Shown here piece after piece: positions 1 to 60,632 of a stretch of DNA of 60,632 bases. Location of the stretch: the NCBI GenBank assembly GCA_005888755.1, contig VBBQ01000034.1, positions 1 to 60,632 of the forward strand, given 5' to 3'. Position 1 is the stretch's first letter, and the number at the start of each line of letters is the position of its first letter. The position numbers and the translations under genes were made by a program. Source of the DNA: Candidatus Bathyarchaeota archaeon. Lineage in GTDB: Archaea; Thermoproteota; Bathyarchaeia; 40CM-2-53-6. The notes under the pieces were generated by a model. It did no database searches. It had not been told where the DNA came from and saw only the letters and a list, made by a program, of their open reading frames with translations.

Positions 1-20
1 CAATGACCGATTTGACTCAT
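1..20 (-). CDS. Start of the next ribosomal-operon gene (partial, runs off the left edge)
   Basis: An ATG on the minus strand at position 20 opens a frame (M S Q I G H ...) that leaves the window after six codons. A strong Shine-Dalgarno-like GGAGG lies about 6 nt before it, which supports a real start. In archaeal S10 operons the gene after rps19 is normally rpl22 (uL22), so that is the expectation. Six residues are too few to confirm it. Confidence 0.45.
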
Positions 21-296
21 GTTTCTTCCTCCCGGACCCGAACTTGCCTCGCGGGGACCATTATCACAGCCTGGATTTTTTTTTCCAGAACCTATTTCTG
101 TCCGAGCCTGATTGTGAGCTCGTTTCCACGAGACGGGCGCGTAATCAGCTTCTCTGGCCTTTCTCGACCCTCGTGGATTCCCCAAGGGATCAGCGTGAAA
201 ATGGCGTTTCTAGAAATCGTGGGCTTAGATCCGGAGTCAGGGCTGATTCTAGGCGAACTCGTGCCTATCTGTTGGCGACCATGATGCGAGATGGTG
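21..296. other. Unusually long spacer downstream of rps19
   Basis: I find no convincing coding frame on either strand in these 276 nt. It holds two small inverted repeats: CTGGA around a T8 tract (about 71-88) and CTCGT-TTCC-ACGAG (119-132). In the direction of the operon, the first would be a weak stem with an A8 loop about 55 nt before the next start codon. A gap this long between rps19 and the next S10-operon gene is unusual, since these genes are normally nearly contiguous. Confidence 0.5.
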
Positions 297-707
297 TTAC
301 TTCAGAGGCACGTACATGCTTGAACGGGAGGCACCGATACCTGGCGTTCCGTGGACAACCTTCTGGTTGGTGATCGCAAACTCACCCAGGAAATGTCCAA
401 TCATCTCGGGTTTGATCTCGATTGCGACAAATTCCTTACCCGAATGCAAATGCAACGTCAAACCCAGCATCTCAGGTATGATGATCATATCCCTCGCGTG
501 GGTCTTGACCGGTTCCGCTTTTCCTCCACGATTACCGTTCTCTCTCTGCGATTGCCGAATATGTTCGAGCAATGTCCGCTGGTCGTTGGTCAAACCTTTG
601 AGCAGAGACCTCCGCTGGCGAGAAGGAAGTAGTTTGATGAACTCATCCATTGACATTTGCTTCACTTCTTCCAAATTGTGTCCGCGGTAGGTGAACTGTC
701 TAGGCAA
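297..707 (-). CDS. rps19: 30S ribosomal protein S19 (uS19)
   Basis: Small-subunit protein of the 30S head that contacts 16S rRNA near the decoding-site side. The 136-residue product has the archaeal-length N-terminal extension (YRGHNLEEVKQMSMDEF) and the diagnostic C-terminal half: THARDMIIIPEMLG, the GKEF beta strand, the IGHFLGEFA helix and a KVVHGTPGIGASRSS tail. It follows rpl2 by 58 nt in the same direction and ends the unbroken part of the operon here, since the next start lies 276 nt further on. Length and motifs are normal for archaeal uS19. Confidence 0.97.
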   Translation of the reverse strand: MPRQFTYRGHNLEEVKQMSMDEFIKLLPSRQRRSLLKGLTNDQRTLLEHIRQSQRENGNRGGKAEPVKTHARDMIIIPEMLGLTLHLHSGKEFVAIEIKPEMIGHFLGEFAITNQKVVHGTPGIGASRSSMYVPLK

Positions 708-765
708 CTGACTTCCTCCAGTTCGCTCCTTTGATTCTTGTAATTAACATTGGGTTGGTCAACAT

Positions 766-1491
766 CTATCGCGCACTCCTTCTCTTTGCCCTTCCAGTCT
801 GGCGCGCGGCAATGTTCCCAACTTTCCGACCCGGCGAGGTCCACCGTCCGACCGTAGTCGGCTTGCCTGCGTGCTTGTGCCTTCCGCCACCGTGAGGATG
901 AGATGCCGCGATCATCGCTTGTCCCTTGACAACCGGCCATTTTCGTCCCCTCGCTCTCTGCAGGAACCATCTGGGACCTGCCTTCATGAACGGCTTCTCA
1001 GTACGCCCCGCCCCAGCAACGACACCAATCATCGCTCTGCAATTATCATTCACATGAATTGTTTTTCCAGAGGGCATACGTAGCTCAGTGCCTATCGGAG
1101 TATGGGAGACCACTGTTGCAAATGAACCTGATGAACGAGCCATTGTTCCGCCATCACCATGACGCAGTTCAATATTGCATATCATCGTCCCTTCAGGCAT
1201 TTTTCCAAGGGACTTTATGTTGCCGATCTCCGCCGGAACTTCAGACCCGAAGAGGAGTTTCTGTCCAACCGCGATTCCTTCCGGAGCTGGGACGTAGATT
1301 TCTCCCGCTCCCTCAACCTTCAATAGTGCGAGAGGTGCGCCACGAGCCATCTCGTGCAGTAGATCCTTGACATAGCCTGAAGAGTGCCCGTCCACGCTGT
1401 TATACCCGACGGAATGAATTCTCCGATGCGTTGGCGCCTTGAATATGAAATAGCCACGACCACGTCTCTGAACGAGAATATTCTTACCCAT
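766..1491 (-). CDS. rpl2: 50S ribosomal protein L2 (uL2)
   Basis: Large-subunit protein needed for subunit association and peptidyl-transferase centre structure. The 241-residue protein shows the family order: N-terminal RGRGYFIFKAPTHRR, a central OB-fold region, the GGTMARSSGSFA loop with PSGKTIHVNDNCRAMIG, and the C-terminal HPHGGGRHKHAG motif that contains the conserved histidine near the catalytic centre. It lies 13 nt after rpl23 in the operon. ATG start, normal archaeal length. Confidence 0.97.
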   Translation of the reverse strand: MGKNILVQRRGRGYFIFKAPTHRRIHSVGYNSVDGHSSGYVKDLLHEMARGAPLALLKVEGAGEIYVPAPEGIAVGQKLLFGSEVPAEIGNIKSLGKMPEGTMICNIELRHGDGGTMARSSGSFATVVSHTPIGTELRMPSGKTIHVNDNCRAMIGVVAGAGRTEKPFMKAGPRWFLQRARGRKWPVVKGQAMIAASHPHGGGRHKHAGKPTTVGRWTSPGRKVGNIAARQTGRAKRRSAR

Positions 1492-1504
1492 GCACTGTCC
1501 ACTC

Positions 1505-1774
1505 CTACAGGATTCCCAATTTCACCGCTAGATCCGACGCTTTCGATTCTGGGTTGAGTCTAACGTATGCTTTCTTCTTGCCCTCTGGAGTCACGAGCGT
1601 ATGGACTTGGTTCACTTTGACCTCGTAGAGTTCCTCGACCGCCTTCCAAATGTCCCGCTTTAACGCGTTGCGATGAACGATGAAGACGATCTTGTTTTCT
1701 GTCTCAATCAGTTTGACAGTGTCCTCAGACATCATAGGATAGGTGATGACTAGTTCTGTAGAGACTCGGCCCAT
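1505..1774 (-). CDS. rpl23: 50S ribosomal protein L23 (uL23)
   Basis: Tunnel-exit protein that forms the docking site for SRP and nascent-chain factors. The 89-residue product has the compact archaeal uL23 fold: YPMMSEDTVKLIETENKIVF, then VHRNALKRDIWKAVEELYEVKV and VRLNPESKASDLAVKLGIL. Its ATG follows the rpl4 stop codon directly, with no spacer, so the two are probably translationally coupled. Confidence 0.97.
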   Translation of the reverse strand: MGRVSTELVITYPMMSEDTVKLIETENKIVFIVHRNALKRDIWKAVEELYEVKVNQVHTLVTPEGKKKAYVRLNPESKASDLAVKLGIL

Positions 1775-2545
1775 CTATCGTAACCAGCTCCTGTCGGAGA
1801 GAGTTTTGATCGCGGACTCAGTCCAGATCGCCAATCGTCCCGGATGAGTTCCGGGAGCCAACGCTTCAACGCTCAAGTCCGTCACCCGGACAACGTCCAC
1901 GCCTTCAAAGTTCTCGAAGGCTCTCTGAGCGCCCTGATACTCACCAACTACTAGAAGCGGCCCTACAGAATGCGTTCGGTTCTTTCCCCTTATTCTCTTG
2001 CTCTTCTTTACCCTGTAAATATCGTCCCATACTCCGATCGCGGTTAGGAAGTTTTTCGCCGCGGAGGATTTTGCGAATTTCTCCACTTCATCTGTGACGA
2101 CTAGTGGGAGCTCGATATCCTCATCGAACCTATGCCCTCTCCCTCGGACAAGGTCCTGCGATCCCGTGGCCGCAATAGCCGAATCCAGCGCAACACGTCG
2201 TTCCTTTCTGTTCATGGACTTGGCGGTTCGTTTGAACGTGACAGGTGGAAAAGCCATGCGCCCTCCCATGGTTCCTGGGGCAAAGGCAGCTGTGCCGGAT
2301 AGCGGCCCGTGTCCGCCGATCCGCGGGACTCTTGAGATTCCTCTTCCTACTCCGAAGGACTCAGCGGTGGTTCGTTTCCCAGCCATTGGGTTGCGCCCTT
2401 GCGGTTGGAATCGATGAGATTGCTGGGCTACAACGGCTTTGGCTATGATATCTCTTCTAAGAACCGCGGTGAATACTGGCGGGAGTGAGAGTTCGCTGAC
2501 GGCTTTTCCGTCTGCTCCGAAAATCTTGACGTTGCGTTGGCTCAA
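1775..2545 (-). CDS. rpl4: 50S ribosomal protein L4 (uL4, L4e)
   Basis: Large-subunit protein with an extended loop lining the exit tunnel. The 256-residue protein has the archaeal/eukaryal L4e landmarks: QSHRFQPQGRNPMAGKRTT, the loop RVPRIGGHGPLSGTAAFAPG and AFPPVTFKRTAKSMNRKERR. The start is TTG at 2545, four bases after the rpl3 stop; there is no ATG at the family's usual N-terminus. It is coupled directly to rpl23 downstream. Confidence 0.96.
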   Translation of the reverse strand: MSQRNVKIFGADGKAVSELSLPPVFTAVLRRDIIAKAVVAQQSHRFQPQGRNPMAGKRTTAESFGVGRGISRVPRIGGHGPLSGTAAFAPGTMGGRMAFPPVTFKRTAKSMNRKERRVALDSAIAATGSQDLVRGRGHRFDEDIELPLVVTDEVEKFAKSSAAKNFLTAIGVWDDIYRVKKSKRIRGKNRTHSVGPLLVVGEYQGAQRAFENFEGVDVVRVTDLSVEALAPGTHPGRLAIWTESAIKTLSDRSWLR

Positions 2546-2549
2546 GGCT

Positions 2550-3554
2550 CTATGCCCCCTGCTTCGACGCCAGACTGATCATTTCCATCTTTGGCGGCTC
2601 GCCTGAGACTCGTCCTCTTGCTGGCGTTCTAAGGGCGACAAGCCTGTTCGCTGGTCCAGGAATCGTTCCCCTCAAGAGTGTGAACTCTGTCTTGATTGGT
2701 CCATAGTGGAGGAACCCTCCCTTCGGTGTGACATCTGCTCCGTTTTCTCCAATCTTTAGAATCTGTTTATTATACTCAGTCCGCTGGGCAAAACCCATCT
2801 GACCTGCTCGGGGTACCGAGTACATGACATAGTGAGGGTGCCATGGTCCGATTGAGCCGACACCTCGAACGGTCTTTCTTGACTTGTGTTTGAGTTTCTT
2901 TATTCCCCATCGCTTCACCGGACCCTGAATGCCCTTTCCTTTTGTAATCCCAATAACGTCCACGTCCATTCCTTCCTTGAACACATCAGCAACCTTCACT
3001 TCTTTCCCGAGTAGTTTCTTCGCGAACTCTAACTGATCTTTCACGGTCCCACCGTCGATCTTCACTTCCATAATGTCAGGTTTCTTCTTTCCGATCTTGG
3101 CCAGGCGAGGTTGGCTCGCGGCAATGGCCCGCACTTCCACAATCCTTTCCTTTGAGGACTCGAGTTTTTCCCAGCCTTTGTTGTCGTCGAACTTCTCAGG
3201 AACTTTGATTCTGCGTCCGAGGTCCTTTGACGGTTCTGGGGCCCATACTTCACCTGTTGTTCTGAGGCCGCCATTCCATCTCTCGTAGAATCTTAACCCT
3301 GTCACCAACAACGGAGGGGTTTCCACCACGGTGACTGGTAGGGTGACTTCCTTTCCATAGTTTAGTGATCCTTGTCGATTGTCGACTATGGTAACGTGGC
3401 TTGTTCCGGCCTTGAAGCCCGCAAACGCTAGTAGTTTCGGTGCTCCCTCGTATTCTGGCCAGAAACGGATTCGAGGAGCCCAGTGAGAAGATCTCCCGCG
3501 AGGCAGGTAAGCGAGTGAGCCTCTTCTTGGCGCACTATACTTCCTATGACCCAT
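2550..3554 (-). CDS. rpl3: 50S ribosomal protein L3 (uL3)
   Basis: Early-assembling large-subunit protein close to the peptidyl-transferase centre. The 334-residue archaeal-length product starts MGHRKYSAPRRGSLAYLPRG and carries DVIGITKGKGIQGPVKRWGIKK, HKSRKTVRGVGSIGPWHPHYV and the GQMGFAQRTEYNKQILKIG block, all diagnostic of archaeal/eukaryal L3. Its ATG follows the stop of the SPOUT methyltransferase gene immediately (TAG-ATG), a tight coupling seen in many archaeal S10 operons. Confidence 0.97.
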   Translation of the reverse strand: MGHRKYSAPRRGSLAYLPRGRSSHWAPRIRFWPEYEGAPKLLAFAGFKAGTSHVTIVDNRQGSLNYGKEVTLPVTVVETPPLLVTGLRFYERWNGGLRTTGEVWAPEPSKDLGRRIKVPEKFDDNKGWEKLESSKERIVEVRAIAASQPRLAKIGKKKPDIMEVKIDGGTVKDQLEFAKKLLGKEVKVADVFKEGMDVDVIGITKGKGIQGPVKRWGIKKLKHKSRKTVRGVGSIGPWHPHYVMYSVPRAGQMGFAQRTEYNKQILKIGENGADVTPKGGFLHYGPIKTEFTLLRGTIPGPANRLVALRTPARGRVSGEPPKMEMISLASKQGA

Positions 3555-4409
3555 CTATTTCTCCTCCAAAACGTTGAGGACAGCCAGGGAGCCCCACAGC
3601 GCTTCTTCTGTTCTAACAGTCTCAACTCCTTGGTCTGGAATAGTGTTTAGGTCAAAGTCCATCGCGTCCGACACGTTCATGCCAGATCGGGCGAGAATTT
3701 CTGGGACTCCATCACTTGGCGAGCCGAACACTATCAACGGGCGCTTAGATGACACCCACTTCTCCCTTAGCTCCGGCGTGATCTCCCGTACATCGGTGCC
3801 CTTCCGGGAAGTGGAGATTATCAAGTCGAATTTCCTGTTCCGTACTATTTCTGATAGTGAAACGTTCCCTCGAGCCACCCTGAACCCCCAATATATGGTT
3901 AACCCGCCTGGTTCGGCGATTTCCCCCTCAAGTTCAGGTGAGATCCTCGTCAATCTAATAGTGATTCTGTCTGAGATTGGCAAATTTGACTTTACACGAA
4001 CCACGTTGTGGAATCCGGCCTCGACCATCGAGGTTGTTCCCGATTGAACGACTACTCCCTCCCGCAAAAGACCTGCGCTTGGACTCTGCTTGTCAGGATG
4101 GCTAGGTGTCCGCAGGGGCGGTAACGTACCCGCGTACTGTAGATCAGGGTCCATCTTGAAGACAAGTCTCCGAAGGTACTGAGGCGTCTCAATGTATCTC
4201 AGCATCTTCTCAATCAGCCTTGCTTCTCGATCTATCTCTGCTCCAACTCTGTCGCGGTAGATGATAGCCTCCTCCACCCGAAAAGTTGCCAATGCCCTTG
4301 AGACAAATCCTAGCCGCGCCGTCTTTTCACGGAGGTGAGGTATGTCCAATGTTAAGCTTGCCGGCAAGGCAACAGAGACAATTTGTGATCGCCGTGGAGG
4401 TTGATCCAT
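3555..4409 (-). CDS. SPOUT-type RNA methyltransferase (Methyltrn_RNA_3, former DUF171)
   Basis: Putative SAM-dependent RNA methyltransferase with the trefoil-knot SPOUT fold, related to human SPOUT1/C9orf114 and annotated in archaea as a uridine-N3 methyltransferase. The 284-residue protein begins with RRSQIVSVALPASLTLDIPH, has an inserted OB-like region (residues about 95-185, YAGTLPPLRTPSHP then a beta-rich stretch), and ends with the knot signature PLIVFGSPSDGVPEIL and FDLNTIPDQGVETVRTEEA. It is the first gene of the ribosomal operon here. This gene sits upstream of rpl3 in many archaea, so rRNA is the likely target, but the substrate is an inference. Confidence 0.88.
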   Translation of the reverse strand: MDQPPRRSQIVSVALPASLTLDIPHLREKTARLGFVSRALATFRVEEAIIYRDRVGAEIDREARLIEKMLRYIETPQYLRRLVFKMDPDLQYAGTLPPLRTPSHPDKQSPSAGLLREGVVVQSGTTSMVEAGFHNVVRVKSNLPISDRITIRLTRISPELEGEIAEPGGLTIYWGFRVARGNVSLSEIVRNRKFDLIISTSRKGTDVREITPELREKWVSSKRPLIVFGSPSDGVPEILARSGMNVSDAMDFDLNTIPDQGVETVRTEEALWGSLAVLNVLEEK

Positions 4410-4502
4410 GATTATGCGGGCGCGGTGCGAAAGATAAGTTGGTTTGCATATTTACTGACAAGGCTGCGAACATTTAGAAATCGAAGGTATAATCATTAAA
4501 AC

Positions 4503-5549
4503 ATGCCAACTGTCCTCGACAATCAGAAGGCAATCTCTCTCCACGATACGAAGGACATGCTAGGTGCGGTTGAGAGATTCCAAGAATTCATGAGCATCCA
4601 AGTGCAGATGCGGCCTCCATCTGGAAACAAGCCAAAGCGTTCAGTCTTTCGCAACATCGTGCTCATGGGCATGGGCGGGTCCGCATCTGCTGGAGACTTG
4701 GTTCTGGACTGGCTGGTTAACAGGATCTCCGTCCCTATGATGGTTCACCGGGACCCTGTCCTTCCGAGATTCGTGAGATCCAATACTCTCTTCGTTGCGA
4801 TCAGCTATTCAGGAGAGACGCGCGAGACCCTTGCTGCGTTTCGAGAAGCAAGAAAACGTGGCTCCAATCTAGTCGCAATCGGAACGGGCGGTAAATTGCA
4901 AAAGTTATCAGAAGAACTGGACGTCCCATTTCTACCAGTTCATGTGGCTCCCGCACCTCGAGCTGCACTGGGTCAGATGGTGGTTGCAACTAGTATTGCG
5001 TTGCACAGTTATGGAATCATTCAAGACCCTTCGACTGAGATCGATTTGGCAAGCCGAGAACTGCGTCGGGTCAGTCACCAGATTCAGAGACAAGTTCCAT
5101 TTTCAGAAAACCCTGCAAAACGCCTTGCTGCATCACTAAAAGGTCGTCTCCCCGTGATCTACACGTTTCGAAGAATGGCCAGTGTGGCCCGGAGATTCAA
5201 GAATCAGCTCGCCGAGAATAGTAAGATGATTGCAAAGTACGGCCTATTGCCTGAAGCTGGACATAACGAGGTAGAAGCATGGTTCAAGCCGCGCCTTCCA
5301 TTGGCACCGATTTTTGTTCGGGACTATTCAGAATCTGAATTTGAACGGACTATGCTGAAGTCCTTCAGATCGACGATAACTAAGGCTAGTCGAATCAAGC
5401 CAGCGCAAGTGCGTTTGAAGGCCCGTACTCGCCTAGGCGGGTTACTATTACCGGTCCTCTACTTGGATTTCGTCTCTGTGTACCTTGCTTTTCTGAAGGG
5501 TATTGATCCTACCGATACTCCTTGGATTCGGCTTTATAGAAAGGGATAG
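4503..5549 (+). CDS. Bifunctional phosphoglucose/phosphomannose isomerase
   Basis: Interconverts fructose-6-phosphate with glucose-6-phosphate or mannose-6-phosphate. The 348-residue protein has two SIS domains with the PGI/PMI-family signatures GMGGSA (residues 56-61) and SYSGET (101-106), the second marking the sugar-phosphate loop, plus the active-site region KYGLLPEAGHNEVEAW with the conserved His and Glu in the second half. It is divergently oriented from the ribosomal operon across a 93-nt gap that must hold both promoters. Length matches crenarchaeal PGI/PMI. Confidence 0.93.
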   Translation: MPTVLDNQKAISLHDTKDMLGAVERFQEFMSIQVQMRPPSGNKPKRSVFRNIVLMGMGGSASAGDLVLDWLVNRISVPMMVHRDPVLPRFVRSNTLFVAISYSGETRETLAAFREARKRGSNLVAIGTGGKLQKLSEELDVPFLPVHVAPAPRAALGQMVVATSIALHSYGIIQDPSTEIDLASRELRRVSHQIQRQVPFSENPAKRLAASLKGRLPVIYTFRRMASVARRFKNQLAENSKMIAKYGLLPEAGHNEVEAWFKPRLPLAPIFVRDYSESEFERTMLKSFRSTITKASRIKPAQVRLKARTRLGGLLLPVLYLDFVSVYLAFLKGIDPTDTPWIRLYRKG

Positions 5550-5613
5550 GAGGATTCTTCGGGATTGGATTCCATCCGAGATAATGATCTAGAGCTAAGG
5601 GATCCCGGGTCCG

Positions 5614-7101
5614 TTAGCCTTTCGCGACTCCTATTGGAGTCATACGCACAACCTTCTGGCCGATTCCCAGTTGATGACTGACCTCGACCACTCTGTCGAC
5701 ATCCTTGTATGCGCCAGGAGCCTCTTCGGCCAATACCTCCATGCTAGCCGCTCGAATAACAATGCCCTGACTTTCCAGATTCTTCTTGAGATCATTTCCA
5801 AACCATTTGCGTTTGGCACCGGATCGACTCATGAACCGGCCTGCTCCGTGTGCAGTTGTCCCGAAACTAAGCTCCATTGCCCGGGGAGTTCCGATTAGGA
5901 CCCAGCTGCTGGTGCCCATGCTCCCTGGAATGAGAACGGGCTGTCCAACATCGCGGTATTCCGCTGGAATGTCGCGGTGCCCAGGTGGAAACGAGCGTGT
6001 TGCGCCCTTCCTGTGAACGGTAACCTTCTTTGTTTCCCCGTCGATCATGTGAGATTCGACTTTCGCCACATTGTGGGCGACGTCGTAGACTATCTTCATA
6101 TCGAGAGAGTCGGCTGGGCGCTGGAATACCTTCGAGAACGCTTCTCTCGACCAGTGGGTTATCATTTGCCGGTTCACGAAGGCGAAGTTGCATGCGGCTG
6201 ACATAGCAGGAATATAGTCCTCTGCCTCCGGACTCTTGCTCGGGCATGCAGCCAATTCTCGATCGGGAAGCTTGATGTTGTACTTGTTGATCGCTCTCTC
6301 CATTACTCTTAGGTAGTCGCTGCAGGTCTGGTGACCATACCCTCTACTTCCAGTATGAATCAAAACAAGAATCTGGCCTTCCTTGTGGATGCCGAGGCGT
6401 TCTGCGACGCGCTTATCGAAGATCTTATCGGCTCGCTCGATCTCGATGAAATGGTTTCCACTGCCTAGACTGCCGAGCTGCGGAGCCCCACGGGACTTTG
6501 CGCTGTTCGAAACCTTCGAAGGATCGGCAGCTTCCATACATCCCTCCTCCTCAATCGTCTTCGGGTCTTCGGGCCAAGCATAGCCATGGTCTACAGCCCA
6601 ATCAAGCCCGTCGGTAACGGCGCGATCTAGTTCGGTGACACTGAGTTTGACTTGGCCGCGGCTTCCCAGTCCTGAGGGGATGAAGTTGAAGATAGTGTCT
6701 ACAAGCTTCGGTAGAACTGGGCGTACCTCTTCCTCGGTAAGGTTTGTCCGGATCAGTCTGACTCCGCAGTTAATGTCGTATCCGACTCCGCCGGGGCTGA
6801 TCAGGCCTTCGTCATAGTCGGTTGCTGCTACGCCGCCTATCGGAAAACCGTACCCTTCATGCCCGTCGGGCATCGTGATTGCGTATTTGCAAATCCCATC
6901 TAGGTGCGCGACGTTCACGCACTGTTGAATTGTGCGGTCGGTTCTCATCTTGGACAGTAGGTCTTCGTCGGCGTAGATTCTAGCTGGAACTTTCATACCC
7001 GGGTCGAAGTCTTTCGAGACCTCCCACACGTTAGGCTCAATTTGGGTTAGAGGAATCTGTGTGCTGGAACGATTGATGAGTCCGGACCCTTGATGGCTCA
7101 T
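5614..7101 (-). CDS. rtcB: tRNA-splicing RNA ligase RtcB
   Basis: GTP- and Mn2+-dependent RNA ligase that joins 2',3'-cyclic phosphate to 5'-OH ends, the archaeal enzyme that seals tRNA exons after endonuclease cleavage. The 495-residue protein carries the metal-site motif GYDINCG (residues 108-113 hold the conserved Asp and Cys), SGNHF, HTGSRGYGHQ, VAHNVAK, and near the C-terminus AHGAGR, where the His is the residue guanylylated in characterised RtcB. No intein interrupts it, unlike several archaeal homologues. It lies 123 nt downstream of the archease gene on the same strand, close to an intron-bearing tRNA-Ser, so substrate and enzyme genes are neighbours. Confidence 0.96.
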   Translation of the reverse strand: MSHQGSGLINRSSTQIPLTQIEPNVWEVSKDFDPGMKVPARIYADEDLLSKMRTDRTIQQCVNVAHLDGICKYAITMPDGHEGYGFPIGGVAATDYDEGLISPGGVGYDINCGVRLIRTNLTEEEVRPVLPKLVDTIFNFIPSGLGSRGQVKLSVTELDRAVTDGLDWAVDHGYAWPEDPKTIEEEGCMEAADPSKVSNSAKSRGAPQLGSLGSGNHFIEIERADKIFDKRVAERLGIHKEGQILVLIHTGSRGYGHQTCSDYLRVMERAINKYNIKLPDRELAACPSKSPEAEDYIPAMSAACNFAFVNRQMITHWSREAFSKVFQRPADSLDMKIVYDVAHNVAKVESHMIDGETKKVTVHRKGATRSFPPGHRDIPAEYRDVGQPVLIPGSMGTSSWVLIGTPRAMELSFGTTAHGAGRFMSRSGAKRKWFGNDLKKNLESQGIVIRAASMEVLAEEAPGAYKDVDRVVEVSHQLGIGQKVVRMTPIGVAKG

Positions 7102-7224
7102 TGTTTCTCTTCGCTCGGGGTGATTCCTGAACAGCTACCTATAAGCATGGCTGGTCGAGCAACGAAAATAGTCAAGATGGCGATGCGCGGGTAGTCGGTC
7201 GTTCAACTCGGATGATTGATTTTG

Positions 7225-7662
7225 TTATAGGTCGAGCAGGAATCTGACAGTCACTTTTCCGGGATGTTTTTCTATTTCCATCAAGTGGTATGTTATTCCT
7301 TTGACCTCCACTTTCCCGTTGTGTCTTATCCGATTGTAGGGCTCGCCGCTTGCTTTGCCCTTGAGTCTGATTTCGCCTTGATTCGGGGAAATCGAGTTTA
7401 CGACAAATCCTCCGAGGGCAAGCTGCTTGATCTCAAACAGAAGCAGGAGCTCTTCAAGATAATTGTATAGGAGTTCTTTCTCGTCATGACCGATGGTTTG
7501 GATCTCCTCGTTGGCTTTTGGGTGAACGCTCTTTGTGTCCAGCATTGTTTCGAACAAGGCTTGGCCTGCTTGAGCGAAGGCTTCTTCCAGGGTATCTCCC
7601 CACGCCTCCACTAGCGCGTCTGTTACATGTTCGAGAAACTTGTATCCTCCAGATCCTTCCAA
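7225..7662 (-). CDS. Archease, RtcB activator
   Basis: Small metal-binding cofactor that promotes RtcB guanylylation and lets the ligase turn over. The 145-residue protein has the family pattern YKFLEHVTDALVEAWG (conserved His and Asp), GDTLEEAFAQAGQALFE, the ELLYNYLEELLLLFE helix, and a C-terminal VKGITYHLMEIEK...VRFLLDL. Start is TTG at 7662: an in-frame stop lies five codons upstream and no ATG precedes the conserved core. It is encoded just upstream of rtcB, the common archaeal arrangement. Confidence 0.94.
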   Translation of the reverse strand: MEGSGGYKFLEHVTDALVEAWGDTLEEAFAQAGQALFETMLDTKSVHPKANEEIQTIGHDEKELLYNYLEELLLLFEIKQLALGGFVVNSISPNQGEIRLKGKASGEPYNRIRHNGKVEVKGITYHLMEIEKHPGKVTVRFLLDL

Positions 7663-7763
7663 GGATTTTTCGACTCAATCGTTTCGTCGCTCCGTTAGAA
7701 CTACTTATTAGGTGACTTCTGTGCGCTCGTTCTTTGACCTGAAGGCGGGTTGACGCGCCGGGA

Positions 7764-7799
7764 TAATGCAAGTATCCAAGTGGTCTCTTGCATCCCGTT
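7764..7799 (+). other. tRNA-Ser intron 1, at the acceptor/D-arm junction
   Basis: About 35 nt between acceptor position 7 (A7763) and G9 (G7800); the exact cut is ambiguous because T flanks both sides. The exon end and intron fold into one hairpin: CGGGAT (7759-7764) pairs with ATCCCG (7792-7797), a 3-nt AAT bulge (7765-7767) interrupts, then GCAAG (7768-7772) pairs with CTTGC (7787-7791) over a 14-nt loop. A 3-nt bulge between two helices is what a relaxed bulge-helix-bulge site looks like. Confidence 0.75.
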
Positions 7800-7814
7800 G
7801 GCCGAGTGGATTAA

Positions 7815-7835
7815 CCTGCTGATGTAGGGTCTAAA
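7815..7835 (+). other. tRNA-Ser intron 2, in the D-loop
   Basis: About 21 nt; the boundaries can slide by two A residues. It folds as CCTGC (7815-7819), loop TGAT, GTAGG (7824-7828), with a flanking TTA/TAA pairing. Its removal turns an impossible loop of about 30 nt into GCCGAGTGGATTAAGGCG, the usual tRNA-Ser D-arm. Confidence 0.75.
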
Positions 7836-7840
7836 GGCGC

Positions 7841-7867
7841 AGATCTTCCAGCGATGTGAGAGCGTAG
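7841..7867 (+). other. tRNA-Ser intron 3, within the 5' strand of the anticodon stem
   Basis: A 25-nt insertion with a duplicated AG at both ends, so the cut may lie at 7841-7865, 7842-7866 or 7843-7867. All three give the same mature anticodon stem CAGGC, pairing perfectly with GCCTG (7877-7881). Without removal the stem would start with a U-G pair and lose the D-stem to anticodon-stem spacing. Confidence 0.75.
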
Positions 7868-7941
7868 GCCTTGAGAGCCTGTGGCCCGTTAGGGCCGCGT
7901 GGGTTCGAATCCCACTCCCGGCGCCAAAAAAAATAATACAA

Positions 7942-8091
7942 CTACGCCGCAGTATTAGCGACGGCTGGCTGGGGACAAGAGGCGATATGAACAGAGTACT
8001 TGTCTAGCCGCACGTTCTCGTGGCATCGAGGGCATTCTAAGGTCTTCATTTCGGTTCGAACGTTCCTGCCCTTCCAATTTCCTCCTCGCAT
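7942..8091 (-). CDS. Small C2HC zinc-finger protein (hypothetical, 49 aa)
   Basis: A short minus-strand frame starting at ATG 8091 encodes 49 residues with one apparent zinc site: C20 and C23 (CPRC), H35 and C39 (HIASC), i.e. C-x2-C-x11-H-x3-C. A second ATG at residue 15 (MKTLECPRC) could be the true start. It fills an otherwise empty 340-nt gap between the tRNA-Ser and the enoyl-CoA hydratase. Such mini zinc fingers are common in archaea and often go unannotated. No function can be assigned; the spacing of the four ligands is the only evidence that it is a gene. Confidence 0.45.
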   Translation of the reverse strand: MRGGNWKGRNVRTEMKTLECPRCHENVRLDKYSVHIASCPQPAVANTAA

Positions 8092-8266
8092 TTGTTCTTC
8101 TTACACCTCTATTTTGCTATTGTACTGGCTTGCTGGCTCTAACTGGAGCCTGCATTTGTCCAGCCTACCTCAACTTGTCGCTGGACCCGATATAAGGACT
8201 CTTTCACCGAGGGTCTGATTTAGCAGTGATAATGAATCTCTCGATTCTTGACGCTCGGGAAAAGCG

Positions 8267-9037
8267 TCATCTATAGTATTCGGGGGCCCGCTTGGCTACG
8301 AATGCACTGGACCCTTCTCGAAAGTCCTTGCTAGTGATCGTTCTAAGGAGTTCCTTGTACGCCGTTTCGAGTTTTGTTCTCGAGAGATCGGCCTCTCTGA
8401 TTCGCTTGAAGCCTGAATTTGAAATGGGGGAGACGAGCGTTATCTCTCGAACGATCTTCTCCAATGTTGGAGTGAGCTGTTCTCTCGGAACTGAATGGCT
8501 AACAAGCCCACAGTTCATTGCTTCATCTGCACTGAGAGGGATGCCAGCCAGGTTCATCTCGACAAGTTTTCTTCCATTCATGAGGGAAGGTCCGATCACT
8601 CCAGAGATACAACAAAGGGCGCCCACGCGTCCTCCTGAGAAGGCGAAGGTGGATTCTGTAGAGGCAATAACTATGTCGGAGGCGAGTGCGATTTCCGCGC
8701 CTGCGCCGTAGGCCGGCCCGTCGACGAGTGATATGATAGGTTTCTCGCATTTGAAGAGTTGGTCCCAGAATGGCTTAATCAGATCGTAAACGAATTCCTT
8801 TGCTTCGGCTCTTGACTTGAAACTCCCGACTTCTCTTATGTCGAGACCTGCCGAGAACGCCTTTCCAGCGCCAGTTATCTCTATAACTCGTGCGTCGTCG
8901 TCCCTAGCGGCTTCATCCAACGCTTTCCTCAGGTCGCGAAACATCCCCTTGGAGAGAGCGTTAAGGACTTCGGGACGGTTCATTTCTATACGGGCGACGT
9001 GATTCGCGACGCAGTATTCGACGTTTTCAAGTTTCAT
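8267..9037 (-). CDS. Enoyl-CoA hydratase/isomerase family protein
   Basis: Crotonase-fold enzyme acting on acyl-CoA thioesters, usually hydrating or isomerising enoyl-CoA. The 256-residue protein shows the N-terminal NRPEVLNALSKGMFRDL, the oxyanion-hole loops AFSAGLDIREV and GPAYGAGAEIALASDIVIAS, and the GRVGALCCISGVIGP segment where catalytic acids usually sit. It stands alone, with no other beta-oxidation gene nearby, so the substrate is unknown. Related crotonase enzymes with other reactions cannot be excluded. Confidence 0.87.
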   Translation of the reverse strand: MKLENVEYCVANHVARIEMNRPEVLNALSKGMFRDLRKALDEAARDDDARVIEITGAGKAFSAGLDIREVGSFKSRAEAKEFVYDLIKPFWDQLFKCEKPIISLVDGPAYGAGAEIALASDIVIASTESTFAFSGGRVGALCCISGVIGPSLMNGRKLVEMNLAGIPLSADEAMNCGLVSHSVPREQLTPTLEKIVREITLVSPISNSGFKRIREADLSRTKLETAYKELLRTITSKDFREGSSAFVAKRAPEYYR

Positions 9038-9146
9038 GCTGACAACTCACGATACAAGTCGACCGTCGACGGTTGGAGAGTAATTTGGCTTTGTGTCGCT
9101 GGTTCGAGAACCTTTTTGAAGCGCTACCGGAAGAAACAGGTTATCG

Positions 9147-9968
9147 GTGCGCATTCTCACGATTAATCTGCCTTACAATTCGAACCAGAAACTCAAGACA
9201 GTTCTTGACCGTGTCAACAGTGACGAGTATCTTCAGAGTCTCTGGGACTGCATAAACACCAATGCTGTCCGGAGGCTTGGACTCTCAGATCACGGGAGAG
9301 TCCATTTCGCCATAGTGTCGAACATTGGTTTGAAAATTCTCCGAAACTTGGTCGAGGCTGGCGTGGAACCGAGCATCGTCACGGATCACAAGCTCACCAA
9401 TGATGATGCCGAGGTAGTCGTCTTCCTTGGGTCAGTGTTGCACGACTTGGGAATGGTCGCCCATCGGGAGAACCATCAGATCTTCAGCGTCTCTCTCGCG
9501 GCCCAGATTATTCCAGGGCTTTTGGCAGGAATTTATGAGGACAAGGAGAGGGCTATCATAACGGCAGAGGCTCTTCACACAATTTACGCTCACGAGTCTG
9601 AGATTCCGCAATTCACAATCGAGGCTGGAGTTGTGAGAGTGGCGGACGCACTAGACATGAAAGAGGGCCGGGCGAGAATTCCCTTTACGGCCGGAAAGAA
9701 GGACATTCATGCTCTTTCAGCAATGTCGATCAGGGACGTGAAAATCCGAAAGAGCAAACAGAAACCCGTCATCGTTGAGATAAGCATGTACAACGAGTCA
9801 GGGATCTTCCAGGTTGACCAGTTACTGAAGAAGAAGATACTCGGAACGAAGATCGAGGGCTTCATTGAGGTCGTTGCTCAAGTCGAAAACCAACAGCGAA
9901 AAACTGTACTCACAAGATACACACTCGGGGCGACAGACTCGTCGTCTCCAAAGGTCAGTATCGAATGA
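9147..9968 (+). CDS. HD-domain metal-dependent phosphohydrolase
   Basis: The 273-residue protein has an HD core: DHGRVHFAIVSN (a candidate first metal-site His near residue 49 or 53), the eponymous H99-D100 in FLGSVLHDLGMVAHRENH, then EALHTIYAHESE and a later VVRVADALDMKEGRAR that supplies the distal Asp. A C-terminal beta-rich part (residues about 190-260) follows. GTG start; no ATG precedes the conserved region. HD proteins act on nucleotides, oligonucleotides or RNA 2',3' ends, and the substrate here cannot be read from sequence. It is monocistronic, between two convergent neighbours. Confidence 0.85.
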   Translation: MRILTINLPYNSNQKLKTVLDRVNSDEYLQSLWDCINTNAVRRLGLSDHGRVHFAIVSNIGLKILRNLVEAGVEPSIVTDHKLTNDDAEVVVFLGSVLHDLGMVAHRENHQIFSVSLAAQIIPGLLAGIYEDKERAIITAEALHTIYAHESEIPQFTIEAGVVRVADALDMKEGRARIPFTAGKKDIHALSAMSIRDVKIRKSKQKPVIVEISMYNESGIFQVDQLLKKKILGTKIEGFIEVVAQVENQQRKTVLTRYTLGATDSSSPKVSIE

Positions 9969-10022
9969 CCAGAGAGCTCGAGCGGAACGTCATCCGCGAA
10001 TTCGACTGTCCCGGAATCGTAT

Positions 10023-10316
10023 TTAGGCTGACTCTACTTTCGCGAGTTTTCCGTATCTTCCAACGTTTAGTTGGAGTTCTCCTCGAAACGAGTCGACGTA
10101 TCCGTTTTCGATTTGAACGGTATCGTTGACTGCGACCTTTGTTATGTTTTCGTTCCACAAAGTGACCTTGACTGTTCCGGACTCGTCTTGAAGTGTTGCA
10201 CTAGCAACTTGTCCAGGTCCGAACTTCGTCTGGACATCTCGCGGCGTTTCCATGTCGACGATCTTACCGGCGACGTCAACTCTTCGCATTCCAGGTTTGA
10301 GTTCTGCTATTTTCAA
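10023..10316 (-). CDS. OB-fold single-stranded nucleic-acid-binding protein (archaeal SSB-like)
   Basis: The 97-residue protein is one OB fold: KIAELKPGMRRVDVAGKIVDM, then VASATLQDESGTVKVTLWNENI and VAVNDTVQIENGYVDSFRGELQLNVGRYG, the typical beta1-beta5 pattern of crenarchaeal SSB/RPA-like proteins. It lacks the acidic C-terminal tail of Sulfolobus SSB. The gene starts 3 nt after the TRAM-domain gene stop, so both are very likely cotranscribed. A role in ssDNA or RNA binding is inferred from the fold. Confidence 0.85.
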   Translation of the reverse strand: MKIAELKPGMRRVDVAGKIVDMETPRDVQTKFGPGQVASATLQDESGTVKVTLWNENITKVAVNDTVQIENGYVDSFRGELQLNVGRYGKLAKVESA

Positions 10317-10319
10317 TGG

Positions 10320-10706
10320 CTATTCTCCTGTTACGACTTCTCCAGTCGCGAAGTTGCCTCTCACGGATGTTATTCTAACCTTCACTTGGTCGCCTTGGTT
10401 TGTGCCGGGTACGAAGACGACGAAGTTGTTGATTCTAGCTATACCGTCTCCTCGCTTGCCGACAGAGTCTATGGTGACATCGACTTCTTGGCCTTCTTCG
10501 ACAGGTGCTGGGCCGCGGTTTCTATCCTGCCCGCGGTCACGGTCAGATCCACGATCATACCCTCGGCCTCCACCGCCGCCTCCACCGCGGCCGTAGCTTC
10601 CCCCTCCTCCGCCTCTGCCATAACCTCCTCCGCCACTGCTTCCTCCACCGCTCCTAGAGTAGCCTCCTTTTCTACCGTAACTTCTTCTCGGTCTCTCTTC
10701 ACCCAT
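10320..10706 (-). CDS. Glycine/arginine-rich TRAM-domain RNA-binding protein
   Basis: The N-terminal ~65 residues are a low-complexity RGG-type tract (repeats of GGGYGRGGGGGSYGRGGG). The C-terminal ~60 residues are a TRAM domain: GQEVDVTIDSVGKRGDGIARINNFVVFVPG and GDQVKVRITSVRGNFATGEVV. Stand-alone TRAM proteins in archaea act as cold-shock-like RNA chaperones. An added RGG tail resembles eukaryotic RNA-binding proteins and would strengthen nonspecific RNA contacts. It is the first gene of a pair with the OB-fold protein. Repeats inside the tract may make its length variable between strains. Confidence 0.86.
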   Translation of the reverse strand: MGEERPRRSYGRKGGYSRSGGGSSGGGGYGRGGGGGSYGRGGGGGGGRGYDRGSDRDRGQDRNRGPAPVEEGQEVDVTIDSVGKRGDGIARINNFVVFVPGTNQGDQVKVRITSVRGNFATGEVVTGE

Positions 10707-10871
10707 TTTTCTTACAATCCTTTGTATTTGTTAAGGGGTCTGAACCATTCTAAGGTCATTATGAAAAGATTGCTGCAAGCTATGACTCGCCGGAAACATT
10801 CTCATTCTGACCGATGGCCCAAAGACGCCTTCTGAAAGGGTTTTCCGGGTGGTCATAATATAAGACTTGAC

Positions 10872-13376
10872 CTAGGCGACGATTTCGACCTTGAATCCAG
10901 CGCTTGGTTCTTTTCCTCGGTCAAAATTCGGGGAGAGTCGTTCAAGGTCTAAAGTATCCGCTTTGAGGGTTCTAAGGATAGTCTCCTCGTTCTCCTTCAG
11001 AAGGTGAAGATGCTCAGCTTCAGCGCGGATTACGATTTTCTTGACATTCGAACCTAGCGATAGACCTTTGGCGGATTTTTCGCGTCGAGCATGAGCGATT
11101 AGGTCTAGGAGAAGCTTGCCATTACGAATGGAAGTGTCGTCGAATGTTTTCTCAGGCTCTGGCCAGCTTTCTTGATGGACGCTCTTGCTGGCCGCTGATG
11201 GGAATTGATGGTAGATTGCCTCTGACATGTGGGGGCAGATGGGCGCGAGGAGCTTACAAATGGTGAGCAGGGCTTCTTGCAGGCAATATTGGGTGGCCTT
11301 GAGGTCAGCCAGATCCCTTCCAGGTTGAAGCCTATGCTTGACCGCTTCCAAGTAATCATCAGCGAGCGCGTGCCAGGCGAAATTCCTTATTGCTTCTAGA
11401 GCTATGCTGAACTGGAACGTTTCGAAAGCCTCGGATACATCTCGTGTCAACTTGTGAAGGGAAGCTAGAAGCCAGCGATCTGTGAGGGAGAGGTTACCGG
11501 GCTTTTTCTGAGATGAGGCTTCGGTTCTATTTGCGAGAGTGAACCTGGTTATGTTCCAGAGCTTGGTCAGGAACTTCTTCCCGTGTTCAAGTTCGTTCCA
11601 ACGGAATGGTATGTCGTAACCGGTAGATCCGCCCGCTGCTGCCCATTGTCGAAAGGCGTCGGCGCCGACCTTGTTGATCGCTTCGTCTGCTACTACGTAA
11701 TTTCCGTAGGACTTGTGCATCATGCGCCCGTCGGTGCCTTTCACCATTCCATTGATCAGGAGAGTCTTGTAGGGCGCAGTCCCGAACAAGGCGAGACTTC
11801 TGACGAGTAGATAGTAGTCCCAAGTTCGGACGATATCGAGCCCGTTTGGCTGAAGGTCTGCTGGGAAGAGTCGGTTGAACAGGTCTGATTTGTTAGGCCA
11901 CCCGGCGTGAACTGCGGCCGTTATTGATGAGTCCATCCATGTGTCGAGCACATCCGTTTCGCCTCGAAGCTCTCCATTCCCACACTTGGGGCATTTTTCC
12001 TGTGGTGGCCTGTCCTTGCGAGGATCTACGGGAAGCTTTTTTTCATCAGGGATGATCGTCGCTTGGCATTTCGTGCAGTACCAAACGGGTATCGGAGTTG
12101 CAAAGATTCTCTGTCGGGAGATTACCCAGTCCCAGTCTAGAGACTCGGCCCAGTCGATGAGCCGTTGTTTCGAGAAGGGTGGAATCCAATCTAGCTTCCC
12201 GGCCCACTCTACGACCTTTTGGGTCAGGTCGCGGGTCTTCATGAACCACTGAGGTCTTGCGATAATCTCGACAGGAGTTTGGCATCGCCAACACGTTCCG
12301 ATATTCTGCTTTGTCGTTTCCGTCTTGCTGATTAGTCCCTTCGCCTGAAGCTCCGCAACTATTTTCTTTCTTGCCTCCTCGGCTTTGAGTCCCTTGAACC
12401 GTGGGTCGTCGACGGACAGTCTGCCGTTCTCTGTTAACGCCTTGATGACTGGGAGATGATATTTTTTCTGCCATCTTACATCGGTCTTGTCTCCAAACGT
12501 GCAAATCATCACCGCCCCCGTGCCGTAGCGGGGATCTACTTCGTCGTCCGAAATTACGCGTACTTGCTGGCCGAAGATGGGCACCAAAGTGGTCTTTCCA
12601 ACAATCGCTTTGTACTTCTCATCTTTTGGATGTACCGCGATTCCGACGCAAGCGGCGAGAAGTTCGGGGCGAGTCGATGCGATCTCGATGCCGTTGTTGG
12701 GGTCTCCGAACCGCATGTAGTATAACGTCCCCTTGCGTTCTTGGTACACCACTTCTGCTTCCGCTATCGCTGTCTCGTCACGGGGGCACCAGTTTACGGG
12801 GTCCTCGCCGCGGTAGAGATGGCCTGATTTGTAGAGTTCGAGGAAGGAGAGTTGAGTGAGTTTGTAGTATGATGGGTCCATTGTTTTGTATTCGAGCGCC
12901 CAGTCGGAGGATATTCCCAGCAGATTCATCGATTGTTTCATCTTGGCGATGTATTCACCGGTGAGCTTGCGGCACATTTCAACGAACTGCTGAGGCGGCA
13001 CATCGTTCTTGCGGATCTTGAACGTCTGTTCAACTCGAACCTCTGTAGGCAGCCCGTGGCAGTCCCACCCTTGTGGAAAGTGAACATTGAACCCTTTCAT
13101 CCTCTTGTAGCGGGCTACGAAATCGATGTAGCACCAGTTCAGCGCGTTCCCAACGTGAAAGTCACCGCTAGGATAAGGTGGTGGCGTGTCGATACTGAAG
13201 GTCTTGCGCGATTTGTCATGAGGGTCGAAGTGGTAAATGTCGTGCTGTCGCCAATACTCGCGCCAGTTGGCTTCTTCAGTGGCAGGTTCGTAGTTCTTGC
13301 TTAGAGCATGGCTAGATCCGGATTTTGATTGGTTCTCTGGAGAATCTTCGGATCCCTTGCTCTCTGAGCGGCTCAA
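10872..13376 (-). CDS. valS: Valyl-tRNA synthetase
   Basis: Class I aminoacyl-tRNA synthetase charging tRNA-Val. The 834-residue protein has the HIGH-type motif FHVGN (residues 73-77) inside PPPYPSGDFHVGNALNW, the CP1 editing domain (STRPELLAACVGIAVHPKD, DPRYGTGAVMICTFGD), a CysX2Cys zinc pair (CTKC, CPKC), and MMHKS in place of the canonical KMSKS. The C-terminal anticodon-binding helices follow. A low-complexity polar N-terminal extension of about 30 residues precedes the conserved start (EPATEEANWREYW). Length is typical for archaeal ValRS. Confidence 0.96.
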   Translation of the reverse strand: MSRSESKGSEDSPENQSKSGSSHALSKNYEPATEEANWREYWRQHDIYHFDPHDKSRKTFSIDTPPPYPSGDFHVGNALNWCYIDFVARYKRMKGFNVHFPQGWDCHGLPTEVRVEQTFKIRKNDVPPQQFVEMCRKLTGEYIAKMKQSMNLLGISSDWALEYKTMDPSYYKLTQLSFLELYKSGHLYRGEDPVNWCPRDETAIAEAEVVYQERKGTLYYMRFGDPNNGIEIASTRPELLAACVGIAVHPKDEKYKAIVGKTTLVPIFGQQVRVISDDEVDPRYGTGAVMICTFGDKTDVRWQKKYHLPVIKALTENGRLSVDDPRFKGLKAEEARKKIVAELQAKGLISKTETTKQNIGTCWRCQTPVEIIARPQWFMKTRDLTQKVVEWAGKLDWIPPFSKQRLIDWAESLDWDWVISRQRIFATPIPVWYCTKCQATIIPDEKKLPVDPRKDRPPQEKCPKCGNGELRGETDVLDTWMDSSITAAVHAGWPNKSDLFNRLFPADLQPNGLDIVRTWDYYLLVRSLALFGTAPYKTLLINGMVKGTDGRMMHKSYGNYVVADEAINKVGADAFRQWAAAGGSTGYDIPFRWNELEHGKKFLTKLWNITRFTLANRTEASSQKKPGNLSLTDRWLLASLHKLTRDVSEAFETFQFSIALEAIRNFAWHALADDYLEAVKHRLQPGRDLADLKATQYCLQEALLTICKLLAPICPHMSEAIYHQFPSAASKSVHQESWPEPEKTFDDTSIRNGKLLLDLIAHARREKSAKGLSLGSNVKKIVIRAEAEHLHLLKENEETILRTLKADTLDLERLSPNFDRGKEPSAGFKVEIVA

Positions 13377-13413
13377 ATTCGGTTCTTTCGAACTTGGCGG
13401 TGATGCAAGCTCC

Positions 13414-14493
13414 TCACTGAACAGAATAAGGGACAGATTCAGGTGGCTTATAAGTCGTTGGAATTTTACCGCTGGTCAGTCTTCTTACTAGCCAGGCTAG
13501 GCCGACCAAGATCGACACGATTCCGACGATCACCGTCGCAAGAGAGACGAGGCCGGGAAGGGTGGCGACAGGGCCGCCGAATATGTCCGCTCCCACGCTG
13601 AAGGTCTCAAAGTAGAAATCAAAGAACCAGTGAAGCAGTACCGCGGCATAGGCTCCGTATGCCAAATAGATCAAGCCCAGCGCGAACCCGGAGATTGCGG
13701 CGGTGAACGCCTTGCCGATCCCCCAATCTGTTCCTCCCGAAATAACGTGGGCGATTCCGAAGAGAGACGATGTTAGGAACAACAGAATCCATTCGCTCCA
13801 GTGAATTCCTTGCCACCTATTCGCAGTGATGGTCGGGAGCCCGACCTTCTCCTTCGCGGATTCAGGAGACAGAAATGAGGCGACAACAAGGGAAAGAGTC
13901 CTTGGCTTTGAAGACCCTGGCTCAATTGAACGATTTTTCCAGGTTGTTATGATCGCGATCAGCAGTCCTAGGATCGTAATCCTGAAGGCAATCTCTTCGC
14001 TGATTGGTGAATAGGCGAGGGCTGCGTAGAGTTCGGCTTCAGGGGGACAGGGATTGCATAGCGTTCCTGAAGAGAGACCGGACTGGTTTAGGACAATAGT
14101 TGCCACCAGGACCATGAGGAGTAGGGCGCACGAAACCAGAGGCATCGCGATGAGCCAGCTAGATCTGAAGCTAATTTGCCCCGCTTGCCGAAGCCGTTGC
14201 AATCCGGTCAGAAAGCCGTCCCTAGATCTGAACGCAGTGATGAAACAAGCTATGTAGATGACTATGCAAGCATCCGTGAGGAGAAGCAGGTCGACAGGTA
14301 TCGGTGTAATTATCGGGTAGATGAAAAAAGCACCTATGAAAAAATGTACCCTAATGTTCTGTAGTTGTCCTGCGAATTGGCCGGCGGTGACTAGGCCCAG
14401 CCCTATTCCAATGGCGATAACATACGTTAGGACAGTGAAGGAAACTGCGCCGGCAGCGATCCTTCCAAGGAGTCCCCGAGGAGGCTGACTCAT
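13414..14493 (-). CDS. CPBP-family intramembrane metalloprotease
   Basis: Polytopic membrane protein of 359 residues with about eight hydrophobic segments. It holds the three ABI/CPBP motifs: EEIAFR (the EExxxR motif), FGIAH before VISGG, and HWFFDFY. These supply the Glu and His residues of the membrane-embedded active site. CPBP proteases in archaea are uncharacterised; eukaryotic relatives process CAAX proteins. It lies 13 nt downstream of the MAT gene, and 37 nt upstream of valS, in one direction. Confidence 0.85.
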   Translation of the reverse strand: MSQPPRGLLGRIAAGAVSFTVLTYVIAIGIGLGLVTAGQFAGQLQNIRVHFFIGAFFIYPIITPIPVDLLLLTDACIVIYIACFITAFRSRDGFLTGLQRLRQAGQISFRSSWLIAMPLVSCALLLMVLVATIVLNQSGLSSGTLCNPCPPEAELYAALAYSPISEEIAFRITILGLLIAIITTWKNRSIEPGSSKPRTLSLVVASFLSPESAKEKVGLPTITANRWQGIHWSEWILLFLTSSLFGIAHVISGGTDWGIGKAFTAAISGFALGLIYLAYGAYAAVLLHWFFDFYFETFSVGADIFGGPVATLPGLVSLATVIVGIVSILVGLAWLVRRLTSGKIPTTYKPPESVPYSVQ

Positions 14494-14506
14494 GCGCTTT
14501 GTTGGC

Positions 14507-15712
14507 CTAGCAGACTGGAATCTTTCCTTCGGTCAATCGCTTGGTGAAGTCATTAATGTTGTTTAGATCGGACTTTGCAATCTCCGAGGCGGCTTTGGAG
14601 ACCTGTTTCAGCTCTACTCCTTTGTCGAGAATAAGTTCTACACCTGCGACTTTGGGTTCGTTGATGGGCTTTCCGATTTGGCTGAGGAGCCAGACATAAA
14701 CTTCTCTCACCCCTGAGATTTTCTGATGGACGTGTTCGGCGATCTCGTAGGTTAGAAGGTTGTATATCTTCCCGACGTGGCTGACGGGGTTCTTCCCAGC
14801 CGCGGCCTCTGAGCAGGTTGGGCGGTTCAGTGGTATGACGCCATTGACACGGTTTCCTCGACCTACTTGGCCCCCGTCACCATCGTCAGCTGAGGTTCCA
14901 AGGACGGTGAGGTATATTCCTCCCATGCCTCGACCCCTCTTGTCTAGAGTATTGATGTCAACATTCACACCGTCGAATTTCACCCTCGATTTGACGAAAC
15001 GTGTTACGTCCTCGACGACCTCGGCCTTGCGTTGGAAGTACTGATTTTCGTTCTCGATCAAACGGTCAACAAAGGCCATTGCGATTGTAAGGTTGAGATC
15101 CTTTCCTTCTCTTGAGCCCATGATCTTGACGTCTTCGCCTGTTTCTGGGAATTCCTTCTTGAAGCTGGGAGAGTTGATGTAGCGTTCTGTGTGGAGGACG
15201 ATTCTCTCAGTATCAGTGAGGGGGGCGTAACCTACTGCTGCTGATGTGTCGTTTGCTCCGTAGAATCTTCCCTTTCGGCTGAATATGTCTCGAAGGGCCT
15301 CTGAGCCTCGTGCCAGTTCGACTTGGTATCGAACGTGTCTTTCCGGGTCGACGAATCTGAGGTTTTTCTTGAACCATTTTTTCGCTGTCGAGACAGCGAT
15401 CTCGTCGATTGGGATGGGGTCACCGTCAACCTCGTAGGTTGCTCGGTCTCCGAATACCATTAGCATTGGACGTTTGACTTCGCCGCCTCCGAAGTTTCTT
15501 CGGACTGCTCCCGCTGCTAGGAGTGCCTTGTCGATGTTGTGGTGCATGACCACGCCGTATCGTTTGATATATTCTCTGCTTAGGGAGATGGAGACTTCGT
15601 TCATGACGGCGTCGCAAATGTGGTCGGGGTGTCCGAGCCCTTTTCGCTCGACGATTTCAAGTGCTTGCTCGCCCACAGGGGTCTGTCTTAGCTCGCTGAC
15701 AACTAGGCCCAT
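14507..15712 (-). CDS. mat: S-adenosylmethionine synthetase, archaeal type
   Basis: Makes SAM from methionine and ATP. The 401-residue protein belongs to the archaeal MAT family, distant from bacterial MetK: it shows VERKGLGHPDHICDAVMNE, GGGEVKRPMLMVFGDRATYE, VDINTLDKRGRGMGGIYLTV, SADDGDGGQVGRGNRVNGVIPLNRP and GKNPVSHVGKIYN. The DDGD and GRGNR segments are metal and substrate contacts in the family. Length and order are canonical. SAM made here would serve the several methyltransferases in the window. Confidence 0.96.
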   Translation of the reverse strand: MGLVVSELRQTPVGEQALEIVERKGLGHPDHICDAVMNEVSISLSREYIKRYGVVMHHNIDKALLAAGAVRRNFGGGEVKRPMLMVFGDRATYEVDGDPIPIDEIAVSTAKKWFKKNLRFVDPERHVRYQVELARGSEALRDIFSRKGRFYGANDTSAAVGYAPLTDTERIVLHTERYINSPSFKKEFPETGEDVKIMGSREGKDLNLTIAMAFVDRLIENENQYFQRKAEVVEDVTRFVKSRVKFDGVNVDINTLDKRGRGMGGIYLTVLGTSADDGDGGQVGRGNRVNGVIPLNRPTCSEAAAGKNPVSHVGKIYNLLTYEIAEHVHQKISGVREVYVWLLSQIGKPINEPKVAGVELILDKGVELKQVSKAASEIAKSDLNNINDFTKRLTEGKIPVC

Positions 15713-15801
15713 TTTCTCAAACTCAAGAGTTAAACGTGGCGCTGAGAAGTTCCGTTATTAACGTTTGTTGGCTTATTCTCAAAGGAATATTTTCGGCGAT
15801 A

Positions 15802-17013
15802 TTACTTCTTGCGAGCAGCTGTGACGATCGAGATCACATCGCGGTCCCGGAGAAGATAGTCGTTGGGCAACCTCAGACCATCGCGAGTGTCAATTGCATA
15901 GAGCATTTTTTCGGCTAGTTCTGAATGTATCTCCTTGGCCAAGTCTTTCGGAGTGTATTCACGGGGAACCAAGAAGGCGTCAGGTAGCACGTTTCCTTTC
16001 TTGTCAGAGAACGTCTTCGGATCTTCAACTGGGTAGACCGCGTTCATTCCTAGTAGTTTGAAGACTGCGGAGTTGAGCGCGAACTCCACTCCGGTCCTCA
16101 TGAGTTTGCTCATGACTTTCTGTTGTACGTAGGCGAGGGCCCAGGCTTGGTCCTTGGATATTCGCGATTCGTCGAGAACCTTGAATGTCTCTTCGCCTGG
16201 AACATATTGGATCAAACCTTTCTCTTGGGCGCGTTTCAGTGCGAGTTCTGCTTCGCTGGATGCTGGGATAACTAGTTGGGAGCTGAATTCTTCGCGGAGC
16301 TTCTCGAAGTTCTTTTCGGAATACGCAAGGTCCATCTTGTTGGCGATAATCAAAGTTGGCTTAGAAGCGATTCGTATGTTTTCCGAGAACTTTCTAGAAT
16401 CCTCGTCCTTCCAATCTTTCGGATGTTTTGCGAATAGGTTTGCGGTTTCGAGAGCTGCAATTACATGTTCTAGTTTTACTCCTATTCCAGCGAGCTCCTT
16501 GGCGAGAGCTTTGTCGTAGGCTCCTGATTTGAGAGGTCGTTTGCGGAGTCGCTGTAATGATCTGTCGACGGACACTTTGAACCAGAGAACTAGCTCTTCT
16601 TCTATGTCGTAGACGTCTAGTATCGGGTTTCCCATCCCGGCGTGAGCGATCTTGCCGTCTGGGTCGATGCTGCCTGAGGCGTCGACCACGTGGAGGAGAG
16701 CGTCGGCTTGTGCGACTACGTTTAGGAACTGGGTTCCGAGTCCCTTTCCTTTCCATGCTCCTTTGATTAGGCCGGGAAGGTCGAGCACCTCGACGGGTAC
16801 GAATCGCCAGCCGTCTACGCATGTTGAGTTTCGGGGTTTGTCTCTGAGTCCAAGTTCTTTGCAGACGCAGAGGGTTTGGACTTGACCAATTGCGACGTTG
16901 GGTTTCTTTGTGGTGAACGGGTAGGTTGAGACTTCGGCTGTGCTGGATGTGGCCGCGTTGAAGAAGGTGGTTTTGCCCGTGTTCGTCTTCCCAACTATGC
17001 CTATCCGGATCAA
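15802..17013 (-). CDS. YchF/OLA1-type GTP-binding protein
   Basis: Obg-superfamily P-loop NTPase associated with ribosomes. The 403-residue protein has the G1 P-loop GKTNTGKTT (residues 9-17), switch-region TYPFTTKKPNVAIGQ, G3 DLPGL, G4 NKMD, and a C-terminal TGS-type beta-grasp (VLPDAFLVPREYTPKDLAKEIHSELA ... LLRDRDVISIVTA). The inserted helical region after G3 fits the archaeal form (YchF_C). A TATA-like element on the minus strand at 17050-17058 lies about 40 nt before its start. Confidence 0.93.
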   Translation of the reverse strand: MIRIGIVGKTNTGKTTFFNAATSSTAEVSTYPFTTKKPNVAIGQVQTLCVCKELGLRDKPRNSTCVDGWRFVPVEVLDLPGLIKGAWKGKGLGTQFLNVVAQADALLHVVDASGSIDPDGKIAHAGMGNPILDVYDIEEELVLWFKVSVDRSLQRLRKRPLKSGAYDKALAKELAGIGVKLEHVIAALETANLFAKHPKDWKDEDSRKFSENIRIASKPTLIIANKMDLAYSEKNFEKLREEFSSQLVIPASSEAELALKRAQEKGLIQYVPGEETFKVLDESRISKDQAWALAYVQQKVMSKLMRTGVEFALNSAVFKLLGMNAVYPVEDPKTFSDKKGNVLPDAFLVPREYTPKDLAKEIHSELAEKMLYAIDTRDGLRLPNDYLLRDRDVISIVTAARKK

Positions 17014-17049
17014 CTAAGAACCCCGGCTAGAGCGGTTGGGCTGACGTGG

Positions 17050-17058
17050 TATTATAGC
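17050..17058. promoter_or_regulatory. TATA-like box between YchF and the 49-nt element
   Basis: TATTATAG reads as a box A on the plus strand, and its complement CTATAATA reads as one on the minus strand. It sits about 40 nt upstream of the YchF start (minus) and about 40 nt upstream of the conserved element at 17096 (plus), so it could serve either direction. Confidence 0.4.
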
Positions 17059-17095
17059 TCATGGATTCTACGGTGGGCTCGGTTAAGGCCACGAT

Positions 17096-17144
17096 TTTCG
17101 TGAAGGGAGCGGCCTGGGAAAAATCGACTACCCTTGGGAGTCAC
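17096..17144. repeat. Conserved 49-nt intergenic element, copy A
   Basis: This stretch aligns with 34995-35043 at about three bases in four, with long identical blocks TGAAGGG, GGAAAAA, GACTACCC and GTCAC. It can fold as GACT-A-CCC-TT-GGG-A-GTC. On the minus strand that stem is followed by GATTTTT, like an intrinsic terminator. On the plus strand it is preceded by the perfect hairpin CACGA-TTT-TCGTG (17090-17102). No coding frame explains the match. See the findings. Confidence 0.5.
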
Positions 17145-17218
17145 CGTGAAAAAGAATGTCTGGAAAGAGTGTTGACGCATGAGCGGCCAGGGTTAGGGTT
17201 GAGCCAGTGGAGGCGAAC

Positions 17219-17227
17219 CGTTTATAG
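17219..17227 (+). promoter_or_regulatory. TATA-like box of the eL38 gene
   Basis: GTTTATAGA lies about 38 nt before the eL38 start codon, which would give a transcription start close to 17250 and a short leader. Confidence 0.5.
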
Positions 17228-17262
17228 AGAGAGCCCAATTCGGGACTATCAAGGCCTAAGCG

Positions 17263-17457
17263 ATGCCGTCGGAAATCACAAGCACAGATCAATTCGTCAG
17301 TCTGTCAGAGGGTGCGTTGGAATGTCGAGTAAAGCGCGCGAAAGACTTGGTAAAGTTGAAGCTCCGAACCCCCCGACAGCTCTACACGCACAAGGTGAAA
17401 GTGGAACGGGCCGACGATGTCATCAAGCGACTGAAATGTGAGATAGTCGAAGTCTAG
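17263..17457 (+). CDS. rpl38e: 50S ribosomal protein L38e (eL38)
   Basis: Small large-subunit protein shared by eukaryotes and a subset of TACK archaea. The 64-residue product has the family layout: MPSEITSTDQFVSLSEGAL, then CRVKRAKDLVKLKLRTPRQLYTHKV and a helix ADDVIKRLKCEIVEV, matching the KFK-R-RYLYTL region of eukaryotic eL38. Only the family's short length (about 65-70 aa) fits. Its last 4 nt overlap, tail to tail, the stop of the sulfur-carrier gene on the other strand. Its presence supports a Crenarchaeota/Thaumarchaeota/Bathyarchaeia placement. Confidence 0.85.
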   Translation: MPSEITSTDQFVSLSEGALECRVKRAKDLVKLKLRTPRQLYTHKVKVERADDVIKRLKCEIVEV

Positions 17458-17753
17458 CCGCCGTGCGCTACGGGGATAATCGTGACCTTCGTCCCTGGTT
17501 CGATCTGAGTTTTTAGGCCATCGAAAATGTTGCAATCCTGATCATTCAGGAGAATAATCACATTGGTTCTTGGGTCTTCTGTCCCAGCATCGACCAAAAG
17601 ATCCCTGAAAAACGTGTTGCCCACCGTCTTCAATAACATAGAGATTAGTTTCTGGACCGCTAGGGCGTTAGGGGCGGGCAGCATGATTTCCCTGTTTCCT
17701 GCTGCCGAGCCGAGAACTCCGATTAGCTTCACCGGCACAACCTGAGACGGCAT
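17454..17753 (-). CDS. Ubiquitin-like sulfur carrier protein (MoaD/ThiS/CysO type)
   Basis: A beta-grasp protein of 99 residues if it starts at ATG 17753 (MPSQVVPVKLIGVLGSAAG). A longer frame reaches 17852 but would overlap the upstream gene by about 90 nt. Landmarks are the first strand VPVKLIGVLG, a helix NALAVQKLISMLLKTVG, VIILLNDQDCNIFDGLKTQI, GTKVTIIPVAHGG and an exact C-terminal Gly-Gly, the residue pair activated as a thiocarboxylate or isopeptide. It follows the SerK-like gene by 10 nt. Candidates are a MoaD for molybdopterin, a SAMP modifier, or, from its neighbour, a CysO-like donor for cysteine synthesis. Confidence 0.8.
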   Translation of the reverse strand: MPSQVVPVKLIGVLGSAAGNREIMLPAPNALAVQKLISMLLKTVGNTFFRDLLVDAGTEDPRTNVIILLNDQDCNIFDGLKTQIEPGTKVTIIPVAHGG

Positions 17754-17763
17754 GGTCACGGTT

Positions 17764-18615
17764 TCATTCAAACAAGAAAACCTCTTCCAAGTATCGCCTG
17801 CTACCGACCCGTGATCCTTCAGGCAGCCGTTTAACCTTCCTAGATTGGACATATTCCTGATATCGAGATTGAGCTTCTGAAAAATCAGAGCCTTGCAGCC
17901 AATCGATAGGGACGCCTCCTCCTAGCGGCCTTGATGGAACGAGGTGACGGGTAGATTTCGGAGGGAACAATTTTCCCTTCTTAACGGCATCCACGACTTC
18001 ACTCTTCTCTATCTTGATCGTTGACATGACAAGGCTCTCGGGGTCTCCTCCTTTCATGTCCCCGTTGTCCTGATAAGCGATCACGACTCCCTCCTTTCGA
18101 GCAGCCATTTCTATACGGTGAGAATCTTGGACCATCTCGTAAGGGTCAGGACTACGGACCGGAAAGGCAAGGCACGACATGGGTTTCTCGACCGTCGCGA
18201 ACCATCGCCTCTTTGAGAGTCCGTCCTCGCACTCGATATGACTCACCTTTTTGGGCTTCAATCGCATGAGCTGGTTCTCAAGGTCCTGAATGTTTGATCC
18301 TGAAAATTGTCTAAACCATCTTTCGATTGTGATCTGAGGGTCGTTGTAGTCCACGAGGGCCGTGGGGATGAAATTGCACTTCAACTGCTTGATTGCAGCC
18401 AATCGGTGAGTTCCATCTAGAACGATACCGGTAGTTCGGTCTGCAATGATTGGGTGTCGCAAGACGGGGTTTTCTTTGAGAGCGACAACAAGTCTCTTCA
18501 GATCTTCGGCAACAGTCTCTTCATGCGGTTTTAGATCTGATGCTTTCCTGAGCGTGATAAGAATAGGGATTCTGCCGCCGGCGATCAAATAGCCTTGGGA
18601 AGAGTGGGCTTCCAA
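17764..18615 (-). CDS. ParB/Srx-fold protein resembling archaeal serine kinase SerK
   Basis: The 283-residue protein has an N-terminal ParB/sulfiredoxin-type fold: DLKPHEETVAEDLKRLVVAL (residues 27-46), HPIIADRTTGIVLDGTHRLAA (54-74) and a C-terminal region of unknown fold. The PHEE and DGTHR motifs resemble the PHEE/DGHHR pattern of Thermococcus SerK and Staphylococcus SbnI, free-serine kinases making O-phosphoserine. A DNA-partition role is unlikely: there is no ParB HTH domain and no parA next to it. It lies between eS17 and the sulfur carrier on one strand. Kinase activity is an inference from fold and motif. Confidence 0.65.
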   Translation of the reverse strand: MEAHSSQGYLIAGGRIPILITLRKASDLKPHEETVAEDLKRLVVALKENPVLRHPIIADRTTGIVLDGTHRLAAIKQLKCNFIPTALVDYNDPQITIERWFRQFSGSNIQDLENQLMRLKPKKVSHIECEDGLSKRRWFATVEKPMSCLAFPVRSPDPYEMVQDSHRIEMAARKEGVVIAYQDNGDMKGGDPESLVMSTIKIEKSEVVDAVKKGKLFPPKSTRHLVPSRPLGGGVPIDWLQGSDFSEAQSRYQEYVQSRKVKRLPEGSRVGSRRYLEEVFLFE

Positions 18616-18636
18616 GAGGCTGCTACGCCAGCTGAA

Positions 18637-18879
18637 CTATGCTTGGTCGTCTGCTCCTTCGGGTCCAATCTCGCCTGGGGCGGCGGCGCGTTTCGCTTCA
18701 ACTATTTTTAGCCGCGTAACGTAGCCGACGATTCGGTTTCTGAGTCTCTTAGTTCTTGCATCAACAAGTACAGCCAATGCTACTTTGTTTTCTTCGTAAT
18801 TTTTGCTGAACTTGTCCGGATACCGGGCAACGAGTTCTCTCGATACCTTCTTGACCGCGGCTATCCGAACTTTTCCCAC
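18637..18879 (-). CDS. rps17e: 30S ribosomal protein S17e (eS17)
   Basis: Archaeal/eukaryal small-subunit protein. The 80-residue product begins MGKVRIAAVKKVSRELVARYPDKFSKNYEENK and continues with KRLRNRIVGYVTRL, the family's helix-turn-helix-like core; an acidic-alanine tail follows. It is followed 21 nt later by the SerK-like gene, suggesting cotranscription. Its start region faces the histone promoter across about 120 nt. Confidence 0.95.
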   Translation of the reverse strand: MGKVRIAAVKKVSRELVARYPDKFSKNYEENKVALAVLVDARTKRLRNRIVGYVTRLKIVEAKRAAAPGEIGPEGADDQA

Positions 18880-18960
18880 GCTAGCACGTCCGAGGAGACC
18901 GCGGACCCTCTGGTGGACTTTTAAATATTGGCGCGAAATCGCCCGCTCGTTCGACTAACT

Positions 18961-18969
18961 CTTTTATAG
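18961..18969 (+). promoter_or_regulatory. TATA-like box of the histone gene
   Basis: CTTTTATAG lies 32-40 nt before the TTG start of the histone, so transcripts would be nearly leaderless. Confidence 0.5.
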
Positions 18970-19000
18970 TCTGGTTTGGGAACCGAAATCGGTCCCATCC

Positions 19001-19222
19001 TTGGGAGAGAGCGAGATATCAACCGCTGCGGTCCATCGGCTCATAAAACGGGGCGGGGCCGGGCGAATAGGGGACGATGCGGCGGAAGAACTGAGAAAGG
19101 TGGTTGAAGAGTTTGCCATACGGGTGGGAAAGGAAGCTCTGGAACTAGCGACGCACGCGGGGCGAAAAACAGTGAGATCAGAGGATATACGTCTCGCTGT
19201 CAAGCGCATACAGAAGGAATAG
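19001..19222 (+). CDS. Archaeal histone
   Basis: DNA-wrapping protein with a single histone fold. The 73-residue protein matches HMf-type histones: AAVHRLIKRGGAGRIGDDAAEEL, helix 2 LRKVVEEFAIRVGKEALELATHAGRKTV and the RSEDIRLAVKRI helix 3 with the RxTxxxxD-type turn (KTVRSEDI). Start is TTG at 19001; no ATG is available and the N-terminus aligns at the usual place. No eukaryote-like tail. Transcribed separately with its own TATA box, next to the chaperonin gene. Confidence 0.95.
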   Translation: MGESEISTAAVHRLIKRGGAGRIGDDAAEELRKVVEEFAIRVGKEALELATHAGRKTVRSEDIRLAVKRIQKE

Positions 19223-19250
19223 CCCTAAAACGCCTACACTTGAGATAAGG

Positions 19251-19259
19251 TTTTTATTC
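19251..19259 (+). promoter_or_regulatory. TATA-like box of the thermosome gene
   Basis: TTTTTATTC lies 40-48 nt upstream of the thermosome ATG. I cannot identify a heat-shock operator. Confidence 0.45.
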
Positions 19260-19298
19260 GCAACTCCGCCGGTCCCTCTTTCCGAGTGCATAGAGTAA

Positions 19299-20915
19299 AT
19301 GTCGTACCTCGCTAACCAACAAGTTTTGATTCTGAAAGAAGGCTCCAACCGTAACCGTGGGAAAGACGCCCAGAGGAGTAACATTAGCGCCGCGAGGATC
19401 GTATCTGAAGTTGTCAAAACGACCCTCGGCCCAAGGGGAATGGACAAGATGCTTGTCGACAGCCTTGGCGATGTTACCGTGACGAGCGATGGAGCCACGG
19501 TACTTGACGAGTTAGATGTTCAGCATCCTGCCGCGAAGATGCTCGTTGAGATAGCCAAGACCCAAGACGACGAAGTGGGCGATGGAACCACGTCGGTCGT
19601 CGTCCTTGCTGGTGAGTTACTAAAACGGGCCGAGCTTTTGTTAGACAAGGGTTTGCACCCAACTGTGATCAACGCTGGTTTCAAGAAGGCCGCTGAAAAG
19701 GCGCGTGAGATTCTGAACGAGCTTGGAAAACCCGTTGATTTGAAAGACACCGAGACTCTTCGAAAGATCGCGGTTACCGCGATGCGCGGAAAGTCCATTG
19801 GAGGGGCAACGGAACACTTTGCGAACATTGCAGTTGAAGCGGTTAATCACGTTATCGAGAAGAGGGGAGATGCTTTCTCTGCCGACATCGAAAATATTCA
19901 GTTGGTCAAAAAGGAGGGCAAGAGCCTCTTAGACACCGAGTTGATCAAGGGCGTCATCGTGGACAAGGAAGTCGTCCATCCGGGAATGCCGAAGAGGATT
20001 GAGAAAGCGAAAATCGCGCTCTTGGATACCCCGCTTGAGATTGAGAAGACCGAGTTTAGCGCCGAGATCAAGATCAGCAACCCACAACAGATGCAGTCCT
20101 TCCTCGACGAAGAAACGAAGCTCATGAAGGACATGGTTGAGAAGATCAAAAAATCCGGTGCCAACGTTGTCCTTTGCCAGAAGGGGATCGACGAAGTAGC
20201 TCAGTCATTCATGGCCAAGAACGGAATATTGGCCTCTAGGAGAATCAAAAAGTCAGACATCGAGAAGTTGTCGAGAGCAACGGGCGCTCGAATAATTACC
20301 AACTTGGAAGACATTCGCAGCGCGGACCTCGGATTCGCGGGTCTTGTTGAAGAGCGAAAGGTAGGGGACGATAAGATGGTCTTCATAGAAGACGCGAAAG
20401 ACCCGAAGTCGGTTAGTATCCTGATTAGAGCGGGCCTTGAGAGACTTGTTGACGAAGCGGAGAGAGCCCTCAAAGACGCCCTCTCAGTCCTCATTGATGT
20501 GGTCAAGAAGAACAAGATAGTTGCGGGCGGGGGTGCTATTGAAATCGAGCTGGCGAAAAGAATCCGCGATCTAGCGCCTAAGATAGGCGGAAGAGAACAG
20601 CTCGCCGTTGAGGCATTTGCCGATTCGCTAGAATCGATTCCACGGACCCTATCTGACAACGCAGGTCTCGAACAAATCGACATTCTCGTCGCGTTGCGAG
20701 CGGCTCACGAAAACAAGGGCTTATGGAGCGGAATCAACGTTCACACCGGCCAAGTCTCCGACATGTGGAAAGAAGGAGTATTGGAGCCCGTCAAAGTCAA
20801 GGAGCATGCAATCGGATCAGCAGTAGAGGTCGCATCTATGATCTTGAGAATCGACGATGTTATAGCAGCGGCCAAGCCGCCTCCTCCGCCAAAGGGCGGT
20901 CCGCCCCCAGACTAA
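19299..20915 (+). CDS. Thermosome subunit (group II chaperonin)
   Basis: ATP-driven protein-folding chamber subunit. The 538-residue protein shows ARIVSEVVKTTLGPRGMDKMLVD, the ATPase motif GDGTTSVVVLAGELL, the apical-domain region with GVIVDKEVVHPGMPK, and near the C-terminus GGGAIEIELAKRIRDLA and AGLEQIDILVALRAAH. Instead of the usual GGM-rich tail, it ends in AAKPPPPPKGGPPPD, a proline/glycine tail pointing into the cavity. ATG start; monocistronic. No paralogous subunit is present in the window. Confidence 0.97.
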   Translation: MSYLANQQVLILKEGSNRNRGKDAQRSNISAARIVSEVVKTTLGPRGMDKMLVDSLGDVTVTSDGATVLDELDVQHPAAKMLVEIAKTQDDEVGDGTTSVVVLAGELLKRAELLLDKGLHPTVINAGFKKAAEKAREILNELGKPVDLKDTETLRKIAVTAMRGKSIGGATEHFANIAVEAVNHVIEKRGDAFSADIENIQLVKKEGKSLLDTELIKGVIVDKEVVHPGMPKRIEKAKIALLDTPLEIEKTEFSAEIKISNPQQMQSFLDEETKLMKDMVEKIKKSGANVVLCQKGIDEVAQSFMAKNGILASRRIKKSDIEKLSRATGARIITNLEDIRSADLGFAGLVEERKVGDDKMVFIEDAKDPKSVSILIRAGLERLVDEAERALKDALSVLIDVVKKNKIVAGGGAIEIELAKRIRDLAPKIGGREQLAVEAFADSLESIPRTLSDNAGLEQIDILVALRAAHENKGLWSGINVHTGQVSDMWKEGVLEPVKVKEHAIGSAVEVASMILRIDDVIAAAKPPPPPKGGPPPD

Positions 20916-21006
20916 CCATCAGACAAGAAAGAAATCCTCTGCGCTACTAAACGCACATACGCCATCGAGGATATTGGTTCGTTCCTCCAGAAAACGATAG
21001 TACTCA

Positions 21007-21045
21007 GGTCATGAAGGGATTGTCCTCTTCAGGACTATCTTGACC
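21007..21045 (+). other. Extended hairpin downstream of the thermosome gene
   Basis: GGTCA pairs with TGACC, GAT with ATC, and GTCCT with AGGAC around a CTTC tetraloop; a TGAAGG bulge sits on the 5' side. It begins about 90 nt after the thermosome stop. No T-run follows, so it is not a simple intrinsic terminator. The bulge sequence TGAAGGG recurs in the two 49-nt elements. Confidence 0.35.
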
Positions 21046-21055
21046 AGTTCGACCC

Positions 21056-21307
21056 GTGAGAAATCATGTCACTGGAAAACCGCGTCCGCTATTGTCAATT
21101 CGATTCCTCCTACTTACTCCCCTCCTCCTCCCCCAACCCACCGGAAAACCTCTGACGAACCGGCAGAAGATTGCCTTAGCCGCGACTATAGTGTCCGTGA
21201 TCTTTCTGTTCATTGCGGTTTCTCTGTTGCGCCACTATCTAGGCTTACTAGGGGCAGTGATCCTAAGAGTCAAGACTGCGATAGGGTTCGAAAACGACAA
21301 TCCTTAA
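21056..21307 (+). CDS. Small single-pass membrane protein (hypothetical)
   Basis: An 83-residue frame whose convincing part is a membrane helix: LTNRQKIALAATIVSVIFLF then IAVSLLRHYLGLLGAVIL, ending in a short polar tail (KTAIGFENDNP). The N-terminal 30 residues are proline/leucine-rich and may not be translated. Reading frames in other registers overlap it, and I recognise no family. It fills the gap between the thermosome and tRNA-Glu, ending 26 nt before the tRNA. Confidence 0.4.
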   Translation: MRNHVTGKPRPLLSIRFLLLTPLLLPQPTGKPLTNRQKIALAATIVSVIFLFIAVSLLRHYLGLLGAVILRVKTAIGFENDNP

Positions 21308-21353
21308 CTGAAACTCATTTTCTGGAAGCCTCTGCTCCGGTAGTATAGCCCGG

Positions 21354-21368
21354 TCCACAATTTTGGCC
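21354..21368 (+). other. tRNA-Glu D-loop insertion, probable intron
   Basis: About 15 nt in excess of a normal D-loop, placed after the conserved GG (21352-21353). GGTC (21352-21355) can pair with GGCC (21365-21368) over a CACAATTTT loop. Exact boundaries are uncertain. Confidence 0.5.
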
Positions 21369-21409
21369 GAGAGTATGCCGGACTCTCGATCCGGCGACCC
21401 GGGTTCAAA

Positions 21410-21430
21410 AGGCTCTAAAGAGCCTGAATG
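21410..21430 (+). other. tRNA-Glu intron in the T-loop
   Basis: A 21-nt segment with a perfect hairpin AGGCTC-TAAA-GAGCCT (21410-21425) followed by GAATG. Removing it joins TTCAAA to T and gives a 7-nt T-loop on an intact CCGGG/CCCGG stem. Confidence 0.82.
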
Positions 21431-21457
21431 TCCCGGCCGGAGCACTAGATCACAAGC

Positions 21458-22027
21458 TTGAGCAATATCATCCTCATAACCGGCACACCTGGGGTCGGAA
21501 AGACCGCATTGGCGAAGAGCCTCTCCCAGAATTCAAGCTTCAAAATAGTCGAACCTAACAGCCTGGTTAGAAAAGAAAAACTCTACACAAGCTATGACAG
21601 AGCAAGGAAGACCTACATCGTCGATGAAGGAAAGCTTCGAAGGAGGCTGGAAGCGTTGTCACGATCATCAGAGAGAATAATCCTTCCCACCCATTTGGTT
21701 GGAAGATTTCTGCCGCAGGCCTCAGTGAAACTAGCCCTGGTCCTTCGACTAGACCCAGTGATTCTATACAGGCGCTTGCGAGCGAGAGGGTGGACGAAAC
21801 GGAAGGCATGGGAAAATACGGAGGCAGAGATATTAGACGTGTGCCTCCAAGAAGCCCGTTTGTTACTCGGACCCCGGAAAGTGTTTGAAATTGACACTAC
21901 TCGGAAGTCGGGCCCGGCAGTCTACAAGGAGGCATTTCGAGCTTTGTCAACGGGGACAACTGGTAGATCAGGGCTAGTCAACTGGCTGGATCGATACGAT
22001 CCGTTAGAATTGGAGAAAACGCTATGA
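21458..22027 (+). CDS. AK6-like adenylate kinase (hCINAP/Fap7 family)
   Basis: P-loop nucleoside-monophosphate kinase; eukaryotic relatives also act in small-subunit ribosome maturation. The 189-residue protein has the Walker A GTPGVGKTA (residues 9-17), a lid/NMP region IVDEGKLRRRLEAL, LPTHLVGRFLP, LVLRLDPVILYRRLRARGW and KRKAWENTEAEILDVCLQEA, which are typical of this family. Start is TTG at 21458, only 13 nt after tRNA-Glu. Its 3' end overlaps the next gene by 4 nt (ATGA), so a small operon follows: kinase, zinc ribbon, SmAP3, TgtA. Confidence 0.85.
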   Translation: MSNIILITGTPGVGKTALAKSLSQNSSFKIVEPNSLVRKEKLYTSYDRARKTYIVDEGKLRRRLEALSRSSERIILPTHLVGRFLPQASVKLALVLRLDPVILYRRLRARGWTKRKAWENTEAEILDVCLQEARLLLGPRKVFEIDTTRKSGPAVYKEAFRALSTGTTGRSGLVNWLDRYDPLELEKTL

Positions 22028-22248
22028 CTGAGAGAAAGAGGTTCTTGATTGTCAAGTGCCCGCGATGCCAGGGCTATCAGATTGTCGATTCCAGGAATAA
22101 GAGCAAGACTTGTTCGCAATGTTCACGACGGTTCGAGATTATCGATCTAGCTGTCATTGCGTCTGCCAGGGATGCTAGGGAAGCGAGGACTGTCGTGGCA
22201 GAGCTGAAGATGCCGAGAACAACCGCCTCTGAACCAAAGGTGATATAG
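22024..22248 (+). CDS. Small zinc-ribbon protein (DUF1922-like)
   Basis: A 74-residue protein with one zinc ribbon: C12 and C15 (CPRC) and C30 and C33 (CSQC), followed by an acidic/basic helix (ARDAREARTVVAELK). It resembles the archaeal DUF1922 family, whose function is unknown. It overlaps the AK6 gene by 4 nt and is cotranscribed with RNA-related genes, which hints at a role in RNA metabolism. Confidence 0.75.
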   Translation: MTERKRFLIVKCPRCQGYQIVDSRNKSKTCSQCSRRFEIIDLAVIASARDAREARTVVAELKMPRTTASEPKVI

Positions 22249-22313
22249 CGGTCTCCGGGTCAGCTCGCTCCGAGGGTACTGGAAAACTGTCTTCGACGGC
22301 CGGCCGGAAATTC

Positions 22314-22715
22314 ATGGAGGAACTCTCGAATCTTCTCCAAAAGCACGTCAGTGTCTTGACTACTCAGGGGAAGACTTTCATCGGCACTCTCACAGGCGTT
22401 GATACGGAGACCCTTAGCGTCTGTCTCACGAACGCAAAGTCGGATGCTGGGGATATTCACAAGGTCTTCCTGAACGGTGACACCATTGTTCAGATATCTA
22501 GTTTTGAGAAGCCGTTTGATCTTCAGAGCCTTGGCGAGAGGCTTGAGCGGGTCTTCCCAAGAATGGTACGCGTGATGGATGAGGCAGGCGTGATAGTTGT
22601 CATGGATAGGATACGGGTTAACGAGAGGGGTATCATCGAAGGCACTGGTCCTGCTGCTGAGCGGGTTCAGAGAGTCTTTGACGAGTTCATGAGGGAAAAA
22701 GGCGTCAAGGCCTAA
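22314..22715 (+). CDS. Sm-like protein with C-terminal domain (SmAP3 type)
   Basis: RNA-binding ring protein of the Lsm family. Residues 1-65 form the Sm fold (LQKHVSVLTTQGKTFIGTLTGVD, Sm1; VFLNGDTIVQIS, Sm2). Residues 70-133 are an extra domain (LGERLERVFPRMVRVMDEAGVIVVMDRIRV ... GTGPAAERVQRVFDEFM), the layout described for SmAP3 proteins of crenarchaea. This class is about twice the size of a plain Lsm. It sits directly upstream of tgtA, spacing 8 nt. Confidence 0.85.
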   Translation: MEELSNLLQKHVSVLTTQGKTFIGTLTGVDTETLSVCLTNAKSDAGDIHKVFLNGDTIVQISSFEKPFDLQSLGERLERVFPRMVRVMDEAGVIVVMDRIRVNERGIIEGTGPAAERVQRVFDEFMREKGVKA

Positions 22716-22723
22716 ATCCCGTT

Positions 22724-24298
22724 TTGTCCTTTCAAGTACACGGCAAAGATCTTCTCGGCAGAATCGGAAAACTGACCACTAAGAGCGGCAGCTTTCAAAC
22801 ACCCCACATGTTTCCAGTCGTAGACCCAAACCGTCCTGTTCTGGATTCAAAATTCTATCGCGAGGCCGGCATTGGAGCGATAATGACCAATGCTTACCTC
22901 TTGAAGCGAGGTACACTGGGTCAACTGCCGAAAGATGTTCACGGGACCCTGGGTTTCAAAGAGACCGTTGCGACTGATTCTGGCGCGTACCAGATTCTCG
23001 AGTACGGACATGTTGGTGTGGAGCCCTCAGAGATCGTTGCTTACCAAGAGAAGATCGATACCGATATTGGAGTGATTCTTGACTTTCCAACGGGCTTTCA
23101 CAGCGATGCGAAACGAGCTGGATGGACTGTCGATGAAACGGTTCGCAGGGCCGACGAAGCTCTCAAGCGAATCAAACGGCAGGATATCCTCTGGGTAGGT
23201 CCGGTCCAGGGCGGAGTCCACATCAAAGAGGTCACCCGGTCCGCAATGGAAATGGGAAAGCGACGATTCTCAATCTATGCACTCGGCAGCCCTACGGAGT
23301 TGATGGAGGCGCAGCGCTTCGATGTTCTAGTGGACATGATAGTCGCGGCAAAGAAGTGTCTCCCTCACTCCCGCCCCTTGCACCTGTTCGGTGCGGGTCA
23401 TCCTGCTATGTTCCCATTCATCGTGGCTCTGGGTTGTGACATGTTCGATTCAGCTGCCTACGCGCTATACGCTCGGACGGGTAGATATCTCACGTCTGAC
23501 GGAACGCAGGAACTGGCAGAGATCAACGAATTCTCTTGCATGTGCAAGATCTGCGACAGCATCACCCCCGAGGAGATGAGACATCTCGACACACCTGAGC
23601 GAGAGCAACTCCTATCAAAACACAACCTTCTCGCGTGCTTTTCCGAACTGCGCAGGATTCGAGAGGCGATTAGAACGGGGCATCTGTGGGAGCTACTCGA
23701 GCATCGGGCTTACGCCAACCCGGCTTTCAAGAAGTTCTTGGCAAGGATTGTTCATCATTCTCCTTTTGTGGAACGGTTCGCGCCAACCGTCAAACCGCGC
23801 GGAATCTCTCATTTCGGCGAGGCTAGCGATCACAGGCCCGAGATGATCCGCTACAGTGGAAGGAGGTCACGGGTCCCGGCAGAACGAGGAAAAGCTGTTA
23901 TTCTCTTACCCGGCCGGTGGAGGAGACCCTACCATGACGACCCCCGCAACCTGCCAATAGTCAGCAAGCTCGCAAACAGGTCGAACTTGTCGATCTGCTT
24001 CTACACTATTCCCTTCGGACCAGTGCCGATGGAACTCGATGAGACATTTCCTTTGGCGCAGACCGAGAGTTTCGACGGTCACGATCCGATAGTTTACGAC
24101 GAGAGAGCGGGACAGGTGTCCGCTTGGATCAAGCGACTGTCACCGAAACAGGTTTTCTTGGTTTCCGAGGGAGAATATGGCGTGACACTTGGAAAGAAAC
24201 TCTCGGAGGCAGCTTCCAAGCTCAGAGTCATCATAATCGAGGCGAAGGGATCGAAACCAGACCGCACTGTAAACTCGATCATTCATCGGTTAGGCTAG
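22724..24298 (+). CDS. tgtA: Archaeosine tRNA-guanine transglycosylase without PUA domain
   Basis: Exchanges G15 in the D-loop of archaeal tRNAs for preQ0, the first step to archaeosine. The 524-residue protein has GAIMTNAYLLKRG, the catalytic TDSGAYQILEYG (nucleophile Asp region), GPVQGGVH, HLFGAGHPAMFPFIVALGCD and the zinc motif CMCKIC. A C-terminal domain (residues about 375-520: GKAVILLPGRWRRP ...) follows, but the usual PUA RNA-binding domain is absent. TTG start, no better ATG. Its target G15 lies in the arm that carries an intron in both tRNAs here. Confidence 0.92.
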   Translation: MSFQVHGKDLLGRIGKLTTKSGSFQTPHMFPVVDPNRPVLDSKFYREAGIGAIMTNAYLLKRGTLGQLPKDVHGTLGFKETVATDSGAYQILEYGHVGVEPSEIVAYQEKIDTDIGVILDFPTGFHSDAKRAGWTVDETVRRADEALKRIKRQDILWVGPVQGGVHIKEVTRSAMEMGKRRFSIYALGSPTELMEAQRFDVLVDMIVAAKKCLPHSRPLHLFGAGHPAMFPFIVALGCDMFDSAAYALYARTGRYLTSDGTQELAEINEFSCMCKICDSITPEEMRHLDTPEREQLLSKHNLLACFSELRRIREAIRTGHLWELLEHRAYANPAFKKFLARIVHHSPFVERFAPTVKPRGISHFGEASDHRPEMIRYSGRRSRVPAERGKAVILLPGRWRRPYHDDPRNLPIVSKLANRSNLSICFYTIPFGPVPMELDETFPLAQTESFDGHDPIVYDERAGQVSAWIKRLSPKQVFLVSEGEYGVTLGKKLSEAASKLRVIIIEAKGSKPDRTVNSIIHRLG

Positions 24299-24993
24299 GC
24301 GTACAGTCTCTCATGCGATTTCGTAAGTCTGGATTTGTGATCATACTCTCTTTCGATGAGTTTCGCATCCTTCAACAGCTCTTTCAGGTTGACCTTGAAA
24401 TTGTAGGCTTTCGAGATCTGACGGATTGCTAACGCGGCTGCCGCAGGATCAGCCCTAGATGGCTCCGCGTAGGGAAGGACTGCAACTGCAGGGAAGTCGT
24501 GGATTTCAAACTCACTCAGCATTACCGCGAGTGGTCCATAGACTAGCAAGCCCGGCTCAAGAATCGGCGCCTTGAACACTTTCGCTCGATCAAGGTATGC
24601 GCCAGTCGGAACGACGCAGAACTCGTCGTTGTTGTTCCTGAAAGATGAGTCCAGCCCTCCGATCAGAATGGCGTCTTTGAACTTGCTCTTCACAGCCCAG
24701 TTCGCCAGGACCTTAGCAAACTCCGCCTCCTCCGATCTGTGGGGGGAAAATTCCAGTTTGACCAAGACTGTCTTGCCTCTCCGGTAGACCTCAAAAGGTG
24801 TGACCAGCCCGCCGTCAGCAGTTCCGACCCAGGGCGGAGGGTTCGCCACCTGAATGAAGCCTACTCGCTCTGCTTTCAGCGCGTGTATCATGTAGGAGGT
24901 GGCTATGTAGCCAGTCTGTCCTACGCCATGGAACCCTGTGACCAGGGTGGAGCCCTTGAGATTCTTTGAATCGACGAGGAGTTGAACTGGCAC
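24295..24993 (-). CDS. PAC2-family protein (proteasome-assembly-chaperone-like)
   Basis: A 232-residue protein with the PAC2 layout: STLVTGFHGVGQTGYIATSYMIHAL, RVGFIQVANPPPW, DAILIGGLDSSF and GPLAVMLSEFEIHDFPAVAVLPYAEPSRADPAAAALAIRQI. Archaeal homologues are related to the PbaA/PbaB proteasome chaperones, though direct roles are unclear. It ends tail to tail with tgtA, overlapping by 4 nt. Confidence 0.85.
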   Translation of the reverse strand: MPVQLLVDSKNLKGSTLVTGFHGVGQTGYIATSYMIHALKAERVGFIQVANPPPWVGTADGGLVTPFEVYRRGKTVLVKLEFSPHRSEEAEFAKVLANWAVKSKFKDAILIGGLDSSFRNNNDEFCVVPTGAYLDRAKVFKAPILEPGLLVYGPLAVMLSEFEIHDFPAVAVLPYAEPSRADPAAAALAIRQISKAYNFKVNLKELLKDAKLIEREYDHKSRLTKSHERLYA

Positions 24994-25070
24994 TCTAATA
25001 CCAACTGAGCAAAGCGAATGGGTCTAGCTTAACCGTGCCTAAAAATCTCTCCGGACACTCGGTTGTAGGG

Positions 25071-25079
25071 CTTTTATTG
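25071..25079 (+). promoter_or_regulatory. TATA-like box upstream of the beta-CASP nuclease
   Basis: CTTTTATTG, about 80 nt before the ATG at 25159; it would give a leader of about 55 nt. Confidence 0.35.
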
Positions 25080-25158
25080 TAGTCTCTCAAACCGTTCCAC
25101 TCGCAGAGTGAACAAGAATTCCTCGCAATAATCCATTTCATGCTGTAACGGTGAACGG

Positions 25159-26418
25159 ATGAAAATCAGGTTCTTAGGCGCCTGCCAGGAAGTAGGCAGG
25201 TCCGCGTTCGCGGTAAGCGTCGGTAGCAAGTATCTCGTCCTGGACTACGGCGTAATGGTAAATCATCACGTCGGATTCCCAATGCACATCCCTCCGAAAG
25301 AAGTGGAGGCGATCGTACTTACACATGCGCACTTGGACCACGTTGGGTCTGCTCCGATATTCTACATTCACGGTGGCGTCCCGCTGTATGGAGTACAGCC
25401 AACTTTCACGCTTACCAGCCTGATCATCAAAGACTTCCTCAAGCTCAGCGGATACTACGCCCCATACGAGTTCATGGACCTCCAGACAATGCTAAAGCAC
25501 ACTCGGGAGCTTCAGTATCACCAGTCGATCGATGTCGGTGACGCATCTCTAACTCTGGTTAATGCTGGCCACATACCGGGCAGTGCTCAGGCGATAATCA
25601 CTTCTGAAGGCAAACGGTTACTGTACACCGGCGATTTCAATCGTCAACCAACAAGGCTTGTCGACGGCGCAGACCCGAGTAACTACAAGGACCTCGACGC
25701 GATCATCATCGAAGGAACCTACGCCACAGAAGACCACCCGATACGCGACGGATTGGAAAAAGAGTTCGTCGAAAAAGTAACAGAAGTGGTCGAGGGAGGA
25801 GGAACAGTCCTCGTACCAGCCTTCGGCGTTGGGAGATCCCAAGAACTTCTCTCAGTTCTTTCAGCCTACCACTTTGAGCATCCTGTCTTCGTCGATGGAA
25901 TGGCCCTCGACGCAATGGAGATGCTGCTGAAATATCCTTCATCCCTAAGGGACTCGTCCGTCTTCGAACGGGCAAGCAAGATGGCTCACTGGGTCGACGG
26001 CTGGAATGATCGGAGGAGAGCTGCAAAAACCGCGGGCGTGATAATATCGCCGGCAGGGATGTTGAAGGGCGGCGCGTCCGTCTTCTATATGGAGAATGTT
26101 GCTGCGAAGAAGCAGAACGCAGTGTTCATGGTCAGCTTCCAAGTACCCGGCAGCCCCGGGAGAATCCTCTTGGAGAGGAAGAAGTTCGTAATCCATGGCA
26201 AAGCCCGACCCGTGGACGCGCGAGTAGAGCGTTTCGACTTCTCATCCCACGGCGGCAGACGTGAACTAGAACTAACACTTTCTGATCTGGACAAGAAGAC
26301 AAAAGTGTTCATCGTGCACGGCGCGGAGGGAAACTGCAAGAAGCTTGCGGAGTGGGCTTCGAAAGAACAAGGATTGGACGCGAAGGCCCCGAAGACCGGG
26401 GACGTTATCGAGATCTAG
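25159..26418 (+). CDS. Beta-CASP metallo-beta-lactamase ribonuclease (aCPSF2-like)
   Basis: RNA-processing nuclease of the CPSF73 superfamily. The 419-residue protein has the MBL metal motif LTHAHLDHVG, GHIPGSAQAII, LYTGDFNRQPTRLVD, an inserted beta-CASP domain (FGVGRSQELLSVL ... ISPAGMLKGGASVFYM), and late motifs RVERFDFSSHGGR and FIVHGAEGN. There are no N-terminal KH domains, so it is the short form (aCPSF2), not the transcription-termination factor aCPSF1. It is followed 6 nt later by a presenilin-like protease in the same direction. Confidence 0.88.
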   Translation: MKIRFLGACQEVGRSAFAVSVGSKYLVLDYGVMVNHHVGFPMHIPPKEVEAIVLTHAHLDHVGSAPIFYIHGGVPLYGVQPTFTLTSLIIKDFLKLSGYYAPYEFMDLQTMLKHTRELQYHQSIDVGDASLTLVNAGHIPGSAQAIITSEGKRLLYTGDFNRQPTRLVDGADPSNYKDLDAIIIEGTYATEDHPIRDGLEKEFVEKVTEVVEGGGTVLVPAFGVGRSQELLSVLSAYHFEHPVFVDGMALDAMEMLLKYPSSLRDSSVFERASKMAHWVDGWNDRRRAAKTAGVIISPAGMLKGGASVFYMENVAAKKQNAVFMVSFQVPGSPGRILLERKKFVIHGKARPVDARVERFDFSSHGGRRELELTLSDLDKKTKVFIVHGAEGNCKKLAEWASKEQGLDAKAPKTGDVIEI

Positions 26419-26424
26419 GGCTCC

Positions 26425-27279
26425 ATGGCAAAGGAAGATCACGGGGCTTTCAAGCCCCGTCCACGCCACCTTTACCCAGTAATTCTCAGTCTAACCGTTA
26501 CGGGTCTGCTAGGGTATCCGATTTCAAACCAGATCGTTCCCCAAGCCCAAGTAACACCCTTCCAGGGCGACAGTTTGAGCTCCGCAGGCCTTAACGCCCT
26601 CATCTTCGTAATTGCCCTCGGAGCAAGCGCGACGGCAATGCTCCTCATGGTTAGAAGAGGGAGGATGAAGTTTATCCGCTCGCTGATCAAAGTAGCTGTC
26701 CTCGTCGTATCATTTGCGGTAGCCTTCTGGTACACGGCTTCGATTTTCCTTGTGATTCCGAACTCTCCCCCAGACCCTCTAGCAACCATAATCATCCTAG
26801 GAGTCTCGCTTGGAACAGCTATCGCAATTGCGCTCACGATATTTGGAAAGACAAAAAAGTATCAATTGATCGGAATAACACTCATTGGTGCGCTGACTGG
26901 GATTTTCTTGGGCTACTCGATCGGCCCTCTGACTGCATTGGTTCTGATTGGGGCCCTCGTTATCTACGATATTGTAGCCGTGTTTCGAGGCCCGGTTGGA
27001 GCCCTTGCGAAGACAATTGAAGAGGGCGATCTGCCGGGAGCCGTGTTCACCTATGGGGATCTGACAATCGGGATGGGAGACATGGTCTTCTACTCGCTAG
27101 TCGCGACAACCGCGCTCGTTTACTTTGGTGGTGTTCTGTCGTTCTTCGGTGCGGCCATCGGGATATTAGCAGGAACTTTTCTCGGGTTCAAAGCATTGTC
27201 GAAGTACGAGATGTTCCCCGGCCTCCCATTTTCCTTGCTGCTAGGGGTTGCGGGTATGCTCCTCGCCGGCTACCTATAG
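26425..27279 (+). CDS. Presenilin/signal-peptide-peptidase-like intramembrane aspartyl protease
   Basis: Polytopic protein of 284 residues with about nine hydrophobic segments. The two catalytic aspartates stand in VIYDIVAVF (D182) and IGMGDMVFYS (D219, GxGD motif), and the third signature PGLP (265-268) replaces the eukaryotic PAL. Archaeal homologues such as MCMJR1 PSH cleave membrane-bound peptides. ATG start 6 nt after the beta-CASP gene. Its last 6 nt overlap the HAD gene on the other strand. Confidence 0.9.
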   Translation: MAKEDHGAFKPRPRHLYPVILSLTVTGLLGYPISNQIVPQAQVTPFQGDSLSSAGLNALIFVIALGASATAMLLMVRRGRMKFIRSLIKVAVLVVSFAVAFWYTASIFLVIPNSPPDPLATIIILGVSLGTAIAIALTIFGKTKKYQLIGITLIGALTGIFLGYSIGPLTALVLIGALVIYDIVAVFRGPVGALAKTIEEGDLPGAVFTYGDLTIGMGDMVFYSLVATTALVYFGGVLSFFGAAIGILAGTFLGFKALSKYEMFPGLPFSLLLGVAGMLLAGYL

Positions 27280-27993
27280 AGACGCTAGAGTCGCTGATGC
27301 CTCAGCGAGACTCGAGAAACGATAATCGGCGATGCTATCGGCCATCGATCTCTTCGAAACCAGAACGGTCTTCATGCCCGTGATAGTACCTCCCCAGACA
27401 TCGTGTCTCTCTGAATCGCCAACGATTACCGTTTCCCGTGGCTGTAGCTTGAACTGCATCAGCGCGTAGAGGAATATTCCTGGGTCAGGCTTTCGGATCC
27501 CGACAAAAGCGGATGTTACGACTTTGTCAAAGTATTCCAGAAGGCCCACTTTGCGAAGAATTTCCACCGCGACATCGTGAGATGATACGTTCGATATTAT
27601 TCCCAACTTGATTCTTCGTTTCGAGAGCTTCTGGAGGAGAGGTTTCGAGTCCGGGAAGACAACCGCGTTTTCTGCTCGGGCGGAGACGACGATCCTGATC
27701 GCCTCCTCCACCAGACTGTCCTCAGGCTCCTGGCCTAGCGCCTGCCTCAGGAGCTGCACCATCCATGCCTGGATTGGGATCTCGACGTGATTCTTGGTGC
27801 GGAAAGCCTCGTTTACCTTGTACCCTTGCTTGTAGATCGTGAATAGTTCAGATGGGGGGTTGGGACGAGGTATGATTTTGCTGATATTTTCCAGTGCCTT
27901 CATCGTGACCAGGTTATCTTCGATGTTTTGTGTTACGAGGGTCTCTCCGAGATCGAAGAATATCGCTTTGACTCGCGTCATGGATGATCTCAT
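27274..27993 (-). CDS. HAD-superfamily hydrolase
   Basis: A 239-residue haloacid-dehalogenase-type phosphatase with motif I FFDLGETLVTQ (nucleophile Asp followed by a Gly where phosphatases commonly have a second Asp), motif II IKLGIISNVSSHD, motif III region VGIRKPDPGIFLYAL with the Lys, and motif IV VGDSERHDVWGG. The DLGET variant occurs in the HAD family near dehalogenases and phosphoglycolate phosphatases. It is 3 nt from the aRF1 gene on the same strand. Confidence 0.88.
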   Translation of the reverse strand: MRSSMTRVKAIFFDLGETLVTQNIEDNLVTMKALENISKIIPRPNPPSELFTIYKQGYKVNEAFRTKNHVEIPIQAWMVQLLRQALGQEPEDSLVEEAIRIVVSARAENAVVFPDSKPLLQKLSKRRIKLGIISNVSSHDVAVEILRKVGLLEYFDKVVTSAFVGIRKPDPGIFLYALMQFKLQPRETVIVGDSERHDVWGGTITGMKTVLVSKRSMADSIADYRFSSLAEASATLASL

Positions 27994-27996
27994 GGA

Positions 27997-29265
27997 CTAG
28001 TTGGCAGGGTAGCGCAGAACTGCGGCGATTTTTCCGAATGCGTCGCGGAGCATTCGTCCTTCCTCAGTCTCCTCTGAGACAACCTCGACTTTGCTTCCAC
28101 CCTTCTCCGCATAGTCCAGAAAGCTATCGATGATATCGCTGTCTTCAACGACCTCAAGATTCGGTTTGCCACAATTCTTGCATGGTCGCGTGGAAAGTTC
28201 GCTCTTGACCGCGTGCGCTTCGTATCTTGTTCCACGAAATTCTTCTAGGTTGCCGCAGTTTTTGCATTTGAGGCCGAGTCTTTGACCCTCCAGCTTCTCT
28301 GAGATTAGCAGAGTATCGACAACGCCTTTTTCCAGATATTTCTGGACCTGTATTTCGCCGAAGACCCCTTTGCCGGTTTCGTGGCCTAGTTCGTAGAGGA
28401 ATTTCTGGACCATCTGCTTCTCCTCTTTGTACCGGACTCCTTTCAGGATCTCGCTGCTCTTCTCAACAACCTCCTCAACACCTGCCTCGCTCGTATAACT
28501 GGTGTCGACGATCGAGAGCACCTTCTTCTTCAGCGTATACTGCAGGTATTCTCCTTCGGACCAGACGTATTTTGTCGGTCCGGGCCCGCCAACGATAATT
28601 CCCTTGAGGTCGGGTATTGCAAGCATCATCTCGTTGAAGTGTTGACCGACCCGTTTGTAGTAGTCGTGGGTGACTCCTTCTCGGATCCTTTCGAAACGTC
28701 TAGCCGACTGTCCGCCAGCTCGGCTCTTGCCGGGTATTCCAGAGGTGAAGCTCTTGATGATCTCGACCCTGCGACCTTTGAGAGTTGCAACCACTGCCTC
28801 AGTCCCATCAATTACTATTATTCCATAAGTATCCTTCTCGACAACGAGAGCTAGGAGAGGCTCAACATGGAAACGGGCATCACACCTGTAAAACCCGACC
28901 GTAATCGGCTCTGGAGGAGTGAGCACGTAAATCTCCATCCGCTCACTGCCGAAACCATTCTGCGGGATCATACCTGCAAAGATCACTAGTCCCGTGGGAG
29001 GTGGTTCCTTGAACAATCGTAGGCGCTGCATCACCCGCTCTATGGAGTCTTGGACGGCTTGCCGCGTCGTGCGTGATTTGATGTTGGAAGCTGTTCCAGC
29101 TTCTTCCCGGAGCTGACTGAGAACCTCGTGTATTCGACGGTCTGGCGGTACGTAGAGGCTGATGAGTTCAGTGCCTCGTCCTTCCTTCCGGGCGAGTTGC
29201 TCGAGGGTTCGTCTGAACTTGAACTGGGCGACCGAGTCTGAGGCGGACACGACTGAACTCGCCAA
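27997..29265 (-). CDS. prf1: Peptide chain release factor aRF1 (eRF1 family)
   Basis: Recognises all three stop codons and triggers peptide release. The 422-residue protein has the codon-reading NIKS motif (residues 61-64), the catalytic GGQ (184-186, in GKSRAGGQSARRFER), the middle/C-domain region GGPGPTKYVWSEGEYLQYTLKKK, and a zinc ribbon with two CxxC pairs (CKNCGNLEEF, CKNCGKPNLE), retained in many archaeal aRF1s. Upstream of the HAD gene in one transcript. Confidence 0.97.
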   Translation of the reverse strand: MASSVVSASDSVAQFKFRRTLEQLARKEGRGTELISLYVPPDRRIHEVLSQLREEAGTASNIKSRTTRQAVQDSIERVMQRLRLFKEPPPTGLVIFAGMIPQNGFGSERMEIYVLTPPEPITVGFYRCDARFHVEPLLALVVEKDTYGIIVIDGTEAVVATLKGRRVEIIKSFTSGIPGKSRAGGQSARRFERIREGVTHDYYKRVGQHFNEMMLAIPDLKGIIVGGPGPTKYVWSEGEYLQYTLKKKVLSIVDTSYTSEAGVEEVVEKSSEILKGVRYKEEKQMVQKFLYELGHETGKGVFGEIQVQKYLEKGVVDTLLISEKLEGQRLGLKCKNCGNLEEFRGTRYEAHAVKSELSTRPCKNCGKPNLEVVEDSDIIDSFLDYAEKGGSKVEVVSEETEEGRMLRDAFGKIAAVLRYPAN

Positions 29266-29450
29266 TTTCTACCGGAGCTCCAGCCAGAAAAAGTAAGTAG
29301 AGAGGCCTACGTTTCTAGGCCGGCTCGTTCACATCTTGGATTTTTTCTTCTTTCCCGGATTGTGCTTCGCGCACGTGCTACACATTTGCCTATGAGTCCT
29401 CACAAGAATGGATGGTTTTTGCGTATAAAATGCTTTTTCCAATACCGGAG

Positions 29451-30347
29451 CTAGCCAATTACTCCTTGCCTCTGGAGTTCATCCTGTAGTCCCGCCTTGA
29501 CCTGTCGCAGCCGGACCCGCTGGTCGGCATATTCGTCCCCAGAGACCCTACCTGTTTTGAAATCATCGTCCAACTGCTTCATCTGTTTCTCGAGTTCCGA
29601 CATGCGATGGCGGAGCTGTTCTAAGTATGAGCTTGACGTGTCCTGAGACGCGATCTGGCTGGGAGTAAGCGATGACTTGATTATTCCATCTTCTATCCTC
29701 ATGATATTGTTCGCTGTTTTCGCGACGTTCTGGTCATGTGTGACCATTATCAGGGTCTTTCCCAGCTCGCGGTTTATCTTGACGAGGAAATCTGTGACCA
29801 TCTTCGCGTTCACGCTGTCAAGTTCGCCGGTAGGCTCGTCCGCCAGGAGCAAAGGAGGATCGTTTGCAAGCGCCGCTGCTATAGCTACTCGTTGTTGTTC
29901 TCCACCGCTGAGTTCGTCGGGCTTGTGGTCCTGTCTATCTGCAAGGCCCACGATACCGAGAAGTTCTTTGGTTCTCGCCGAGCGGGTCCCACCTGGGGTT
30001 CCCATCGCCATCATGGGAAGCTCCACGTTTTCCGCGGCCGTCAGCGTCGGGATCAGGTTGAGCGTCTGGAAAACGTGACCGACGATCTGGCGCCGGTAGT
30101 AGACCAGCCTTCTCGGGTCTAGATCTGTCAGGACAGTATTGCCAACGTGGACGTTTCCCGCGGTTGCTCTGTCGAGTCCTCCAAGAATGTTCAACAGGGT
30201 GGTCTTTCCGCTTCCGCTAGGACCTATGATCGAGACCATCCCTCCCGCTTCGACTTTGAGGTTGATCCCACGTAGCGCTTGCGTTTCCACTCTGCCGAGC
30301 TTGTAGGCTTTGACGAGAGAATCCACCGTAACCGGGACAGCGGTCAT
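29451..30347 (-). CDS. ABC transporter ATP-binding protein (MacB/LolD type)
   Basis: Nucleotide-binding subunit of about 298 residues. It has Walker A IGPSGSGKTT, the Q-loop VFQTLNLIPTLTAAENVELPM, the signature LSGGEQQRVAIA, Walker B LLLADEPTGELD and the H-loop MVTHD. A C-terminal coiled coil (QLRHRMSELEKQMKQLDDDFKTG) adds about 60 residues. I place the start at the ATG whose last two bases fall in the permease stop (30347); longer frames would lie inside the permease. MacB-like pairs export peptides, drugs or lipoproteins; the substrate is unknown. Confidence 0.93.
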   Translation of the reverse strand: MTAVPVTVDSLVKAYKLGRVETQALRGINLKVEAGGMVSIIGPSGSGKTTLLNILGGLDRATAGNVHVGNTVLTDLDPRRLVYYRRQIVGHVFQTLNLIPTLTAAENVELPMMAMGTPGGTRSARTKELLGIVGLADRQDHKPDELSGGEQQRVAIAAALANDPPLLLADEPTGELDSVNAKMVTDFLVKINRELGKTLIMVTHDQNVAKTANNIMRIEDGIIKSSLTPSQIASQDTSSSYLEQLRHRMSELEKQMKQLDDDFKTGRVSGDEYADQRVRLRQVKAGLQDELQRQGVIG

Positions 30348-33157
30348 GCGAATCTCACGGTTCTGCTCATCTTTGAAAGGTCTTTCCTCGCGGCGGTTAT
30401 GGCAGGTAGAAAGACGCCTAGGAATAGCAGACCGATAATCGCCAAGATGTTCTCCAGGGCCCACAGTGGAAAGACCACTCTGCGGGGGGCGAGGAGGCTC
30501 GCATAGTTCGGTGTCAGGGAGTTCTGTGCGAGACTATCCCCGCGGACTGTGATCAGTCCGACAGCCGTCGCGAGTATCACGGCAAAGATGACTAGGGGCA
30601 GGACTTCTGTGACAAGGAGCCCTAACATTTGCTTGTAGGACAGTCCTCTAACGGCCAGCATCGTAGTTTCCTTTTCCCTCTCTTTGAAGCCGGTGTAGGT
30701 TACTGCTCCGATTCCGATGGACGCAGCAAGTCCGGCGAAAACTGTTCCAAGCCGCAAAACGTTTTGGGTTCCGTTCGCTATCACCGCTCCTGCGTCTTGA
30801 GCGCTTGCCTGTGCTCCGTTGGAAACAACGGGCCCTGTTCCTTGCGTAAAATCTTGCGCTGTCCTTACTGCGAGGGATGGATAGGCTTTCTGTATTGAGT
30901 TCGCGAGTTCGGTGAACGAGACTCCGGGTTCAGCTTTGACCAAGACAGAATTGATGCCGGAAATAGAGGGGTATTGTGTGAACAAGCTTAGCGGGACGAA
31001 TGACCATCCTTCGGGCTGAAAATAGGAATACCCGAAAGGTTGAGCTTGGGTCTGTTGGGAATAGTCAGGTCCAAAGAAGCTTATGACAGTGAGGCTCACG
31101 TTCTGGCCTACTATTACCGTCCCTCCATGTAGGATATTGTAGTATGAGGCGAGGCCATGATCGAGCACGATGCTTTGGCTGTTCGACTGCATGTTCTGGA
31201 AAACCGTGTTAATGTTCCCGCTGAACCATTCGGGTTCGTAGTATGCACCCTGCCTCCATGTTGCCGGGTCTATGGCTTTGATCGTGATGGAGGCGCGAGA
31301 GGAGAGGCTGAGAGTGTTATCAGACTCTGGCGTGGCCCCGGTGACGTTGCTCCAGCCACGGAGTTGACTGGCCACCAGAGTGGCGTAGGTGAGGTTGAAA
31401 TTCCCTCTCCCGGAAACACGAAGGTCCGAGCCTACTTGGACCTCCGCTTGGCGAACGTTGTAGTCTTGCAGGCTGGCCATGTCTCCGATGACCCATATGG
31501 AGTATCCTGCTATCAGTGCAACTAGAAAAACCAGGGCGGTAACGCGGCGCGGGTTTCGGAAAACACTCTTGGAAGCTAGAGAGGCGATATCTCCAACCAG
31601 GCGTTTGGAAAGAGACGCAAATCTCCTGTGAAAACGGAGTGCTACCCCTGTCGAAAGCTGAGTCGCGCCGTAGAGGAAAAGGAATGGGCCGATGATGTTT
31701 AGTCCGTAGTCGAGGACTGCCATGATTATCAGAACAATGGCGAGGAGGAAGTTTACGCCAAAGAGATAGCGGCCGAAGTTCTGGAAGTTTATCCCAAGTA
31801 GAAGGAGAATGATCTTGTAGAGGCCGAGGGAGAAGGCTATTATCGCGCCCCGTTTCTTCGATGGACGCGTATCCTCAAGATAGACGTATTCTCGCAAAGC
31901 CTTGGAGGGGTCCATGCTTGCTGCAGCACGGGCCGGCGAGTAGACCGCCAGCAGGGTAAGAACAACGGTGAAGATCATCGTGGCGATGGCTGTGTCTTGG
32001 CTGAGGAACACTCCGCTCTGATAGCTACCGCTGAGCACCTGGACAAAGTACGGGTTCAGTAGGACTGCGGCGGCGAGCCCTAGACTTCCACCAATTAGTC
32101 CGACAAGGAGGGCTTCGACTAGGAAGTGCCGGAAAAGCTGGCTCTCAGAGAAGCCCTTGGTCATGAGTAAACCGATCTCTCTTCGGCGGAGGTTGAAGGA
32201 TGCCTGGGAAACGGTTCTTCCAACGAACCAGGCTACGAAAAAGACGGGGATTGAAAAGATTGTGAACGTAAGTCTGAGACTGAATATGCTGGAGGAGAAC
32301 TGCTGAAGGGGACTTATCAGGTTCGGTTGGGAGCTGAACCCGTTCAGCGCGGCCACGTTCGAAACCTGATCGTCGATCTGCTGGACCTGTGTAATGCTGC
32401 TCTCCACGTTGAAAGCGCTCAGAAGCTTTGGTCTATCGAGGTAGACATTTACAGAGCCAGTAATGGAGTACTCTCCTCGGCCGAATCTGGTTTGATTGTA
32501 AGCCCAATCGGCGATATGATTGAATGTCTTGTCCCAACTTACGATGAGTGTGCTGGCCGGTTTCGCTGTCGAGCCCGAGGGGCCATAGTAGATCGGGCTA
32601 GCACCGAGAGTATTGACGGCGACCGTGTCTAGATGTACTTCGCCGACGACCGTGAGTGTAACATTGAATCTCGGTCCGGACTGTCCGAAGCTGTACTTGA
32701 CAGTTTGGCCCAGCTTGTAGGTCTGCGCGAACTGCGAGTCCGCGTTGATCATGGATTCGTTTGCATTGGAAATTTCTCGGCCACTTACGAGCGTAAGATG
32801 TTGGTAGAGAAGCGAGCTGTCTTGTATGGCTTTGATGTATGGATTCGATGTGTTGTAAGGAAAGAATTGTTCTGTTACGCTTCCCAAGGACTCTGCAGCA
32901 ATCACTCCGCTGACACCTTGTACCCTTTGGATGACGTTGTCGAACGAGGAGCGAGGAACCGACATTCCACCGGATACTGGTATGAGCGAGATGTCAACGG
33001 GGGTGTTAGCGAGCTGAGCGTCGAGGGCTTGTTTCCCGATGGTGTCCGCTCCAACGTTGATCCCGCCGAAGAATGTGGCGGCAAGCATCATGCCGAGTAT
33101 CAGCGATGCGTAAAGCTTCCATGATCGTACGATTCTCTTGAGCGCGTATGATAGCAT
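30344..33157 (-). CDS. FtsX/MacB-type ABC transporter permease (fused, 937 aa)
   Basis: Large permease with an N-terminal TM, a long extracytoplasmic region, an FtsX-like TM bundle (FSIPVFFVAWFVGRTV ... LLVGLIGGSLGLAAAVLL), a central TM cluster, a second extracellular region, and a final bundle (FAGLAASIGIGAVTYTGFKEREKE ... VLPLVIFAVILATAVGLI). Two FtsX domains on one chain suggest that it works as a single fused subunit with the ATPase it overlaps by 4 nt. Extracellular parts are rich in Ser/Thr/Asn, as expected for an archaeal surface. Confidence 0.9.
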   Translation of the reverse strand: MLSYALKRIVRSWKLYASLILGMMLAATFFGGINVGADTIGKQALDAQLANTPVDISLIPVSGGMSVPRSSFDNVIQRVQGVSGVIAAESLGSVTEQFFPYNTSNPYIKAIQDSSLLYQHLTLVSGREISNANESMINADSQFAQTYKLGQTVKYSFGQSGPRFNVTLTVVGEVHLDTVAVNTLGASPIYYGPSGSTAKPASTLIVSWDKTFNHIADWAYNQTRFGRGEYSITGSVNVYLDRPKLLSAFNVESSITQVQQIDDQVSNVAALNGFSSQPNLISPLQQFSSSIFSLRLTFTIFSIPVFFVAWFVGRTVSQASFNLRRREIGLLMTKGFSESQLFRHFLVEALLVGLIGGSLGLAAAVLLNPYFVQVLSGSYQSGVFLSQDTAIATMIFTVVLTLLAVYSPARAAASMDPSKALREYVYLEDTRPSKKRGAIIAFSLGLYKIILLLLGINFQNFGRYLFGVNFLLAIVLIIMAVLDYGLNIIGPFLFLYGATQLSTGVALRFHRRFASLSKRLVGDIASLASKSVFRNPRRVTALVFLVALIAGYSIWVIGDMASLQDYNVRQAEVQVGSDLRVSGRGNFNLTYATLVASQLRGWSNVTGATPESDNTLSLSSRASITIKAIDPATWRQGAYYEPEWFSGNINTVFQNMQSNSQSIVLDHGLASYYNILHGGTVIVGQNVSLTVISFFGPDYSQQTQAQPFGYSYFQPEGWSFVPLSLFTQYPSISGINSVLVKAEPGVSFTELANSIQKAYPSLAVRTAQDFTQGTGPVVSNGAQASAQDAGAVIANGTQNVLRLGTVFAGLAASIGIGAVTYTGFKEREKETTMLAVRGLSYKQMLGLLVTEVLPLVIFAVILATAVGLITVRGDSLAQNSLTPNYASLLAPRRVVFPLWALENILAIIGLLFLGVFLPAITAARKDLSKMSRTVRFA

Positions 33158-33297
33158 CGGTAGAGAGTCATTCTTGCTCGATAGAACGGCTTTTTCAGCT
33201 TTTTCCGACGAGATTTTGAAAGAATCTTAGAACGCTCGGATGGCTTCCATTCCATTCTAATATACCGAGCTCTCGTCTGCCGGAAGGTTGAGAGAGA

Positions 33298-33978
33298 ATG
33301 CGTGCAGTCGTGAAGCTCGGAGGCGCACTATTCCGTCGTGAGCCAAACGTGACCGCCCTCAAGGACATGGGCAGGGTTCTCAGCGGGTTTGTCAAAGAGG
33401 GTAACCAGCTGGTACTTGTCGCTGGGGGCGGAGAGAACGCTAGAACCTACATTGGGGCTGCAAGGAGACTTGGCGCCGAAGAATCTACCTGCGATCTTCT
33501 CGGAATCCAGATAACGAAAGCGAACGCGGAACTATTGCGTCTAGCGCTGGGCTCGATAGCATCTTCCAAGATTCCTACGACCTTGTCGGATCTGCCTCAC
33601 TGTGTTGGACCTGGGAAGGCTGTAGTTATGGGAGGTTTACAGCCTGGCCAGTCTACGAATGCTGTCGCCGCTCTTGCGGCTGAGATTACTCGAGCCGAGA
33701 TTCTTGTGAATGGTACGGATGTGGATGGTGTCTATTCTGAGGATCCAAAGAAGAATTCGAAAGCGAAACTCATGCGCTCGGTCGATGCGGAGAAGCTTTT
33801 GAGTTGGGCTATGGGCGGGGAGGTTTTCGCGGGCCGGTACGAGTTGCTGGACCCGCTAGCGATCAAGATCATGCAAAGAGCGAAGATGCCTACGCGATTC
33901 GTATCACTCGCGGACCCAGGCAACATCCTCGCTGCTCTTCAAGGAAAGGACATCGGGACCAAAGTGGTCTATTCGTAG
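33298..33978 (+). CDS. pyrH: Archaeal UMP kinase
   Basis: Amino-acid-kinase-fold enzyme phosphorylating UMP in pyrimidine synthesis. The 226-residue protein has VVKLGGALFRRE at the start, LVLVAGGGENARTYIGAAR for the phosphate loop, KAVVMGGLQPGQSTNAVAA, ILVNGTDVDGVYSEDPKKN and a C-terminal LADPGNILAALQGKDIGT, matching the short archaeal type. The adjacent winged-helix gene starts 2 nt after the stop, so they are cotranscribed. Confidence 0.92.
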   Translation: MRAVVKLGGALFRREPNVTALKDMGRVLSGFVKEGNQLVLVAGGGENARTYIGAARRLGAEESTCDLLGIQITKANAELLRLALGSIASSKIPTTLSDLPHCVGPGKAVVMGGLQPGQSTNAVAALAAEITRAEILVNGTDVDGVYSEDPKKNSKAKLMRSVDAEKLLSWAMGGEVFAGRYELLDPLAIKIMQRAKMPTRFVSLADPGNILAALQGKDIGTKVVYS

Positions 33979-33980
33979 GA

Positions 33981-34265
33981 ATGGTGAGTCGAATGAGATT
34001 GGTTGATCTGTTTCAGTCGAAGGCTCAGGTCCGGTTGGTCGAGCATCTATTGCAAAATCGTCAGAAGGTCTTCAACCAGGCAGGGCTCGCTCGAGTGCTT
34101 GACGTGTCACCCTCGACTGTTGCGAGGATCGCTGAGCCGTTGGTGAAGTCGAAAATCTTGCTTTTTGAGAGGTATGAGAAGGGGATGAAGATTTTCGCGT
34201 TCAACCAGGAGGAACCCGCAGCCCGGAGCCTCGTCGAGTTTTACGAGAAGATCAGCGGGCTTTGA
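33981..34265 (+). CDS. Winged-helix transcriptional regulator (hypothetical)
   Basis: A 94-residue protein consisting of one winged helix: QSKAQVRLVEHLLQNRQKVFN, then QAGLARVLDVSPSTVARIAEPL (recognition-helix area) and a wing SKILLFERYEKGMKIFAFNQ. The start at 33981 is the first of three closely spaced candidates (ATG, GTG, ATG). It follows the UMP kinase by 2 nt. Regulation of pyrimidine genes or of the adjacent pilin is possible, but nothing in the sequence shows a target. It ends exactly beside the pilin stop on the other strand. Confidence 0.8.
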   Translation: MVSRMRLVDLFQSKAQVRLVEHLLQNRQKVFNQAGLARVLDVSPSTVARIAEPLVKSKILLFERYEKGMKIFAFNQEEPAARSLVEFYEKISGL

Positions 34266-34748
34266 TCAGGAGTATCTTACTACGGAGTATGAGAACTGGC
34301 TGCCCCTGCTGGACAACAGGGTTATCGTGTAGGAGTTTCCTACGGTGAAGGTGAACGCCCCTCCGGTATTTGTGCAGCTGCAACCGGATATCAGGATCTG
34401 CGCCTGACCTAATGTTGTCGGAGTTATCGAAGGAGGGCCGGTCCACGACGTCTTCGCGTACTGGCTAGTATTCGAGTTCGTCACATAGTAGCTTACGAGA
34501 CTGATCGGGGTGCCACCTGTGTTTCGTAGGTACAGGGTTACGTTGTAGGTTGGGTTGTTCGGCCCGAAGCTGGAGAACTCTAGGTTGAGGGCTTCCTTCT
34601 GGAGATTCGGCGCCCGTGTTAGGGCTCCGAAGAGTCCTGTTGCGTATACGAATACCATTACCGAGGCGGCTACGACTATGACGACCATCAGAAGTGAAGC
34701 GAGTATAGTGTCAATGCCCTTCTTGCTCCTAACTAGTCTTCGAAACAT
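34266..34748 (-). CDS. Type IV pilin/archaellin-like secreted protein
   Basis: A 160-residue protein with a class III signal: MFRRLVRSKKG, then IDTILASLLMVVIVVAASVM, i.e. a prepilin-peptidase site after KKG and a hydrophobic N-terminal helix. The mature part is beta-rich (NVTLYLRNTGGTPISLVSYYV) with a CSCTNTGG stretch that may form a disulfide. No other pilus genes are adjacent, so it would depend on a system elsewhere. GAGGAGA precedes the ATG as a ribosome-binding site. Confidence 0.82.
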   Translation of the reverse strand: MFRRLVRSKKGIDTILASLLMVVIVVAASVMVFVYATGLFGALTRAPNLQKEALNLEFSSFGPNNPTYNVTLYLRNTGGTPISLVSYYVTNSNTSQYAKTSWTGPPSITPTTLGQAQILISGCSCTNTGGAFTFTVGNSYTITLLSSRGSQFSYSVVRYS

Positions 34749-34789
34749 GGTCTCCTCGCACCTCTAGAGATAGGTCGGCAAGAATCATT

Positions 34790-35043
34790 GAACGTGGGCG
34801 TGGTCAAATGCTTCTATCGTAACCTACCCCAATGCAACAGGGTAACACCTGTTGGGCAAGTCTCATCCACAAAGGAAAGCGTGTCCTCTTCAGGGCTGGA
34901 GTGTGCGCTGGTTCGGTCTGGAGAAGGGTTCCTGGGCCGGTTTCACGAAGGAAAGAGGCACCGGTGGGAGCGCGTGAACGTGGGAAACTCGGCGTTTCAT
35001 GAAGGGCGGGGCGCAGGAAAAAAGACTACCCAAGAGGGGTCAC
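34790..35043. ncRNA. Candidate structured RNA in the pilin-AlkD gap
   Basis: About 250 nt with no good coding frame, GC-rich and full of pairings: CAACAGG-GTAACA-CCTGTTG (34835-34854), CCGGT/ACCGG around TTCACGAAGGAAAGAGG, TGCGC near 34910 with GCGCA near 35012, and TGAACG with CGTTTCA. It ends in copy B of the 49-nt element. I recognise no RNase P or SRP signature. Strand is undecided: on the minus strand the element ends with a hairpin and T6. Confidence 0.25.
34995..35043. repeat. Conserved 49-nt intergenic element, copy B
   Basis: Pairs in alignment with 17096-17144. It contains TTTC-TGAAGGG, GGAAAAA, GACTACCC and GTCAC, and can fold GAC-TA-CCC-AAGA-GGG-GTC. Read on the minus strand, the stem is followed by TTTTTT, and a T-rich tract (35050-35110) lies upstream of it, downstream of AlkD; this could act as the AlkD terminator. 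Confidence 0.5.
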
Positions 35044-35145
35044 ATAATAGTTAGCAGAAAAAAAATAGTTACAAGAAAAGAATAGTACGGAAAAACAAAT
35101 GTTAGGGAAAGAACAGGCTGTGAAGGAGTGCTCCCCACCCTAACG

Positions 35146-35829
35146 CTACTTGTTTTCCCGGAGCCTCTTTAGGACTTGAGGGCTTTTCAGCTCTCGAAGA
35201 GCATCCGAGGCAATCCATTTCGCAGCCCCCGAGTCGATTTTCTGAATCTTGAGAGCGGTTGAGACCGCGGCCTTGTTGAGTTTCAGATTGCGCTTGCCTA
35301 TCTGTCTCAAGGACCAGTTTACTGCCTTCTTGACGAAGTTTCTACTGTCAGATGCTCCACCGATTACGACGGGCAGGAAGTCGAGGAAGACCTTGTCTTT
35401 TGCCTCTTTGTCGTGGACTGCTAGTTCGGCCATCAGGACGAATCCCGCTCTCTTCACGAACTCCTCTTCGCGCTTACACCAGTCCTTCGCCTTCGCCACC
35501 GCGAAGGGTGTCTTGTCGAACAGGTTCCCGCAAGACCCGTCGACGACATCCCATGAATCAAAGTCGCGGACCCACTTGTCCATTTGATCTATGGTCACCT
35601 CGTCAGGATCGTCGACCATCGTCGCTAGGAGTCTCGCGTCGTGTAGCCCGGTCTCCCAGAGCCTCATTGCCAATAGATGATCACGTCCAACCGTGCGGGC
35701 TAGAGCTCTGAGCTTTGGAACAGAAACCCCGAATGAATTGCTCGACTGGATCCCGAACCGTGCCATACCTTCTACAGCCTTGGGATCGCCCATCGACCTC
35801 AGCCGATCGACAATCTGTTTGACTTCCAA
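35146..35829 (-). CDS. AlkD-like DNA alkylation repair protein
   Basis: A 227-residue HEAT-like-repeat protein of the AlkC/AlkD superfamily: VEGMARFGIQSSNSFGVSVPKLRAL, then LWETGLHDARLLATMVDDPDEV, WVRDFDSWDVVDGSCGNLF and KKAVNWSLRQIGKRNLKLNKAA. The WDVVD aspartate and the VNWSLRQIGKRN region are hallmarks. Such proteins excise positively charged alkylated bases. It is 9 nt from a methyltransferase gene on the same strand. The T-rich tract on the minus strand after its stop probably ends transcription. Confidence 0.88.
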   Translation of the reverse strand: MEVKQIVDRLRSMGDPKAVEGMARFGIQSSNSFGVSVPKLRALARTVGRDHLLAMRLWETGLHDARLLATMVDDPDEVTIDQMDKWVRDFDSWDVVDGSCGNLFDKTPFAVAKAKDWCKREEEFVKRAGFVLMAELAVHDKEAKDKVFLDFLPVVIGGASDSRNFVKKAVNWSLRQIGKRNLKLNKAAVSTALKIQKIDSGAAKWIASDALRELKSPQVLKRLRENK

Positions 35830-35838
35830 AGGCCGAAA

Positions 35839-36513
35839 CTACTCCCGCCAGGACAGAGCGGGTCCGCTTCTCTTGTACAGGAAGACAAGCCAGAAACGAG
35901 ACTTGGCCTTGTTAGCCTGCTGGAAACCGCTCTCAGAAAGAAGCTGGTCGATCGAACGCAGCGGATGAAGGTACAGCCGGAAACCACTCTTTCTCAACTT
36001 CTCAACTAGATTGATCAACGCTGCTCCTATCTTCATGGCTGGTTTCATCAGTCCTTCGTCCCGTGGGACAACAAAGCCCAACAATTCCTTTGAAGAATCA
36101 GAAGCGGTCTTCAGAAGAGCATCTGCGTCAGGATAGCAGCAGAGGACCTTGTCCATCACGACAACATCGGAGGCAGGTTGACGAGTCGAGGCTGCGTTAG
36201 AGACTTCGAACCTTGCTCGATCCTGCAAGCCGGACTCTTTGGCGAACTCGTTTGCTTCATGAATCGCGGCTGACGAGAGGTCGACGCCCAGGCAAGAAAC
36301 CGCTCCGGATCTGATTGTTTCCAGCGCGAAGAAGCCTGTTCCACACCCGATCTCCAGGACAGTCTTTCCAACTAGGCCGTTCTTGGAGATGAAATCGAGT
36401 AGAACTTGGCTGCTGGCGGTGAGGCCGTTCGACTTGTACTTGCAGCAACGGTCGTGGGCTAGATCGTCAAACGTCTCGGCGATTCCTTTCTCGTGAGAGG
36501 GCACCGAGGACAT
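35839..36513 (-). CDS. Class I SAM-dependent methyltransferase
   Basis: A 224-residue Rossmann-fold methyltransferase: motif I VLEIGCGTGFFALE, acidic loop LGVDLSSAAIHEA, motif II/III DVVVMDKVLCCYPDADALL and a late RSIDQLLSESGFQ. N-terminal FDDLAHDRCC contains two cysteines. The arrangement resembles the Mg-protoporphyrin O-methyltransferase-like group, but substrates of such proteins vary. It starts 3 nt after a small gene that accompanies the serine protease. Confidence 0.87.
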   Translation of the reverse strand: MSSVPSHEKGIAETFDDLAHDRCCKYKSNGLTASSQVLLDFISKNGLVGKTVLEIGCGTGFFALETIRSGAVSCLGVDLSSAAIHEANEFAKESGLQDRARFEVSNAASTRQPASDVVVMDKVLCCYPDADALLKTASDSSKELLGFVVPRDEGLMKPAMKIGAALINLVEKLRKSGFRLYLHPLRSIDQLLSESGFQQANKAKSRFWLVFLYKRSGPALSWRE

Positions 36514-36516
36514 GTT

Positions 36517-36756
36517 TCAATCGGGGTCCTGCTTCGAGAACTTCCCGGTGACCAGAAACACAACATCAGCTTCCGGCGAGACTGTTTTCAGTACGTCTCG
36601 CACTCTATTCCGGATATCCTGGGAGTCTACTTCGAGATAGACCGTAAGTCGGCCCTTTGGAACTCCTATCCCGCTGACCCCCGGAAGTTGTAATATCTGG
36701 GAGGATACTTTTCGCTTCAGAGCCCGAGGATCAGGAGGAGTCTTGGGCGGGGCCAA
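36517..36756 (-). CDS. Small protein homologous to the N-terminal domain of the neighbouring protease
   Basis: A 79-residue protein with no family I know by name. Its core LPGVSGIGVPKGRLTVYLEV resembles the protease prodomain (IVGVGIGKK ... DAVRVYVNRKFP): both have a V-x-G-(V/I)-G-(V/I) strand followed by an R-V/L-x-V-Y-(L/V) strand. It lies 41 nt downstream of the protease gene and 3 nt upstream of the methyltransferase gene. A pro-region or inhibitor-like partner of the protease is a guess from that resemblance. Confidence 0.7.
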   Translation of the reverse strand: MAPPKTPPDPRALKRKVSSQILQLPGVSGIGVPKGRLTVYLEVDSQDIRNRVRDVLKTVSPEADVVFLVTGKFSKQDPD

Positions 36757-36797
36757 CTCTCTCAGATCTAGGGGTTTCGGCGGTCTTTCACTTGAAC

Positions 36798-37799
36798 CTA
36801 TCCTGCAAGCTGGATCTGAAGCGCGGTTAGAACGTCAGAGATGTGGTTGGCTATGGTCGACTTCGGTGAGCCGCCGAAGAGCAGCCCGGTCGCTCTGCCC
36901 AACCCTCTGTCTACTATCAGCGAGCCAGAGTCTCCTGCATCCGAGAACATCTGCCCCTGGTCTGGAGCGATAAGAATCTGCCCCTGAAACGTCAAGGTCC
37001 CGATATCGTATTGTATGTTGACGTCTGCGCTTATGTCCAGCACGGACCCTGTCGTGTAGCCTGTTGTCCGGCCGACTTTGTGGACTTTCATCCCGTCCGT
37101 AGCATCGATGGGGGAGGTGGTTGCGAGCTTGCCCACCTTCGGGAGGATGGTGGGGTCTGCGGTGATGGTCTTGTCGATAGCGGCTATGGCACAGTCCACG
37201 CTGTTGTTTCCGCGAGGCGAAAGGGATACGGCTTTGGATAGGATCGCGACCTTGTCTGTTGTCTGATTTCCCTTGTCCAATAAAGCGGGTTGGAAGATGG
37301 CGGTTCCGACGGGGAACTTGTCTTCGTTGGCGAGTACGTGGTTGTTGCTCAGTATGTATTGGGCGCCTCCACTCCTGACGATCGCGCCTAGCGTCCCTGC
37401 CTCGACCATATTCCCGATTGGCGGAGGGCCGATAGAGATTCCTGGTAGGATAGGCCGCCAGCGATCTCTCGGGGTAGGCGCGGGCATCATGGCGAAGGCC
37501 TTGAACCGGCCTGTTTCAACCACGTCCGTCGGGATGCCCCGTATTGCAGGGGGCACCAGTTGTGGTTGTGGGATCTGAGCCTTTGGAAATTTCCTGTTCA
37601 CGTAAACTCGAACCGCGTCCATGCCTGTCGGCTGCCCGCCCTTGATCTTCTTCCCGATTCCTACGCCGACAATGTTGAGGTCCAGCTGGTAGGAGACCGC
37701 TCTAGTCGAGTAGGCGGCCCTGGCGCTGTCGGTCAAAAAGCGGGTAGCAGCTTCCTTTTTTGCCGATGACAGTTGGGGAGGAATGTTTTCGCGGTTCAT
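36798..37799 (-). CDS. Trypsin-like serine protease with an N-terminal GVGIG domain
   Basis: A 333-residue protein. Residues 31-100 hold a small alpha/beta prodomain (NIVGVGIGKK ... AVRVYVNRK). Residues 130-330 are a chymotrypsin fold with triad candidates H154 (LSNNHVLAN), D202 (SVDCAIAAID) and S291 (SDAGDSGSLIV). No signal peptide is evident, so it may be cytoplasmic or leave by another route. Such GDSGSL proteases appear in both bacteria and archaea. Followed by a stand-alone copy of the prodomain. Confidence 0.85.
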   Translation of the reverse strand: MNRENIPPQLSSAKKEAATRFLTDSARAAYSTRAVSYQLDLNIVGVGIGKKIKGGQPTGMDAVRVYVNRKFPKAQIPQPQLVPPAIRGIPTDVVETGRFKAFAMMPAPTPRDRWRPILPGISIGPPPIGNMVEAGTLGAIVRSGGAQYILSNNHVLANEDKFPVGTAIFQPALLDKGNQTTDKVAILSKAVSLSPRGNNSVDCAIAAIDKTITADPTILPKVGKLATTSPIDATDGMKVHKVGRTTGYTTGSVLDISADVNIQYDIGTLTFQGQILIAPDQGQMFSDAGDSGSLIVDRGLGRATGLLFGGSPKSTIANHISDVLTALQIQLAG

Positions 37800-38215
37800 A
37801 AAATCGGAAAATGGGCCGTCTGCTGATTAAGACTTCGTTTACATTCCATATCTTCTAGTCGGAAGCAAGGCCAGGATTTCAGGCTGAAAAAAGTATGGAA
37901 ATTGTTAGCGGACTCCCATTCTCAGAGACAATTTGCGATTTACACGAAAATGTGTATCTTGCAGATGCAATCCCTCGTTTCTTGCATCGATATATTCAAG
38001 GTCTGACACCTGACGGAGTAATCACTCCTCTACTATCTAACAACGTGCTCGATCACTTCGCGTTACCAGTAATATACTGTCAGACGCAAAACTCGGAAAG
38101 TCTAGAATCACCGATCATTTTCTTGACAACTCGGACCCTCCCAATGATAGCATGTGCAACTCGATCTGCGAATGAATTTCATACCAAACCCTCGGGCTAC
38201 GAGCAGTTCCCGACC
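37800..38215 (+). other. Upstream region of the ParA gene, AT-richer, coding status unclear
   Basis: The ParA frame stays open to an ATG at 37895, adding 107 residues with no resemblance to ParA and visibly AT-richer base use. The ParA Walker A motif starts 8 residues after the ATG at 38216, the normal family N-terminus. I read this region as a spacer with promoter, and the open frame as chance or an older fused domain. Confidence 0.45.
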
Positions 38216-38965
38216 ATGATCCTAAGCTTCGCAAACAACAAAGGAGGAACCGGCAAGACCACAACGGCCGTCAACCTCGCCACCGCGCTGGCACAACTAG
38301 GACGAAAAGTACTGCTCGTCGATCTGGATCCACAAGGAAGCACCACGGTCAGCCTCGGCTTCCAAAAATCCAAACTACTCTACACAGTTTACGATGCACT
38401 CGCCCAGTCGAAAAGGATCGCTAGTAATCTGGATCTTGCGGGAGCAGAGGTCGAACTATCCTCGATCCCCGGCCGCGAATTCGTCCTGAGAGAGGCGCTC
38501 GCCGTCGCTAGGCACAAGTACGACGCGATCCTGATCGATTGCCCACCGAACATCGGAATTCTGACCGTGAACGCGATCGTGGCATGCGACCTCATGATCG
38601 TCCCCGTGCAATCCGAGTTCTTGTCGATGGACGGGCTTCCGACACTGTTGAAGTTCATGCGAATCGTGAAGTCGAGAGCTAAGACTGATTTCGACTATCG
38701 AATACTACTCACGCTCTTTGACAAGAGAACGGGTCTGTCGAAGAAGGTCGTTCAGCAGCTCAGGACCTCGTTCGGCGACCACATACTCAAGATCGTCATC
38801 CCACGATCTATACGCATGGCCGAAGCCCCGAGCAAAGGAATACCCGGGATAATCTATAGTCCAAGGAACAGTGCCTCAGAGGAGTACAGGCGGCTCACGA
38901 AGGAGTTGCTTGAGGGATCCCTTGCTGACACCGTTCTGACCAAACTCGGATCTACAGCAGACTGA
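38216..38965 (+). CDS. ParA/Soj/MinD-type ATPase
   Basis: Deviant-Walker ATPase, 249 residues from ATG 38216. NNKGGTGKTTTAVNLATAL is the KGGxGKT P-loop; LLVDLDPQGSTT, AILIDCPPNIG and VPVQSEFLSMDGL complete the family. A chromosome- or cell-position role is typical, but ParA homologues also position other cargo. No ParB with an HTH is adjacent; the next gene, 6 nt downstream, encodes a membrane protein, suggesting membrane-linked cargo. A longer start at 37895 is possible. Confidence 0.9.
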   Translation: MILSFANNKGGTGKTTTAVNLATALAQLGRKVLLVDLDPQGSTTVSLGFQKSKLLYTVYDALAQSKRIASNLDLAGAEVELSSIPGREFVLREALAVARHKYDAILIDCPPNIGILTVNAIVACDLMIVPVQSEFLSMDGLPTLLKFMRIVKSRAKTDFDYRILLTLFDKRTGLSKKVVQQLRTSFGDHILKIVIPRSIRMAEAPSKGIPGIIYSPRNSASEEYRRLTKELLEGSLADTVLTKLGSTAD

Positions 38966-38971
38966 TCATAC

Positions 38972-39643
38972 TTGTCGACTGGCGTCAAGAGAAAGCGAAG
39001 GCCAGCGCAGAAAGGAGTACAAGCAGTTTTCACGCCTAGCACTAATTGGAGGGGAAGAGCCCAGCTCACCCTCGGGCTGATTGCGATGGGGGCTGGCACA
39101 GCATCATGGATCTATACTACTCGGGCGCTCGGAGGATTCGGACTCGGCAACCTAATACCATGGAACGCATTGGCTTCCGCTCTTCTTCTCCCCATCTCCA
39201 TTCCGTTATTGATCGGGGGAGTGGGTCTCTGCACCTACTTTCTCGCAATGAGGAGAACATGGCGAGCAAGCAACCGGATCGAATCCGCCCTGTACGAGCT
39301 CGAAGCGCTGGTCGGTCAAAAGAACGTCGCGCCAGGATCTTCCTTGGATGGACGCGGATTCCCTGAAGTGAAGACCAGGAAACGTTCATTCCACCTACCT
39401 TCACTCAGCGTGGTGTCAAAGTCCGTTGCGATTGCGCTTGTAGAGGCTGTACTACTGATCATTATCTACGGCGGGCTTGTGCGAGAATACGCTTCGAACG
39501 TCAACATGCAGAACTGGGTCCAGACCAACTTCGCCCCAGGCATCTACTTCCTAAACTACAACGCAGTCCTGGTTCTTGCCGGGCTCCTAGGGGTCCTGAT
39601 TTTTCAGCTCCTGCCAAGGAAGCTTCAACCCAAGAAGGTCTAA
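38972..39643 (+). CDS. Membrane protein, partner of ParA (hypothetical)
   Basis: A 223-residue protein with a basic N-terminus (STGVKRKRRPAQKG) and four hydrophobic stretches: LTLGLIAMGAGTASWIY, ASALLLPISIPLLIGGVGLC, AIALVEAVLLIIIYGG and AVLVLAGLLGVLIFQLL. A charged loop of about 70 residues lies between TM2 and TM3. TTG start at 38972. No family is recognised; its tight linkage to ParA is the only functional clue. Confidence 0.75.
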   Translation: MSTGVKRKRRPAQKGVQAVFTPSTNWRGRAQLTLGLIAMGAGTASWIYTTRALGGFGLGNLIPWNALASALLLPISIPLLIGGVGLCTYFLAMRRTWRASNRIESALYELEALVGQKNVAPGSSLDGRGFPEVKTRKRSFHLPSLSVVSKSVAIALVEAVLLIIIYGGLVREYASNVNMQNWVQTNFAPGIYFLNYNAVLVLAGLLGVLIFQLLPRKLQPKKV

Positions 39644-39832
39644 AATTAGTCCTGGGGCGCCGAGCAGCGGCCTGAGTCACACGGATACAGCATCGACCCC
39701 TCAACATTGAGAGAGTCAGGACGAACTGTCGTACTTCAAGGGTCAATATCTGGGAAATTCGCTTTCGTAGAAATCTTTGCCCAAACGGGTTCGGAGAAAA
39801 GATGCGGAGAAAGACTTCCCGCCTGTAATTGT

Positions 39833-42800
39833 CTAGGGGGTTACATAGGTGTCAGGTTCTGTCGACAATTTGGCAGGTGAGTTTCTGTCGATCGTTTTCC
39901 TACCGCCCTTGATTATTCGTGGCGCCCACCAGTTGAACCGTTTCATATGTCTCATGATCGACGGAACAAGGTATATCCTGATTACCAAGGCATCCAACAA
40001 GACGACGATAAGGATTGCCAGTCCCAGTTGTTGAAGTAGGAGAATGTGAGAAAGCATCATGGTGCTGAAGGCGCCCGCGGTTACAAGCCCGCACGCCGTA
40101 ATAATCGCCCCTGTACGTTCGACTGCGGTGTCAATGGCTGCATCGTCAGTCAGACCTTTGATCACAAACTCTCTAATTCGCGTAACCAGGAATATGTCAT
40201 AATCAAGCCCTAACCCGACCATAATCACCAAGAGCATAATCGGAAGTATCCACGTTAATTGAGCACCCAGGAGGTTTTGCGAGATCAGCATCACGGCTGC
40301 CATTGCCCAGGATACGCTGAGAAGTATCGTCAGTATGAGACGAAGTGGTGTAAACACTGATCCAAGGGCGAGAAGGAGTACGATAAAGACGCCCACGAGA
40401 ACGAGAATAGTCATGTTAGAATAGTCTGCGCTGGCCGCTCTGGTCAGGTCCGCCAATGATGCTGTTTCACCTCCCACCAGCATTGTGGAAGAGGCTAGGA
40501 GTGGGCTATCCGATTGTAGAGGCCTTACATTAGCCCGGATACTGTTGAGGGTTGCGATGGCTGAGTCAGAATAAGGCTCGCTTGAGAGGACTGCCCAGAC
40601 CATAGCGGATCTGCCGTCTTGACCGAGAAACGGTTTCATGCTGCGAATCATCTGGGCTTGTTCCGCGGATCCTAGCATGTTGAATGTGGAATACGATATT
40701 GGATTCCCCAAGGGATGGGTGGGTCCATAGACCTTGGAGACCCCGGGAATTTGCAGGGTTGAGTTTTCAGCGTAAGAAATGGCGCTCATGGCGGTGACGT
40801 TTATCCAGCCACTTCCATCCAGTTGTATTGGTGTGAGGATTATCGTGTACGTGGGGGTGACCGCTCCGGGTCCGAAGCCCTGAATCATGTTGTTGTAGCC
40901 TGCTCGGCTCTCCAAGGAGTCAGGTATTTGGGCGATGAAGTCGTGGCTCGTTCCGGAGGAGAACACGACGACGGTTGCGGGAACTGAGATCGCCAAGGCT
41001 ATTACGAGTACTATTTTCGAGTGACGGGCTGTGAACCCTGCAGCCTTGGCATAGTATCCTTTCTTACGTTCACTCTTTTCCTTCTTGGCATTAAGGTGTC
41101 CCGGCCAGAAGAGGCGGTCACCGAAGACCATCAAAGCCGCTGGGACGAGAGTGAGGGCTACGAGTAGAGCTATGGATATTCCTAGCATCACTGCCAAACC
41201 GATTGATCGGAGCATTCCGAAACTCGCAACTGCCAGGGTTCCGAAGGCAAGGACAACCGTTGCTCCGCTTGTGACGATGCTCTCTCCCGCCCATGCTAGG
41301 GACCGCTCGACTGCTTCCTTCTTGTCGCGGCCCAGTTTCCTCTCTTCGGCGAATCTGCTGATGAGGAAGATGCAGTAATCGGTGCCCGCCCCCAACATCG
41401 CTATGGGCATGAGAGTCAGAACGAGAAAGTGGACGCTGGTCACGTAGGACCCTACAAGGTAGACCAGGCCGAAGGCTACGCCTACTGAGAGGCCTATGGC
41501 TGAGATAGGCAAGAGAGGAGCTGTAAGGGAGCCAAAGAAGAGTCCTATGATGAGAATTATGAGAACAATGGTTACGGGGTCGATGCGCTCTATGTCGTTC
41601 ACGGATTCTGTTTCGAGATCATAATTGAACGCGGGAGCACCTGTTACATAGATGGCCAGGTTTTGGCCCGAGAGTCTGTTGGCAACGGCTACATCATCTC
41701 TTATTTGTTGGATGCTGTTTCTGGGGTCGGGGCCTGAGTTGTTGAAGTCGAGAATTACAAGCATGGTGTTGTTGTCAGCAGAAACGAACTGGTCGTAGAC
41801 ATCTCGGCTCGGCTGAACAGGATATGAAGAGACACTGCCTTCATGAAGGATTCTGGTGGCGAGCTTTGAAACGCTTGCGAAGCTTGGCGAGGGACCGAGA
41901 TCGTAGATCTCTCCAATCGTACCGTATTGGCTGGTGTCGGTTCCCGTGGTACTGAGGAAGCTAGAAACGGTGAATGCGCGCAGTCCTGTGGCGTCGTTCC
42001 AATAGTCAGGATGGCTGCATGGAAAGCAGTAGAGATTGAAGTACTTGGCTACGGAAACAAAGAGACTCTTAGACTGCGGGTCCAGAGTGGACGACTCAAA
42101 ATAGCGGGAGGTTATGTTGTAGTAGGATGGCTGGTTTTGAAGCCCAAGGTTGCCCTTGGTGACGTTTTGGGCCCGAAGTAACGGGGAACCCTGAATCGTT
42201 AGTTGATAGACATTGTACTGGGATGACGTGTCGAAGGATTCGTTCCAAGACTGGTAGAATAGGTTGTAATAGCTCTTGATGAGAGGGACGAACGTTTTCG
42301 GTACCTGGCTTGTTATCAGGGGCCAACTTGACGCGTTTGCCTTTTGGTTGTACTGAGCCACTTGGGTCCCACTAACGCGAAAGGGCCCCTGGCTTACGAT
42401 CTTCGACCATTGATCGACATAGATGCTCGCTGTGCCATATTCCAGGCTCGCAACCAGAGCAGTCGCATTCTCTGACTTGTAGAGCTGGGAGTTTACGACG
42501 CTGGTGTAGCCGAGAATTTGTTTGAAGTATATGTCGTAGATGTTCGTAATGTTGCTAATGTTACTCAATGCAGGGTCCTCTTGGAGAGTCCTGTTGAGTG
42601 TAATAGCGAAGTTCCTCGCATCGACTCCTCTAACATCCTCGCCAGTTATCACCACCAGTCCACTTTCTCCCTGACTAATCTGGAACTCTTTGCTGACCAG
42701 ATCGTGGGCCATACTGGACTCGCTGTTCTTTGGGTTGAAACTGGTCTCACTGTATACTATGACGTTCTGCACTTGAAGAAGAGCCGGGACACTCGCGCCA

Positions 42801-42874
42801 AGGGCAACTATCCAGAGTATGAATACGGCTCTGCTATGACGTATCACCGTCCCAGATAGTCTTTCGAAGAACAT
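39833..42874 (-). CDS. MMPL/HAE3-type RND exporter
   Basis: A protein of 1013 residues from ATG 42874, where a typical TM1 start occurs (MFFERLSGTVIRHSRAVFIL); an upstream frame to 43057 adds residues without membrane character. It has the RND plan: TM1, a large extracellular loop, TM2-6 with GADTDYC-like GAGTDYCIFLISRF, a second loop, and TM8-12 with GLGLDYDIFLVTRI. These GxxxDY(D/C) motifs are the proton-relay signature of MMPL proteins. The substrate is probably a lipid or hydrophobic compound; MMPL pumps in archaea are uncharacterised. Confidence 0.9.
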   Translation of the reverse strand: MFFERLSGTVIRHSRAVFILWIVALGASVPALLQVQNVIVYSETSFNPKNSESSMAHDLVSKEFQISQGESGLVVITGEDVRGVDARNFAITLNRTLQEDPALSNISNITNIYDIYFKQILGYTSVVNSQLYKSENATALVASLEYGTASIYVDQWSKIVSQGPFRVSGTQVAQYNQKANASSWPLITSQVPKTFVPLIKSYYNLFYQSWNESFDTSSQYNVYQLTIQGSPLLRAQNVTKGNLGLQNQPSYYNITSRYFESSTLDPQSKSLFVSVAKYFNLYCFPCSHPDYWNDATGLRAFTVSSFLSTTGTDTSQYGTIGEIYDLGPSPSFASVSKLATRILHEGSVSSYPVQPSRDVYDQFVSADNNTMLVILDFNNSGPDPRNSIQQIRDDVAVANRLSGQNLAIYVTGAPAFNYDLETESVNDIERIDPVTIVLIILIIGLFFGSLTAPLLPISAIGLSVGVAFGLVYLVGSYVTSVHFLVLTLMPIAMLGAGTDYCIFLISRFAEERKLGRDKKEAVERSLAWAGESIVTSGATVVLAFGTLAVASFGMLRSIGLAVMLGISIALLVALTLVPAALMVFGDRLFWPGHLNAKKEKSERKKGYYAKAAGFTARHSKIVLVIALAISVPATVVVFSSGTSHDFIAQIPDSLESRAGYNNMIQGFGPGAVTPTYTIILTPIQLDGSGWINVTAMSAISYAENSTLQIPGVSKVYGPTHPLGNPISYSTFNMLGSAEQAQMIRSMKPFLGQDGRSAMVWAVLSSEPYSDSAIATLNSIRANVRPLQSDSPLLASSTMLVGGETASLADLTRAASADYSNMTILVLVGVFIVLLLALGSVFTPLRLILTILLSVSWAMAAVMLISQNLLGAQLTWILPIMLLVIMVGLGLDYDIFLVTRIREFVIKGLTDDAAIDTAVERTGAIITACGLVTAGAFSTMMLSHILLLQQLGLAILIVVLLDALVIRIYLVPSIMRHMKRFNWWAPRIIKGGRKTIDRNSPAKLSTEPDTYVTP

Positions 42875-43226
42875 GGCTGGCCAATATCTCGTCCTACGTG
42901 CGAGCGAGAGAACATCGATTGGTCTGAGGACGATAATATTCTGCTGTAACTTGGCATCAGAACCCCAACATTTTAGGAGAGAAGATACTGCCCCCGAGAT
43001 GATTTCAGAACTTAGAACGTGACATGTAGACACGGTTAGCCAGGTTTCACGGTCCAAACGTGTGATTTACTATCCAACCGGTCATGCCTTAGCGCGTTAG
43101 TTCTCACAAATCTTGTGCTCATGCCTTGTTGCGCCTTTGACGTGTAACCGCTCAAACTCGTTGTGCAGTATCATCAGGCTTTGGTATCGAGCCGAGTTTC
43201 AGAGCTCAGGGGCACTGGATTCGTCA
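42875..43226. other. Intergenic region between the MMPL exporter and a surface protein
   Basis: 352 nt between divergent genes. Open frames run into it from both sides, but neither shows coding character (no conserved motif, many Cys and Trp). It must contain both promoters; I could not single out a box with confidence. Confidence 0.5.
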
Positions 43227-45068
43227 ATGTCAAGACGCTGGACTACTGTGGGTATCCCGGCCCTGATTCTATTCCTAGCTGTTCTGCCCAGCCTTCTTCC
43301 TCTTGGACACGCTCCCTCCCCCAGCCAGACTACCAGTTTCTACTTCCATTCCCAAAGCTCGAAGACAGCTAACGGAGTCACCACAAACCTTTGGGCCAAC
43401 ACAAGCCAGTTTTGGCCGGCGTCAGTTCAGACACAAAACCAAAGTGCAGTGAAAGGCTCTCCTGCAGTGTGGAACTATTACACTCAACCACAAATGGCAG
43501 GAAACGCCAGTCTCTCAGGCCCTGTTACGTTTGCCGTCTTCCTCGCAAGTTCCGCGAATACTGGAGGAGGGACGGTCGTGGTTGGCACGCTGAGCGAGGT
43601 CTTGACCGACGGTAGCTCAGTTCTTCTCACCAACGCAAGTCTAGCAGGCGTGGTCAACACGAACGTCAATCTTTTCACCATAACTACGAACCCTGGTTCC
43701 ATGCAGGTTCAGAAGGGCGCAATTCTGAACTTCACTGTGACAGTCTTCATTCCTCGCACGACCACGACAACCATCACGCTCTATTATGACAGCTCACCTG
43801 ACAATAGCTATGTGTCCGCTGACTTTCAGTCAAGGTTTGGCATCGTCTTTCTCAACAGCTACAACCAGACAGGCGATCAAACTACGTTCTTTAGCAGGAA
43901 TTCCACAGCCCAAGGTCGCCAGGTGACCCTTCAAGAAAATGGGTTCGACAGCCTCGGCCTCTATGACATTCAAAGAGTCAACGGCACAATCTATTCTCCT
44001 TCGGGGCAAATCTTTGTGCAGAGCTCAGCTCTTAGTGCCCTCTTAGGGAATGCTACAGACTATTCTGGACTGTGGGAACTCAACTTTTCATTTTCCCCTG
44101 GGGACCAGAGTGGAACCTACCACGCAATGTTCGACATGATGGACAATGGAGGGTCAAAGGTGACTGCTCAACTTTCGATCACGTTGACCGCATCGCTGGC
44201 CATCCATCTCGAGACCGTGAGTAAGGACTCTGCGCCTGTGCCGGTGCCAGGCGTTGCCGTGGCAATATTCTTGGCAGGACAGCCAGTCTACGCCGGGTTC
44301 TCAAATAACGCAGGCCGGGTCGATCCAATCGCTTTCTTATCCGACAACGAGACATATGTCATCAGCGTACTATGGGAGGCGCAAGTCGTGAACCAGACCG
44401 AGCTTTACACCCCAGTGTCCGCCACAACTCTGGCTCTCTCCCTCTCAGTCTATCAAGTGAATTTCGCGCAGGCCTTGAGGGACGGGAACGGGAATCTTCT
44501 ATCGCTACCCCCCTCAAGCTTTCAGATTTCGAACCCGAACAGCACAGTTACCAGTCCAAATCCTACTGGTGCCTACCTCCTCCCAGCAGGGAGCTACACG
44601 ATCTCGAAAGTCATTTGGCAAGACGTCGACGTAACACCAGCCTCAGCCACATTCGATCCGAGCCTCGGAAAGCTGAGCTTGAACCTGCAAGTGTACGATC
44701 TTGTAGTCTCGGTGGTGGACCAGAGTGGCCAGAGAGTCCCTGGAGCCGGAGTAACAGTATTTTTCGAACACTCACCCATCACTTACGGCATCACTGGGAA
44801 TAACGGGTCAGTAGTCTTCCATCAGCTTGCGGTTGGAACATATGCCGTCGAGGTCAGCCAGCTTGCCCGAGCTTCCGTCAGCGCAATCATTGCTGGAAAC
44901 GCATCAGTTAGAGTACCGGTCCAGATTACTCAATCAACACCATCATGGGCGATTCCGACACTTGAATGGACCATTCTCGCTGGAACTATCCTAGCTGCCC
45001 TCATAGGCTACAATCTAACCTCCAAGAAACGCAAGACCAAGCGTTTCGATCGGTCGGTGAGGCCCTAA
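43227..45068 (+). CDS. Secreted, membrane-anchored surface protein (hypothetical)
   Basis: A 613-residue protein from ATG 43227 (MSRRWTTVGIPALILFLAVL), whose start supplies a signal peptide. The exterior is Ser/Thr/Asn-rich with several beta-sandwich-like repeats, including a carboxypeptidase-regulatory-like domain (VVDQSGQRVPGAGVTVFFEH ... GSVVFHQLAVGTYAVEV), and a C-terminal TM anchor (WTILAGTILAALIGYNL) followed by KKRKTKR. Anchored surface proteins of this kind are common in archaea. Adjacent to an exporter; function not known. Confidence 0.85.
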   Translation: MSRRWTTVGIPALILFLAVLPSLLPLGHAPSPSQTTSFYFHSQSSKTANGVTTNLWANTSQFWPASVQTQNQSAVKGSPAVWNYYTQPQMAGNASLSGPVTFAVFLASSANTGGGTVVVGTLSEVLTDGSSVLLTNASLAGVVNTNVNLFTITTNPGSMQVQKGAILNFTVTVFIPRTTTTTITLYYDSSPDNSYVSADFQSRFGIVFLNSYNQTGDQTTFFSRNSTAQGRQVTLQENGFDSLGLYDIQRVNGTIYSPSGQIFVQSSALSALLGNATDYSGLWELNFSFSPGDQSGTYHAMFDMMDNGGSKVTAQLSITLTASLAIHLETVSKDSAPVPVPGVAVAIFLAGQPVYAGFSNNAGRVDPIAFLSDNETYVISVLWEAQVVNQTELYTPVSATTLALSLSVYQVNFAQALRDGNGNLLSLPPSSFQISNPNSTVTSPNPTGAYLLPAGSYTISKVIWQDVDVTPASATFDPSLGKLSLNLQVYDLVVSVVDQSGQRVPGAGVTVFFEHSPITYGITGNNGSVVFHQLAVGTYAVEVSQLARASVSAIIAGNASVRVPVQITQSTPSWAIPTLEWTILAGTILAALIGYNLTSKKRKTKRFDRSVRP

Positions 45069-45070
45069 TG

Positions 45071-45655
45071 CTACGAGGATATGATTCTTGCTGGGAGGAC
45101 CTTTTGGAAGATCTCAAGTGCAACCGTTGCGTATTCTTGGAGAATCATTTCCCTGGTCTGAGTTTGTCTTCTGGGCTTGAAATACGCGCCCAAGGGCACC
45201 ATGTAGAACTTGATCACGGTCTCACTATTCGAGCTCTGCAAGCAGTTCATCTCAAAATGATACACTTGGAATCTATGCCCTTGCCTTCTCATCGTTAGCC
45301 AGACAAAAAACTCGCGTGCACGAAATTGGGGTTCTTCCTTTTTCAGCGCAAGCGAGGTAACATCTTCGTGAGGGACAGTGAGGTTCGTGTTATCACCAGT
45401 AAGTGATTCGAGGCCGATTCGTTCGTAGTCTTCGAGAGTCTTCGGGATTACGTCGGTCACTAGAGCGGTTCCAAACTTCATCTCGCCACGGAGCCAATAG
45501 CTGCTCCTCGTCTTCTCCAGGCGAATGAAGATTGACCGGCTATCAGTCACCAGAAGGGCATACTCCTTCAGATACTCCTTGTCCGGCAAGATGACCCTGT
45601 GAATCAAGGCGAGCCTCTTCTCGGGTATCGAACCAGACACCGGTTTCTCAAGCAA
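45071..45655 (-). CDS. Hypothetical soluble protein (194 aa)
   Basis: I do not recognise this family. No signal peptide or TM segment is present. The sequence alternates beta-type strands (RVILPDKEYLKEYALLVTD, SIFIRLEK) with a long C-terminal helix (TREMILQEYATVALEIFQKVL), which may suggest a small PH- or nucleic-acid-binding-like fold, but this is weak. It ends tail to tail with the surface protein, 2 nt apart. Confidence 0.7.
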   Translation of the reverse strand: MLEKPVSGSIPEKRLALIHRVILPDKEYLKEYALLVTDSRSIFIRLEKTRSSYWLRGEMKFGTALVTDVIPKTLEDYERIGLESLTGDNTNLTVPHEDVTSLALKKEEPQFRAREFFVWLTMRRQGHRFQVYHFEMNCLQSSNSETVIKFYMVPLGAYFKPRRQTQTREMILQEYATVALEIFQKVLPARIISS

Positions 45656-45841
45656 TGGTGCGCAGGCTTGTTCTTAGTTCTACCCCTTCACGGCTGGGCA
45701 CTAACAAGTCGAACCATCTCGGTTTCCTTCGCGTTGATGAACGAAGTGCAAGATTGGACTCCGCGTCACTGGATCTGCGTGTTCACGGTAACGCGTCTCT
45801 TATCGGAGTAATCGATTTCCAAACTAAACTAGGCACTCGGA

Positions 45842-46105
45842 ATGGATCTCGTAACAGGAGGTATTGTCCTCTTCACAATAATGGTAGCAGCAGGCATCAT
45901 TCCACTGATCATGGCGCTCAGAGTGAAGACTCACAGTCTCAGAATCCTCTCCCTGCTCCTCGGACTATTTGCCGTCGTCCACGGCTTCTATCACCTTGCC
46001 TTCGGGTTCCAGCAAGAACTCTTAGCCGATGCGGTCTTCGAGCCCGTATCTCTTCTTCTCCTGATAGGGCTCGGAGCATACTACTCCAAAGTGGGGATAG
46101 CATAG
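45842..46105 (+). CDS. Small membrane protein, cassette gene 1
   Basis: An 87-residue protein made of three hydrophobic helices (GGIVLFTIMVAAGIIPLIMAL, ILSLLLGLFAVVHGFYHLAF, PVSLLLLIGLGAYYS). It begins a tight three-gene run: its stop abuts the ATG of the next gene. I recognise no named family. Two small membrane proteins plus a soluble third suggest a membrane complex or signalling module. Confidence 0.75.
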   Translation: MDLVTGGIVLFTIMVAAGIIPLIMALRVKTHSLRILSLLLGLFAVVHGFYHLAFGFQQELLADAVFEPVSLLLLIGLGAYYSKVGIA

Positions 46106-46465
46106 ATGGCCAGTGATCCGATCATCGCGATGTTCGAAACCTTCAACCTGGTACTCATCCTCATCGCGTTTGCAATATTCACTCGGCTCGCGTTCAAAGG
46201 CAAGAGCCTTGGCAGCTTCCGATTCCAGCTGTCCATTTTCCTCCTAATCTGGGTCATCTCGGAAATCCCCCACATCGCAGAATCCATCGGGTTTCTAGCA
46301 GCGACTAACTATGAGGATACAGGGCTCTACCTTCACGCCGCATCAATGACAGTCTTCGCCATATTCGTCGGCTGGAGATCCCTTAGATTCCTTACCATCC
46401 ATCAGCCAACTCCGACCAGCACCGTTTCAATTCCAACAGACGCACCGAAGGTGCTCAAATCATGA
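46106..46465 (+). CDS. Small membrane protein, cassette gene 2
   Basis: A 119-residue protein with about three hydrophobic segments (ETFNLVLILIAFAIFTRLAF, SIFLLIWVISEIPHI, ASMTVFAIFVGW) and a Pro/Thr-rich soluble tail. Its N-terminus abuts gene 1 and it overlaps gene 3 by 4 nt (ATGA). The topology resembles gene 1 without a clear sequence relationship. Confidence 0.75.
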   Translation: MASDPIIAMFETFNLVLILIAFAIFTRLAFKGKSLGSFRFQLSIFLLIWVISEIPHIAESIGFLAATNYEDTGLYLHAASMTVFAIFVGWRSLRFLTIHQPTPTSTVSIPTDAPKVLKS

Positions 46466-46782
46466 GTGCAGTGAGCTTCGAGGATTTGGTCAGCCAGTCC
46501 GTCAGCGAGACAATGTCCAAGATCCTAGGCTCGACCACATGGAAAAGTGTCAATTTCTTCTTCGACACGAAGACCGCTGCCAGCGAACCCGAGGCATTTG
46601 CTGCGCTCCTCGACAAGGTTTTCGGATTCACCGCAAAGGTCCTCCAGAAGAAAATAGCAGAAACGCTCCTCAACAAAGTCGGTGCTGTCCAACCTTCGAG
46701 TACCCTGGATTTTCGACAAATCCTTCGGCTTGCAAAGGCCAAATTTCCCCGCGCCCCAGTTCCGGGACAGCTAGGGTCCTAG
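46462..46782 (+). CDS. Soluble protein, cassette gene 3 (possible Nitrosopumilus-type output domain)
   Basis: A 106-residue protein without TM segments. The segment TTWKSVNFFFDTKTAASEPE, followed by AFAALLDKVFGFTAKVLQKK and an ETLL helix, recalls the NitrOD5 output domain of thaumarchaeal signalling proteins (an aromatic strand, an E/D-PEAF helix, then FG-x2-x-LEK). That assignment is from memory and uncertain. As the downstream gene of a membrane pair it could be the soluble effector. Confidence 0.7.
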   Translation: MSAVSFEDLVSQSVSETMSKILGSTTWKSVNFFFDTKTAASEPEAFAALLDKVFGFTAKVLQKKIAETLLNKVGAVQPSSTLDFRQILRLAKAKFPRAPVPGQLGS

Positions 46783-46835
46783 TAAATCTGTTCAAAAAAT
46801 AGGCGAGCTCTTCCAGATTCTTCTTCAGTCTGGCA

Positions 46836-47300
46836 TCAGGTAGAACCAAACAAATCCCCGTACGCTCTGGCGTCGCGAAGCGTAAGGAGAGCATACACGA
46901 CCCATGCGCCCAGAGCTATAGTACCGACAATTGTAAGTCCGACCGTGAACAAGATTAGAGCTGGCTCCAATACTGCAAGCAGTGTGCCGATGAGCCAGAA
47001 TAGAGCCGCTCCCCGCATGCTTGCACGTTTTTTGGTACTGTTCATCTTCAGCACCCCGATCCGGTAAGAGAATAATCCTGAGAGGCTGAAAGAGAGAATG
47101 GTAAGCACTACAATTGTCAGAGTGATCTGGAAGAGAACAGGATCGATCGATCCGGAGGAAAAGCGAGGGTAGAGAAAGAAAAGGAGGAAGGTGAAGACTG
47201 CAATGGTTGATCCGACAAGGGTCCCTGCCCGGTTCACATTCGCAGCTGCAAGGTCTAGATCCAACCATCGTTCTTCTTCTCTAGTATCCGACACCGACAA
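46836..47300 (-). CDS. Four-TM membrane protein (hypothetical)
   Basis: A 154-residue protein with an acidic N-terminus (SVSDTREEERWLDLDLAAAN) and four hydrophobic helices, followed by a short charged tail. No recognised family. On the same strand as the next membrane protein gene, 41 nt away. Confidence 0.7.
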   Translation of the reverse strand: MSVSDTREEERWLDLDLAAANVNRAGTLVGSTIAVFTFLLFFLYPRFSSGSIDPVLFQITLTIVVLTILSFSLSGLFSYRIGVLKMNSTKKRASMRGAALFWLIGTLLAVLEPALILFTVGLTIVGTIALGAWVVYALLTLRDARAYGDLFGST

Positions 47301-47341
47301 CGACCTCGATCAGAATCGGGCGAAATGGTTCTCGCAGCTAT

Positions 47342-47938
47342 TTAGGTGCTCAAAGCTTGTAACGCCCTACCAGTATCATATCGCTTCGGGAGAGTCCGAA
47401 CGTACGTGAAATAGAAGAAATTTAGGGGAATGAATGTCGCCAAGAGGGATCCAATGCCGACGATAAATCTTGTCTCCCTTGAAGCCAAGAGCGTAAGAAC
47501 GTAAATTGATACAAAGCCGAAGGTTAGGAAGAGCTTGAACCATCTCCTCACTCGGACTATCGAAGCTCTCCTGTCGAGCAGCAACTTTGGAGCAAGTGCA
47601 ACGCTGCTCCAGAAACTGAAGATCCCGACCTGAAGTATTAGGATGAGCAAAGGATTCGCCGCAGGATTGCTCCAAGGCGAAAGCCCGATAATCAGCCACT
47701 CTATCGTCAACCCGATGACCCCCGATATTACATAGTAAGCCAAGACAGCCTTGAATTCGACCATCCTCCTGTCCAAGATCTTGTTAATCTGACGAACAAC
47801 AATCAGGAACGGAAGGAAGGCGATGAACGTAGGGATGATCCAACCCACAAGACTTCTCTTCAACACGCCTTGTGTGATGAATTCCTCCAGTAAGGCAACA
47901 GCAAGACCGATAGCGTAAAACCTAGGTTTCACTTCCAT
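47342..47938 (-). CDS. Polytopic membrane protein (hypothetical)
   Basis: A 198-residue protein with six predicted TM segments (e.g. FYAIGLAVALLEEFITQGVL, AVLAYYVISGVIGLTIEWLI, FLTFGFVSIYVLTLLAS). The LLEEF and EW acidic pairs inside membrane segments are unusual but no metalloprotease motif is complete. No family recognised. Confidence 0.75.
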   Translation of the reverse strand: MEVKPRFYAIGLAVALLEEFITQGVLKRSLVGWIIPTFIAFLPFLIVVRQINKILDRRMVEFKAVLAYYVISGVIGLTIEWLIIGLSPWSNPAANPLLILILQVGIFSFWSSVALAPKLLLDRRASIVRVRRWFKLFLTFGFVSIYVLTLLASRETRFIVGIGSLLATFIPLNFFYFTYVRTLPKRYDTGRALQALST

Positions 47939-48047
47939 CTCGCGGAGCCCTCAAAGCTTGGAACTAGATTGTCAGAGTCAAGATGACTCGGCACAAAGGC
48001 ATGCCGATACGAACTTCAGGCCTCTATTGGCGCAAGTCGACCGGGCG

Positions 48048-48662
48048 TTACGTCAGCTTGTTACCGCAGTTCTTGCAGTACCTGGCCTCGGTCGGGTTCA
48101 ATGTTCCGCAGGATACGCAGGAGGCCGAGGTCAGCAGTGCCCCACATTTTATGCAATGCTTGGCGCCAGCGATGAGTGGTGCGCTGCATCTTGAGCACTT
48201 GCCAGTATTCGTGGTTTCTTCTGGAGGTTTGGGTGGTGCGAGCGCGCTCGGTGAGAATACGTCAGACAGGATTACCACGTCTCCGACTGTTGCGATCTTC
48301 TCGTGTCCTAGCTCAAATTCGCGTGGCAAATCTCTCTCGTCTAGCAGAGTCTTGAATTGTTCTTTATCGACTGACAAGACAAGTGATCTGACGTCGCCCG
48401 TGTCGTTTGAGATGGCCTTGCGGACCCGGCCCACGATCATTCCGTGAGAATCTATTACTTGGAGTCCGTTGAGGGCTTCGATTCTAGCGTGGGCGTCTTT
48501 GATGAGGGTTGGCTCCGTTGGATGGTCGACATATTTCTCGCATGCGTAGCAGTACCATCTTTTCTGGTGTGATTTTGTCCGGATGAATGTGAGCGACTGA
48601 CTGCAGTCTGGGCATCGTGCCTTGGGTTCTTCCTCGAACATGGTGGGCATACCGGATTTCAA
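48048..48662 (-). CDS. PRC-barrel protein flanked by zinc ribbons
   Basis: A 204-residue protein in three parts. An N-terminal zinc ribbon has C17, C20, C38 and C41 (CPDC, CYAC). A PRC barrel spans about residues 62-133 (LNGLQVIDSHGMIVGRVRKA ... VGDVVILSD). A C-terminal double zinc ribbon has four CxxC pairs (CSRC, CIKC, CVSC, CKNC). PRC barrels in archaea are linked to RNA processing and cell-division factors (CdpB-type). The start may instead be the second ATG (MPTMFEEE). Confidence 0.82.
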   Translation of the reverse strand: MKSGMPTMFEEEPKARCPDCSQSLTFIRTKSHQKRWYCYACEKYVDHPTEPTLIKDAHARIEALNGLQVIDSHGMIVGRVRKAISNDTGDVRSLVLSVDKEQFKTLLDERDLPREFELGHEKIATVGDVVILSDVFSPSALAPPKPPEETTNTGKCSRCSAPLIAGAKHCIKCGALLTSASCVSCGTLNPTEARYCKNCGNKLT

Positions 48663-49319
48663 GAAATAGTCTTGCCGGAAATTGCCAATATGACCATTTT
48701 ACATAGTTAACATCTTCGCCAAGACCAGAGATTATTCTTCGCACGTGTCAAGATCGCGAGACGAGACATTGCCACGTTTCGAGACGCAAGCTTGACTCAT
48801 TCAAGTCAATTCTCTCAATGCAACCATTCTCCTCTTCTCAAGGTGGATCAACGTTTGCCTGACTACCCTATTTACCGAAAAGAGTAGATTTGGATCCCGT
48901 TAGGTGTGTTACGAGGCCTACAGATGCATTCGCAATTGATGCTTGTCCATGTAAGGACGAGACACTTTCGGACGACTGACCTATCTAAGTTATCGTTCGC
49001 GATGCCTTGATGATCAGATAGTCTTGGGTCTGGAATACGTCCTGTTGGCTCCCGGATTCGTCAAGGAAGTGCTCGACGCGTGCGAGGGTTGGGAGGGCAG
49101 AGGAGCAATGCCCATGAGACTCCAAGAACTCATGCTGGTTCTCCAGATAGAAACGGATCGACGCTACAAGCCCAGGCCTCCTCCGCAGCGAAAGACCGAG
49201 CCGCTTTGCGTGCAACAACATCTCAAGGCACGTTGATTTTGAAGAGTATGCCGACTGATATGTTCAAAATCGTTGGCTTATCTGTTTGAGTGCCTGTTTG
49301 ACGAGGAGTTGCGTCGGAG
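48663..49319. other. 657-nt region with no supported gene
   Basis: Frames of 70-80 codons on both strands near 49,000 overlap each other without motif, so I call none. One feature stands out: the perfect inverted repeat TTGACT-CATTCA-AGTCAA (48792-48809), which is operator-sized. The region is AT-richer toward 49,300, where the promoter of the small exported protein is expected. Confidence 0.4.
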
Positions 49320-49562
49320 GTGAAGAACTCGAAGAAGATAGCTCTCATTCTACTGGTCGCGGTCTCGGTTCTAATTCCGACAGTTGCCGTCCTCCACGCA
49401 GTCGATATCTCCACTGGCAGTACCACAACTAATCACGATGATGATCATCACGATCAAGACCAGACCCATCAGGAACACGACGACAACGAAACCTCCGACG
49501 ATAGCTCAGTAGCTCACGCCGACCTGGACGACGCCAACGAGAACGCGGCAGACACCGACTAG
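49320..49562 (+). CDS. Small exported His/Asp-rich protein
   Basis: An 80-residue protein: KNSKKIALILLVAVSVLIPT makes a signal peptide or anchor, and the rest is dominated by acidic residues and His (NHDDDHHDQDQTH, QEHDDNETSDDSS). GTG start at 49320 with GGAGG overlapping it. The composition suggests divalent-metal binding outside the membrane (Zn, Ni, Cu or Ca); no known metal-chaperone family is recognised. No neighbouring metal transporter is present. Confidence 0.7.
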   Translation: MKNSKKIALILLVAVSVLIPTVAVLHAVDISTGSTTTNHDDDHHDQDQTHQEHDDNETSDDSSVAHADLDDANENAADTD

Positions 49563-49624
49563 AATGGACAACAAAGCGGAACTGCCTACTTACCGAATAA
49601 CTCTCCCCGTTTTGTTAACTTGGA

Positions 49625-50713
49625 CTAGGAGTTCCTGATGTACTCTGAGCTAATATCGTTGAGTCGAGTCGTGCCAGCAAGGTGCATCACATTGACCAGC
49701 TCTGTTTTCAAGTGTTCCAACACCGCTGCGACTCCGTCTGCCCCATAGAGTGTGAGACCCCATAACACTGGTCGTCCCACGCCGACTGCCAATGCGCCTA
49801 GCGCTAGTGCCTTGAAGACGTCGGTTCCTCTTCGGATTCCACTGTCGAATAGTACCTTCGTTCTTCCTTTGACTTGATCGACTATTGGTCGAAGAGCTTC
49901 AATCGCTCCGAACCCGGTGTCGAGCTGTCTTCCTCCATGGTTTGAGACGATGATCGCGGGGACCTTGCGCCTGGCGGCCTCCTCAGCGTCATCGCGCGAG
50001 AGGATTCCCTTGATTAACACTGGCAACGAGGTGTTCTTGCGCGTCAATTCGTAGTCATCCCAGCTGAGATCGGTCTTCATACCAGACATGAGAGATTGGA
50101 GATTTCGCGTTGCAACGATGTATCTCTCCGATGGAGCGTTTGGCTGGTTGGGCTCTCCTGGTAGCCTGAGGCTGTTCCGGACGTTACGATCCCTAATGCC
50201 TAACACTGGTAAATCGACGGTCAGAACAATTGCAGAGTAACCTGCTTTCTCGGCTCGATGGAGCAGCCGCCTGTTTACGTCGGGGTCCTTGTTGAAGTAG
50301 AGTTGGAACCATCGAGGCGAGTCCTTGGCTGCTATCGCTACTTCCTCGATCGTCTTCGTAGAGCTCGTTGGAGCGACGAAAAGGGTGCCTGCCTTCTTCG
50401 CGCCCAGCGCGCTTCCAACCTCGGCCGACGAGTGGACGATTCCGTGGTTTGCCATTGGAGTAACATATATGGGCATAGATAGGCGCTGCCCGAGGAGATT
50501 CGCTGAAGTGTCGACTTGCTCGATTCCGGCGAAGACGCGGGGCATGATCGCTATTTTCTGAAAGGCTTCTCGGTTTGCCCTCAGCGTGAGTTCGGATCCT
50601 GCGCCGCCAGCCACGAAATCGTAGCTGGCCTGGTCAAGGCGCTGCTTTGCCTGTTGCTCTAGTTCGTCTAGGTTGACAATGTCGGGTTCTGGTGCAGTTC
50701 TTGCTTGGATCAA
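49625..50713 (-). CDS. FMN-dependent alpha-hydroxy-acid dehydrogenase/oxidase
   Basis: TIM-barrel flavoenzyme of the lactate/glycolate oxidase family. The 362-residue protein has the N-terminal ASYDFVAGGAGSELTLRANR, the FMN-site stretch YVTPMANHGIV, KAGYSAIVLTVDLPVLGIRDRNVRN, the active-site base motif IIVSNHGGRQLD and phosphate-binding DSGIRRGTDVFKALALGA. Substrates include lactate, glycolate or mandelate, and isopentenyl-diphosphate isomerase type 2 is a distant relative; the family alone does not decide. Monocistronic. Confidence 0.92.
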   Translation of the reverse strand: MIQARTAPEPDIVNLDELEQQAKQRLDQASYDFVAGGAGSELTLRANREAFQKIAIMPRVFAGIEQVDTSANLLGQRLSMPIYVTPMANHGIVHSSAEVGSALGAKKAGTLFVAPTSSTKTIEEVAIAAKDSPRWFQLYFNKDPDVNRRLLHRAEKAGYSAIVLTVDLPVLGIRDRNVRNSLRLPGEPNQPNAPSERYIVATRNLQSLMSGMKTDLSWDDYELTRKNTSLPVLIKGILSRDDAEEAARRKVPAIIVSNHGGRQLDTGFGAIEALRPIVDQVKGRTKVLFDSGIRRGTDVFKALALGALAVGVGRPVLWGLTLYGADGVAAVLEHLKTELVNVMHLAGTTRLNDISSEYIRNS

Positions 50714-50782
50714 TTGGGGCTGTCGACAGATTCCGGGGCAAGGCCGTATGTATGCTCTGCGAACTGATGGTCACGGCTGAGA

Positions 50783-51109
50783 TTAGCATCCTTCGATTTC
50801 GCGTTTCATGCGGGCGAGCAGATCGATTGCAGCGTCTGCATAGCGGCCAATCCACCTATCGTGCAGTTCTTTGATAGGGAGCGGGTTGATGTAGTTCCAG
50901 CGAAGACGCCCCTCACGCTTTACGATGACGAGATCTGCGTTCTCGAGAACGTCCAGGTGCTGCATCACGGTGCAGCGATCTAAGTGTTTGAAGTGCTCGA
51001 CCAGCTCTCCCGTTGTTCTTCCCCTCTCTTTGAGAAGGTCCAGTATTTCGCGTCGTCGAGAGTCGCCCAGTGCCTTGAAGATCGTGTCGCTCTTGTCTTC
51101 TTTTGGCAT
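50783..51109 (-). CDS. ArsR-family transcriptional repressor
   Basis: A 108-residue winged-helix protein from the ATG at 51109 (MPKEDKSDTI), which has GGAAGG upstream; a frame starting nine codons earlier is also open. SDTIFKALGDSRRREILDLL, then GRTTGELVEHF and a recognition helix TVMQHLDVLENADLV. No metal-binding Cys pairs are at the ArsR/SmtB sites. It is divergent from the SRPBCC gene, as in the common ArsR-SRPBCC pairs, across a short gap with a palindromic TATA element. Confidence 0.9.
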   Translation of the reverse strand: MPKEDKSDTIFKALGDSRRREILDLLKERGRTTGELVEHFKHLDRCTVMQHLDVLENADLVIVKREGRLRWNYINPLPIKELHDRWIGRYADAAIDLLARMKREIEGC

Positions 51110-51175
51110 GCTATCCTTCCCAGATGTTTTGCCCAATTAGTCGTCCAACGCTAATAGTCCATTGGCGAACAAAGT

Positions 51176-51198
51176 GTTATAAATATATAACATATAAC
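51176..51198 (+). promoter_or_regulatory. Palindromic TATA element of the ArsR-SRPBCC intergenic region
   Basis: GTTATA-AATA-TATAAC (51176-51191) is a perfect inverted repeat that also reads as a TATA box, followed by a third half-site ATATAAC to 51198. The SRPBCC ATG is 17 nt on. A regulator bound here would block TBP, so this is a plausible ArsR operator. Confidence 0.55.
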
Positions 51199-51214
51199 AG
51201 GGCAGGGTCGGAAG

Positions 51215-51712
51215 ATGCAAAACATGGATCTGAGCTTCACTATTCAAACGAAAATCCAGAAACCGGTAAACGAGGTATTCGACGCTGTCTATAATCCGAA
51301 GAAGCTTAGTGGCTACTTCACTTCTGGGGGGTCTAATGGACCATTGGATGAAGGAAAAACCGTGATGTGGAAATTCAATGACGTCGGGGACAAGATTGTC
51401 GAGGCCCCCGTGAAAGTACAGAAGGTTGTGCGAAACAGACTAATTCGATTCTCCTGGGAGGCAAGCGAGGGACTCTTTGATCCGAAAACCGGATCAATAC
51501 CAGAATCCGGCGGATACGATACTGTTGTGGAGATGAGTTTCGAACCTCTGAAGTCAAACGAGACGCTTGTGAAGATAGTCGAAGGCAAATGGCGATCTAC
51601 AGAAGGCGGTCTGCAAGGCTCATACGGGAACTGTCAGGGCTGGACTCACATGGGTCTCTGTCTGAAAGCCTATCTCGAATACGGGATTAATTTGCGGAAA
51701 GGATCCTTCTAG
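51215..51712 (+). CDS. SRPBCC/AHSA1-domain protein
   Basis: A 165-residue lipid- or ligand-binding-cavity protein of the AHSA1 type: FTIQTKIQKPVNEVFDAVYN, DEGKTVMWKFND, RLIRFSWEAS, VVEMSFEPLKSNETLVKIVE and a C-terminal YGNCQGWTHMGLCLKAYLE helix. Such proteins often pair with ArsR repressors in bacteria and archaea. The stop TAG is followed, in the same frame, by a recognisable VOC-domain fragment (see the next entry), so readthrough or a former fusion is conceivable. Confidence 0.88.
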   Translation: MQNMDLSFTIQTKIQKPVNEVFDAVYNPKKLSGYFTSGGSNGPLDEGKTVMWKFNDVGDKIVEAPVKVQKVVRNRLIRFSWEASEGLFDPKTGSIPESGGYDTVVEMSFEPLKSNETLVKIVEGKWRSTEGGLQGSYGNCQGWTHMGLCLKAYLEYGINLRKGSF

Positions 51713-51883
51713 CAGCAAGAATCAAAGCTAACTAGTGTCTTCGTGGACGACCGGGACAAGGCCCTCAAATTCTACACAAGGATTTTCGGCTCTGTCAAGA
51801 AATCCGACTTTTCCAGTAAGCAGATTATCCATCTCAAGACTTGTCTTCCAACACTGGTATCTTCTTTCCACGTAGACGATTGA
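51713..51883 (+). pseudogene. Truncated VOC (glyoxalase-fold) gene remnant
   Basis: The frame directly after the SRPBCC stop codon reads ESKLTSVFVDDRDKALKFYT, then RIFGSVKKSDFS. This is the N-terminal signature of VOC-superfamily proteins (LTSVFVDDQDKALKFY). Homology fades after about 30 residues and the frame closes at 51883, while an intact VOC protein has about 120-150. No ATG lies between the stop and the VOC start. It is overlapped by a minus-strand gene. Reading: the 5' end of a VOC gene left after deletion. Confidence 0.65.
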
Positions 51884-52238
51884 GTATTCCAGGTTTCTGG
51901 ATCAACTTAATCCTCTCCTTTTGAAGGATAATATTGGTCGAGGCAATTGTCAACTGCATCTTCAATCCATATCCTATGTCTTGCCAACCCTCTGATGCCA
52001 GAATAACACCAGTGTGGTCCCAGCTTTTTCTTTCAGTCAAGGCAATATGAACTATCAGCTCATTCCCTTTCCTCTCAACTTTTATGGTGTGTGGTATTCC
52101 TCTCAAGTCGCAGTCACCATGGCTAGACCGACCTTCAAGGGATATATGGACAACATTCTGATCAAGACTGGTAAGACCGCGGAAGACTTCTAGAAACTTG
52201 CCACTCCGATCGCGCGCTAACGACCCAGAACCTATCAC
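51834..52238 (-). CDS. Hypothetical protein (134 aa)
   Basis: I recognise no family. The sequence is mixed alpha/beta and polar (SLDQNVVHISLEGRSSHGDC, HTIKVERKGNELIVHIALTE) with no TM segment. The last 50 nt overlap the VOC remnant on the other strand, which supports the view that this locus has been rearranged. Confidence 0.55.
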   Translation of the reverse strand: MIGSGSLARDRSGKFLEVFRGLTSLDQNVVHISLEGRSSHGDCDLRGIPHTIKVERKGNELIVHIALTERKSWDHTGVILASEGWQDIGYGLKMQLTIASTNIILQKERIKLIQKPGILNRLRGKKIPVLEDKS

Positions 52239-52302
52239 TCAGTCAAGAAAGTGGGCTTATAGCACTGGGTATGAGTAGAAGAAGAACATCGCTGAAACGA
52301 GA

Positions 52303-52671
52303 ATGGCACCAGCTAAGAAATTCGAAACAATGGACGAATATGTCGAGGCGTTCCCCGAGAGCGTTCGGAGCATTTTGGAAAGGCTGAGGGATACAGTAAG
52401 GAAGGTGGCGTCTGAAGCGGTTGAATCGATAAGCTATGATATGCCTACTTTCAAACTGAATAACGAGAGATTAGTTTACTTCAGCGCCTGGAAAAATCAT
52501 ATCGGATTCTACTCTATACCTGAAGGCGATGAAACCCTCAGAAAGGAGTTATCGCCCTATAGGGGGGAGAAGGGCTCACTACGGTTCCCTCTGGACAAGC
52601 CGATTCCGTATGATCTCGTGAAGAAAATTGTTACGCTTCGAGTGAAGGAAATTCGAGAGAAAAAGAAATAG
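52303..52671 (+). CDS. DUF1801-family protein (YdhG-like)
   Basis: A 122-residue protein of the DUF1801 family, with fold similarity to frataxin-like iron chaperones: AFPESVRSILERLRDTVRKV, AVESISYDMPTFKLNNERLV, YFSAWKNHIGFYSIP and GSLRFPLDKPIPYDLVKKIV. Widespread in bacteria and soil archaea. The role remains unproved. Transcribed alone with an ATG start. Confidence 0.88.
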   Translation: MAPAKKFETMDEYVEAFPESVRSILERLRDTVRKVASEAVESISYDMPTFKLNNERLVYFSAWKNHIGFYSIPEGDETLRKELSPYRGEKGSLRFPLDKPIPYDLVKKIVTLRVKEIREKKK

Positions 52672-52760
52672 CAAGATTTTTTCCCGTCAGGGGACCGACG
52701 ACTGCTCTGTCGAGCTCAAGGGTTCATCTATTTCTTCTAGTGAACTAGGATCGTCTTAGC

Positions 52761-53654
52761 GTGGATATCTACCTCGTGGACGGAACTTACGAATTGTTCC
52801 GTCACTTCTACGCGATGCCGACTCATACCAACGATAGAGGGGAGGAGGTCGCAGCGACTCGAGGAGTACTTAACAGCATAGCGGGCATGCTGGAATCAGG
52901 AATCACCCATGTTGGTGTTGCGACAGACCATGTCATAGAATCCTTCCGGAACAACCTCTGGCCGGGATACAAGACCGGTGAAGGGGTTGATCCAAGACTG
53001 CTATCACAGTTCCCGTTGCTTGAGGAAGCCCTGCGGGCAATGGGAGTCGTTGTTTGGCCAATGGTCGAGCTGGAGGCGGATGACGCTCTCGCCGGTGCTG
53101 CTGCTTCTCTGCTCAAGCTTGCAAAAGTCGGCCGTATCTACATATGCACCCCAGACAAAGACTTGGCTCAGTGCGTTCGAGACGATCGCATCGTCCAACT
53201 TGATCGTCGCGCACGAACTGTTCGGAACGAGGAAGGAGTGAAAGAGAAGTTTGGCGTTCCTCCAAGCTCTATTGCTGACTATCTCGCTCTGGTAGGGGAT
53301 GATGCGGACGGATACCCGGGACTCGAAGGCTGGGGAGAGAAATCAACAAGCGCTGTTCTCGGAATCTACAAGCATCTAGAAGACATTCCACCGAGGGCAG
53401 AAGACTGGAAGATACAGCCACGATCCGCCCCTCGCCTTGCAGAAGTCCTAAGAACCAACTTCAAACTCGCACTTCTATTTCGCAACCTCGCAACTCTCAG
53501 AACAAAAGAACCAAACATATCCTCCAGGTTTTCGGAGATCTGCAAACGACTCGACGATGCTCAACTGGTTGAGCGTATTGCCAAGATACATGCTTCGCAA
53601 CGGCCAAAATCCGAAACGAAACGGTCGAATAGGTCGAAAAGAATGCCCAACTAG
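52761..53654 (+). CDS. 5'-3' exonuclease of bacterial (PolA N-terminal) type
   Basis: A 297-residue protein of the PolA-associated exonuclease family, not the archaeal FEN1: YLVDGTYELFRHFYA, ATRGVLNSIAGML, WPGYKTGEG, the metal-site acids ELEADDALAG and CTPDKDLAQCV, and the helix-hairpin-helix region LVGDDADGYPGLEGWGEKS. GTG start at 52761. Because the archaeal replication machinery uses FEN1, a stand-alone bacterial-like copy suggests horizontal acquisition, probably for DNA repair. A basic C-terminal tail (KRSNRSKRM) may aid DNA binding. Confidence 0.87.
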   Translation: MDIYLVDGTYELFRHFYAMPTHTNDRGEEVAATRGVLNSIAGMLESGITHVGVATDHVIESFRNNLWPGYKTGEGVDPRLLSQFPLLEEALRAMGVVVWPMVELEADDALAGAAASLLKLAKVGRIYICTPDKDLAQCVRDDRIVQLDRRARTVRNEEGVKEKFGVPPSSIADYLALVGDDADGYPGLEGWGEKSTSAVLGIYKHLEDIPPRAEDWKIQPRSAPRLAEVLRTNFKLALLFRNLATLRTKEPNISSRFSEICKRLDDAQLVERIAKIHASQRPKSETKRSNRSKRMPN

Positions 53655-53687
53655 ATTGTTCCTCGCACAACATGACTCAATCTTCGT

Positions 53688-54395
53688 CTACTCCTCAATG
53701 GCGCCCCCTCGTTCCCTCAGATGCCTACGGAAAGTGTAGGATGGATCTGATTTGCGTTTCGTCAGGTATTCGTCGAATCCTAATTGATCGGAGAGCTTCT
53801 TTCCAGCGCGAATTGACTCTGCCTGCTGCCGTTCGACGCTCGATATTGACCTGGCAACTTTCAAGACCTCCTCGATCTTGTTCCACGGTACGAAGAGTAC
53901 ACCATCATCATCGGCAAAGACCGCATCACAATCATTCACAGTGAAACCGTCCCATTTAGCCAAAGATAGATCGTGTGGCTCTCGCTGGTCGAGGCGACGA
54001 GGACCTGCAGGACACGATCCGTAGCTAAAGACAGGAAAGGCTAGCCGTACAAGCTCCGCAGTGTCCCGATGATAGCCACGCACAACCAACCCTGCCAACC
54101 CCCACGACCGGGCCTCCAAGACGGTAAGGTCGCCCACGCAACCCTCGTCGGGTCGACCATCGTTATCGACGACTAACACATCACCGGGGAGAGCTTTCCG
54201 CATGGCCTCTAGGAAGACATCTACACTTCCACGATGATGAGAGGGCAACACTCGACCAGCAAGACGCATGCCTGGGAACAACGGATGTATCCCGCCTTGT
54301 GCGACACGGAGCGGAACCCGCTGGAGGAGGCACGCATCGGCGATGAGGGCGGTGGAAAGCCTGGAAAAACCATCCTCCAGCAACTCGTTATCCAT
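53688..54395 (-). CDS. RraA-like/HMG-aldolase-family protein
   Basis: A 235-residue protein from ATG 54395 (MDNELLEDGF), with GGGGG spaced 7-11 nt before it; two upstream starts are possible. RraA-fold landmarks: STALIADACL, then PFGM-like FPGMRLAGRVL, GDVLVVDNDGRPDEGCVGDL, LGLAGLVVRGYHRD-like GLAGLVVRGYHRDTAELVRL, and NDCDAVFADDDGVLFVPWNK. Members include HMG/CHA aldolases and RNase E inhibitor proteins; the Asp/Arg pair of the aldolases is present (GYHRD region). The substrate is unknown. Confidence 0.85.
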   Translation of the reverse strand: MDNELLEDGFSRLSTALIADACLLQRVPLRVAQGGIHPLFPGMRLAGRVLPSHHRGSVDVFLEAMRKALPGDVLVVDNDGRPDEGCVGDLTVLEARSWGLAGLVVRGYHRDTAELVRLAFPVFSYGSCPAGPRRLDQREPHDLSLAKWDGFTVNDCDAVFADDDGVLFVPWNKIEEVLKVARSISSVERQQAESIRAGKKLSDQLGFDEYLTKRKSDPSYTFRRHLRERGGAIEE

Positions 54396-54455
54396 TAACA
54401 TCCCCCGTTTTAGTACCACACATGGTAGCATGTACCAAATCTCGTCGGCCTCAGC

Positions 54456-55676
54456 CTAGCGGTAGTTGCCAATTGGTAAAGAAATAGCGGCACGTCTGCT
54501 TCTGCGGCGGACCAGAAGGTAGATTGCTGTCGTGGCTGCGGCTATCGCTCCAATTGTTGCAATCGCAATTAAGACCAGATTAGGGAAGGAAGTTGGTTGA
54601 GGCATGGGGAACTGGGTATTGAGATTGTATATGCCGTCAGGTGAGGAGTAGTAGAGTTTGCCGTTCGGTCCCATTTCGACCGCGATTATTCCACCGCTCT
54701 GAGTGTATACTTGAGTCATAGAAACGACTGAGCCTGTTGAGGTGAGGTTTAGCCGAACGAGGTCGCCACTCTTCCACTCACCGAAGTAGTAGACGTTCGG
54801 TTCCACAGTAGCAATTCCAGTTGGAGTGACGATTGATTTGAAGTCCACGATTGGATCGATGAAGACTGAGTTGTGTGGGCTGCAGGGGCCAGTGCACGTT
54901 GGCCAGCCATAGTTTCCGCCTTTGACGATAATATTGATCTCATCATCGCTGGTGGGGCCAGCCTCCGTGGCGATGAGCCTTGCATTTGACGAGTCGAAGT
55001 CGAAGCCGAACGCGTTGCGTATCCCCAAAGCCCACACTAGACTCCCAGAAAATGGATTGTCGGAGGGAACGGAACCGTCCGGGTTCATCCGGAGCATCTT
55101 GCCTTCCATCACTCCCTGGTTCTGCGCATCGGAGCTTTGGTGAAATTCGCCGACCTGTGCGTACAGTTTGCCGTCTGGTCCGAACTTGAGGTACCCCCCA
55201 TTATGATAGATTGTGTTTGGAGCCGAGCTCGTTACGTCGAAAATGCTGACTGGGTTGGCGCCGGTATTGCCGGTTGCGGTATATCGTCGGATGTGCCCGT
55301 GCGTGTAGTACTGGGGATCGCGGTCCGTGTAGTAGACGTAGACGTGGCCGTTGGAGGAAAAGGATGGGTCCAGGGTTATGCCTAGAAGTCCGGCTTCGCC
55401 GTCTGTAAAGATGGGTGAGACGATTGCGAAGGGGGTGGGTAGGAGAGTTCTGTTCTGAAGAATGACTCGTACGTTACCGGTGTTTTTCTCTGTGAAGAAT
55501 ATTCGCCCGTCAGGTGTAAACCTCAGGGAGACGGGAAAGTTGAGGCCGGTAAGAACAGGTGTAACGGGTGACGCGGTTGCCTGCGCTTGCGAAAAGAAAT
55601 GAGGCACGCTCAGGATGATGAGTGCTAGGATGACTCCTATGGCGAGTTTCGGAGAGTTTGGTAGTACCGAGGCCAA
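54456..55676 (-). CDS. PQQ-type glucose/sorbosone dehydrogenase, secreted and membrane-anchored
   Basis: A 406-residue six-bladed beta-propeller: N-terminal signal or anchor (LAIGVILALIILSVPHFFSQ), FPVSLRFTPDGRIFFTEKNTG, HNGGYLKFGPDGKLYAQVGE, LRMNPDGSVPSDNPF, WALGIRNAFGFDFDS, NIIVKGGNYGWPTCTGPCSP, VETP-like YYFGEWKSGDLVRL, and a C-terminal TM (LVLIAIATIGAIAAATTAIY). It would act outside the cell as an aldose dehydrogenase with PQQ or Ca2+. No PQQ biosynthesis genes lie here. Confidence 0.9.
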   Translation of the reverse strand: MASVLPNSPKLAIGVILALIILSVPHFFSQAQATASPVTPVLTGLNFPVSLRFTPDGRIFFTEKNTGNVRVILQNRTLLPTPFAIVSPIFTDGEAGLLGITLDPSFSSNGHVYVYYTDRDPQYYTHGHIRRYTATGNTGANPVSIFDVTSSAPNTIYHNGGYLKFGPDGKLYAQVGEFHQSSDAQNQGVMEGKMLRMNPDGSVPSDNPFSGSLVWALGIRNAFGFDFDSSNARLIATEAGPTSDDEINIIVKGGNYGWPTCTGPCSPHNSVFIDPIVDFKSIVTPTGIATVEPNVYYFGEWKSGDLVRLNLTSTGSVVSMTQVYTQSGGIIAVEMGPNGKLYYSSPDGIYNLNTQFPMPQPTSFPNLVLIAIATIGAIAAATTAIYLLVRRRSRRAAISLPIGNYR

Positions 55677-55791
55677 GAAGAGCGAAGAGGGTGTTCAAAG
55701 CATCACAGAAAAGACCTTCTGATAACTCAATTCCCTCCTTGCGTTCGCTGGCGGAAAGCAGATAGCGAAGAGCACGCTATCACGATGTCCC

Positions 55792-56358
55792 ATGAGAGAG
55801 CTGGTCGTCAAAGAACTAACCCCTTCTCTGAGAGACGACTTTCTACTGTTCTTCGACAGTATTGCATTCGCGGACAATCCGGACTGGTCTGACTGTTACT
55901 GCTCCCTCTATCATTTCGCAAACAAAGGAAAGGCTGAGAGTCGTCGCCAGTCCGCAAACCAGATCGAGGACGGTAGGATCCACGGATTCCTTGCCTACGA
56001 CAATGGAAAACCCGTTGGCTGGTGTAACGCGGCTCCTCGCAACAGCTACCCCACTCTCCACTGGCTGATGGGTCCTGGCCCCGACAAGGCAGAACGAGTC
56101 GGTTCAATCGTCTGCTTCGTGATAGCCGCTTCACATCGCAACAAAGGAGTCGCCTCCCACCTACTGAACGCCGCATGCAAGAAATTTTCACAAAAAGGAC
56201 TAGAATTCGCTGAAGCCTACCCGGTCAAGAAATCAACGTCTACTGCCTACAACTTTCCAGGACCGCTCTCAATGTACCTCAAGAATGGATTCAACACACA
56301 TCGCGATGCCGACTGGTATCTGGTAGTACGAAAGCGACTCGAAGCAGTAGCTGAGTGA
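55792..56358 (+). CDS. GNAT-family N-acetyltransferase
   Basis: A 188-residue GNAT protein: DGRIHGFLAYDNGKPVGWCN, SIVCFVIAASHRNKGVASHL (acetyl-CoA pyrophosphate-binding motif A, R/Q-x-x-G-x-A: HRNKGVA), LNAACKKFSQKGLEFAEAYP and YLKNGFNTHRDADWYLVVRK. Acceptor unknown. The N-terminal region has Cys and Trp residues (NPDWSDCYCSLYHF) often seen in this subfamily. Transcribed alone. Confidence 0.88.
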   Translation: MRELVVKELTPSLRDDFLLFFDSIAFADNPDWSDCYCSLYHFANKGKAESRRQSANQIEDGRIHGFLAYDNGKPVGWCNAAPRNSYPTLHWLMGPGPDKAERVGSIVCFVIAASHRNKGVASHLLNAACKKFSQKGLEFAEAYPVKKSTSTAYNFPGPLSMYLKNGFNTHRDADWYLVVRKRLEAVAE

Positions 56359-56589
56359 TTAACATCGTGAGCCGCCGTATTCAACAGGATAGCCTGGTGG
56401 GCCGGGAGCCTGGAGGAGATGCCCGCCCCTTTTCTTGGCTCCTTCCACCTGGTTTTCGACCGATAGACTTTTGGAAACATTGTTATTCAAAGAAATCTTC
56501 TCTGTTCTAATAGTCATCTCGATCGTCTAACCAATCGGGCGTGCTTTAGGGCGAGAGTTAAATTCTAGATCCGGGCTTATCGTTGGTGT

Positions 56590-57273
56590 TTGAAGCGTAC
56601 CAGGTATCTTGTCGTATTTCTTATCGCAGTGTTGACGGTAGTCGGAGTTGAGTTTGCCTCGACTAGTCTTTGGTCCACCCACAGTTGTCCGGCTGGGGTT
56701 TTGATATACTCGTACACGCCACACGGGTTCCAAACGGTAGTCGGCCCGCCTCTGTTTTCGGTTCCACAATTTGTTATGGCTCCGGGGACAATCGCAAGTC
56801 TGACGGTCGCTCTGTCGCCATACGATAGCAACAATCTGACACAACTCATCAACCGGGGATCGTACATGAGCGACTATCGGTGGATCGAGAGAATAGACCA
56901 TATCAACACCGTCTCCCTAGTGCCGCTGACCGGGACAGGTATCTCCATCACCACTTCCAAGTTCGTTCAAGAATCACCGGATAGGGCTGTGGAGAATTTG
57001 ACGATCGTCGCCTCGCCCGGCGCCGATCAGACAAGCTATGACCTTGGCGGTCTGGACTGTCCGGGTGCAGTGCTTCTCACGGTCGGATATCTTCCTTATT
57101 GGGAGCCTTTCATCGGATCACTGCAACCAGTAACACTTCTCGTGTCAGTGATGATCGCAGGCATAATCGCAACGGTGTATGCTTTCGGCGAAAATATCAT
57201 TCTAAGAAGGAGGACCCAACGAACGGCTGGCCTATCTCCTACATCCGTTGGCACCAACAGAGCCCCGAGCTAG
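56590..57273 (+). CDS. Membrane-anchored secreted protein (hypothetical)
   Basis: A 227-residue protein: TTG start at 56590, N-terminal signal or TM (RYLVVFLIAVLTVVGVEFA), an extracellular part with three Cys (HSCPAGVLIY, LGGLDCPGAVLLTVGYLPYW), and a C-terminal TM (VTLLVSVMIAGIIATVYAFG) followed by RRRTQR. No family recognised. Confidence 0.75.
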   Translation: MKRTRYLVVFLIAVLTVVGVEFASTSLWSTHSCPAGVLIYSYTPHGFQTVVGPPLFSVPQFVMAPGTIASLTVALSPYDSNNLTQLINRGSYMSDYRWIERIDHINTVSLVPLTGTGISITTSKFVQESPDRAVENLTIVASPGADQTSYDLGGLDCPGAVLLTVGYLPYWEPFIGSLQPVTLLVSVMIAGIIATVYAFGENIILRRRTQRTAGLSPTSVGTNRAPS

Positions 57274-57417
57274 AACAGCATTCGACGCCAAGGTCAGCGG
57301 ACGACCATAGAAGCGGTGGCAGTGAACCCAGAAAGGCTCCCGGGTTATGACAACTGCAACCGATTGTTGGTGGGCCCGCCCGGATTCACTACGTTAACGT
57401 TGAAAGCCTGAGATTTG

Positions 57418-57440
57418 AGAGGGGCCAGTCCCCTCTTTTT
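57418..57440 (+). terminator. Intrinsic-terminator-like hairpin with T-run
   Basis: AGAGGGG-CCAGT-CCCCTCT followed by TTTTT (57436-57440). On the plus strand it would end transcripts from the 56590 gene, about 145 nt downstream of its stop. On the minus strand it lies just past the RHH gene. Confidence 0.6.
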
Positions 57441-57443
57441 ACC

Positions 57444-57614
57444 CTACCTCTTGGAGCGCTTGTTAGAGGTCTCTTTCAGCCAGACCCTGATGGCGTCTTG
57501 GACGGCCTTAGTCACTGCTCCCTTCTCGGAGTCGTAGATCTCGGCCACCCGTATCCGGAATTCCCTGTTGAGATCGTCGGGCATATCGACGGCGAATCGA
57601 GGCATGTGTGCCAT
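57444..57614 (-). CDS. Small ribbon-helix-helix DNA-binding protein
   Basis: A 56-residue protein (from 57614; ATG 57605 starts at MPRFAV and may be the real start of a leaderless mRNA). The sequence PRFAVDMPDDLNREFRIRVA, followed by EIYDSEKGAVTKAVQDAIRV, matches the RHH fold: a short polar N-terminal strand then two helices. Such proteins bind palindromic DNA as dimers and are often antitoxins or autorepressors. It is read from the same TATA-like element as the divergent zinc-protein gene, with only about 50 nt between their starts. Confidence 0.7.
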   Translation of the reverse strand: MAHMPRFAVDMPDDLNREFRIRVAEIYDSEKGAVTKAVQDAIRVWLKETSNKRSKR

Positions 57615-57628
57615 TGCACAACGGCACG

Positions 57629-57637
57629 TTTTTATAT
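57629..57637. promoter_or_regulatory. TATA-like box shared by the divergent RHH and zinc-protein genes
   Basis: TTTTTATAT on the plus strand, ATATAAAAA on the minus. At about 27 nt from a start site, it fits transcripts starting near 57606 (minus) and near 57660 (plus). Confidence 0.5.
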
Positions 57638-57666
57638 GTTCCGTGTGGAAGTGCTAACGTGTCGAT

Positions 57667-57903
57667 GTGTCATTCATGCCCTCGATACTCTTGAAGTTGG
57701 CCGATCTCGGGTTCACCGCACGCGGTTGTTATCGACAAGGCGACTGCGAATCATGCAAAGCCGACAATCTCCTTACCTGGTATTGGCACCAGCGGTGGAT
57801 GTGCGACGTCTGCGTCCTCAACCACCTATTTCCGAGAAACGAGCCGAACGTGCCGGTCGAGCAGTCACCGCCTGAGAGGGAGCAGAAGAGGGTGGCCGTG
57901 TAA
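57667..57903 (+). CDS. Small zinc-binding protein (hypothetical)
   Basis: A 78-residue protein (GTG 57667; ATG 57676 is an alternative start). It has two CxxC pairs (C27/C30 in CESC, C46/C49 in CDVC) that would form a zinc site, with an aromatic WYWHQRWM bridge. No family recognised. Divergent from the RHH gene from a shared promoter, so the two may be co-regulated. Confidence 0.6.
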   Translation: MSFMPSILLKLADLGFTARGCYRQGDCESCKADNLLTWYWHQRWMCDVCVLNHLFPRNEPNVPVEQSPPEREQKRVAV

Positions 57904-58047
57904 TGGAATCATTCTCGATCCTTGAGCGGTCTCTTAATAACGGCCCTCACAAGGGCATAGTCTTTCTCTCCATGATTCTGTTTCAGCTCGTTCGAATATG
58001 CACAAAAGTTAAATTCCTTAGATTTCTCGCTCAAGAGAGAAAGAAAA

Positions 58048-60141
58048 TTGCAACCATCCACTGGGATGGATGAGCCGACTAAAGAAAGGAGTAAGAATTC
58101 TCGGAGGATTCGCAACCACAGGGACTCGTCTAGACTCCACAGGAACGAGATCAGATCCCTTACCATCGTGACTGTGTTGCTCATCGCATCTTCACTGACG
58201 GTCCTTTCAGGATATGCAATCCCGAATGCAAACGCTTGCGCTCCGGTCCCCGCAAGCTCCCAATCCGTCCCAAATTGCTGTGGTGCGCCTAGCACCACTG
58301 ACACGGTTGTTGAAACTGTGCAACAGTGGACTCCCGAAGTTGTCGCGAACTCGCCCTACCTAGGACAAGTCCAAGCTTCCAGCGGTGGAACCACAGGGCT
58401 AAGCTATTCGGTTGGGATTGTCCCACTGGGAACAGCGTCTACCAGCTCAACGACGACCGTCCACATCATCAACGTGGCAAACGGCGAGGCAACAGGCTGG
58501 TTCAAATTAGCCACATGGGAGAGACACAACTGGGTGAGGGACACGTGCGCAGGAAGTGTCAGCGGCATGTACTCTAAGGTGGCAAGCTGGGGCCTGGCCG
58601 AAATTACCCACAGCTATGCCCAGCCAGGTACCACAGCAGACAGTAATCTCCCCGCACAATTTTCGCAAAGCGGTTACCAGTCAATCCAGTTTGATATGAG
58701 GTTCGAACCGGGGTCGAATACTGTTTACACACAGGACACGACGTGCTCTTCTCCAGGCCAGTCAATTGCAGCGTCTGGGACGCTTAGTAATTCAGTCTAT
58801 GTTTTCCTGTCGGTGTCGGTTACTATTGGCGTGGTCTCCCTCGAGGTCGGGCAGTTCTCGTTATCTTATCAGAGCAGCTCACAGTACGACTACGTGTACA
58901 CCTTCAATCAAGGCGCTTGGCAATGGCACTACCTCGGAGGGACTAGCTACCTCAGGGCTTTCAGCTACCTCGGTGGCGGAGCGTGCTCAGATTTCGGAGT
59001 ATCAGCTAATCCCACTTCTCTATCTATTCCTCAAGGAGGGTCAGGAACATCCACCATCACCGTAAACAGTGTCAACGGATTCACCGGTACGGTAATGCTT
59101 TCTGCCGCACAATCTCCCTCAAGCAACAATCTCAACGCTTGTTTCCATGGCCAAACTTGCACCAGCTCTACAGACTCGATCAATGTTAACCTAGCACCCG
59201 GCGGAACGACTTCGGTGCCTCTAACGGTTAGTGTCAGTTGCGGTTCTGCACCTCCTGGGTCGTACAGTGTGGCAGTCACAGGTGCATCTAGTAATCCTTC
59301 GATGTCACACTCGATTACTATACCCGTCACGGTTAATGGGCCTGTGTGCGACTTCGCAGTCTCTGCGAGTCCGAGTTCTGTGTCTATTCAGCAGGGCTAT
59401 AGCGCTGTTTCCCAGATCACCGTTACCAGTGTTAACGGGTTTGGTGGCACGGTGGCGCTTACCGCGACGCCGAGTGTTAGTGTGTGCGGTTTCACTGCTC
59501 TCTTCCCCGGTAATCTTTACGGTTGTAACGGACAAGGTTCAACAACTGTTTCGGTGGCATCGGGCGGTTCGACTTCTGTGCAGTTGAATATCGGGGTTTG
59601 CCTGAGCACTTCGCCTGGAGCATACAGTGTAAGCGTCTCGGGGGCAAGTGGCAGTCTTTCCCATGCCACCACCATAGCGGTGCAAGTTCTCTCTGGCCCT
59701 GGTTGTGATAGCGGAAGCGTGGAGGCTGGAACACTCATCAGCCTTGCGAACGGTACTCAAGTCCGAGTTGAGAATCTTCGGCCGGGCATGTTGCTTCTCT
59801 CCTACAACGTGACCACGAACAGATTTACAACCTCCACTATCACTGTGATGCAGACTGTTCCTACGGACGATAAGCTCGTGATCCACACGGAAGACGGTCC
59901 CGTCCTCGTGACAGACAACGCGACTATCCAGAAGCTATGGGTCAGACAGGCCAACGGCAACACTGGCTGGCTGTCGGTTACGCAACTGCGAGTCGGAGAC
60001 TATCTCTACAGGCCGCTGAAACAAGAATGGACTATGGTAGACCATTTAGATCTAACACTGGGCTCCTACACAATGTACGACATTTACACCACAGCCCCTG
60101 GAAACTATATCGCGAACGGCTACCTAGACCCCGTCAAATGA
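58048..60141 (+). CDS. Surface protein with Ig-like repeats and a C-terminal degenerate Hint domain
   Basis: A 697-residue exported protein (TTG start 58048; ATG 58066 is an alternative). LTIVTVLLIASSLTVLSGYA (residues 38-57) is a signal or anchor. Two homologous beta-sandwich repeats follow (about 313-431 and 434-548; motif DFxVSAxPxSxSIxQG). Residues about 553-697 look like a Hint (Hedgehog/intein) domain: SVEAGTLISLANG, VENLRPGMLLLSYN, TEDGPVLVTDNA, LSVTQLRVGDYLY and MYDIYTTAPGNYIANG. The block-B His and terminal His-Asn are missing, so splicing is unlikely. Eleven or more Cys suggest external disulfides. Confidence 0.83.
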   Translation: MQPSTGMDEPTKERSKNSRRIRNHRDSSRLHRNEIRSLTIVTVLLIASSLTVLSGYAIPNANACAPVPASSQSVPNCCGAPSTTDTVVETVQQWTPEVVANSPYLGQVQASSGGTTGLSYSVGIVPLGTASTSSTTTVHIINVANGEATGWFKLATWERHNWVRDTCAGSVSGMYSKVASWGLAEITHSYAQPGTTADSNLPAQFSQSGYQSIQFDMRFEPGSNTVYTQDTTCSSPGQSIAASGTLSNSVYVFLSVSVTIGVVSLEVGQFSLSYQSSSQYDYVYTFNQGAWQWHYLGGTSYLRAFSYLGGGACSDFGVSANPTSLSIPQGGSGTSTITVNSVNGFTGTVMLSAAQSPSSNNLNACFHGQTCTSSTDSINVNLAPGGTTSVPLTVSVSCGSAPPGSYSVAVTGASSNPSMSHSITIPVTVNGPVCDFAVSASPSSVSIQQGYSAVSQITVTSVNGFGGTVALTATPSVSVCGFTALFPGNLYGCNGQGSTTVSVASGGSTSVQLNIGVCLSTSPGAYSVSVSGASGSLSHATTIAVQVLSGPGCDSGSVEAGTLISLANGTQVRVENLRPGMLLLSYNVTTNRFTTSTITVMQTVPTDDKLVIHTEDGPVLVTDNATIQKLWVRQANGNTGWLSVTQLRVGDYLYRPLKQEWTMVDHLDLTLGSYTMYDIYTTAPGNYIANGYLDPVK

Positions 60142-60174
60142 GAGTGTTTTGGCAAAAAAACCGGTGATTTTGTA

Positions 60175-60190
60175 CTCTTTTTCATTTTCT
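60175..60190 (+). terminator. T-rich tract after the Hint-domain gene
   Basis: A run of T-rich sequence (CTCTTTTTCATTTTCT) begins about 35 nt after the stop at 60141. Archaeal termination needs only a U-tract, so this is a plausible 3' end for the preceding transcript. Confidence 0.4.
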
Positions 60191-60203
60191 CTGTGGGAAT
60201 CAT

Positions 60204-60632
60204 TTGAGATGGCGGAGGACCCTTGTCATATGGGTCGTGCTCACCACGCTCTTCAGCGTTTACAATCTGCTCCCGGTTGTTTCAGCGCCAACCATAGTGT
60301 CATCGACGTCCCAGGACCCAAAAGTCTTAATGTACAATTTCACGATGGATAAGCCCAGCTCGGTCCAGGACAACTTCACAGCGCAAGTCACTTTGACAAA
60401 TAACCCTAGCTTCTACAACGTTAGGGCCTTTATCGACAGCTGGTTTAACATTCAAAGCTATTCGGCCTTCGGTGAATACCAGCTAAACTACACTATCTAC
60501 ATTAATGGGGTTAACGCGTTTTCTTCCTACTTCGCGAACGTATGGGATCGCGGGAACTATGCGATAAATGGCGGAGGCCAGACGCCGGACCTTAGTGTCC
60601 AAGAGAACACAACTTACCTGCACACCTCAGTC
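60204..60632 (+). CDS. Secreted protein, N-terminal part (runs off the right edge)
   Basis: From TTG 60204 the frame is open to the window end (143 codons). It opens with a clear signal peptide (RWRRTLVIWVVLTTLFSVYN, then LLPVVSA) and continues into an extracellular beta-rich Asn/Thr/Tyr-rich part (NFTMDKPSSVQDNFTAQVTL), resembling CARDB-like or surface-layer accessory domains. It follows the Hint-domain protein in the same direction after a T-rich gap. The stop lies outside the window. Confidence 0.6.
   Translation, partial: MRWRRTLVIWVVLTTLFSVYNLLPVVSAPTIVSSTSQDPKVLMYNFTMDKPSSVQDNFTAQVTLTNNPSFYNVRAFIDSWFNIQSYSAFGEYQLNYTIYINGVNAFSSYFANVWDRGNYAINGGGQTPDLSVQENTTYLHTSV

Follow-up and report, generated by a model that had tools for sequence, protein, structure and literature searches.

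Heavy fragmentation of tRNA genes is associated with the Thermoproteales, with hot habitats and with large-scale intron transposition. Members of this group (Pyrobaculum, Thermofilum) carry up to three short introns with the bulge-helix-bulge (BHB) motif, at canonical and non-canonical sites, which are cut by an EndA endonuclease of the (alpha-beta)2 type with a Crenarchaea-specific loop (CSL) and joined by the ligase RtcB, features that the locus described here probably shares. The maximum in the literature is three introns per archaeal tRNA gene, and the record intron load, 71 introns in 46 tRNA genes, belongs to P. calidifontis (PMC8450103, PMC4033280, PMC3293823); in P. islandicum, the introns of tRNA-Pro(UGG) lie at positions 25/26, 37/38 and 56/57 (PMC4090602). 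According to one report, a lysine of the CSL enables the enzyme to cleave relaxed BHB motifs (PMC6379350).

We analyzed a window (the whole stretch of DNA, 60,632 nucleotides) of a Bathyarchaeota MAG of 2.0 Mb in 48 contigs, about 95% complete, whose named relatives in the genome collection are Candidatus Bathyarchaeota MAGs, with isolate BA_21 as the nearest (RtcB identity of 99%). Depths in cm in the scaffold names suggest a soil habitat for the relatives. The initial annotation had proposed a tRNA-Ser(TGA) gene with three non-canonical introns at 7757-7926 (+ strand), a proposal that was borne out by BHB motifs at the three junctions, by orthologues that naturally lack one, two or all of the introns and by the failure to find a second copy. 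It is a class II tRNA-Ser(UGA) gene with an encoded CCA, and it is arranged together with its upstream elements as follows:

7704 to 7712, + strand: TATA-like sequence CTTATTAGG, about 50 nt upstream of the tRNA-Ser gene, conserved in the genus; putative promoter element
7735 to 7756, + strand: 5' leader TGACCTGAAGGCGGGTTGACGC, 22 nt, conserved in the genus though its flanks vary; a small hairpin is predicted
7757 to 7764, + strand: exon 1, tRNA nt 1-8, GCCGGGAT; pairs with 7916-7922 (TCCCGGC) and is the same in every orthologue
7765 to 7799, + strand: intron 1, 35 nt, position 8/9
7800 to 7813, + strand: exon 2, tRNA nt 9-21, from orthologue comparison
7814 to 7834, + strand: intron 2, 21 nt, position 21/22 (D-loop)
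7835 to 7842, + strand: exon 3, tRNA nt 22-29, from orthologue comparison
7843 to 7867, + strand: intron 3, 25 nt, position 29/30 (anticodon stem)
7868 to 7926, + strand: exon 4, tRNA nt 30-73 plus CCA, with the anticodon loop, variable arm, T-arm and acceptor 3' strand

Excision of 7765-7799, 7814-7834 and 7843-7867 leaves an 86-nt class II tRNA plus CCA, which folds into a cloverleaf with an acceptor stem of 7 bp (GCCGGGA/TCCCGGC), a D-stem of 3 bp, an anticodon stem of 5 bp, a perfect T-arm (GTGGG-TTCGAAT-CCCAC), a long variable arm and the anticodon loop CTTGAGA (UGA). The discriminator G is at 7923 and CCA at 7924-7926. The acceptor stem, T-arm, variable arm and CTTGAGA loop thus read as the initial annotation had described them, its approximate insert lengths of 35, 21 and 25 nt are identical to those measured, and the 86-nt class II product that it had predicted is called tRNA-Ser(tga) by ARAGORN. 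Its three insertion sites also stand, except that intron 1 does not lie exactly at the end of the acceptor stem but follows T8; the third insert, placed in the anticodon stem, could be refined to a split of this stem between nucleotides 29 and 30. The spliced form shares 93% identity with L211, an orthologue that naturally has no intron.

The leader upstream of exon 1 could be an RNA leader, a shared divergent promoter element or a regulator. TGACCTGAAGGCGGGTTGACGC could in addition pair with the 5' strand of intron 2, to which it is complementary; this candidate pairing was found by eye, with L043 and L049 apparently showing double changes, and folding mostly favours the leader hairpin.

Neither ARAGORN nor Rfam at gathering thresholds found the tRNA-Ser(UGA) in the window, as had been anticipated for standard finders, and the best Rfam matches to the locus were partial (tRNA-Sec, 27 bits; tRNA, 19.4 bits). 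ARAGORN recognized the spliced form and left the unspliced form undetected. We used a purpose-written intron-aware search anchored on the acceptor stem and T-arm, in which introns are proposed from BHB geometry alone (a 4-nt exon/intron helix, 3-nt bulges and an inner helix) and the resulting cloverleaf is scored. The top parse consisted of exactly the three introns listed above, with a total of 55.5 compared to a maximum of 35.5 when the interior was dinucleotide-shuffled 400 times. Intron placements with an equally good BHB made up fractions of 0.0003, 0.0014 and 0.0009 of all those tested at junctions 1, 2 and 3, respectively.

All three junctions carry a BHB motif with a 4-bp central helix (H), 3-nt bulges and a predicted cut after the second bulge nucleotide. 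At intron 1, H is formed by 7759-7762 (CGGG) and 7794-7797 (CCCG), with the bulges AT^A and TT^G and the inner helix ATGCAAG/CTTGCAT. H of intron 2 comprises 7808-7811 (GGAT) and 7829-7832 (GTCT), with CCTGC/GTAGG as inner helix, and that of intron 3 comprises 7837-7840 (GCGC) and 7862-7865 (GCGT), with the bulges AG^A and AG^G. In several orthologues with an intron 2 of 20 nt, the strict 3-nt-bulge register leaves two inner base pairs only, and a 4-nt bulge is needed. Group I or group II self-splicing introns, which have a long catalytic core, were ruled out, given inserts of 35, 21 and 25 nt that have no Rfam match.

Natural alleles with and without the introns, the evidence that weighs most, were found among 26 distinct orthologous genes that could be parsed, which show six combinations of introns including none and all of which splice to near-identical tRNAs of 85-87 nt. 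The set at 8/9, 21/22 and 29/30 is carried by 14 of the 26 orthologues; three have introns at 8/9 and 21/22, three at 21/22, 29/30 and 37/38, three at 21/22 and 37/38, one at 8/9, 21/22 and 37/38, and two are intronless. Intron 1 is cleanly missing in L048, L050, L051, L054, L056, L059, L078 and L079, intron 2 is missing in L048 and L050, and intron 3 is cleanly missing in L047, L049, L052, L051, L056, L059, L075, L048 and L050. The H helix of intron 3 is kept in all 17 orthologues that bear this intron, and the inner helix of intron 1 shows compensatory changes (e.g., T-A to C-G, G-C to A-T). In an RtcB tree, in which the row L077 is frameshifted and misplaced, L068 and L073, both without intron 3, nest within the three-intron group, so that loss of intron 3 in this lineage is suggested, two gains being the alternative.

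Failure of standard finders to recognize the locus would be expected of a tRNA pseudogene in decay, interrupted by chance insertions. However, the exons are under purifying selection and nearly invariant over the 26 orthologues whereas the introns vary freely and yet retain BHB pairing; synteny is retained and no replacement gene was found in the roughly 95% complete genome. Neither relaxed constraint nor an intact copy elsewhere was thus observed, and a pseudogene is very improbable. The same alleles bear on the idea that the inserts are expansion segments that persist in the mature RNA. In its favour, the predicted full-length fold retains the acceptor stem and T-arm, and the inserts form additional hairpins in it. 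Against it, relatives precisely lack the inserts, whose lengths range from 16 to 36 nt, the inserts split the anticodon stem and the D-arm and terminate in BHB motifs, and genes for splicing enzymes are present in the genome; we hardly give this idea any credence. Although the host is a MAG, an assembly or binning artefact is extremely improbable, as ten genomes of the genus have the same gene structure, with identities of 94-100%, and it recurs in diverged form in other genomes from separate projects.

The serine tRNAs of the host genome comprise one each with the anticodons UGA, CGA, GGA and GCU, of which CGA and GGA were read by hand. No second tRNA-Ser(UGA), the intact copy that the initial annotation had advised looking for, was found in this fragmented, approximately 95% complete MAG, where a copy could lie in a gap. 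When an uninterrupted anticodon arm was sought, allowing three mismatches at most, the tRNA-Ser(UGA) locus was recovered at one mismatch and all other matches at three, the total of seven matches compared to four in the control being near chance level.

We also inspected the EndA genes and the genes adjacent to the tRNA. The expectation that non-canonical sites need a heteromeric or broad-specificity endonuclease agrees with the two EndA genes of the genome, a catalytic alpha gene in C46 with the CSL lysine and a degenerate beta gene in C32 devoid of catalytic residues. EndA alpha aligns best with the EndA subunits of A. pernix, S. tokodaii and P. aerophilum (3P1Z, 2CV8, 2ZYZ), keeps the Tyr/His/Lys triad (GADFAVYE, GIDHAP and VRKQF, aligned to 3P1Z) and has Lys42 opposite Lys44 of the A. 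pernix CSL. EndA beta (L002) matches PF01974 and PF02778, and the Y/H/K triad is missing in its alignments. Together, the two would probably form an EndA of the (alpha-beta)2 type with a broad-specificity loop. Divergent from the tRNA-Ser gene lie:

7225 to 7674, - strand: archease (RtcB cofactor), Pfam PF01951, E 6.9e-40
5614 to 7101, - strand: RtcB tRNA-splicing ligase, Pfam PF01139, E 1.7e-170

This divergent neighbourhood (window 5614-7926) is shared by several families of the order. All relatives that have a true tRNA-Ser(UGA) keep it save where the locus ends early, and it is present also beside intronless tRNA-Ser(UGA) genes.

From the gene anatomy, junctions and BHB geometry, the intron-minus alleles and the genes for EndA alpha and beta, RtcB and archease, all of them read in the DNA, we infer transcription and splicing at this locus, as well as the splicing order and subunit assembly proposed here. 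It is very likely that this is the single functional tRNA-Ser(UGA) gene of the genome, whose three BHB introns are cut by an EndA of the (alpha-beta)2 type and whose exons RtcB ligates together with archease. Its transcription would give a precursor that measures about 170 nt in addition to the leader. At the end of intron 1 stands CCCG followed by TT, of which CCCG duplicates part of the acceptor 3' strand, and in its BHB the acceptor 5' strand (nt 3-6) would pair with this mimic. Intron 1 would be removed first, either while the true acceptor 3' strand is still to be transcribed or with the acceptor open; introns 2 and 3 would then be cut by EndA, and ligation of the exons by RtcB with archease would yield the 86-nt class II tRNA.

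Predicted folding of a nascent transcript ending in exon 2 gave a probability of about 0.93 for three of the four core pairs of intron 1 and 0.23 for the outermost, whereas in the full-length transcript the core fell to about 0 because the acceptor stem outcompetes it. The same three pairs in nascent transcripts of further orthologues reached at least 0.7 in seven, 0.3-0.4 in two and 0.14 in one; in L075 the core persists in the predicted full-length fold too. Since the core helix is predicted in the nascent but not in the full-length transcript, early, possibly co-transcriptional removal of intron 1 is suggested. The cores of introns 2 and 3 were only weakly or not predicted in the full-length fold, which counts against the preferred explanation, as do the loss of the intron 1 core to the acceptor stem in that fold and the 4-nt bulge needed for several 20-nt forms of intron 2.

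Compatibility of the acceptor stem with the inner hairpin of intron 1 in the predicted full-length fold raises the alternative that all three introns are real and that intron 1 is excised through a relaxed motif with a closed acceptor stem and not through its own BHB, the more so as tolerance of relaxed motifs is reported for EndA enzymes that have the CSL lysine (PMC6379350). Nevertheless, all 18 orthologues bearing intron 1 retain the core CGGG/CCCG (or CTCG), and tRNA-Phe has CGAG/CTCG at the same site. Because of this retention and the matching tRNA-Phe helix, the core looks selected; we consider the relaxed route unlikely and retain cleavage at the BHB of intron 1.

We also analyzed the remaining tRNA genes of the genome, which were located by T-arm patterns and share the intron architecture of tRNA-Ser(UGA). 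Introns were present in 23 of the 25 resolved genes (24 parsed automatically and tRNA-Phe by hand; loci L003-L033, L143-L194), about 50 in total or roughly 2.0 per resolved gene, and nine genes had three or more. A template-guided check made use of 20 intronless templates. The sites include 8/9, 9/10, 14/15, 15/16, 20/21, 22/23, 29/30, 30/31, 37/38 and the variable loop, although exact junctions are uncertain by a few nucleotides for several introns outside tRNA-Ser(UGA) and the counts are firmer than the positions. About ten further precursors (Cys, Asp, Gln, Pro-CGG, Ser-CGA, Ser-GGA, Thr-GGT, Arg-TCT and others), intron-bearing by eye and lacking an automatic parse, are left out of these counts. 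ARAGORN recognized all 25 spliced tRNAs compared to 3 of 25 unspliced, one of these three with a doubtful anticodon. The highest number of introns was found in tRNA-Phe:

G000:C4:90839-91006 (also delimited as 90839-91003; L225; L028:1420-1587): tRNA-Phe(GAA), four introns, parsed by hand

Its introns lie at 8/9, 18/19 (D-loop), 37/38 and 46/47 (variable loop). Near relatives lack the 8/9 intron only, a more distant one lacks two, and an intronless tRNA-Phe gene in G040 matches the spliced product, so that the forms with four, three, two and no introns all give the same tRNA. As in tRNA-Ser, the end of the tRNA-Phe 8/9 intron mimics the acceptor 3' strand (core CGAG/CTCG). Introns at 8/9 or 9/10 also occur in tRNA-Asn(GUU), tRNA-Lys(CUU) and tRNA-Phe (L019 in C28, L021 in C46 and L028 in C4). 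The tRNA-Trp(CCA) precursor (G000:C13:141884-142086; L029) is about 203 nt long and has a 65-nt intron at 37/38, a length sufficient for a guide RNA, as in other archaea. No sign of intron transposition between tRNA genes was seen, the top similarity between introns of different tRNAs being 0.71 compared to shuffled maxima of 0.64-0.72.

Since most tRNAs of this Bathyarchaeota genome are fragmented like tRNA-Ser, an extreme tRNA-intron load occurs outside the known hot-spring lineage. In such genomes most tRNAs escape standard annotation, which affects MAG completeness estimates and claims of missing tRNAs. With an equal or higher intron density outside the Thermoproteales, a broad-specificity EndA and no visible transposition, intron gain and loss and the co-evolution of EndA with tRNAs become directly testable, and the graded series of alleles, from 0 to 4 introns per gene among relatives, provides material for tests of gain and loss. 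BHB tRNA introns of archaea are of a known kind, while this lineage and its intron density are apparently undescribed: no description of Bathyarchaeota tRNA introns was found in the open literature searched, an absence that is not proof of novelty. This work adds the lineage, natural alleles that form a graded series, the neighbouring ligase genes and an intron load that extends over the whole genome and includes a four-intron tRNA. We think it rather probable that this lineage has the most intron-dense tRNA set known (about two per gene, three in several genes, four in tRNA-Phe), outside the Thermoproteales and without transposition, and that introns at 8/9 in several of its tRNAs mimic the acceptor 3' strand, which would force ordered early splicing.

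Compared to the Thermoproteales, the locus belongs to a different class (Bathyarchaeota), and its sites 8/9 and 21/22 are missing from the non-exhaustive site list of a review (PMC4090602). Transposed introns are reported there, whereas introns of different tRNAs are here no more alike than shuffled ones, and the density of about 2.0 introns per resolved gene (25 resolved) compares with the 71 introns that P. calidifontis has in 46 genes (PMC8450103). The tRNA introns of Caldiarchaeum subterraneum and of thaumarchaea are likewise non-canonical, in D-, V- and T-arms, and outside the Thermoproteales, but they affect 13 of 45 tRNA genes compared to 23 of 25 resolved genes here (PMC3293823, PMC8450103). 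The split or permuted tRNA genes of Nanoarchaeum, Caldivirga and Staphylothermus share BHB-dependent joining by EndA, whereas the tRNA-Ser exons are all ordered in one transcription unit. Three introns per tRNA at odd sites are also found in Cyanidioschyzon merolae and in the nucleomorph of Guillardia theta, which are, however, eukaryotic and have an EndA of another subunit type.

Follow-up and report, generated by a model that had tools for sequence, protein, structure and literature searches.

A tRNA-Glu(CTC) gene interrupted in its D-loop and T-loop by predicted introns in a soil Bathyarchaeia archaeon

Non-canonical tRNA introns with bulge-helix-bulge (BHB) junctions are known from the Thermoproteales, such as Pyrobaculum and Thermofilum, and from other archaea; they are small, have strict or relaxed BHB junctions, can occur several to a gene and are found in the D- and T-arms, with 20/21 and 59/60 among the listed sites (PMC4090602). 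The Thermoproteales average 0.84 introns per tRNA gene with a published maximum of three in one gene, and the published record is held by P. calidifontis, with 71 introns in 46 tRNA genes (PMC8450103; PMC3293823). In Caldiarchaeum subterraneum several introns per gene are likewise found, in the D-, V- and T-arms and including a tRNA-Glu, but only 13 of its 45 genes are interrupted (PMC3293823), compared with 34 of the 36 solved genes in the genome considered here. This genome shares intron size, junction type, multiplicity and D- and T-arm sites with the Thermoproteales and the other archaea, and differs from them in belonging to Bathyarchaeia from soil, in having more introns per gene and in possessing one gene with four. 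A literature search found no paper on tRNA introns in this soil lineage.

The window analysed is a stretch of 60,632 nucleotides from a Candidatus Bathyarchaeota archaeon, and contains a gene for tRNA-Glu(CTC) at positions 21334-21444 of the plus strand, with G1 at 21334 and the discriminator A73 at 21444. We consider it about 95% probable that this is a functional, probably single-copy gene from which two introns are spliced. Introns were sought with a script that lists possible BHB junctions and rates the cloverleaf left after splicing, and for this gene it returned exactly two, one in the T-loop and one in the D-loop. With these in round brackets the gene reads GCTCCGG TA GTAT AGCCCGGTCC (ACAATTTTGGCCGAG) A GTAT G CCGGA CTCTCGA TCCGG CGAC CCGGG TTCAAA (AGGCTCTAAAGAGCCTGAATG) T CCCGG CCGGAGC A. 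Exon 1 (21334-21356) supplies the 5′ strands of the acceptor and D-stems and the D-loop up to position 20b, exon 2 (21372-21409) runs from A21 through the 3′ strand of the D-stem, the anticodon arm with its intact loop CTCTCGA and anticodon CTC, the variable region CGAC and the 5′ strand of the T-stem to TTCAAA, and exon 3 (21431-21444) comprises T60, the 3′ strands of the T- and acceptor stems and A73, with CCA not encoded. Removing both inserts gives a perfect cloverleaf with its invariant nucleotides restored, as in intronless orthologues, and with the D-stem using G-T wobbles. A conserved element around CTTAACTGAAACTCATTTT lies upstream at 21302-21321 (+), and most members of the genus have it, as CTTAACTgaaac.tATTTT, at a similar distance from the gene while the adjoining bases vary; it is a possible promoter. 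Downstream, at 22314-24298 (+), the window encodes an Lsm protein and a protein of the tRNA-guanine transglycosylase family (PF01702).

The T-loop intron (21410-21430, 21 nt, TTCAAA|...|T) occupies site 59/60 and has the strict hBHBh′ form. A preliminary description made from the window alone had placed a 21-nt hairpin insert here and found the stems perfect without it; its coordinates are exact, with 7 of 7 acceptor, 5 of 5 anticodon and 5 of 5 T-stem pairs formed, and its reading of the insert as an intron is borne out by all the sequence-based and comparative tests applied. The outer helix h is the T-stem itself (CCGGG:CCCGG, 5 pairs), the central helix H is TTCA:TGAA (4/4), the 3-nt bulges are AA|A and TG|T, and the inner helix h′ is GGCTC:GAGCC (5 pairs). 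The BHB score of 9.4 is the highest of any candidate within the gene; shuffling the insert 20,000 times never produced a score as high, and the fold of the T-arm including the insert lies 5.2 SD above that of dinucleotide shuffles in stability. In the minimum-energy fold (-19.2 kcal/mol), more stable than the BHB form by 2.3 kcal/mol, the central 4-bp helix opens into a 6x6 internal loop, so that the motif is recognised by its geometry and by comparison, not by minimum energy. Several relatives lose one end pair of H, and the C56-G pair and the T55-A or T55-G pair are kept in all 11 T-intron versions checked. Introns of this kind are already known and the site is published, making this another instance of it. 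The suggestion that T-loop introns are rare therefore needs tempering, as two further tRNA genes of the same genome have introns at 59/60, each of 22 nt: tRNA-Glu(TTC) (L146, G000:C13:165500-166000), itself among the uneasy solutions of the survey below, and a gene only partly solved (L145, G000:C3:18100-18600, minus strand). Compared by eye, the three T-loop introns of the genome showed no likeness in sequence, leaving recent copying of one to another unsupported. A self-splicing group I or II intron was rejected, as its core needs hundreds of nucleotides and the inserts, of 15 and 21 nt, have no Rfam match.

The D-loop had been described as about 15 nt too long, with a small hairpin of its own. 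The length is right (15 nt, 21357-21371), but the loop is not merely oversized: the hairpin is a short intronic helix, and the junctions of the insert form a relaxed BHB at site 20b/21, which identifies it, on sequence grounds, as a predicted second intron. Its H is CGGT:GCCG (3.5/4) with 3-nt bulges CC|A and AG|A. The alternative that the T-loop insert is the sole intron and the D-loop simply long draws on the weakness of this BHB in the host species, where the inner helix has 2 bp, the fold is weak (z -1.5), and the BHB score of 5.3 was reached by 38 of 20,000 shuffles of the insert, or by 80 of 4,000 with neighbouring registers allowed. Against it, in a relative (L019) the insert is 23 nt long and its inner helix, in the same frame, reaches 5 bp; the 3-nt bulges and H CGGT:GCCG are found again in the relatives; and the insert is exactly absent from other lineages, in 28 tRNA-Glu genes that are intronless or have the canonical intron. 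We regard the long-loop alternative as very unlikely, though it survives slightly better than those considered next.

Relatives were drawn from ‘Candidatus Bathyarchaeota’ genomes named BA_x, 13_1_40CM and similar, which we take to be of soil origin. One of them, BA_21 (L102), has a tRNA-Glu(CTC) gene identical in sequence to that of the host. Exons and introns were compared across 22 loci of the genus and family, representing 16 distinct sequences. Both introns occur in these relatives, and the exons vary at only 3 of 75 columns, with exon 1 near-invariant and exon 2 identical in all 22. Among the D-loop introns there are 9 versions, 13-23 nt long, and among the T-loop introns, always at the same site, 15 versions, 19-26 nt long; the flanks are mostly unconserved. 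In other Bathyarchaeia, as in a Caldarchaeum and a Geocrenenecus, the gene for this tRNA either lacks inserts or has an intron at the canonical 37/38 site. Among 49 tRNA-Glu genes from named genomes, 21 lack introns and have a regular D-loop and a 7-nt T-loop, and seven have a 37/38 intron only; run on the intronless set, the intron caller made zero calls. The T-loop insert is found at the same site in two other families of the order (L026, L028), and together with its absence outside the order this indicates a T-loop intron common to the order and an exact empty site beyond it. One relative's genome bin (G014) contains two different tRNA-Glu(CTC) genes (L010/L084 and L087) from two sub-clades, probably through mixed binning.

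One could instead read the gene as a pseudogene, decayed or silent, in which the inserts are mutations: they break both of the loops that make the tertiary contacts of a tRNA, and standard finders miss the gene, neither ARAGORN nor Rfam (E up to 1) calling a tRNA at 21334-21444, most likely because the inserts break the models. However, near-invariant exons beside changing introns and flanks are not what decay predicts, and most other tRNA genes of the host genome are similarly interrupted. A second complete tRNA-Glu(CTC), which the preliminary description had named as a finding that would count against its reading, was looked for, and none was found in this 95% complete genome, where the copy at 21334-21444 is the sole full-length match and the only CTC copy detected; we consider decay very unlikely. 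Equally slight are the chances that the T-loop hairpin is retained in the mature tRNA as an enlarged loop, an idea favoured by the very stable fold; the BHB site keeps its exact position as the insert drifts in length and sequence, the T-loop of orthologues lacking the insert is a normal TTCAAAT, and the genome carries genes for splicing enzymes.

If both inserts are introns of a functional gene, as we prefer, the T-loop intron of the precursor would fold on the T-stem as a strict BHB, exonic TTCA pairing with intronic TGAA between two 3-nt bulges, and the D-loop intron would fold as a relaxed BHB through CGGT:GCCG. A two-subunit splicing endonuclease would make one cut per bulge, and the exons would be joined by RtcB together with archease, restoring the D-loop AGCCCGGTCCA and the T-loop TTCAAAT and thereby the 18-55 and 19-56 contacts. 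Structure and comparison point to splicing as such; transcription, cleavage, ligation and the exact positions of the D-loop cuts are presumed along with it.

Two proteins with the PF01974 domain of splicing endonuclease subunits are encoded in the host genome. The catalytic alpha subunit matches EndA of Aeropyrum pernix, an (alpha-beta)2 enzyme (PDB 3p1z, E=4e-42; also 3ajv), aligning with it through the active-site His and Lys regions and the Crenarchaea-specific loop, where K-P-K stands opposite K44-P45-R46, residues that have been linked to the cleavage of introns and are proposed to widen the range of substrates recognised (PMC12397907). In contrast to A. pernix, the second subunit is divergent, with moderate matches only to solved EndA proteins. 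The genome appears to encode a splicing endonuclease belonging to the type able to cut at non-canonical sites. Two endonuclease copies are present in most of the 121 class members sampled, and the intron load therefore cannot be put down to the number of subunits alone. Within the window lie the genome's only RtcB match, a tRNA-splicing ligase of 495 aa (5614-7101, minus strand; PF01139, E=1.7e-170) expected to join the tRNA exons, and a 145-aa archease, the RtcB co-factor (7225-7662, minus strand; PF01951, E=6.3e-40). Adjoining these genes of the ligase system is the other tRNA gene of the window, for tRNA-Ser(TGA) (7757-7923, +), which in the BHB and cloverleaf solution contains three introns, at 8/9 (7765-7799, 35 nt), 21/22 (7814-7834, 21 nt) and 29/30 (7843-7867, 25 nt), all on the plus strand. 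Neither tRNA of the window therefore uses the canonical 37/38 site, in agreement with the preliminary description.

The same approach, applied to stretches around tRNA candidates located by searches of the host genome (survey loci L032-L061 and L140-L188), solved 39 tRNA genes, of which 36 pass the score cut of 31. These 36 contain 73 introns, or 2.0 per gene, an approximate total since single automatic calls may be a base off or wrong and some tRNA genes are unsolved; L050, L058, L148 and L146 are examples of uneasy solutions. Two genes have no intron, eight have one, 14 have two, 11 have three and one has four, and 37/38 is used 22 times, though by no tRNA in the window. None of the window's tRNAs was called by the finders run (ARAGORN, Rfam), and for this lineage the number of tRNAs, the coverage of amino acids and the scores of genome quality may consequently be underestimates.

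The four-intron gene is that for tRNA-Phe(GAA) (L189, G000:C4:90839-91006; loci of relatives, L190-L201), with BHB introns at 8/9, 18/19, 37/38 and 46/47. Spliced in silico, its 11 copies, the host's and ten from relatives, reduce to only two mature sequences. The 8/9 intron is common to three relatives, one with a 6-bp inner helix, and is missing in seven, which read GCCGAGGTAGCTC directly and so provide a natural empty site. We found no report of four introns in one tRNA gene in the open-access literature. On balance, we lean towards regarding this genus as having the highest known tRNA-intron load, at about two per gene, and the first four-intron tRNA gene, with the relatives lacking the 8/9 intron directly showing gain or loss. 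Discussion of tRNA intron gain and loss usually draws on the Thermoproteales; the many close relatives with or without an intron at the same site make both directly testable in this soil group. Elsewhere in the host genome, the gene for tRNA-Gly(TCC) (L049, G000:C13:88461-88579) has two introns, one of 26 nt at 53/54 and the other at 27/28.
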